This document shows, piece after piece, positions 1 through 25,771 of a stretch of 25,771 bases of DNA. Source of the stretch: a virus; the IMG/VR virus record IMGVR_UViG_3300027754_004706, positions 1 to 25,771 of that record, one strand, 5' to 3'. Both the position numbers and the translations under genes were made by a program. The notes under the pieces were generated by a model. It did no database searches. It was not told where the DNA came from and saw only the letters and a program-made list of their open reading frames with translations. Each line of letters opens with the position of its first letter. Position 1 is the stretch's first letter.

Positions 1-28
1 TATGTTCCGATATATAAAGTTTATTTTA

Positions 29-36
29 TACTTTTG
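29..36 (+). promoter_or_regulatory. Bacteroidota-type -7 promoter box (TACTTTTG)
   Basis: TACTTTTG fits the Bacteroidota primary sigma consensus TAnnTTTG and ends 16 bases before the ATG at 53. It favours 53 over the earlier in-frame ATG at 2. No clear -33 element is visible because the window begins too close. Confidence 0.5.
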
Positions 37-52
37 TGAAAAATACTATAAC

Positions 53-241
53 ATGACTATAGAAGAAAAAATCGAATTAAACAAACAGATAAGAAAGTAT
101 GAAGGAACTAATAGTTTCGTTCTTTCGTTACAAAAGACTTTGAAAACAAGTAAGTATCTTTCTAAAGAAGAGCACAACGGAAGATCAATCAAAGTTCTTT
201 CTGAAAAACAATATGATGCAGCAAAATCGTCAATGGAATAA
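53..241 (+). CDS. Small hypothetical protein (62 aa)
   Basis: I do not recognise this protein. It is lysine- and glutamate-rich, with a predicted helical N-terminus (MTIEEKIELNKQIRKYEG) and no membrane segment or cysteine pair. An in-frame ATG exists at 2, but the 17 extra residues would be read across the TAnnTTTG promoter box at 29-36, so I place the start at 53. The next gene follows after 24 bases on the same strand. Small charged proteins of this kind are common in early regions of large phages, where some modify host functions; nothing here shows which. Confidence 0.6.
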   Translation: MTIEEKIELNKQIRKYEGTNSFVLSLQKTLKTSKYLSKEEHNGRSIKVLSEKQYDAAKSSME

Positions 242-265
242 AACATTTTAAACTTTTTTCGTATA

Positions 266-475
266 ATGACTATGGAAACATTGAATTATACAGAAGATAG
301 AAAGCATTTAGGAACGGTACATACACCTGGTTCCATAGACGAATATTACCATGTAAGAAGAAAATACGAAAGTAAAACTACTTTTAATTTCGTAGTTATC
401 AACAATACAAAGAGTGGTGTTAAAGAATATGAGATTACTGAAAATCAAATACCTAAAGACATCAATATATTATGA
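266..475 (+). CDS. Small hypothetical protein (69 aa), first gene of a coupled trio
   Basis: I do not recognise this protein. It is mixed alpha/beta in character, with a charged middle (YYHVRRKYESKTTFNF) and a beta-like stretch (FNFVVINNTKSG). A second in-frame Met lies two codons downstream and could be the true start. The stop overlaps the next start as ATGA (472-475), so translation of the next gene is probably coupled to this one. The DNA just upstream (TTTTTTCGTATAATG) is AT-rich without a clear promoter box. The gene shares a transcript with the cytidylyltransferase at 708, but that does not establish a function. Confidence 0.6.
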   Translation: MTMETLNYTEDRKHLGTVHTPGSIDEYYHVRRKYESKTTFNFVVINNTKSGVKEYEITENQIPKDINIL

Positions 476-711
476 TTTCACAAAGGGCCACAAACACTAA
501 TCTGTTCAGACAAAAAGAACAGCTTGGAATCTCCTACGTCTGGGAGACCAGAGAACATGTTGTTTTCGAGAAGTGTGAGAATGATGATATACTGAACGAC
601 TACTTTCTGATAGAGAACTTCTCAACAGGAGTAATAGAAGTAACCGACACGGATGGAAACCAATTCGACAAGACCGATCGAATACTAAATCTATTTTTAC
701 TAAACATATGA
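472..711 (+). CDS. Small hypothetical protein (79 aa), second gene of a coupled trio
   Basis: I do not recognise this protein. The sequence is acidic in its middle and C-terminal parts (ENDDILNDYFLIENF and EVTDTDGNQFDKTD), with no membrane segment or metal-binding motif. Both ends overlap neighbours by four bases in the ATGA arrangement, which implies coupled translation with the genes before and after it. The local DNA looks slightly less AT-rich than its neighbours, which may reflect a different history, but I have not computed composition. It may act with the downstream cytidylyltransferase; that rests only on gene order. Confidence 0.6.
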   Translation: MISQRATNTNLFRQKEQLGISYVWETREHVVFEKCENDDILNDYFLIENFSTGVIEVTDTDGNQFDKTDRILNLFLLNI

Positions 712-1127
712 AGACAGGATTCACTTGCTCTTGCTTTGATTTATTCCACGCAGGACACATAATGATGCTCAAAGAAGCAAAGTCGAAATGCGACTATCTT
801 ATAGTAGGACTTCAAACAGACCCGACTATTGACAGACCAGAAAAGAATAAACCAATACAAAGTGTTGTCGAAAGATTCATACAATTGGATTCATGTAAGT
901 ATGTAGACGAAGTTGTTGTTTATGCAACAGAAAAAGATCTATTGGATATTTTATACACATATCCTATAAATATAAGAGTTGTTGGTGATGAATATAAAGA
1001 CAAAGAGTTTACTGGTAAGAATTTAGAACATATTGAAATGTACTATAATAATAGAAGACATTCCTTCTCTACAACAGAGTTGCGCCAAAGAGTCATCGAA
1101 AGATATAAAAAAGAAAAAAAATCCTAA
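708..1127 (+). CDS. Cytidylyltransferase-family protein (glycerol-3-phosphate cytidylyltransferase-like)
   Basis: This is a nucleotidyltransferase of the HxGH superfamily. It has the CFDLFHAGH signature near residues 9-17 (TagD-type enzymes have TFDLLHWGH) and the C-terminal SFSTTELR motif matching the family's ISTT box. At 139 aa it is close to the usual length of TagD-like enzymes, which make CDP-glycerol or CDP-alcohols from CTP. Related folds include RfaE-type and NMN adenylyltransferases, so the substrate cannot be set from sequence alone. It starts within an ATGA overlap with the upstream gene, and its TAA overlaps the TAG of the convergent gene at 1124. No glycerophosphotransferase partner is present here, so its product may feed a modification encoded elsewhere. 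Confidence 0.85.
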   Translation: MKTGFTCSCFDLFHAGHIMMLKEAKSKCDYLIVGLQTDPTIDRPEKNKPIQSVVERFIQLDSCKYVDEVVVYATEKDLLDILYTYPINIRVVGDEYKDKEFTGKNLEHIEMYYNNRRHSFSTTELRQRVIERYKKEKKS

Positions 1128-1633
1128 ACAATCTTATTGAATATTAGTTTACAACTTAGGTTGTGAGCCAACTTTCTTATGAACTCTTCATTGGCTTTCG
1201 TCTTGTGTAGTAGCTTTGGTTTCTTCATAACTTCAAAAGAAGAATCTTCATTCATATAAATCAATCCTGCATAATCTGGTACTTCATCTACTGTAATCAA
1301 ATCCTTTGGTGTAACGAATGAAAAATAGTTTGGTAGTAGATATGTCAACTGTCCTTTTATAGTTCGTGTATACTTCTCATTTATTATGTGTGTGTGTTTT
1401 TCTTTTATAAAGTCTTTCTTGAAATCCGCTCTACTGGTTTTAATCTCGTATTCGTATATGTAATCCGACTTTGATATAGATATTACGTCGCACTCTTGAA
1501 GACCCATTCCTGTGAATCTGGTGGTTATCGGTGAATGTGATTTCTCGTATAGATACATACACATAGCGGACTCGATGTTTTTTGATTTGGAGTTGTCTCT
1601 CTTTATTTTATTTACTGATGATTTTCTACTCAT
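1124..1633 (-). CDS. Predicted PD-(D/E)XK-fold protein (MmcB-like)
   Basis: Residues 47-75 (ECDVISISKSDYIYEYEIKT, then SRADF) match the core of the PD-(D/E)XK nuclease fold: an Asp at 49 and a Glu-x-Lys at 63-65. From memory the pattern resembles the MmcB-type DNA repair family and related phage proteins, where an E(V/I)KxSxxDF stretch is followed by a 'VTPKDLI...EVPDYAGLIY' segment as seen here. The protein is lysine-rich at its N-terminus, compatible with nucleic acid binding. A role in DNA repair or cleavage is inference. It lies on the minus strand after the leader-bearing gene at 1668-2312, with a 34-base gap. Confidence 0.55.
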   Translation of the reverse strand: MSRKSSVNKIKRDNSKSKNIESAMCMYLYEKSHSPITTRFTGMGLQECDVISISKSDYIYEYEIKTSRADFKKDFIKEKHTHIINEKYTRTIKGQLTYLLPNYFSFVTPKDLITVDEVPDYAGLIYMNEDSSFEVMKKPKLLHKTKANEEFIRKLAHNLSCKLIFNKIV

Positions 1634-1667
1634 ATTGTATATATCGAAATTATTCGTATATAATAAG

Positions 1668-2312
1668 TTAGAATTTAGGAAGGCTCAATACCACTGCACG
1701 TTTTCTCCAAAGATCCAATATATCTGCTTTATCATCAAAGCTAATATCTTGTGAGTCCAAATATGCGTTTATTATCTCTGAAAATGGTTTGTGTTGTTTT
1801 TTTGCTCTGAAATACATACCTTGTAAATTTGCATCAATTTCCTTCTCTAACTTAAAGTACATTGATTTAGGTAAAGTTTTTGCAGAAATCATATCTCTGA
1901 TAAATCTATCATCATCCATCTTTTTATTGATATTTAAATTTTCACCTTCACCATGTGTTAGATGTTCAATTTCATGTCTAATAACATCTTTCAGATTCAT
2001 AGATATTTCTTCCCAAAAATTTGGAAGAAGATCTGGATTGACCTTAAAACGAACCTCGATATATTCACTAGTTGAATCTGCGCCACCATCAACATTTAAA
2101 CCTTCTTTATAATCATTTGAGAATAAAATATTTGCTACTATATCAATATATAAGTCTTTGTTTTCAAATGTTTCTTCAAACGTTGATTCTACTTTACCAG
2201 ATAAAAAATCACTCTTCCAGTATCTAAATATACTAGACGATATTTGATTGGTTATTTTATCATATCTTCCTTCATTTAAGGTAAAGCTTTCAAACATTTT
2301 TATATATTTCAT
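1668..2312 (-). CDS. Putative zinc metallopeptidase (HExxH) with capsid-type N-terminal leader
   Basis: The protein (214 aa) has a zincin-type HEIEH at residues 113-117. A downstream EKEIDANLQGMYFRAK stretch (about 156-171) could supply the third zinc ligand, as in small HExxH families with a later Glu. The N-terminus (MKYIKMFESFTLNE) resembles the capsid-targeting leader of T4 internal proteins (MKTYQEFIAE), ending in LNE, which fits the T4 prohead protease rule (I/L)xE. Two other genes in this window share this leader type. It could therefore be a protein packaged in the head and injected with DNA. Peptidase activity is a prediction from the motif only. An AT-rich TTAATATATA element lies just before the start. 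Confidence 0.65.
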   Translation of the reverse strand: MKYIKMFESFTLNEGRYDKITNQISSSIFRYWKSDFLSGKVESTFEETFENKDLYIDIVANILFSNDYKEGLNVDGGADSTSEYIEVRFKVNPDLLPNFWEEISMNLKDVIRHEIEHLTHGEGENLNINKKMDDDRFIRDMISAKTLPKSMYFKLEKEIDANLQGMYFRAKKQHKPFSEIINAYLDSQDISFDDKADILDLWRKRAVVLSLPKF

Positions 2313-2314
2313 TA

Positions 2315-2326
2315 ATTATATATTAA
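2315..2326 (-). promoter_or_regulatory. TTAATATATA-type start-proximal element
   Basis: TTAATATATAAT (minus strand) lies two bases before the ATG of the HExxH gene. The same 10-12 base element precedes five other genes here. It resembles the T4 late promoter box TATAAATA, but could also be an A/T-rich translation context. No TAnnTTTG box serves this gene. Confidence 0.4.
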
Positions 2327-2336
2327 AATAAAATAC

Positions 2337-2344
2337 TATCTTTG
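2337..2344 (+). promoter_or_regulatory. Bacteroidota-type -7 promoter box (TATCTTTG) for RNA ligase
   Basis: TATCTTTG followed by TATACT fits the TAnnTTTG consensus and lies 25 bases before the ATG at 2370. The short leader between them is A-rich and unstructured. Confidence 0.75.
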
Positions 2345-2369
2345 TATACTAAAACAACGACTAATAGAA

Positions 2370-3572
2370 ATGAAAAGATACTTATTATCATACAATGAAG
2401 CGGTTGCACTTACTTTAGGTGTTGGTGCTACATTCTACGAATCAAAATTCGTGGTTGAAGGATATGATATATCTATCTTCAATTATCGACTTGCACAATA
2501 CTCTGACTTCATAGGAAATTTTGAAATGAGAGGACTGACTTTCGTATTCAACGAAGATGGTTCTTTGTTTAACAGATACTTACTACTACATAAATTCTTT
2601 AACTTAAACCAAGTTGAAGAAACACAATACTCTCTTATAAAGGATTTAGGGATAAGATCAATCTATAACAAAGAAGACGGTTCTGTAGCGTCATTCGTAA
2701 GATTACCAAACGGTTCTGTTTTAGGTAAATCCAAAATGTCTTTTGACTCTGACCAAGCAGCCGGTATTAACAGATTGTATAAATCAAATGCTGATTTGAA
2801 AAGATTTGTAGACTGGTCTTTAGACAACGACTATGTCGCAGTATTTGAATACGTGGCACCAAATAACCGAATCGTTTTAAGATACTTTGACGAAGAATTG
2901 ATATTATTGAGATTAAGAGATAATAAAACTGGAGAATACTTAGATTTGTCTAAATTCTCTAAAGAAATAGGTTCTTTGAAAGTTGTACCATTCGATGTTG
3001 CTTCATTAGACGAGCTGGTTGAATTGTCTCATACTATAGAAGATAAAGAAGGATGGATCATAGAATTCTCCAACGGACTTTTCATAAAAGTCAAAACTGC
3101 CTGGTATGTTTCACTTCATGGTCTTCTAACAGATGATTTATACAGAGAACACCTTTTGGTTAGATATGTTTTGGACGAAAAGATAGACGACGTTCTTGGT
3201 CAAGTACCTGAAGAAGAAGTTGAGGCACACGCTAGAATCAAAAAGATAATAGCTGTTGTAAAACACGCGGTATCTGAAAAAGTTAAAGATATAAACAAAT
3301 CTTACGAATTGTTTATCGAAGGTGATGTAAAAGACTTGACCGGAGATTTAAGATTACAACTAATGAGAAAGACTTTTGCATTGAAATATAGAAATGAAAG
3401 AAACTTTGCATATGTTATGTCTTTGTCAAAAGGAAACGTGGATGTCTACGACCTGGCTAAAGACTGGGTTTCTGACCAAACAAAAAAGTTGATAATTGCT
3501 AGAGAATTTTTGAAAGAAAGAGATGCTTCTCTTTTCTTCGTAGATGTTGCGGAAGACGAAAACGAAGATTAA
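2370..3572 (+). CDS. rnlA: T4 RNA ligase 1-like ATP-dependent RNA ligase
   Basis: This 400-aa protein has the nucleotidyltransferase motifs of T4 Rnl1 in order. Motif I is KEDGS at 101-105, with K101 the expected AMP-accepting lysine. Motif IIIa is FEYVAP near 159-164, motif IV EGWIIEF near 227-233, and motif V FIKVKTAWY near 238-246, with K240 and K242. The N-terminal MRGLTF and HKFFNLN segments also match Rnl1 (ARG...F and HKFFN). A C-terminal helical domain of about 130 residues fits the tRNA-anticodon-loop-specific domain of Rnl1. In T4 this enzyme with Pnkp reseals tRNA cut by host anticodon nucleases; no Pnkp gene is in the window. A TATCTTTG promoter lies just upstream. Confidence 0.93.
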   Translation: MKRYLLSYNEAVALTLGVGATFYESKFVVEGYDISIFNYRLAQYSDFIGNFEMRGLTFVFNEDGSLFNRYLLLHKFFNLNQVEETQYSLIKDLGIRSIYNKEDGSVASFVRLPNGSVLGKSKMSFDSDQAAGINRLYKSNADLKRFVDWSLDNDYVAVFEYVAPNNRIVLRYFDEELILLRLRDNKTGEYLDLSKFSKEIGSLKVVPFDVASLDELVELSHTIEDKEGWIIEFSNGLFIKVKTAWYVSLHGLLTDDLYREHLLVRYVLDEKIDDVLGQVPEEEVEAHARIKKIIAVVKHAVSEKVKDINKSYELFIEGDVKDLTGDLRLQLMRKTFALKYRNERNFAYVMSLSKGNVDVYDLAKDWVSDQTKKLIIAREFLKERDASLFFVDVAEDENED

Positions 3573-3580
3573 TATATAGT
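3569..3580 (+). promoter_or_regulatory. TTAATATATA-type start-proximal element
   Basis: TTAATATATAGT overlaps the stop of the ligase gene and lies four bases before the ATG at 3585. It matches the element before five other genes and could let the small downstream genes be transcribed separately from the ligase. Confidence 0.35.
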
Positions 3581-3584
3581 ATAT

Positions 3585-3806
3585 ATGATCAAGATTGAAA
3601 AATATAGGTGCTCTCTTTGTGGTGAGTACCTTTACAAGACTGATGGTGGAGGACATGTTGTAGTTTTACAATGTTCTTCAGAAGAAGCAAAGTTTTGGAA
3701 CTTCGATAGAGGTACAAAAGAACAAGGCGACGCACATAATCACTTTCACAAATCTACGATGTCTATATCAAAAAAAGAATGGCAGAATGAAATTAAAAAA
3801 GTTTAG
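3585..3806 (+). CDS. Small putative zinc-binding protein (73 aa)
   Basis: A CSLCGEYLY knuckle at residues 9-17 gives a CxxC pair. A later Cys (about 30) and a His-rich stretch (DAHNHFHKS, about 49-57) could complete a zinc site of CCCH or CCHH type. No further homology is recognised. Small zinc-knuckle proteins are frequent in large phages and often bind nucleic acid or partner proteins. It follows the RNA ligase by 12 bases, and its end overlaps the next small gene by 20 bases, so the three probably share a message. Confidence 0.6.
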   Translation: MIKIEKYRCSLCGEYLYKTDGGGHVVVLQCSSEEAKFWNFDRGTKEQGDAHNHFHKSTMSISKKEWQNEIKKV

Positions 3807-3942
3807 TGTTATAAATAAAAAAAGAGGGAAAGTTCGTATAAAGAGATTTTCCGATGGTGAATCTGCCTGGACTCCTATATCAAATAAAAATAGTCCTGCA
3901 CCAGGATATGAAGTAAATATTAAAAAAGTATCAGATTTCTGA
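3787..3942 (+). CDS. Small basic hypothetical protein (51 aa)
   Basis: An open frame starting at the ATG at 3787 gives a 51-residue protein, strongly basic in its first half (MKLKKFSVINKKRGKVRIKR), followed by a Pro/Ser/Asn-rich part. It overlaps the end of the zinc-knuckle gene by 20 bases in another frame, a layout common here. Its last codons (KKVSDF) and stop lie inside the terminator hairpin at 3923-3950, so gene and terminator end together. I see no known family. The clean fit between stop and hairpin argues that it is real; RNA binding would suit its charge but is a guess. Confidence 0.5.
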   Translation: MKLKKFSVINKKRGKVRIKRFSDGESAWTPISNKNSPAPGYEVNIKKVSDF

Positions 3943-3950
3943 TACTTTTT
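3923..3950. terminator. Bidirectional Rho-independent terminator
   Basis: AAAAAGTATCAG - ATTT - CTGATACTTTTT is a perfect 12-bp stem with a 4-base loop, with A-runs and T-runs that work on both strands. It sits at the tail-to-tail end of the genes at 3787-3942 (+) and 3931-4710 (-) and encodes the last codons of both. Confidence 0.85.
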
Positions 3951-4710
3951 TATTTTTTAAATTGTATTTTAACCTATATAAAGTTCTTTCGGATATACCA
4001 AGAGTTTCCGATATTTCTTTGTTTTTAAGTCCTTTTGAGACTAAAGATAGTATCTGTTTATTTTTATCATATTCTAAAGTTGAATTTTTTTTACTTAACA
4101 TATAACTATTTTTATTTGACTTCCCACCAGCTATATTGGTTAAGCTATCTAACTTAGTTATAATAATATTTTCCAAAGTATATGCCTCAAGTTCGGTGAG
4201 TTCATTTTTAATTATTCTAATTATAGGTTCGCCACCATTATCGATTATTTCATTTATTAAATTTATCTTATTTGAGTTATTGTCATTTTTATTCAATTTA
4301 AGATGAGAAAATAATCTATCTCCTTTTCCTTTACCTATGTAAAATGGTTCATAGTCAAAATTGAATTTTTCACCGGAAATATCTAATACTATCTCATTAT
4401 CTAATTTTTTAAATGGGTTCATGTAAACATATACATAATTGATGAAAGATATTTCCGTGTCAGGTTTTTCTTCAACCGTGTCAGGTTTTTCTTTAACGGT
4501 GTCAGTATAGATATCATTTTCATAGTACATATCCAATCTTATTGGAACCTTCTCATTATTTATATCTACTATACTTATATTCAAGTATTCCATTAGACAT
4601 TCTTCTATAAACTCGGACATTGTTATATTTTCCGAATTAAATTTCTCATACTCCATTTTTTTCAAATAAACCGATTTTAATAATTGTCTGGATAATTTTA
4701 AATCTATCAT
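3931..4710 (-). CDS. GIY-YIG family endonuclease with C-terminal HTH (putative homing endonuclease)
   Basis: The GIY-YIG core is at residues 91-135: NYVYVYMNPFKK, then FYIGKGKGDRLFSHL, the LEM-3-like form with GKGxR. A downstream Glu near 174-180 and TNIAGG near 191-196 fit the rest of the domain. The C-terminus (218-249: LVSKGLKNKEISETLGISER) is a helix-turn-helix. The first 45 residues (LKLSRQLLKSVYLKKMEYEK, then MSEFIEECLMEYL) look like a ribbon-helix-helix unit. Between them, residues 69-85 repeat a seven-residue unit (DTVxEKP) from a 21-bp DNA repeat. It lies between small genes and dnaK, as expected of a free-standing mobile endonuclease. Recognition site and activity are unknown. Confidence 0.85.
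   Translation of the reverse strand: MIDLKLSRQLLKSVYLKKMEYEKFNSENITMSEFIEECLMEYLNISIVDINNEKVPIRLDMYYENDIYTDTVKEKPDTVEEKPDTEISFINYVYVYMNPFKKLDNEIVLDISGEKFNFDYEPFYIGKGKGDRLFSHLKLNKNDNNSNKINLINEIIDNGGEPIIRIIKNELTELEAYTLENIIITKLDSLTNIAGGKSNKNSYMLSKKNSTLEYDKNKQILSLVSKGLKNKEISETLGISERTLYRLKYNLKNKKVSEI
4455..4505. repeat. 21-bp tandem direct repeat, about 2.4 copies
   Basis: The 21-base unit (ccgtgtcaggtttttcttca plus a) occurs at 4455-4475 and 4476-4496 with one difference, then a partial copy at 4497-4505 with one mismatch. It lies in the linker of the GIY-YIG gene and encodes a DTVxEKP repeat. Slippage could change copy number in steps of seven residues without a frameshift. Confidence 0.9.
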
Positions 4711-4813
4711 AAACTTTCTATTATTTTTTCATATATATATATATTAAATTTTGGTGTCATAAAAAATTCTGGCACACAATTTGAAAGTGTAAAATAAAAA
4801 ATAAAAATAAAAT

Positions 4814-6706
4814 ATGAGCAAAAATGTAATTATCGGAATTGATCTTGGTACAACAAATTCTTGTGTTTCTGTTGTAGAAGGCGGTGAACCAGTTGTAATT
4901 TCTAACTCTGAAGGAAGAAGAACTACTCCTTCTATCGTATCGTTTACAGAAAACGACAGAAAAGTTGGTGATCCTGCAAAAAGACAAGCAGTGACGAATC
5001 CAAAAAACACAATCTACTCTATCAAAAGATTCATTGGGAAAGATTATTCAGCTTGTTCTGATGAAGCTAAAAGAGTTCCTTATGAAGTTAAAAAATCAAA
5101 AACTGGAAATGTTCCTGTAGTGAATATCGATGGTAGAGATTATACTCCACAAGAACTTTCTGCAATGATTCTTCAAAAAATGAAAAAGACTGCAGAAGAT
5201 TATTTAGGTCATGAAGTTACTAGAGCGGTTATCACAGTTCCTGCATACTTCGGTGACGCAGAAAGAACAGCTACTATCGAAGCAGGAGAAATTGCTGGTT
5301 TAAAAGTAGAAAGAATCATTAACGAACCAACTGCGGCAGCATTGGCTTATGGTTTAGATAAAAAGAACACAGACTCTAAAATCTTAGTATTTGACTGTGG
5401 TGGTGGAACTCATGACGTATCTGTATTAGAGATTGGTGATGGTGTATTCGAAGTTAAATCTACTGACGGTGATACTCACTTAGGAGGAGACGACTTTGAT
5501 AATGCAATCATCACTTGGATGTTAGACGAATTCAAATCAGAACACGCAATGGATCTTTCTAAAGATGCTATGGCTTTACAAAGATTGAAAGATGCTGCTG
5601 AGAAAGCTAAGATTGAATTATCTTCTACATCTGAATCAGAAATCAACTTACCTTACATCACTGCGAAAGATGGTATTCCTTTGCACTTTGTTAAGAAATT
5701 GACTAAGTCTAAATTTGACCAAATGACTTCTTCTTTAGTTGAAAGAGCAATTGCTTGTGCTAAGAGTGCTCTAAAAAATGCAGATTTAAAAACATCAGAC
5801 ATCGATGAAGTAATCTTAGTTGGTGGTTCTACAAGAATCCCTGCAGTACAAGAAGCTATTGAGAAATTCATCGGTAAGAAATCTAACAAATCAGTAAACC
5901 CTGATGAAGTTGTTGCATTAGGTGCTGCTATTCAAGGTGCTGTATTAAATGGAAGTATCACAGACGTTCTTTTATTAGACGTAACTCCTTTATCTTTAGG
6001 AATCGAAACAATGGGTGGTGTATTCACGAAACTTATTGAAGCGAATTGTACAATCCCAACAAGAAAAAGTGAGACTTTCTCTACTGCTTCTGATAGCCAA
6101 CCATCTGTAGAACTTCACGTTCTTCAAGGTGAAAGAGCAATGGCAAAAGACAATAGATCTTTAGGTAGATTTAATCTTGATGGTATTATGTCGGCACCAA
6201 GAGGAGTTCCGCAGATATCGGTGACTTTAGATATAGACGCAAATGGCATCTTGTCCGTTTCTGCACAGGACAAAGCAACTGGTAAAGAAAACAAAATCAG
6301 AATTGAAGGTGGGTCTCAACTTACAAAAGAAGAGATTGAGAAAATGAAAGCTGACGCTGAATTAAACGCAGAATCTGATAAAATCGAAAAAGAAAAAGTT
6401 GAAAAACTTAATCAGGCGGATACTCAAATCTTCCAAACTGAAAAACAAATGAAAGAATTTGACGAAAAACTTACAGAAGAAGATAAGTCTACATTAAAAA
6501 CAGACTTAGATGCATTAAGAGCTGCATATACTGAACAAGATATTTATAGAATCGATGCAACTTCTGAAAAGTTAAACGAAAGTTGGAACGCAATCAGTAC
6601 TAGATTGTATCAAGAAAGCTCTCAAGAACCTCAAAACGAAAGTACTAATACAGAACCTAGTGGTAATGGTGAAGTAGAAGATGCTGATTTCGAAGAAGTC
6701 AAATAA
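4814..6706 (+). CDS. dnaK: DnaK/Hsp70 molecular chaperone
   Basis: Full-length Hsp70 of 630 aa. The N-terminal ATPase has [12 protein letters not shown] (7-18), [25 protein letters not shown] (170-181) and VGGSTRIP. The interdomain linker [12 protein letters not shown] and the substrate domain follow, and the C-terminus ends DADFEEVK, the usual bacterial tail. From memory it resembles Bacteroidota DnaK in several stretches ([20 protein letters not shown]), suggesting capture from a host. In phosphate loop 2 the usual DLGGGTFD reads DCGGGTHD: C195 and H200 replace Leu and Phe, while D194, T199 and D201 remain. No dnaJ or grpE is in the window, so it would rely on host or distant co-chaperones. 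An A-rich leader precedes the ATG and a strong terminator follows, so it may be monocistronic. Confidence 0.98.
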
Positions 6707-6707
6707 T

Positions 6708-6742
6708 GAAAAAGTCGGATTTAATCCGACTTTTTCTTTTTA
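6708..6742 (+). terminator. Rho-independent terminator of dnaK
   Basis: GAAAAAGTCGGAT - TTA - ATCCGACTTTTTC forms a perfect 13-bp stem with a 3-base loop followed by a T-rich tail, starting two bases after the dnaK stop. Confidence 0.92.
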
Positions 6743-6784
6743 ACATTATTAGTTAGTTTAACTACTATAACAACTTCTTTTTTG

Positions 6785-6792
6785 TATCTTTG
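6785..6792 (+). promoter_or_regulatory. Bacteroidota-type -7 promoter box (TATCTTTG) for the Nudix operon
   Basis: TATCTTTG followed by TATATAAA lies 20 bases before the Nudix ATG at 6813 and just after the dnaK terminator, so it should drive the Nudix-LOG-M23 genes. Confidence 0.75.
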
Positions 6793-6812
6793 TATATAAA
6801 TATATACTATAT

Positions 6813-7205
6813 ATGATAGAAACAAAAAAGGCAAAATTAGCGGCCGTTGCACTTATCTTCAACAAAGATAGAACAAAACTTCTAGGAGTATCTCGAAAAG
6901 ACAATCATAAATTATTTGGATTACCTGGTGGTAAAGTAGATGTAGGTGAAAGTATGTCGGAAGGAGTTATCCGGGAAGTAAAAGAAGAAACAGGATTAAG
7001 TGTAAAATCTTCTGCTCCAATATTTTTAAGAGAAGATGGTGAATTCGTGGCCGCAGTTTATTTAGTAACTAACTATGAAGGTGAAGTTTCAACTAAAGAA
7101 TCCGGAGTAGTTGCTTGGATAACATTTGAAGATTTAAAACAAGGTGCATTCTCAGAATATAACACTAAGTTAGAACAACATTTAAAGTTCTTGAACATTA
7201 TATGA
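6813..7205 (+). CDS. Nudix hydrolase (MutT-like, 130 aa)
   Basis: A complete Nudix box, GX5EX7REUXEEXGU, is visible at about residues 40-62 (GKVDVGES, then REVKEETGL), preceded by the usual LPGG. The length of 130 aa is typical of single-domain MutT-type pyrophosphohydrolases, which split a nucleoside diphosphate linked to another group (oxidised dNTPs, NADH, ADP-ribose, capped RNA ends). The exact substrate cannot be read from sequence. It is the first gene behind a TATCTTTG promoter and is followed 24 bases later by a LOG-family gene, so both may process nucleotides or their breakdown products. T4 also encodes a Nudix enzyme (NudE) of uncertain role. Confidence 0.93.
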   Translation: MIETKKAKLAAVALIFNKDRTKLLGVSRKDNHKLFGLPGGKVDVGESMSEGVIREVKEETGLSVKSSAPIFLREDGEFVAAVYLVTNYEGEVSTKESGVVAWITFEDLKQGAFSEYNTKLEQHLKFLNII

Positions 7206-7229
7206 TGTATAAAAAATTAAATAAATGAA

Positions 7230-7892
7230 ATGAAAGATCAAGAATGGAAATATAATCAAAAAGCTGAGGATTCATGGCAGGTATTAAGAATACAAAGTGA
7301 ATTTATAAAAGGTTTTGATGAATTATCCGAATTGACACCATGTATATCAGTATTTGGATCTGCAAGAACTAAAAAAGATGACAAATATTACAAAGAAGCG
7401 GTTAAACTTTCCGAATTGATAGTAAAAAACGGATATGGTGTAATAACAGGCGGTGGTCCAGGTATAATGGAGGCTGCTAATGCAGGTGCATATGGTAATG
7501 GTAAATCGGTTGGATTACAAATTGAATTACCTTTTGAATCAAGTGCCAATGAGTATATTGATAAATTAGTTACTTGTAGATATTTCTTTACTAGAAAAGT
7601 TTTCTTTTTAAAATATTCACAAGCATTTGTTGGATTCCCAGGTGGATTTGGAACTCTTGATGAATTATTTGAAACATTGACACTTATACAGACCGGTCAT
7701 CTAAGAGTCTTACCAATCGTTTTGGTAGGAAAAGACTATTGGAAAGGAATGATTAAATGGATCAAAAAAACTATGTTAGAAGATGGTAAAGTTTCTAAAG
7801 AGGATTTAGACCTGTTCAAAGTTGTTGATACTGCAGAAGATGCAATGGAATATATTCTATCGAAATTAGAAGAAAATAAACCAAATTTTTAA
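7230..7892 (+). CDS. LOG family nucleoside 5'-monophosphate phosphoribohydrolase-like protein
   Basis: A Rossmann-fold protein of the LOG (TIGR00730) family: VFGSAR near 41-46, GGGPGIMEAAN near 74-84, and the family motif PGGFGTLDE near 138-146. Family members cut nucleoside 5'-monophosphates into free base and ribose 5-phosphate (plant LOG activates cytokinins; bacterial PpnN acts on purine nucleotides). The extra N-terminal segment with WQVLRIQSEFIKGFDEL is typical of the longer bacterial form. I use the ATG at 7230 because the one at 7225 meets a stop at once. Its TAA overlaps the next ATG by one base, coupling it to the M23 gene. In a phage it may recycle nucleotides or blunt a nucleotide signal; both are inference. 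Confidence 0.9.
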   Translation: MKDQEWKYNQKAEDSWQVLRIQSEFIKGFDELSELTPCISVFGSARTKKDDKYYKEAVKLSELIVKNGYGVITGGGPGIMEAANAGAYGNGKSVGLQIELPFESSANEYIDKLVTCRYFFTRKVFFLKYSQAFVGFPGGFGTLDELFETLTLIQTGHLRVLPIVLVGKDYWKGMIKWIKKTMLEDGKVSKEDLDLFKVVDTAEDAMEYILSKLEENKPNF

Positions 7893-8641
7893 TGAAAAAA
7901 CTATTATTGATAACATTAATTATTCATGTATGTACAATCTGCATATACTCTCAAGATTTAGATAGTAATTTTACGGGAATACTTAATAAACGAATACACG
8001 AAAAAGCACTTACTCTAAACTTAAACCAAGATTGGTGCAATTCAATTACGAGATCTATAAACAATCATGCCAAACTTACAACTTTAGAAGATACATTTAT
8101 TTTATTACTTCCTGAAAATTATAGTATGCCGTGTGATGGATATCTTACATCTCACTTCGGACCTCGAGGAAATATAACACATCCAGGTGTAGATCTTTCT
8201 CTTAAAACTGGAGACACGGTTAGATCGGTTTGGGACGGTGTTGTTAGATATGCTAGACCTAATAGAGGTGGTTATGGAAATTTAATAATTATAAGACATT
8301 ATAATGGATTAGAAACTTATTATGCACATTTAAGTCGGTTTAAAGTTAAGGAAAATGATACGGTTGTATCAGGAGAATTGATAGGTTTAGGTGGAAATAC
8401 AGGTCATTCAACAGGACCTCATCTTCATTTTGAAGTTAGGTTCTATAATTCTTGTTTTAGTCCAGAAAAGATTTTTAATTTTTTAGCCAAGACTTCAACC
8501 ACGGTTACTATAATATCCAAAACTATATTTTCACCTATTCGTCATGATATACATATTGATATTAGTGAAGAATTTAGAATGGCAGGAAGTGCTATGTATG
8601 TTAATAAAAAAAATGAAGAAATTCCTTTAGATATCGACTAA
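7892..8641 (+). CDS. Secreted M23-family (LytM-like) zinc endopeptidase
   Basis: The N-terminus (MKKLLLITLIIHVCTICIYS) is a signal peptide, with likely cleavage near the YSQ at 19-21; a lipoprotein reading is less likely. The M23 domain covers about 85-195: H97 and D101 (HPGVD), the AHLS motif with H146, and the HLH pair at 177-179, giving a complete zinc site. Family members cut peptide crosslinks of peptidoglycan in the periplasm. It could be an endolysin, a spanin-like helper or an enzyme limiting superinfection. A Sec signal on a phage lysis enzyme is less usual than holin-dependent release. The start overlaps the LOG stop (TAATG). The C-terminal 50 residues are of unknown function. Confidence 0.93.
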   Translation: MKKLLLITLIIHVCTICIYSQDLDSNFTGILNKRIHEKALTLNLNQDWCNSITRSINNHAKLTTLEDTFILLLPENYSMPCDGYLTSHFGPRGNITHPGVDLSLKTGDTVRSVWDGVVRYARPNRGGYGNLIIIRHYNGLETYYAHLSRFKVKENDTVVSGELIGLGGNTGHSTGPHLHFEVRFYNSCFSPEKIFNFLAKTSTTVTIISKTIFSPIRHDIHIDISEEFRMAGSAMYVNKKNEEIPLDID

Positions 8642-8658
8642 ACAAACAAAATTTTTAG

Positions 8659-8666
8659 TATCTTTG
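8659..8666 (+). promoter_or_regulatory. Bacteroidota-type -7 promoter box directly before the start codon
   Basis: TATCTTTG ends only four bases before the ATG at 8671. With the usual distance from this box to the transcription start, the mRNA would begin at or within a few bases of the AUG, so it is probably leaderless. Confidence 0.7.
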
Positions 8667-8670
8667 TATT

Positions 8671-9108
8671 ATGAAAAAGAAAGTATATGTGGATATGGAC
8701 GGTGTTATGTGTGACTTCTATGGGGCGTCACTAAAAGCCAAAGAGTTAAATCCTCTCCAACCTTATCCACAATCACAATGGGGATTCTTCCTTAAACTGG
8801 CAGAGATAAAGGATGCGGTCGAATCATATAGATTGCTTGAAACAAAGTATGATGTATGGATTTTAACACGTCCTTCGTTTCAGAACGTGAACTGTTATAC
8901 AGAGAAGGTTCAATGGGTTTTAGACCATTTGGGACCAGATGTAGTTAAGAAGACTATATTGATACCAAACAAATCTTTGGTGAAAGGAGACTATCTTATA
9001 GACGACCAGGGAGGATTTGGACAAGAAGAGTTTGAAGGAGAATGGCTTCACTTCGGTCAAGAAAAGTTTCCAGACTGGAAATCAGTGGTAGAATATTTAA
9101 TGAAATAA
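8671..9108 (+). CDS. 5'(3')-deoxyribonucleotidase-like HAD phosphatase
   Basis: A HAD-superfamily protein of 145 aa with the nucleophile motif DMDGV at residues 8-12 (D8 and D10), a central WILTRPS (motif II Thr) and DYLIDDQ (acidic motif, about 107-113), as in the NT5C family. These enzymes dephosphorylate deoxynucleoside monophosphates. It lies between its own TATCTTTG promoter and a terminator hairpin, so it looks monocistronic. In a phage it could trim dNMP pools from degraded host DNA or remove an unwanted nucleotide. Substrate preference is not visible. The start is fixed by the promoter box, which leaves no room upstream. Confidence 0.88.
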   Translation: MKKKVYVDMDGVMCDFYGASLKAKELNPLQPYPQSQWGFFLKLAEIKDAVESYRLLETKYDVWILTRPSFQNVNCYTEKVQWVLDHLGPDVVKKTILIPNKSLVKGDYLIDDQGGFGQEEFEGEWLHFGQEKFPDWKSVVEYLMK

Positions 9109-9137
9109 AAAAAGAGACTCAAACGAGTCTCTTTTTT
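9108..9137. terminator. Bidirectional Rho-independent terminator
   Basis: AAAAAAGAGACTC - AAAC - GAGTCTCTTTTTT is a perfect 13-bp stem with A/T runs on both sides. It lies between the convergent genes ending at 9108 (+) and 9149 (-) and can serve both. Confidence 0.9.
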
Positions 9138-9148
9138 GTTTATATCTT

Positions 9149-10450
9149 TTAGTAGTTGTCTGGCGAAAACCAATCTCCTTCAGTAGATCTTGCTACTCTG
9201 ATTGGACCGTCGTATTCATCGTAGTCATCCGAATAGTTATTGTCTGGATCAACTGCACCTAATGAGTTTCCAATAATGTTTTCGTTTATGTTTATGAAGC
9301 ACATAGTATCCATATAAGGATAGCATCCGCTTGGATTGGCAGATTTAACCTTACAAATTATAGTAGCTCTACTTAAATCATCACTTCCGTTCGTAAGTTT
9401 TTCATCAGGAGACATAGATTGTTCTTTTTTATACCACCATCCGTTTTTCTCTGCAAATTGTTTGAAGATACCTACGTCTGAATCTTGAGATGTGTAGATT
9501 CTGTCCATAAACTGTGTGTCGTTTCCGTTGACATTACAATCCCATAAAATAGCTCTTCCTTTTATCTTTGTAGATACGTATTTACCATCTTCTATAGTTC
9601 CGTTATCATCATACAATATAACAAGACTTACTTCTGGATTTTTAGAGTATATCTCTAACCATTCTGAATCGGCATGTGCCATACAAGAATTGTTTAATGA
9701 TCCACCACCACTTTGATATTGGTCTTCCGAATACCAGTGTGTAATCTGATTTGCTTTTACAATGTCAAATTGTTTTAAAATGTCTGCTGCGAAATCATAA
9801 GTAGCTTTATATTCGTTTACGAATACTTCAATATCTTGGTCGGTGAAAGGAACTTTTGCCGCAGTTAAGAAAGCTCTAGCAAATCTTCCTATCTTAACAG
9901 GATTTCTCGCAGTCTTCCAGATAGCTTTTAAATCATCACTATCAATTTCTATTGCTTCTTTGTTGATTACACCAATTCTTGGTTCTGATCCATTAGGTTC
10001 AACTTCTTCAACCATACAATAAGTTTTACCAGTAACACTTTGTGTCTCTGCTAATATAGCCAATAGAGTTCCTGTTTCTGGTGCCCAGTTTGTTCTTCCT
10101 TCTTTAACATATCCTAATCTTTTGAATATCTTATCGTTTCTATCACTATGTGTAAGGTATCTTCCACTATTCGTAACTCTGTAGTGTTCAGGTCTTCCTG
10201 CAGTAAGTTCTTGTACTTTTCTATCAGGTGTGAAAGATAACTCTTCTTTAGAATCTGTCATATCCACATAGTTTTGTGCAAGTCCGTCTACATCTTTTGA
10301 TTGGAAGCTTAGAATAGATGTAGCAATCTTATTACTTTTCATTCTATTAAGAAGGTTTACAAGTTTCTGTGAGAATACTGCCTTTGATTCTAAAAGCATT
10401 TCGTATGCTACCTTTTCTGTGATATAGTCTCCGTATTTAAGAATATTCAT
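9149..10450 (-). CDS. Unknown 433-aa phage protein with capsid-type N-terminal leader
   Basis: I cannot assign a family. The N-terminus MNILKYGDYITE ends in ITE, fitting the T4 prohead protease pattern (I/L)xE, and parallels the leaders of the genes at 2312 and 11912. Residues 1-45 are helical. The central part contains GGGSLNNSCMAHADSEWLEI (about 246-265), a Ser/Asn/Cys motif I recall from unassigned phage proteins, then VSLVILYDDNG, RAILWDC, and QFMDRIYTSQDSDVGIFKQF. The last 45 residues are very acidic and Asp/Tyr-rich. A Cys-His pair (C254 to H257) could hint at an enzyme, but this is unproven. It is likely a virion-associated or internal head protein, not a metabolic one. A TTAATATATA element lies 19 bases upstream of the start. 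Confidence 0.75.
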   Translation of the reverse strand: MNILKYGDYITEKVAYEMLLESKAVFSQKLVNLLNRMKSNKIATSILSFQSKDVDGLAQNYVDMTDSKEELSFTPDRKVQELTAGRPEHYRVTNSGRYLTHSDRNDKIFKRLGYVKEGRTNWAPETGTLLAILAETQSVTGKTYCMVEEVEPNGSEPRIGVINKEAIEIDSDDLKAIWKTARNPVKIGRFARAFLTAAKVPFTDQDIEVFVNEYKATYDFAADILKQFDIVKANQITHWYSEDQYQSGGGSLNNSCMAHADSEWLEIYSKNPEVSLVILYDDNGTIEDGKYVSTKIKGRAILWDCNVNGNDTQFMDRIYTSQDSDVGIFKQFAEKNGWWYKKEQSMSPDEKLTNGSDDLSRATIICKVKSANPSGCYPYMDTMCFININENIIGNSLGAVDPDNNYSDDYDEYDGPIRVARSTEGDWFSPDNY

Positions 10451-10469
10451 AAATAAAATTATATTTTTT

Positions 10470-10481
10470 ATTATATATTAA
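10470..10481 (-). promoter_or_regulatory. TTAATATATA-type element upstream of the 433-aa gene
   Basis: TTAATATATAAT (minus strand), 19 bases before the ATG, is identical over 12 bases to the element before the HExxH gene and the secreted nuclease gene. Confidence 0.35.
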
Positions 10482-10527
10482 AAAACCATTTCAAAAAACG
10501 GTATACTTCCAATTTTATTACACATAT

Positions 10528-10539
10528 TTAATATATACT
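10528..10539 (+). promoter_or_regulatory. TTAATATATA-type start-proximal element
   Basis: TTAATATATACT lies two bases before the ATG at 10542. It matches 11 of 12 bases of the element seen before the leader-bearing genes. Confidence 0.35.
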
Positions 10540-10541
10540 AT

Positions 10542-10784
10542 ATGAAAAGGAAAGTGGCTAAAATGATATTAATAATGGGTATTGGTCTTAATGAGCTTAT
10601 AATAGATATAGAGCTTAGCTTTGCTACTTTTAATTCTATAGAATATGTTAAGGCAGAAAATAAGATATATCTTTATATAATGCACGAAGATGAAGATATA
10701 GAAATTAGTTATGATTTTGATGACTTAAACAAAGAAGATAAATATCTGATTTATATACTATTAGCATCTATATTATATAATTAA
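10542..10784 (+). CDS. Small acidic hypothetical protein (80 aa)
   Basis: I do not recognise this protein. After a short basic start (MKRKVAKM) comes a hydrophobic stretch (ILIMGIGLNELIIDIEL), too charged at its end for a confident membrane anchor, and a strongly acidic second half (HEDEDIEISYDFDDLNKED). It lies alone on the plus strand between two minus-strand genes, and its stop overlaps the convergent stop at 10781 in a TTAA. A second in-frame ATG at codon 8 could be the true start. Function unknown. Confidence 0.55.
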   Translation: MKRKVAKMILIMGIGLNELIIDIELSFATFNSIEYVKAENKIYLYIMHEDEDIEISYDFDDLNKEDKYLIYILLASILYN

Positions 10785-11290
10785 CCATTATATCTTTCCT
10801 GTCTTTTCTTCTCCATATAAGCTTGTATATCTGCATAAGAAACCACACCTGGATTTTGTAAGATAAGATCTGGATTTCCTACTGGTTTTTCCTCAATTTT
10901 CTTAAGCTCATCATTTTTCTTCTTTTCTTCATATTTTAGTTCAGATTCTTTTAATATGTGTCCTAAATAAAAATCAATTCCTTTTTCTTTTAACATTACA
11001 AAGTCAAAATCAAATATAAACTCTTCAAAGTTTTCATCATAATATACCGCTAATACATTGTCTGTGATATAGTGATCCGTATAGAATTTTATGTTGCCTA
11101 CATTTCCCTGACCATATATAGTTGTATTATATGAATTATTGTAGAAAAATGAGAATCTATCGTTATCGTTGTATTTTCTAGATCCGTTTTTTTCAATAGT
11201 TGGTATAAGTCCAAGACTTACTCTAAAGTACCTGGATGTTTTAATCTGTGTTATCAACTGAAAGTTGGTTACTATGTTTACTACACTCAT
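10781..11290 (-). CDS. Hypothetical protein (169 aa), possible structural protein
   Basis: No family is recognised. The first 115 residues look beta-rich with many aromatic and Asn residues (FSFFYNNSYNTTIYGQGNVG), as in virion structural proteins. The last 50 form a charged helix (ESELKYEEKKKNDELKKIEE) followed by a PDLILQNPGVVSYADIQAYM tail. An earlier in-frame ATG at 11311 would add seven residues; I prefer 11290 because of its AT-rich upstream context and the better-behaved N-terminus (MSVVNIVTNFQ). It follows the leader-bearing gene at 11355-11912 on the same strand, but a terminator separates them, so it may have its own promoter within the terminator-to-start gap. Confidence 0.65.
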   Translation of the reverse strand: MSVVNIVTNFQLITQIKTSRYFRVSLGLIPTIEKNGSRKYNDNDRFSFFYNNSYNTTIYGQGNVGNIKFYTDHYITDNVLAVYYDENFEEFIFDFDFVMLKEKGIDFYLGHILKESELKYEEKKKNDELKKIEEKPVGNPDLILQNPGVVSYADIQAYMEKKRQERYNG

Positions 11291-11325
11291 ACAATTATAT
11301 ATAAAAAACATTCTTTCTCTAAAAC

Positions 11326-11355
11326 AAAAAAGCCGAAATATTTGCCGGCTTTTTT
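11326..11355 (-). terminator. Rho-independent terminator after the 185-aa leader-bearing gene
   Basis: AAAAAAGCCG and CGGCTTTTTT pair across a 10-base loop, giving a 10-bp stem that begins at the TAA of the gene ending at 11355. T-runs follow on the minus strand. Confidence 0.8.
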
Positions 11356-11912
11356 TATTCAGTTTCTATTTCTAGTTTTTCTTCTTCATCACCAAACTTT
11401 TCGTCAAGTTCAATTTTTAAATCAACTAAAAATTCTTCGTCTATATCTGCTATTTTAGTGTTCTTTGTCATCTGACCAACTACTTCAAATGTATCTAAGT
11501 CATATTTTTTAAACTTTATAAAACAACTTTCGATATCTTCAAACGAAAAGTCTTTTGTAGGATCCTTTGCCATACCATCCTTCAAATCTATCAAAAGCAA
11601 CATGTTATATGTGGCATTGGCATCACTAAACTTTATAGTAAGTGAATCGTATAATTTAGAATACTTTGATATCTCAGAGCTTTCCAATTGTACACCTAAT
11701 TCTTTAAAAGTAAGTTTCTTTTCCTTTCCTTTGGATTTAACTTTTGCAATTGACGGATTTTCATCCTTTTCTTTGTCATCCTGTAAATCTATTTGATCTT
11801 CAAACATTTTTCCAATCTTCTTTTGAAGTTGTTTTAACGCAGTTTCGATATAAGATTCTGGAGTATCGTTGAACTCTTCGTTTATAAATTCTGTAAATTT
11901 TCTAATCTTCAT
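11355..11912 (-). CDS. Acidic hypothetical protein (185 aa) with capsid-type N-terminal leader
   Basis: The N-terminus MKIRKFTEFINEEF is the closest in this window to the T4 internal-protein leader (MKTYQEFIAE), with a likely cut after FINE. The rest is mostly acidic helix and strand, with a Lys/Glu-rich segment (KVKSKGKEKKLTFKELG, about 58-74) and a Glu-rich tail (DEKFGDEEEKLEIETE). No enzyme motif is seen. Length, charge and leader suit an internal head or scaffold-associated protein that is trimmed during head maturation; this is inferred by analogy to T4. The TTAATATATA element lies two bases before the start, and a terminator begins at its stop. Confidence 0.7.
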   Translation of the reverse strand: MKIRKFTEFINEEFNDTPESYIETALKQLQKKIGKMFEDQIDLQDDKEKDENPSIAKVKSKGKEKKLTFKELGVQLESSEISKYSKLYDSLTIKFSDANATYNMLLLIDLKDGMAKDPTKDFSFEDIESCFIKFKKYDLDTFEVVGQMTKNTKIADIDEEFLVDLKIELDEKFGDEEEKLEIETE

Positions 11913-11914
11913 AA

Positions 11915-11926
11915 CATATATATTAA
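11915..11926 (-). promoter_or_regulatory. TTAATATATA-type start-proximal element
   Basis: TTAATATATATG (minus strand) lies two bases before the ATG of the 185-aa gene, sharing the first ten bases and the spacing with the elements at 2315-2326 and 19835-19846. Confidence 0.35.
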
Positions 11927-12078
11927 ATTTTATTTATCAAATACCACAAAAAGTATCAAAAATCGATATTAAGAGTAATACTTATCAATATATATACATA
12001 TGAATAATATGATAAACTTAGTTATATGATTATCGTATAATTAAAAATGATTCAATTCAAAAAAAATAAAAATACAAT

Positions 12079-14001
12079 ATGAGTTTGTTGAACATCATCA
12101 AAAAAGACTTTGCACATTCTGACAAAGACATTACGATACAAGAGTATCTTGAAATCTGTAAAGAGGATAGCAAAATATACGCATCGCCTGCCGAAAGGAT
12201 GCTTGATGCAATCGGGGAGCCGACCATAGTAGATACTAAATTAGACGAAAGACTTAGTAGAATCTACTCAAATAAAGTAATAAAAAGATATCCTGCATTT
12301 AATGAGTTCTTTGGAATGGAAGAAACTATCGAACAAATTGTTTCTTTCTTCAAACATGCCGCACAAGGATTAGAAGAGAAAAAACAAATACTATATCTCT
12401 TAGGACCAGTAGGTGGTGGTAAATCATCTTTAGCAGAAAGACTTAAACAACTTATGGAAAGAAGTACTATGTATGTGCTTGTTGCGGATGGTGAAGTATC
12501 TCCGGTATGGGAAAGTCCGCTTGGACTTTTTGCTAACTATAGAAAAGAATTGGAAGATGAATATGGAATAGCAAAAAGATATGTTCCTGCATGTGCTTCT
12601 CCGTGGGCAACAAAAAGATTGGCGGAATTTAAAGGTGATATTTCTAAATTCAAAGTAAGAAAGATGAAAATGTCTATCGCTTCTCAAATTGGTATTGCTA
12701 AAACAGAACCAGGTGATGAGAATAACCAAGATATTTCTGCATTAGTAGGTAAAGTAGATATCAGAAAATTGGCAGAATTTCCACAGAATGATGCGGATGC
12801 TTATAACTATTCAGGATCTCTTTGTCGTGCCAATCAAGGTATGATGGAATTCGTAGAGATGTTTAAAGCACCTATTAAAGTTCTACACCCTTTGTTGACT
12901 GCAACACAGGAAGGAAACTTTAATGGTACTGAAAATTTACCAGCTATTCCTTTTCAAGGTATTATCTTAGCTCACTCAAATGAGTCTGAATGGGATGTTT
13001 TCTCTAATGACAGAAAGAATGAAGCTTTCTTAGATAGAGTTTACATCGTAAGAGTTCCTTATTGTTTAAGAGTAAACGAAGAAGTAGAAATCTATAAAAA
13101 ACTTCTTAAAGGTTCTTCTTTAGCAGAAGCTCCTTGTGCACCTAAAACTTTAGATTTGTTAGCACAATTTTCTGTAATGACAAGAATGAAAGCACCTGAA
13201 AACTCTAATCTATATTCTAAAATGAGAATCTATGATGGTGAAAACTTAAAAGAGTCTGATCCTAAAGCAAAGTCATTACAAGAATATAAAGATGACGCTG
13301 GTGTTACTGAAGGTATGAATGGTATTTCAACGCGCTTTGCATTCAAAGTTCTTTCTAAAGTATTCAACCATGATTCTGACGAATTGGCTGCAAATCCAGT
13401 ACACCTTTTCTATGTTCTTGAGAACGAGATTGTTAAGGCACAGATGCCAAAAGAGACTGAAGATTTCTATCTTAATCTATTGAAGTCTAAATTAAGTGGT
13501 AAATATGCTGAGTTTATTGGAGATGAGATTCAAAAAGCTTATGTTGATTCTTACCAAGAGTATGGACAAAACTTATTCGAAAGATATATCACTTATGCTG
13601 ATCATTGGTGTCAAGATAATGATTATAGAGATCCTGAAACAGGACAACAATTTGATAGAGGTACTTTGAATGAAGAACTTGAAAAAATTGAGAAACCTGC
13701 AGGTATTGCAAATCCAAAAGATTTCAGAAACGATTTAGTTCAATTCTATTTAAGACATAAAGCTAAAAATGGTGAAGCACCATCTTGGGATTCTTACGAA
13801 AAAATCAAGAATGTTATTGAGAAAAGAATCTTCTCTAAAACAGAAGACTTGATTCCTGTTATTTCTTTCTCTGGAAAAGTATCTAAAGACGAAGACAAAA
13901 AGCATTCTGAGTTTATCGATAGAATGGCAGAAAGAGGTTATACCAATAAGCAGATTAAGTTATTAACTGACTGGTATTTAAGAGTTAGAAAGAGCTCTTA
14001 A
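12079..14001 (+). CDS. prkA: PrkA family serine protein kinase / AAA+ ATPase (YeaG-like)
   Basis: This 640-aa protein is a full-length PrkA. It has the Walker A motif GPVGGGKSS at 109-117 (K115) and family-diagnostic stretches in the AAA+ part (FVEMFKAPIKVLHPLLTATQ, ILAHSNESEWDVF, NEAFLDRVYIVRVPYCLRV). The C-terminal part starts near KMRIYDGENLK and continues through GISTRFAFKVLS and NPVHLFYVLENEI. In enterobacteria yeaG, yeaH and ycgB are linked and respond to starvation; reports on Bacillus PrkA disagree on whether it is a kinase or an ATP-dependent protease. Here it heads the same three-gene set. The preceding 150 bases are AT-rich without a TAnnTTTG box, ending in an A-rich leader. The stop overlaps a 24-codon frame (TAATG). 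Confidence 0.97.
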   Translation: MSLLNIIKKDFAHSDKDITIQEYLEICKEDSKIYASPAERMLDAIGEPTIVDTKLDERLSRIYSNKVIKRYPAFNEFFGMEETIEQIVSFFKHAAQGLEEKKQILYLLGPVGGGKSSLAERLKQLMERSTMYVLVADGEVSPVWESPLGLFANYRKELEDEYGIAKRYVPACASPWATKRLAEFKGDISKFKVRKMKMSIASQIGIAKTEPGDENNQDISALVGKVDIRKLAEFPQNDADAYNYSGSLCRANQGMMEFVEMFKAPIKVLHPLLTATQEGNFNGTENLPAIPFQGIILAHSNESEWDVFSNDRKNEAFLDRVYIVRVPYCLRVNEEVEIYKKLLKGSSLAEAPCAPKTLDLLAQFSVMTRMKAPENSNLYSKMRIYDGENLKESDPKAKSLQEYKDDAGVTEGMNGISTRFAFKVLSKVFNHDSDELAANPVHLFYVLENEIVKAQMPKETEDFYLNLLKSKLSGKYAEFIGDEIQKAYVDSYQEYGQNLFERYITYADHWCQDNDYRDPETGQQFDRGTLNEELEKIEKPAGIANPKDFRNDLVQFYLRHKAKNGEAPSWDSYEKIKNVIEKRIFSKTEDLIPVISFSGKVSKDEDKKHSEFIDRMAERGYTNKQIKLLTDWYLRVRKSS

Positions 14002-14075
14002 TGATACTGAAAAAATATAGAAGACCAGGCTTTGGTGGGGTCGAAAGGACTCCACCAAACAACTTCTTCGTATGA
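14001..14075 (+). CDS. Possible 24-aa peptide between prkA and yeaH
   Basis: The prkA stop overlaps an ATG (TAATG) that opens a 24-codon frame, MILKKYRRPGFGGVERTPPN followed by NFFV. Its middle codons form the two arms of the hairpin at 14031-14059. The overlap is the same kind that couples other real genes here, so translation is possible, but the peptide is very short and unlike anything I know. It could be a leader-type frame whose translation opens the hairpin, or chance. Confidence 0.25.
   Translation: MILKKYRRPGFGGVERTPPNNFFV
14031..14059 (+). promoter_or_regulatory. Stable RNA hairpin between prkA and yeaH (not a terminator)
   Basis: TTTGGTGGGGTC and GACTCCACCAAA can form a 12-bp stem with one G-U pair and a GAAAG loop. 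It is GC-rich for this genome. No T-run follows (the next bases are caacttcttcg), so it is not a classical terminator. It could set relative expression, act as an RNase processing or stability element, or be translation-sensitive. Confidence 0.6.
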
Positions 14076-14096
14076 TAAAAATTAAAAACCTGATAG

Positions 14097-15359
14097 ATGT
14101 CAATAAATATAGTAGACCGAAGAAAAAACTCTAAAGGGAAGTCTTCAGAAAACAGACAGAGATTGCTTAAAAGAGTAGAGGATCAGATAAAGAAAGCATT
14201 ACCAGACATCGTCAAGAATACTAATGTAAAAGACCTTACTTCTTCTAATGGTAATATAAAAGTTCCTGTAAGAGGAATAGGTGAACCTCAGTTTCACTAT
14301 GATAAAGATAGTGGTGATAAGAAAAATGTACATCCAGGTAATAAAGAATATACCGAAGGTGATATAATAAAAAAACCACAAAGTGGAAAAGGTCAAGGTG
14401 GACAGAAAGGTTCGAAAGATGGTGATCCAACTGAGGATGAATTCACAGTTACAATAAGTAGAGAAGAATTCTTAGATTATTTCTTTGCTGATCTTGAACT
14501 ACCAGACATGGTTAAGAAACATCTTAATTCTATTGTAGACTTCAAACAAAGAAGAGCTGGATATTCTAACTATGGAAACCCAAGTAAACTTAATATAACA
14601 AGGTCTTACAAAAATTCTATGGCAAGAAGAATGGCGGTAGGTATGTTCTTTGATAAAAAGATTAAAGAAATTGAAGAAAAACTAAAAGACACTTCTCTAA
14701 AAACAAATGAAAGAGTTGATTTAGAAAAAGAGTTAGATAAACTTAAAAAGATGAAACTATCAGTTTCTTTCATGGAAGAAGTTGATTTACAATATAATAA
14801 CTTTGAAAAAGTTCCAGTTCCTGTTACATCAGCAGTTATGTTTTGTGTAATGGATGTTTCTGGATCGATGGGAGAGAACGAAAAAGATATTGCTAAAAGA
14901 TTTTTTATGCTTCTTTATATGTTCTTAACAAAACAATATGAAAGGATTGAAATGGTTTTCATAAGACATACTACGGTCGCAAAAGAGGTAAATGAAGAAG
15001 AGTTCTTCAACTCTAGAGAAAGTGGTGGTACGGTTGTTATTTCTGCATTGGAATTGATGAGTAAAATCATAAAAGAAAGATATTCTAAAGATTGGAACAT
15101 ATATGCTGCTCAAGCATCTGATGGTGATGTTTGGGATAGATCGGACGCGGTGGATTGTGCCAGAATATTGGATGCTGATATATTAAACTCTGTACAATAT
15201 ATGATTTATATAGAGATATGTAGAAGAAGTGAAGGTGACTTATGGCAAAGTTATAAAACAATTGCTGATAAAAGAAATAACTTTGAAATAGGGAAAATTG
15301 ATGAGGTTGCTGGAATCTGGAAAGTTTTCCAAGATTTCTTTAAAAAGAAGATGGCATAA
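14097..15359 (+). CDS. yeaH: YeaH/DUF444 family protein with VWA-type MIDAS motif
   Basis: This 420-aa protein matches YeaH/DUF444. The N-terminus has DRRKNSKGKSSENRQRLLKR, the conserved opening of the family. A Gly/Lys-rich low-complexity segment spans about 95-112, a helical middle part about 120-225, and a von Willebrand A domain carries the MIDAS motif DVSGS at 253-257. VWA proteins with AAA+ partners often work as adaptor and motor pairs (MoxR and CoxE-like systems), so this protein likely pairs with PrkA; that is inference from the family and gene order. It starts 95 bases after prkA, past a hairpin, and its TAA overlaps the spoVR start by one base (TAATG). Confidence 0.96.
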   Translation: MSINIVDRRKNSKGKSSENRQRLLKRVEDQIKKALPDIVKNTNVKDLTSSNGNIKVPVRGIGEPQFHYDKDSGDKKNVHPGNKEYTEGDIIKKPQSGKGQGGQKGSKDGDPTEDEFTVTISREEFLDYFFADLELPDMVKKHLNSIVDFKQRRAGYSNYGNPSKLNITRSYKNSMARRMAVGMFFDKKIKEIEEKLKDTSLKTNERVDLEKELDKLKKMKLSVSFMEEVDLQYNNFEKVPVPVTSAVMFCVMDVSGSMGENEKDIAKRFFMLLYMFLTKQYERIEMVFIRHTTVAKEVNEEEFFNSRESGGTVVISALELMSKIIKERYSKDWNIYAAQASDGDVWDRSDAVDCARILDADILNSVQYMIYIEICRRSEGDLWQSYKTIADKRNNFEIGKIDEVAGIWKVFQDFFKKKMA

Positions 15360-16849
15360 TGGATAAAGAAGATTTAAAAAAACTTTTTTCCCGATCAGAT
15401 TGGGATGAAGAAACAATAATAGAGGCAGATAAGGTAGTTTCTAGAATAGCTGAAGAGTATCTTGGTTTGGAAACCTATCCAAATCAATTTGAGATAATAT
15501 CATCCGAACAGATGTTAGATGCTTATTCTCTTATTGGACTTCCTATTTCATATAATCACTGGAAGTTTGGAAAAGACTTTGTTATGAACCAGAACAACTA
15601 CAAAAAAGGTAGAATGGGATTGGCTTATGAACTTGTTATAAATTCAAATCCTTGTATATCATATAACATGGAAGATAATACTACTTGTTTAATGGTACTT
15701 GTTTTGGCACATGCCGCATACGGCCACAACCATTTTTTCAAAAACAACTATCTATTCAAACAATGGACTCAGGCAGATGCAATAATAGACTATATGGTCT
15801 TTGCAAAGAACTTTGTGACTAAATGTGAAGAGAAATATGGTTTTGATGAAGTAGAGGCGGTATTGGATTCTTGTCATGCTCTTATGAACTATGGTGTAGA
15901 TAAATATCAAAAGCCAAGAAAGATATCACCAGATGAAGAAAGAGAAAGACTTAAAAAGAAATTAGAAGATGACCAGGTCTTTTTAGACGATATCTGGAGA
16001 ACTCTTCCTAAGGAAAAACAAGAAATTTCAAAAGAAAGAAGATTTCCTGAGCAACCGGAAGAAAATATTCTTTATTTCATAGAAAAGAACTCTCCTAAGT
16101 TAAAAGGTTGGCAAAGAGAGCTTGTTAGAATCGTAAGAAAGACTTCTCAATATTTCTACCCACAAGGACAATCTAAAGTTGCTAATGAGGGTTGTGCAAC
16201 ATTCACACATTATGAGATAATCAATAAGATGTATGAAGAAGGATATTTAGGTGATGACTTTATGTTAGAGTTCTTTCATCATCACTCAAATGTAATATTT
16301 CAACCAGGTTTTGATTCTCAACACTATTCAGGACTTAATCCTTATACATTAGGATTCAATATATTCACAGATTTGAAAAGAATGTCTTTAGATCCAACAG
16401 AAGAAGATAAAAAATGGTTTCCAGAAATAGCAGGAAAAGGAAATTGGGCAGAAACTTTTAGATATATCGTAGAGAATTTCAAAGACGAGACTTTCGTTCT
16501 TCAATACTTATCTCCAAAAGTGATAAGAGATATGAAGTTGTTCTCTATAATAGACGAACATGATGCTAGTTATTATGAGGTAAATGCTATACATGATGAA
16601 TATGGATATAAAAAGATAAGACAATCACTTTCTGAATCATATAATAGAAGTAGGTATGTTCCCGATATTCAAATATATAATGTTGATGTATATGGAGACA
16701 GAACGCTTACATTGGAACACACACCTGTAAATAACAGACTACTTGATTCAGGATCTATAAATAAAGTTTTACCACACGTAGAGTTTTTATGGGGATTCCC
16801 GATAAGAATGGTCGAAAATGACAAAGAGATAGGAAAAACAAAAAAATAA
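15359..16849 (+). CDS. spoVR: SpoVR/YcgB family protein
   Basis: The 496-aa length is typical of SpoVR (B. subtilis stage V sporulation protein R) and E. coli YcgB. Recognisable family stretches are the YPNQFEIISSEQMLDAY N-terminus, the PISYNHWKFGK segment, VLAHAAYGHNHFFKNNYLF, YFYPQGQSKVANEGCATF and NPYTLGFNIF. Several conserved His and Glu residues lie in these stretches. The biochemical function of the family is not settled; it affects spore cortex in Bacillus and is stress-linked elsewhere. It is coupled to yeaH by a one-base overlap. Nothing appears truncated, which argues that the phage keeps it functional. Confidence 0.97.
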   Translation: MDKEDLKKLFSRSDWDEETIIEADKVVSRIAEEYLGLETYPNQFEIISSEQMLDAYSLIGLPISYNHWKFGKDFVMNQNNYKKGRMGLAYELVINSNPCISYNMEDNTTCLMVLVLAHAAYGHNHFFKNNYLFKQWTQADAIIDYMVFAKNFVTKCEEKYGFDEVEAVLDSCHALMNYGVDKYQKPRKISPDEERERLKKKLEDDQVFLDDIWRTLPKEKQEISKERRFPEQPEENILYFIEKNSPKLKGWQRELVRIVRKTSQYFYPQGQSKVANEGCATFTHYEIINKMYEEGYLGDDFMLEFFHHHSNVIFQPGFDSQHYSGLNPYTLGFNIFTDLKRMSLDPTEEDKKWFPEIAGKGNWAETFRYIVENFKDETFVLQYLSPKVIRDMKLFSIIDEHDASYYEVNAIHDEYGYKKIRQSLSESYNRSRYVPDIQIYNVDVYGDRTLTLEHTPVNNRLLDSGSINKVLPHVEFLWGFPIRMVENDKEIGKTKK

Positions 16850-16858
16850 TTTTAAGCT

Positions 16859-17266
16859 ATGATAAGTTTAGTTATAGGAATAATATTAGTATCAATTGCA
16901 GGTGCTTCAAAAGCAATTATGGACAATCTTCAATTCCATTTCAATAGAAGTATATTCAAATTCGATCCAGTTAAGTACAATCAGAAATTTTGGGATCCAA
17001 CATTGTCTTGGGTAAACAAATATAAAGAAGGTAGTATGACCGAACCAAAGTTTTTGGGATCTACTACTTATTTTGTTTTTATGACAGATGCTTGGCATCT
17101 ATTCCAAATGATTATGCTTATATGTTTGTTTGTAGGAATCGCAATAACTGCCTTCTATAGTGGATCGTTTATCTTTATGATGTTAAAAGTTGCAGTACTA
17201 AGAGCTTTTTTTGGGCTTGTATTCACTTTATTCTTTAATAAATTTTTGAATATCAAACCCATTTAA
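16859..17266 (+). CDS. Small membrane protein (135 aa)
   Basis: Three likely membrane segments are visible: about 1-19 (MISLVIGIILVSIAGASKAI), about 82-101 (LFQMIMLICLFVGIAITAFY) and about 104-126 (SFIFMMLKVAVLRAFFGLVF). A soluble loop of some 60 residues rich in aromatic and Lys residues lies between the first two. No family is recognised. The gene starts nine bases after spoVR, so it may be the fourth member of that transcript. It could be a membrane partner of the PrkA module or an unrelated phage membrane protein; a holin is less likely because of the long loop, but is not excluded. Its TAA overlaps the convergent stop at 17263. Confidence 0.7.
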   Translation: MISLVIGIILVSIAGASKAIMDNLQFHFNRSIFKFDPVKYNQKFWDPTLSWVNKYKEGSMTEPKFLGSTTYFVFMTDAWHLFQMIMLICLFVGIAITAFYSGSFIFMMLKVAVLRAFFGLVFTLFFNKFLNIKPI

Positions 17267-17496
17267 TCATTCTTAGTAACATTTCTAAACATTAGATAAT
17301 GTACTAATAGTGCTATAAAACTTCCTGCCGCTGCGAATCCACCTAAGAATATAAATGGTTCATCACCTGGTATACACTCTCTGATTATTCCTGGTAAAGA
17401 AACCCAAAATGCGATGTTTATAATACCTGAAAATAAAAAACCTGCTAAATATATCAAGTTTTCCTTTCTTTTATTTACTTTAAACCTATCTTCCAT
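17263..17496 (-). CDS. Small membrane protein (77 aa)
   Basis: After a basic start (MEDRFKVNKRKEN) come two likely membrane helices: about 14-33 (LIYLAGFLFSGIINIAFWVS) and about 47-69 (PFIFLGGFAAAGSFIALLVH), with an acidic-proline loop between. I place the start at 17496, not at the longer in-frame ATG at 17625, because the longer version would overlap the divergent gene at 17552 and its promoter. The start is also preceded by the same AAAATAAAAGTTATG context as that neighbour. Two helices, small size and a charged N-terminus are compatible with a holin-like protein, but no family is recognised. Confidence 0.65.
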   Translation of the reverse strand: MEDRFKVNKRKENLIYLAGFLFSGIINIAFWVSLPGIIRECIPGDEPFIFLGGFAAAGSFIALLVHYLMFRNVTKND

Positions 17497-17528
17497 AACT
17501 TTTATTTTTCTTTTATATATAAAATACA

Positions 17529-17536
17529 TATATTTG
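17529..17536 (+). promoter_or_regulatory. Bacteroidota-type -7 promoter box (TATATTTG)
   Basis: TATATTTG fits TAnnTTTG and lies 15 bases before the ATG at 17552, followed by an A-rich leader. Confidence 0.6.
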
Positions 17537-17551
17537 TAAAAAATAAAAGTT

Positions 17552-17881
17552 ATGAGCAGGACTATAAAGACGAACTCCGGATCGGAATTCATAACCAACA
17601 TAAGTACAGAGCAGTTCATCGGCATTCTATGTAAAGAAGTTGGTGCGAAGCATGATAGTGACTTCGTGGGTTCTACTATGGCGTACGATATGACTGAAGA
17701 TGAAGCGAACGACGCTGCTTATAAAATAACGACGTTCCTTTCAAGAGAAAGATACTTCAGGTTCTTTGAAAAAATAAAACCGCTTTTCTTTGACGAAGAC
17801 GCATCAATATATACCTTTGTGGAAAGTGTAGAGGGTATAATAGATAATTTAAAAAAATCAAAAGGATACGAATGCTTATGA
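17552..17881 (+). CDS. Hypothetical protein (109 aa)
   Basis: I do not recognise this protein. It appears soluble and mostly helical, with an acidic middle (MAYDMTEDEANDAAYKITTF) and an aromatic segment (RERYFRFFEKIKPLFFDEDA). Its DNA looks a little richer in G and C than its neighbours, which may reflect a separate origin; I have not computed this. It has its own TAnnTTTG promoter, and its end overlaps the convergent RHH gene by six bases. The placement beside a homing endonuclease cassette is typical of small early phage genes. Confidence 0.65.
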   Translation: MSRTIKTNSGSEFITNISTEQFIGILCKEVGAKHDSDFVGSTMAYDMTEDEANDAAYKITTFLSRERYFRFFEKIKPLFFDEDASIYTFVESVEGIIDNLKKSKGYECL

Positions 17882-18019
17882 ATTCTTTTCAATATATTGA
17901 ATCATAAATTTCTCAATTAAATTTGACATATTTATTGATTTGTCATTGCATATTTTTTTAAATTTATCGGATACTTTAATATCAATTGAAAAATTTTGTC
18001 TTTTTTTATATTTGATCAT
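17876..18019 (-). CDS. Ribbon-helix-helix (Arc/CopG-like) small DNA-binding protein (47 aa)
   Basis: The 47-residue product has a basic start (MIKYKKRQ), a beta strand (NFSIDIKV), a helix (SDKFKKICNDK), then the typical second helix after a turn (SINMSNLIEKFMIQYIEK): the Arc/MetJ/CopG fold. RHH proteins act as dimers that insert the strand in the DNA major groove, often as repressors. Its start overlaps the last codons of the upstream GIY-YIG gene by 14 bases on the same strand, so the two are co-transcribed and probably translationally coupled. Its end overlaps the convergent gene at 17552-17881. It may repress the endonuclease or help it bind DNA; neither is shown. Confidence 0.75.
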   Translation of the reverse strand: MIKYKKRQNFSIDIKVSDKFKKICNDKSINMSNLIEKFMIQYIEKNS

Positions 18020-18821
18020 TTTTATTTATTTTATTTTTTTGCCAGTAATTTTTACCAGGTCTTTCTATATTATATTTCTCTAAACAATATTGAATCTTTC
18101 TAATAGATATTCCTAATTTTTTTGATATATCCGGTATTGGTTGTTCCCATAACAATGGTTTAATATCCTCTAATAAAGAGGATAAGTCTTTTAAATAACC
18201 ATCAACTCTTTTCTTTTTATTTGGAATAAATGTATTGTTATAAAATGACTCCAAGTCCGAATTTAGATATTCTTCTCTTTTTGATTCGAAATTTACATAT
18301 GAATTTTGTCCAAACAAATATAAAGATACTTTATCATACATTTCTGCTGCCTCTATCTCACTGGATGTATATTTGTCTTTTTTAATAAAACTGTTTTGTA
18401 TTCTACAAACCCATGATTTTTTAGATTCTTTCCAGGAAACACCTTTATATATGCTATGTATTTTATTAAGTGGCTTATAATCTTTTCCCAATCTAAAGGT
18501 TGATAAATGTTTTTTCAAATCATCACTTACAAATTTATTATCACCACAACCTCTTATATTATAACCATTTGGTTTATATGTATTATACATATTTGCATAA
18601 TATGTTTCTAACCTATTTAATTCTTCTATGGATTCCACATTTTCTTTTAATATTTCAACAATAAAATTATCTAAACCATTTTTTAAGTATGAGTTTTTAA
18701 GTATTTCATTATGTGTATAGAGCCACCATTTACCACCTTTGTATCTTTCATTAAAACTATTTACTGACTGTCCAATATAAGACTTATTATTTTTTATATT
18801 TAAAATTCTATAAATAATCAT
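18006..18821 (-). CDS. GIY-YIG homing endonuclease with AP2 domain and C-terminal HTH
   Basis: From the chosen start the protein is 271 aa. The GIY-YIG domain occupies about 1-95 (IYRILN at 3-8, KSYIGQS at 13-19, R26, E72, and GYNIR at 86-90). An AP2-like DNA-binding domain follows at about 123-179 (YKGVSWKESKKSWVCRI, then SEIEAAEMYDKVSLYLFG and YVNF). A C-terminal HTH lies at about 225-252 (PIPDISKKLGISIRKIQYCL). This is a multi-domain homing endonuclease layout. A longer in-frame start at 19013 would run into the divergent uvsE gene and its promoter, so I use 18821. It is free-standing between small genes and uvsE, and is followed by an overlapping RHH gene. Confidence 0.9.
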   Translation of the reverse strand: MIIYRILNIKNNKSYIGQSVNSFNERYKGGKWWLYTHNEILKNSYLKNGLDNFIVEILKENVESIEELNRLETYYANMYNTYKPNGYNIRGCGDNKFVSDDLKKHLSTFRLGKDYKPLNKIHSIYKGVSWKESKKSWVCRIQNSFIKKDKYTSSEIEAAEMYDKVSLYLFGQNSYVNFESKREEYLNSDLESFYNNTFIPNKKKRVDGYLKDLSSLLEDIKPLLWEQPIPDISKKLGISIRKIQYCLEKYNIERPGKNYWQKNKINKNDQI

Positions 18822-18862
18822 ATAATTTTTATAATTTATAGTATATATAAAAAATGTGTGTG

Positions 18863-18870
18863 TATCTTTG
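18863..18870 (+). promoter_or_regulatory. Bacteroidota-type -7 promoter box (TATCTTTG) for the UV endonuclease gene
   Basis: TATCTTTG followed by TGTATA lies 23 bases before the ATG at 18894, in the divergent gap to the homing endonuclease. Confidence 0.75.
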
Positions 18871-18893
18871 TGTATAAATAATAATTTAAAAAA

Positions 18894-19817
18894 ATGAATA
18901 GAGTAGGATATTGTTGTATAAACATCTCGATAAATGACGGTAAGAAAAAGAAAGATTTCATTACCGTAAATAGAGGAATGGTCAAAAAAACTTTTGAGAG
19001 TAAAGGCCTTCAATATGTTACCGAGTTGGCTCTCTTAAATATAGATGATATGTTTAAGATAATAAAATGGAATAAAGAAAATGATATATTCGTATATCGA
19101 ATGTCTAGTGATATTCTTCCATGTATTGGCTTCTATAAATTAGAGGATCTACCAAAGTTTGATTTGATTTCAAAAAAATTAAAAGAGATTGGTGACTATG
19201 CTAAAAGTGTTGATATGAGATTATCATTCCATCCTACACATTTTTGCATACCCGCCAGCGAAAATCCAGTTGTTGTTGAAAATGCAATTGATGAACTAGA
19301 TAAACATGCACAAATAATGGATTTGATGGGCTTGGACCAAACACATTATTATCCAATAAATATACATGTAAACACAACAAAACCGACCAGAGAAGAAGCC
19401 GCAAAAAGATTCTGTGAGCAGTTTTGGAATTTAAGCGAGTCTTGTAGAAAGAGATTAGTAGTTGAAAATGATGATGGACCAAATCAATATTCTACAAAAA
19501 TGTTATATGATTTGATACATAAAGAAATTGGAATACCAATAACTCACGATTTTCATCATCACAATTATGGTCCCAAAGATATTTCACAAGAAGAAGCACT
19601 TAGATTGGCACACTCTACTTGGAACGTAAAGCCATTGACACACATTAGTTCACCAAAGACATTAGAAGATGCGACAGGAAGAGCAACTGCACATGCAGAC
19701 TACATTTATGAAGAGATTCAAACGTATGGTCTCAAATTCGATACAGAGATTGAAGCAAAAGCTAAAGACCTTGCCGTCATTAAGTATAGAAGCCAATTTA
19801 AAGTACTCAAAAGCTAA
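18894..19817 (+). CDS. uvsE: UV damage endonuclease (UvdE/UvsE family)
   Basis: This 307-aa TIM-barrel protein starts RVGYCCIN, the family opening, and carries RLSFHPTHFC (about 109-118), the strand with the HVNTTKPTR segment, VVENDD (metal-binding Glu/Asp, about 198-203) and THDFHHHNY (about 225-233). These match the metal-ligand positions of UvdE. The enzyme cuts 5' of UV photoproducts and some other lesions to start excision repair. T4 uses the unrelated DenV, so this would be a different solution to the same need. It has its own TATCTTTG promoter and lies next to a homing endonuclease that may have spread into this spot. Length is normal for the family. Confidence 0.95.
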   Translation: MNRVGYCCINISINDGKKKKDFITVNRGMVKKTFESKGLQYVTELALLNIDDMFKIIKWNKENDIFVYRMSSDILPCIGFYKLEDLPKFDLISKKLKEIGDYAKSVDMRLSFHPTHFCIPASENPVVVENAIDELDKHAQIMDLMGLDQTHYYPINIHVNTTKPTREEAAKRFCEQFWNLSESCRKRLVVENDDGPNQYSTKMLYDLIHKEIGIPITHDFHHHNYGPKDISQEEALRLAHSTWNVKPLTHISSPKTLEDATGRATAHADYIYEEIQTYGLKFDTEIEAKAKDLAVIKYRSQFKVLKS

Positions 19818-19834
19818 TTTTAAAGTAGTTCGTT

Positions 19835-19846
19835 TTAATATATAAT
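19835..19846 (+). promoter_or_regulatory. TTAATATATA-type start-proximal element
   Basis: TTAATATATAAT lies two bases before the ATG at 19849, identical in sequence and spacing to the element before the HExxH gene at 2312. It may give the secreted nuclease a timing different from uvsE. Confidence 0.4.
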
Positions 19847-19848
19847 CT

Positions 19849-20487
19849 ATGAAAAAAATGATTATATTATTAGTGGCGATTCTTATATCTATGTCTGCCA
19901 TGTCACAACTTGTGGCTACTAAAAACAAATTGATATTGAATCATGGTGATATGATTCTATATCTTAGTAACGATACTCTTCCAATGGTATCTAGACACTC
20001 AATCAACTATTCCAAATTCAAACTTGACAGTGATAGAGATAACAAATGGTTTCAAGATAAATACAAAAAGATGAATAAAAATGTCTATAAAAAATCAGGA
20101 TATGATTTAGGACATCTTACACCATCACATATAACATCTTATGATGATACGCTTAACCATAAATCATTCAGCCTTTATAATCAAGCACCTCAACTTTCCA
20201 AATTCAATAAAGGAAATTGGAACAAACTTGAACAATCTGTAGAAGATTCGATAAACAAATATAAATATAATGTGACTATAATAACAGGCGTCATATACGA
20301 TTCTACTTGTAAATTTCTTCCAGGCTCAAAAATAAAAATACCTACACATTATTTCAAAATAGCTTATATAGGAAAGAAAACCTATTGTTGGATTGGATCT
20401 AACACTACTTGTGAGGTTAAACCGATAAAACTGATAGAGCTTAATGCCATATTTGAAAAGAATAAAATGGGACTTACTATAAAATAA
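19849..20487 (+). CDS. Secreted DNA/RNA non-specific endonuclease (NUC1-type, variant DLGH motif)
   Basis: A clear signal peptide opens the protein (KKMIILLVAILISMSAMSQ), with cleavage likely after AMSQ at 20. The mature part matches the NUC1/Serratia nuclease family: DLGHL at 86-90 with the general-base H89, NQAPQ at 111-115 with the Mg-binding Asn, and FNKGNWNKLE (119-128). The usual DRGH reads DLGH, so the Arg is replaced by Leu; this may lower or change activity. The family cuts DNA and RNA without sequence preference. Export suggests action in the periplasm or outside the cell, for instance on extracellular DNA or on DNA of rival phages. A TTAATATATA element precedes it and a terminator follows. 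Confidence 0.9.
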   Translation: MKKMIILLVAILISMSAMSQLVATKNKLILNHGDMILYLSNDTLPMVSRHSINYSKFKLDSDRDNKWFQDKYKKMNKNVYKKSGYDLGHLTPSHITSYDDTLNHKSFSLYNQAPQLSKFNKGNWNKLEQSVEDSINKYKYNVTIITGVIYDSTCKFLPGSKIKIPTHYFKIAYIGKKTYCWIGSNTTCEVKPIKLIELNAIFEKNKMGLTIK

Positions 20488-20512
20488 AAAAGAGAGCATT
20501 AGCTCTCTTTTT
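20487..20512. terminator. Bidirectional Rho-independent terminator
   Basis: AAAAAGAGAGC - ATTA - GCTCTCTTTTT is an 11-bp stem with a 4-base loop and A/T runs on both sides. It follows the nuclease gene directly, and its loop holds the stop codon of the convergent thioesterase gene. Confidence 0.88.
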
Positions 20513-20954
20513 CTTTTCTTATACTTAGTTCAGGATATTTATTCCTTACGTTGTCACTTATTTTGATTGCTTCATCATATTCGTTTATTCTCACGAATAC
20601 GGTCTCGCATTTTAATGCAATACTTTCTTTTTCGGTATCAACCGAGTGTGTTCTTATTTCTGCAGTTAGAGTTATTGATGTATTACCAATCTTTTTAATA
20701 CCTACATACGTCTTATAGATTTGATTTGCAGAGATTGCTTTAACAAACTCTACGTTCATTGTTTTGGTTACGATCCAGGGTGTATCACAAACCTCTGCTG
20801 CAAATACCGCACATACAGAGTCGAGCTCGGCCATTTGATCTGCACCAAACATACGGTTATGCACACCAATATCTTTTAATTTACAGAATTGGCTATTTCT
20901 ACATATCATTTCGCCTTTTCTTAATAACTCTACGTTGAACTCTCTTTGTGTCAT
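20499..20954 (-). CDS. Hotdog-fold acyl-CoA thioesterase-like protein
   Basis: The 151-aa protein resembles YciA-type acyl-CoA thioesterases. It has an HNRMFGADQMAELDSVCAVF helix with the catalytic-type Asp (family form NxxGxxFGGxxMxxxD), a TKTMNVEFVKAI strand (family VxFxxPv), and IKKIGNTSITLTAEIRTHSV. Single-domain members work as hotdog dimers or larger assemblies and hydrolyse acyl-CoA. The usual double Gly is reduced to FGAD here, so substrate or activity may differ. It is the last gene of a long minus-strand cluster, overlapping the previous gene by four bases (ATGA), and its final codons form the terminator stem. A lipid or acyl-carrier role in a phage is unusual and unproven. Confidence 0.75.
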   Translation of the reverse strand: MTQREFNVELLRKGEMICRNSQFCKLKDIGVHNRMFGADQMAELDSVCAVFAAEVCDTPWIVTKTMNVEFVKAISANQIYKTYVGIKKIGNTSITLTAEIRTHSVDTEKESIALKCETVFVRINEYDEAIKISDNVRNKYPELSIRKEKES

Positions 20955-21193
20955 ATTCCTAAATCGTTTAGTTTGTCTTCTCTTATTTCAATTTTCAATT
21001 CGTCAATCATCTTCACCACACCAGGTCCAAAGTCTTTCAAATCGGTCATACTCAATCTATAGCTGTATTTCTTACCTGTTGTTTTGTGTATGAATTCGTA
21101 TACCGGTGCCATAGTCATATGGTCGATAATCATCTCACTATGATAGTAATGGCCCAATCTTTCTAACTCAAATGCCAAGTCTTTCATTCCCAA
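20951..21193 (-). CDS. Hypothetical protein (80 aa)
   Basis: I do not recognise this protein. It appears to be a compact soluble alpha/beta protein (KDLAFELERLGHYYHSEM, then YEFIHKTTGKKYSYRLSM). It starts inside the end of the dCMP deaminase gene (10-base overlap) and ends in an ATGA overlap with the thioesterase gene, so it is translated as part of this operon. An alternative Met two codons later (MKDLAF) is possible. Function unknown. Confidence 0.65.
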   Translation of the reverse strand: MGMKDLAFELERLGHYYHSEMIIDHMTMAPVYEFIHKTTGKKYSYRLSMTDLKDFGPGVVKMIDELKIEIREDKLNDLGI

Positions 21194-21603
21194 TCGTATT
21201 TGACTATTTCAATACCAGCATTTCTCAAAAAATCTAATCCTGTGATGTCTTTATATTCTTCTACATAAACAAGTTTCTTTATTCCTGATTGAAGAATCAG
21301 TTTTGAACAATCTCTACAAGGAGAATGTGTTTGATAAAGAGTTCCACCTTCACAAGAATGTCCATGACGAGCACATTTCAAAATAGCATTGGCTTCACCG
21401 TGGATAACATCCCATTTAGTCTCACCATTATCAAGCTCACAAGCGTTTTCTTGACCTGCTGCAGTTCCGTTATACCCATCTGATATAATCATACCATTCT
21501 TTACTATAAGAGCACCTACCTGCTTTCTGGTGCAGTGAGAGAGCTGTGCCCACTCTTTTGCCATGTTCAAATAAGTTCTATCGTATCTTTCTTGTTTATT
21601 CAT
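21184..21603 (-). CDS. cd: Deoxycytidylate (dCMP) deaminase
   Basis: The zinc-dependent deaminase signature is complete: HGEANAI at 68-74 (H68 ligand, E70 proton shuttle) and PCRDC at 95-99 (C96 and C99 ligands). The N-terminal part (AKEWAQLSHCTRKQVGALIV) and the DGYNGT motif (42-47) are typical of dCMP deaminases, in which the latter helps bind the substrate. The enzyme turns dCMP into dUMP for thymidylate synthesis, as T4 gene cd does. Length (139 aa) is a little shorter than T4 cd, whose zinc-finger insert is reduced here. It overlaps its neighbours on both sides within the minus-strand cluster. Confidence 0.95.
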   Translation of the reverse strand: MNKQERYDRTYLNMAKEWAQLSHCTRKQVGALIVKNGMIISDGYNGTAAGQENACELDNGETKWDVIHGEANAILKCARHGHSCEGGTLYQTHSPCRDCSKLILQSGIKKLVYVEEYKDITGLDFLRNAGIEIVKYDWE

Positions 21604-21751
21604 TGAACATTTTGTTTATCTTTTCTATTCTTAAATCCTTTTTTCTCAAGCCAAGCATTCTCATCAGATAGTCTTTGGAAAACATAGGCTGACCACTATT
21701 TATCATAGCAGCCATCTTGTTCATAATTTCCTTTACCTTTTCTACTTCCAT
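21596..21751 (-). CDS. Small hypothetical protein (51 aa), overlapped at both ends
   Basis: An open frame of 51 codons fills the gap between the 65-aa gene and dCMP deaminase, overlapping the first by 10 bases and the second by 8. The product is Met- and Lys-rich and probably all helical (MEVEKVKEIMNKMAAMINSG, then KDYLMRMLGLRKKDLRI). No family is recognised. The tight fit between both neighbours, the lack of any other explanation for this gap, and the same overlap style as other genes in the cluster support it as a real gene. Confidence 0.65.
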   Translation of the reverse strand: MEVEKVKEIMNKMAAMINSGQPMFSKDYLMRMLGLRKKDLRIEKINKMFNE

Positions 21752-21939
21752 GCAAGTATCTTTATTATCTTTTTCTTTCTGGCCTCAACTCTTTCCGTCA
21801 TTATCTCGGAAATCATATCAGAGACTTGCTTTGATGTAATGATATAATTGCCAGCACCGCTTCTCGCCACTTTATTTATGTAAGCAGCAGATTGAAGTAT
21901 CTTTTCATAAAGATTCTTTTGGTGCTGGCCATTATCCAT
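21742..21939 (-). CDS. Small hypothetical protein (65 aa)
   Basis: I do not recognise this protein. It is mainly helical and basic at its C-terminus (MTERVEARKKKIIKILAWK). A short turn-rich middle (ARSGAGNYIITSKQVSDMIS) could be the start of a helix-turn-helix, but this is weak. The start overlaps the nusG stop by one base (TAATG), and its end overlaps the next small gene. Being directly behind nusG, it could act with it, though only position suggests that. Confidence 0.6.
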   Translation of the reverse strand: MDNGQHQKNLYEKILQSAAYINKVARSGAGNYIITSKQVSDMISEIMTERVEARKKKIIKILAWK

Positions 21940-22490
21940 TATGCTTTCTTGTCAATCTGATTTATGTTAAGCTCGATTAAAGTGATTCTTCCGAATACAG
22001 AAACAGCAACTTTTACTTTGTCACCACTTACTTGTTCAATCTTACCGGTAAATGTATTGAAAGGTCCTTCCAATATCTGAACCTCTTCACCTGCGATGAA
22101 CTTAACTTCAACTTCAACTTCTTCTAGAACTCTTTTTTGTTCACCAATCATTCTATCAACTTCTAACTGTGTAAGTGGTAAAATATCACCAGTTCTATTT
22201 GTTAGAAATCCTTGTGCACCATTCATTCCTTTTAAGAAGTATTTAAGTTCACCTACTGCATTTGTTTCAATGAAAATATATCCTGGGAATTTTACTTTCT
22301 CTCTTTTTACTTTCTTTCCATTTTTCAAATAGAATGAATTTTCGATTGGAACGATTACTCGTCCAAGTTTACCCATCAAATCACCGACAGCACCTTCGTT
22401 TGTAAGTCTTTCACCTATTGATCTCTCTCGGTTGCTTTGAGCTCTAACGACATACCACTTCATTGTGGTTTCTTTTTCAACTATGTTCAT
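21939..22490 (-). CDS. nusG: NusG-family transcription elongation factor
   Basis: This 183-aa protein has both NusG domains. The NGN domain runs over about 10-115, with MKWYVVRAQSNRERSIGERL (the family opening) and KFPGYIFIE (about 67-75, the conserved FPGYvfv segment). The KOW domain covers about 130-180, with IAGEEVQILEGPFNTFTGKI. NusG binds the RNA polymerase clamp and improves processivity, and through KOW links to Rho or ribosomes. A phage copy may favour phage transcripts or resist termination, as antiterminators do; this is inference. An alternative start at 22463 (MKWYVV) matches the family length better, but the first ATG has the usual A-rich upstream context. The gene starts an overlapping minus-strand cluster. 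Confidence 0.95.
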   Translation of the reverse strand: MNIVEKETTMKWYVVRAQSNRERSIGERLTNEGAVGDLMGKLGRVIVPIENSFYLKNGKKVKREKVKFPGYIFIETNAVGELKYFLKGMNGAQGFLTNRTGDILPLTQLEVDRMIGEQKRVLEEVEVEVKFIAGEEVQILEGPFNTFTGKIEQVSGDKVKVAVSVFGRITLIELNINQIDKKA

Positions 22491-22508
22491 ATTCGTATTT
22501 TATTTTTA

Positions 22509-22919
22509 TTAGTTTCCTTTTTCTAACTTTTTTAAGTATGTTTGTTCTTCTTTTATAAAATCTGGATACCTATCGATTAGATAGTCTAGATCAGACTCTT
22601 TTATTTGTAAATGTCTAAGAAGCTGTTTATATTCTTTTTCGGGCATGGCTTTTTCATGTTTAGGACTTTTAGACCAGAACCAATCTGGGTATGGTTGTGT
22701 CTTCATAAAATGAAACCAAAGATCCATAGCAGTTGCTTTATCTATCGTTTTCAGATTCAAAAGTTGTGCTTTTTGAGGATATTTTTTAGAAAAGTATCGA
22801 TTGAAGATAAAGAAAAATTTCTCTTTATCTTCATCGCTTACTTTCTTTTTATTGTTTGTATATATCCAGTCGTTCTTGAATTTGAATATCGCGTTGGCGA
22901 CATCTGTTATTTCAGCCAT
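22509..22919 (-). CDS. Hypothetical protein (136 aa), possibly a small clamp-loader subunit
   Basis: No firm family match. The protein is helical, aromatic-rich and basic. FFFIFNRYFSKKYPQKAQLL (about 36-55) recalls the 'NRxLSxxPD' region of small clamp-loader subunits (T4 gp62-like) in distant phages. The DLWFHFMKTQPYPDWFWSK, KxYKQLLRHLQIKESDL and DYLIDRYPDF segments are compatible with its C-terminal helices. This similarity is loose and from memory. Position between rnh and nusG, among replication genes, fits but does not prove it. The upstream 48 bases are AT-rich with no TAnnTTTG box. Confidence 0.6.
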   Translation of the reverse strand: MAEITDVANAIFKFKNDWIYTNNKKKVSDEDKEKFFFIFNRYFSKKYPQKAQLLNLKTIDKATAMDLWFHFMKTQPYPDWFWSKSPKHEKAMPEKEYKQLLRHLQIKESDLDYLIDRYPDFIKEEQTYLKKLEKGN

Positions 22920-22967
22920 TAAAATTTTATTAAGTATAAATATTTTATTATTTACTTATCAAAAAGT

Positions 22968-23942
22968 TTATCTAATTTTCTCATATCCCAACTCCATTTT
23001 TTCAAGAATCTCTTCTGGAAGGTTGTGAAGTCTCAAATCGATAAGCTTAAAGTTTCCTTTTATATTTTCGACGATTTCTTCAATCTTGGACTTGCTCAGC
23101 TTCTTTTTCTCACAGATTAGATCTGCAATATTCTCGTTTAAGTCTGGATCTGATAAGTTTATCTCACCAAATTCTTCGATATAAGAGTCATAGATACCTT
23201 TAGCTCCTTTAGAACCAATTCCTCTTGTCTTTCCGTTTTTAGTTACATTCCATACAGAAGAGATATTATCACTTTGGTCTCCCGATATAATTTTTATCAT
23301 AAGAGATTCGATAGGGTTTATCTCATTCAGTTCATATTTGTTTATAAACCTGTCCATAAGAGCCAAAAACTCTGAATTGTCGTTCAGCTCGAAGATGTTG
23401 TCGTTTGGAAGCTTAGATACTTTGTTCAGGAATATTTGATAGTTCTGAGGAAGGAAAAGCTTCTCTTTGTTGAACATCTCGTTAGACATGATGTTTATAT
23501 AAAGAGGGTCTAAACCATAGTTTACTATTTGTTTGATATCATAGTCATTAGAAACTATGATTGTAGAACGGGATTCTTTATTAGCTCTTTCAACTAAGAA
23601 AGAAATCCAGTCATCGCCTTCTACGTGAGGTGCTTCCAATACTTTAGTACCTGCTGTGATTCCTTTTTTGAAATCACCATAGGTTTCGTAGACGAAGTTC
23701 CAGTCAATGTCGGTGTCTTTTTTTCGAGTGGCTTTGTATGCACTTGTGTATTGTTTTCTCCAAGATTTTTCTTTGGAGTCGGAAACTAAATAAATATTGG
23801 CAAATGGATACCATTTGCGGTAGTTACTTATAGTATTTTCTAAAGACTTGTGTAATGCACCAAAAAGTAGATTATTCTTATGTAATGTAAAAACCAGTTT
23901 GCTTAAAATATAATTCCCATCGATGATAAGGTCAACTAACAT
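22968..23942 (-). CDS. rnh: T4 RNase H-like 5'-3' exonuclease (FEN family)
   Basis: A 324-aa protein with the acidic residues of the FEN/RNase H family in order: DGNYIL with D8, the basic SWRKQYTSAYKATRKK segment (60-75), EGDDW at 108-112 (E108, D110, D111), SNDYDIKQ at 131-138 (D133, D135), and the helix-3-turn region SGDQSDNI at 220-227 (D222, D225). T4 RNase H is 305 aa and removes RNA primers and adjacent DNA from lagging-strand fragments; this length is close. It lies in the replication-related minus-strand cluster, 64 bases after the gene at 24007-24531. Both strand polarity and neighbours fit a T4-like replication gene set. Confidence 0.93.
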   Translation of the reverse strand: MLVDLIIDGNYILSKLVFTLHKNNLLFGALHKSLENTISNYRKWYPFANIYLVSDSKEKSWRKQYTSAYKATRKKDTDIDWNFVYETYGDFKKGITAGTKVLEAPHVEGDDWISFLVERANKESRSTIIVSNDYDIKQIVNYGLDPLYINIMSNEMFNKEKLFLPQNYQIFLNKVSKLPNDNIFELNDNSEFLALMDRFINKYELNEINPIESLMIKIISGDQSDNISSVWNVTKNGKTRGIGSKGAKGIYDSYIEEFGEINLSDPDLNENIADLICEKKKLSKSKIEEIVENIKGNFKLIDLRLHNLPEEILEKMELGYEKIR

Positions 23943-24006
23943 ATAGCAGTTATTATTTTTTATTATATAGAAAAAAATTGCTCTTATGTTTTGAAATATA
24001 ATATAT

Positions 24007-24531
24007 TTATAGTATCTGGTTTATCTGAATTTCTCTATAGACTCTATCAAAATCATCTCTTATATCTTGTGGATATTCATATTTTTTAGTACTTGTGTAA
24101 TAGTCATAGTCTTGTCTATTGACAATCTTTTTAACTATTTCGTAGTTTTCTTTTATCAAAGGAATACATTCTTCTTTAGTACACCATTTAGTCATGTTAT
24201 GTATAAGGTCAAATTGCATTGCTTCGAATCCTTTGAAGAACTCTTTTTGTATGTAGGATCTAAAATAGTGATGTATTATTGCGTTCTTATGGTCTTCTAA
24301 TCCTTTTGGGTTAGAAAGTTCAGGGGTCGTGAAATAAAACTCTACGTCAAGCTCTACTAGTTTTTTGGTAATCTTCAATACTGCCTTAATTATTCTTTTG
24401 TCTAAAAAGACATAGACTACATCATCTTCGATATAACAAATAGGAATATTCACATACTTTTTGTATGTTAGTTGGTTCTTACCGACTTTCCAAGCAGCGG
24501 AGCCATCCGGTATAAAATCACTTAATTCCAT
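24007..24531 (-). CDS. Hypothetical protein (174 aa)
   Basis: I do not recognise this protein. It starts with MELSDFIPDGSAAWKVGKNQ, has a beta-rich segment (NIPICYIEDDVVYVFLDKRI), then mostly helices with many aromatic residues (HHYFRSYIQKEFFKGFEAMQ), and ends in a charged tail. No metal-binding or nucleotide-binding motif is clear, although CTKEEC gives two nearby cysteines. It overlaps the previous gene by 14 bases and is followed by rnh. Position suggests a replication or early function, but this is only context. Confidence 0.65.
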   Translation of the reverse strand: MELSDFIPDGSAAWKVGKNQLTYKKYVNIPICYIEDDVVYVFLDKRIIKAVLKITKKLVELDVEFYFTTPELSNPKGLEDHKNAIIHHYFRSYIQKEFFKGFEAMQFDLIHNMTKWCTKEECIPLIKENYEIVKKIVNRQDYDYYTSTKKYEYPQDIRDDFDRVYREIQINQIL

Positions 24532-24832
24532 ATTCTTTTAAAATATTAAACAGTAAAAGTTTATTCTCTTCTCTTGTTCTTAGCTGTCCTTTGTTTCGCC
24601 AACCTCCATTTTTGTTGGGTGAATACTTTTCTTTGTATTTAGAATCCCATTTAGTAGTTGTATGTGTCTTATATCTAAAGCTGTTTTCTGTTCCAATAAA
24701 GTCTGCGAGAGTTGGTGTTGTTATGTATAACCCATTTGCATCAGTAAATCGATACCAGTGCCCACGCATTTTAGATAGGCGTCTTATGACAATCCTTTCT
24801 TCCATATATCTGCGATACGCACGATCTCTCAT
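24518..24832 (-). CDS. Small basic hypothetical protein (104 aa)
   Basis: The N-terminus (RDRAYRRYMEERIVIRRLSK) is a strongly basic helix of a kind I have seen in many small phage proteins. The rest is Lys/Thr/Trp-rich (KWDSKYKEKYSPNKNGGWRN), suggesting nucleic acid or virion surface contacts. No family name is recognised. Its TATCTTTG promoter ends five bases before the ATG, so the message may be leaderless. It overlaps the next gene by 14 bases and lies 37 bases after the topoisomerase gene on the same strand. Confidence 0.65.
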   Translation of the reverse strand: MRDRAYRRYMEERIVIRRLSKMRGHWYRFTDANGLYITTPTLADFIGTENSFRYKTHTTTKWDSKYKEKYSPNKNGGWRNKGQLRTREENKLLLFNILKEYGIK

Positions 24833-24837
24833 AGAAG

Positions 24838-24845
24838 CAAAGATA
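24838..24845 (-). promoter_or_regulatory. Bacteroidota-type -7 promoter box directly before the start codon
   Basis: TATCTTTG (minus strand) ends five bases before the ATG at 24832. As at 8659-8666, this predicts a leaderless or nearly leaderless mRNA, and gives the cluster below the topoisomerase its own promoter. Confidence 0.7.
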
Positions 24846-24869
24846 CGGAAAATTATTTTAGATTTGTAA

Positions 24870-25771
24870 TTATTTCAACAACTCGTTCTTTCTTAAATCG
24901 GCGCTCTTACCAAACCAAGTTTCTAAAGACCCTTTTGATGCTTCATCTTTTGTTATAAGAGTAAGTCTGGGTCTGTTGATGATATCATCATACTCGTCAT
25001 CTACCAACGCTGCCAATCCTTTTTTATACTTTATCTCGAATTGTTTCAAATCGTTCTCTTCGACCCAAGTATTGTATTCATTCTGTGTATAGAAAAGAAT
25101 TTTCTTCTTTGTCTTTGCCTTTGGAATAGCAACCACGATTGGAGTCTCAACTTTGTAAATCATCTTACGTTCAAACACATCTGGCCAATATTTGTAGAAG
25201 AAGTTTATCAAAAGTGCAGAGATAGCGTTTCCATCCATATCCGCATCAGTGAATATAAGAACTCGACCATATCTAAGATTTTTAACATCAATTGGTTGTC
25301 CTAGTTTTAATCCGATAGAAGCCATTAGGTTTACCGCCTCGTCGTTCTGAACCAGCTTTTGATTTGTGATTTCAGATACATTTACAAACTTTCCTTTAAG
25401 TGCAAAGGCACCCATAGTCTCAGGCGTTCTATACTTTCTAAATGCGGAAATTGCAGAATCTCCCTCAAACAATCCAATAGAATACTTCCATCTATCTTTA
25501 CCTTTAGCATCAATCAACTTCTCAACTTTAATCTTTGTAAGTTTCTTATTAAGATCTCTTTGAAGTTTGCTATCCTCAGCATTCTTTTTTTGTTGAATCC
25601 AATCTAAGATAGAGTTTACTATCTCTGACTTCAATATCGATTGAATAAGTTTTGGACTTACTTCAAATGTAGTTCCAAACTCTTTTACTTCGGTAATAAG
25701 CTTTTCTTTTGTTTGTGACGAGAATGAAGGGTTGATTACCGTTGCATCTAAAAATAAAAACATATGTTGTT
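24870..25771 (-). CDS. Type II DNA topoisomerase large subunit (GyrB/T4 gp39-60-like), C-terminal part
   Basis: Only the 3' portion is in the window; the frame stays open to the right edge, so the Met at 25763 is internal. The first visible part (NPSFSSQTKEKL) matches the 'NPxFxSQTKE' end of the transducer domain in eukaryote- and T4-type topoisomerase II. The TOPRIM domain follows: LFEGDSA (nucleotidyl-transfer Glu), ALKGKFVNV (family LRGKxLNV) and FTDADMDG (metal-binding DxDxDG). ATPase and TOPRIM parts appear to be in one gene here, whereas T4 splits them into genes 39 and 60. The enzyme relaxes DNA and helps start replication. The medium subunit (gp52-like) is not in the window. Confidence 0.93.
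   Translation of the reverse strand, partial: QHMFLFLDATVINPSFSSQTKEKLITEVKEFGTTFEVSPKLIQSILKSEIVNSILDWIQQKKNAEDSKLQRDLNKKLTKIKVEKLIDAKGKDRWKYSIGLFEGDSAISAFRKYRTPETMGAFALKGKFVNVSEITNQKLVQNDEAVNLMASIGLKLGQPIDVKNLRYGRVLIFTDADMDGNAISALLINFFYKYWPDVFERKMIYKVETPIVVAIPKAKTKKKILFYTQNEYNTWVEENDLKQFEIKYKKGLAALVDDEYDDIINRPRLTLITKDEASKGSLETWFGKSADLRKNELLK

Follow-up and report, generated by a model that had tools for sequence, protein, structure and literature searches.

A phage-borne NusG of Bacteroidota ancestry as a candidate replacement for the host elongation factor

To our knowledge, no family of transcription factors other than NusG is found in every domain of life, and lambda, among other phages, borrows the NusG protein of its host. 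Why, then, does a phage carry a complete nusG gene of its own? The question is raised by the window analyzed here, the virus record IMGVR_UViG_3300027754_004706 of 25,771 bases, which is taken as a fragment of a huge phage. If huge phages replace NusG, they would possess a direct route for taking over the host RNA polymerase without encoding one.

The gene occupies positions 21939..22490 of the minus strand, a strand that the sequence-only reading had not given, and forms an intact frame of 183 amino acids with an ATG start. Residues 10-114 (22149..22463, minus strand) match the NGN domain of NusG (Pfam PF02357, E=1.2e-14, above the curated cut-off), and the KOW domain spans residues 131-181 (21948..22100, minus strand), with a Pfam match at residues 134-161 (PF00467, E=5.6e-5, also above cut-off). 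Almost the entire protein (residues 7-181) is covered by PHROG 6386, 'transcription antiterminator' (4.6e-27, 169/179 profile positions), and the PDB sequence matches across residues 11-181 are NusGs (8ehq_G, 6.9e-24; E. coli NusG, 4.8e-22). The AlphaFold2 model (mean pLDDT 81.7, pTM 0.56) consists of an alpha/beta NGN domain and an all-beta KOW domain of five strands, and its top PDB fold matches are NusG chains. The KOW alpha hairpin is absent from this model, which represents a single predicted state computed from 15 sequences and leaves room for a switch. The proposal that the window encodes a full-length NusG with both NGN and KOW, previously made from the letters alone, is thus confirmed.

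The gene belongs to a run of closely spaced minus-strand genes that extends from a T4-type topoisomerase subunit (25763) to two genes past a dCMP deaminase. The order is topoisomerase subunit, two unknown genes, a 5'-3' exonuclease of the T4 RNase H type (22968..23942, from profile matches), a 136-aa gene (22509..22919), nusG, ORFs of 65 aa (21742..21939) and 51 aa (21596..21751, eight rows found), the dCMP deaminase (21184..21603, from profile matches), and two more genes. Since these neighbors are of phage type and the relatives lie in large viral records, nusG is a phage gene, and it would be expressed together with the replication genes. The 136-aa gene, conserved directly upstream of nusG and separated from it by 18 nt in the window, belongs to an unnamed family, with no significant match in Pfam, PHROG, or PDB profile searches and a poor structural model (pLDDT 62). 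T4 gp62 or gp33, which we had presumed as its possible identity, were rejected, as profile comparison with T4 and syn9 gp62, syn9 gp33, gp59, and gp55 gave no match. Elsewhere in the window, two minus-strand ORFs (3931-4710 and 18006-19013) resemble homing endonucleases of the GIY-YIG type when read from the letters.

The sequence-only reading had noted a one-base overlap between nusG and the 65-aa gene and had suggested that the two products may act together. The overlap is there: the TAA stop and the ATG start share an A in TAATG (21941..21937), and the 65-aa ORF is probably co-translated with nusG. The suggested joint action finds no support; the product resembles a segment of the major capsid protein Gp23 (PF07068, 2.9e-4), not a transcription protein, and phrog_138, the major head protein family, is matched by 11 of the 12 members of the 65-aa family, with a best value of 1.4e-4. 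Judged by these similarities, a role as transcription partner of NusG is not credible. The ORF was found in 34/83 loci, within 35 nt of nusG in 22 of them and at 0.4-0.8 kb in the other 12; in two loci with the wider gap (L120 and L003) an HNH-like gene, read from the letters, lies in between. Short Gp23-like ORFs are scattered in these phages besides the full capsid gene, both in the window (21742-21939) and in the records G001, G004, W01, and W04, and the 385-kb contig G001 has Gp23-like frames of 81, 86, and 93 aa.

Relatives of the gene were found in viral contigs and in a phage collection. A scan of the viral contigs with a single sequence gave 18 loci, and a profile scan gave 79 loci out of 84 confirmed stretches. 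The phage-collection search returned 25 records, of which five are from huge phages, with LR756501 and LR756503 sharing length and position. The four huge-phage records with nusG comprise 634,780, 642,428, 636,363, and 735,411 bases and are taken, from size and origin, to be Mahaphages, a cluster of five genomes above 634 kb that the huge-phage paper predicts to replicate in Bacteroidetes (PMC7162821). Eight bacterial-type contigs were inspected from the other 20 records of the collection; rplK adjoins nusG in six, which are therefore regarded as bacterial chromosome, and is missing from the inspected stretch of the remaining two (L202 and L205). Similarly, nusG of the Microcystis phage MaAM05 record (MW495066.1, 37690-40253; L006) stands within tRNA-Trp-secE-nusG-rplK-rplA, and that part resembles a bacterial chromosome.

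The phage gene, in contrast to housekeeping nusG, lies outside the secE-nusG-rplK cluster, and neither rplK nor rplA was detected near it in any of the 83 phage loci. Its position is fixed among the phages: the exonuclease and 136-aa genes lie upstream on the same strand in 41 of the 49 non-redundant main-clade rows besides the window, and in 34 of these 41 the 136-aa gene ends no more than 150 nt from nusG. The eight exceptions include six rows that form one subclade, one row at a contig end, and one with 1.3 kb of upstream sequence lacking the two genes. A divergent phage nusG in L177 (4339-7501), read by eye, lies between apparent ClpP and RNase R genes.

We also examined 14 large records, the four from huge phages and ten large IMG/VR contigs, each of which, being selected for having the gene, encodes exactly one NusG. 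RNA polymerase beta subunit, S10, and NusB were each found in 0/14 of these records, and a sigma-70 region 2 protein is present in 12/14. This combination suggests that the phage uses the polymerase and ribosomes of the host and brings its own initiation and elongation factor. Because no beta subunit was found in the phage, the host polymerase is the likely target; during elongation the phage NusG would sit on its beta' clamp helices, where NusG normally binds. One of the 14 records, the 636-kb phage LR756504.1 (W03), is the sole one with NusA (304698-305066, E=7.1e-28).

For the phylogenetic analysis, the 81 phage sequences were reduced to 56 by dropping rows more than 0.92 similar (difflib), and a tree of 96 rows was rooted on non-Bacteroidota NusGs; an earlier tree with two paralogs as its root had been discarded because of its long branches. 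Fifty phage rows form one clade (bootstrap 100, SH-aLRT 96) inside the Bacteroidota housekeeping NusGs. This clade adjoins Flavobacteriia-type rows, with weak placement (89/97 and 82/83), and the best 80 genome loci listed as nearest are all from Bacteroidota. L005, from the 735-kb phage, and L175 fall elsewhere in the tree, and more than one capture of nusG by phages is possible; neither a single origin of the 56 sequences (p=0.343) nor a separate Bacteroidota clade (p=0.364) is rejected by the AU test. The L005 gene (LR756501.1, 5164-11859) apparently stands, by eye, among sugar-transfer and NAD-epimerase-like genes, surroundings that recall the paralogs of capsule operons, yet its residue at position 70 is Leu and its IFGR loop is intact.

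Within the main clade, the housekeeping profile outscores the paralog profile for both the NGN and the KOW domain in 50/50 rows (median 76.5 and 48.5 bits). A chimera of a paralog NGN domain and a host KOW domain was accordingly rejected as the simplest reading, the housekeeping profile winning for both domains in every row. In single-domain trees, a joint clade of phage proteins and paralogs stays unrejected by the AU test (p=0.585 and 0.53), with which a chimera is still compatible. Between the window and five relatives with unsaturated dS, dN/dS is 0.045-0.125, which indicates strong purifying selection; taken with its fixed position and its spread among viral records, the phage nusG is a functional, long-held phage gene.

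What distinguishes the phage protein from a host NusG? We compared the 50-row phage clade with 82 host-type Bacteroidota NusGs and with 20 Bacteroidota paralogs, which we take to be UpxY-like. The host-type proteins comprise a set of 32, in which Phe is favored at the position described below because one of the two scan patterns contains it, and a non-random set of 50 from a scan without the Phe pattern (the 30 best-scoring loci and 20 hand-picked lower down). The residue pattern of the clade arose once, and a count of 50/50 stands for one event and its conservation rather than for 50 independent cases.

On the clamp-helix surface, Phe73 of the window protein (codon 22272..22274, minus strand) corresponds to L70 of E. 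coli NusG and F56 of RfaH. Phe occupies this position in 50/50 phage rows and 20/20 paralogs, as against 3/82 housekeeping NusGs, in place of the Leu/Met of the host protein; Leu (3), Tyr (2), or Phe (1) stands there in the six phage rows that fall outside this clade. Y68 is kept in 50/50 main-clade rows, and the phage NusG would most likely attach to the clamp helices of RNA polymerase and to its gate loop. According to a study of RfaH (PMC2871177), Phe56 is conserved only in RfaH-like proteins, most NusGs having Leu, and an RfaH with F56L is either recruited less well to the elongation complex or held there less well; the mutant keeps the wild-type effect on escape at ops and is rescued at high concentration. 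The effect of Phe73 may therefore be modest. An RfaH-type Phe, and the tighter binding it may confer, would help the phage NusG to stay bound in competition with host NusG and sigma, which are more abundant. That it displaces the host protein, as the sequence-only reading had considered possible, becomes plausible with this substitution.

A second group of changes is located in the DNA-facing loop and helix, residues 18-28 (22407..22439, minus strand), where the phage-specific residues Q18, N20, S24, and R28 correspond to positions 15, 17, 21, and 25 of E. coli NusG and to K10, G12, R16, and H20 of RfaH. Position 15 is Gln in 45/50 phage rows and in 0/82 hosts (F/Y/V/I/A), the paralogs having mostly Arg or Lys; position 17 is Asn in 48/50 phage rows and in 0/82 hosts (Gly in 77, Ser in 5). 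Ser is found at position 21 in 40/50 phage rows and 0/82 hosts (K/R in 82/82), and Lys or Arg at position 25 in 50/50 phage rows versus 1/82 hosts. The ops DNA is touched by K10, H20, R23, and R73 of RfaH (PMC5995543). These four side chains are not matched in the phage clade, where residues at three of the four positions are polar or basic: position 28 (R23) is Lys in 33/50 rows, and position 87 (R73) is mostly Asn or Asp, Arg not being among its leading residues. A Phe at the F56 position and a polar residue at the K10 position are shared by the phage protein, RfaH, and the Bacteroidota paralogs. The altered loop would be expected to change the contact with the non-template strand.

With a mean of 0.72 bit, divergence at the five RfaH DNA-contact side-chain positions exceeds that of random NGN positions (P=0.003), and the four clamp-helix positions (RfaH Y8, Y54, F56, and F81) as a set diverge no more than such random positions (P=0.65), with only F56 standing out; these P values assume exchangeable positions and treat the clade as a single lineage, and they serve to rank sites rather than as proof of adaptation.

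The KOW domain presents a different picture. Rho is contacted by two loops of E. coli NusG, residues 140-144 and 163-167, and F165 has a part in binding S10 as well as Rho, as set out in the paper that defines the loops (PMC6391919). The corresponding loops of the window protein are L1 at residues 143-147 (PFNTF; 22050..22064, minus strand) and L2, the Rho/S10 contact loop, at residues 164-168 (SVFGR; 21987..22001, minus strand), and L2 is retained. F141, F165, and R167 are kept in 50/50 main-clade rows; loop 164-167 has Ile or Val in 50/50, Phe in 50/50, Gly in 44/50, and Arg in 50/50 (VFGR in the window), G166 being changed in 6/50. F165 and R167 are each found in 0/20 paralogs and, as in the paralogs, both are lost from RfaH. 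At 0.14 bit, divergence in the two Rho/S10 loops is below that of random KOW positions (P=0.03, under the same assumptions).

The scans allow a check on how the rows were collected. The profile scan of the viral contigs used one pattern containing N17 and another containing the IFGR loop, with F70 in neither. All 24 rows that match the N17 pattern alone have both F165 and R167 (24/24), and of the ten that match the loop pattern alone, four have N17 and five lie outside the main clade. A third, independent scan, whose patterns were built on other residues and in one case included the Phe, gave 61 loci, 60 of them with a NusG ORF and just one with a new protein. All of these ORFs (60/60; 58 by the first expression and two by eye) have IFxR or VFxR, and positions 15/17 read QxN in 52, AxN in six, QxM in one, and Q-N-N in one unparsed case. 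Judged from these residues, the NusG of the phage clade appears to combine an RfaH-type anchor and a distinct DNA face with a KOW domain of host type.

This pattern bears on the idea, put forward in the sequence-only reading, that a second NusG could uncouple Rho from phage transcripts, the phage NusG sitting on RNA polymerase and being unable to recruit Rho. RfaH is thought to protect its own operons in that way (PMC7593976), and Phe73 fits the displacement step. When the KOW contact residues are compared with those of host NusG, however, the Rho contacts are of host type, unlike those of the paralogs, and the same loop serves S10; contacts identical to those of host NusG are the outcome that the sequence-only reading had itself named as refuting it. 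Both L1 and L2 are kept in 50/50 rows, in the 24 rows found without the loop pattern, and in the 60/60 ORFs of the independent scan. With the Rho loop in place, the sequence does not imply an uncoupling of Rho, which we regard as improbable. The reverse possibility, that a NusG held tightly on the polymerase, its Rho loop intact, brings Rho to untranslated host transcripts and so shuts off the host, is permitted by the combination of an RfaH-type anchor with that loop; its choice of target lacks support, the transcripts of the phage would also be at risk unless well translated, and we give it only a very slight chance.

The polar residues at the RfaH K10 and H20 positions could point to an operon-specific antiterminator of the UpxY/RfaH kind, acting on one phage operon. 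The loop residues lost in the paralog KOW domains are, however, kept in the phage proteins; the modeled KOW domain is beta, without the alpha hairpin; and the gene stands among replication and nucleotide genes rather than at the head of one long operon. On this balance a dedicated antiterminator appears highly improbable.

The phage gene could also be an ordinary extra NusG that would only raise the dose of elongation factor late in infection, with the residue changes due to drift or to the fit to a particular host polymerase. The nearest relatives of both domains among housekeeping NusGs and the host type of the Rho/S10 loop are in agreement with such a role. Against it, the changes are almost invariant even though the rows have only between roughly a third and half of their residues in common, they fall at DNA-contact and clamp-helix positions (above chance for the DNA set), and they are almost unseen in host-type NusGs (3/82, 1/82, 0/82). 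We therefore consider an extra dose unlikely.

The explanation that we favor, at somewhat better than even chances, is that huge Bacteroidota phages have kept a NusG derived from the housekeeping NusG of the host, which would replace host NusG on the host polymerase and couple phage transcription to ribosomes. The KOW domain, retaining its surface for S10 and Rho, would tie processive phage transcription to host ribosomes, and protection from Rho would come through coupling to translation, not through a lost contact with Rho. The same length, the same NGN and beta-barrel KOW architecture, the same Rho/S10 loops, and the best-scoring profile for both domains link the phage protein to housekeeping Bacteroidota NusG; gene location, Phe for Leu/Met at position 70, and Q, N, S, and K/R at positions 15, 17, 21, and 25 set it apart.

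In the published scheme for RfaH, Rho binding is lost first and tighter binding to polymerase comes next (PMC7593976, section 10). The phage clade, with its changes in the anchor and DNA face and its Rho loop intact, offers a natural test of another order of steps, and of what a tightly binding, Rho-competent NusG does. Tentatively, these phages may even have followed a route opposite to that of RfaH, gaining the anchor and a new face toward the non-template DNA (Q-x-N, K/R25) while keeping the Rho/S10 loop; such a protein could load at a phage-specific pause sequence, mark the polymerases on phage DNA, and couple them to ribosomes.

A comparable case is the ribosomal protein bS21 of Bacteroidetes phages, which, as presented in its description (PMC9723584), is likewise a Flavobacteriia-type host part with some positions changed and a proposed replacement of the host protein, but its target is the ribosome rather than RNA polymerase. 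Phage-borne NusG-like proteins are not new in themselves, being already catalogued as PHROG 6386, an entry that is silent on mechanism and to which the residue analysis made here is a new addition. In the open-licence literature, supplements aside, we found no published description of a phage NusG in huge phages or of the mixed residue pattern, and the gene may appear in the supplementary tables of PMC7162821. Excluded from the tree and counts as weak loci, the viral contigs L181, L182, and L183 have longer NusG-like ORFs, called at 336, 220, and 280 aa, in which the IFGR loop is intact, and apparently represent other phage NusG lineages.
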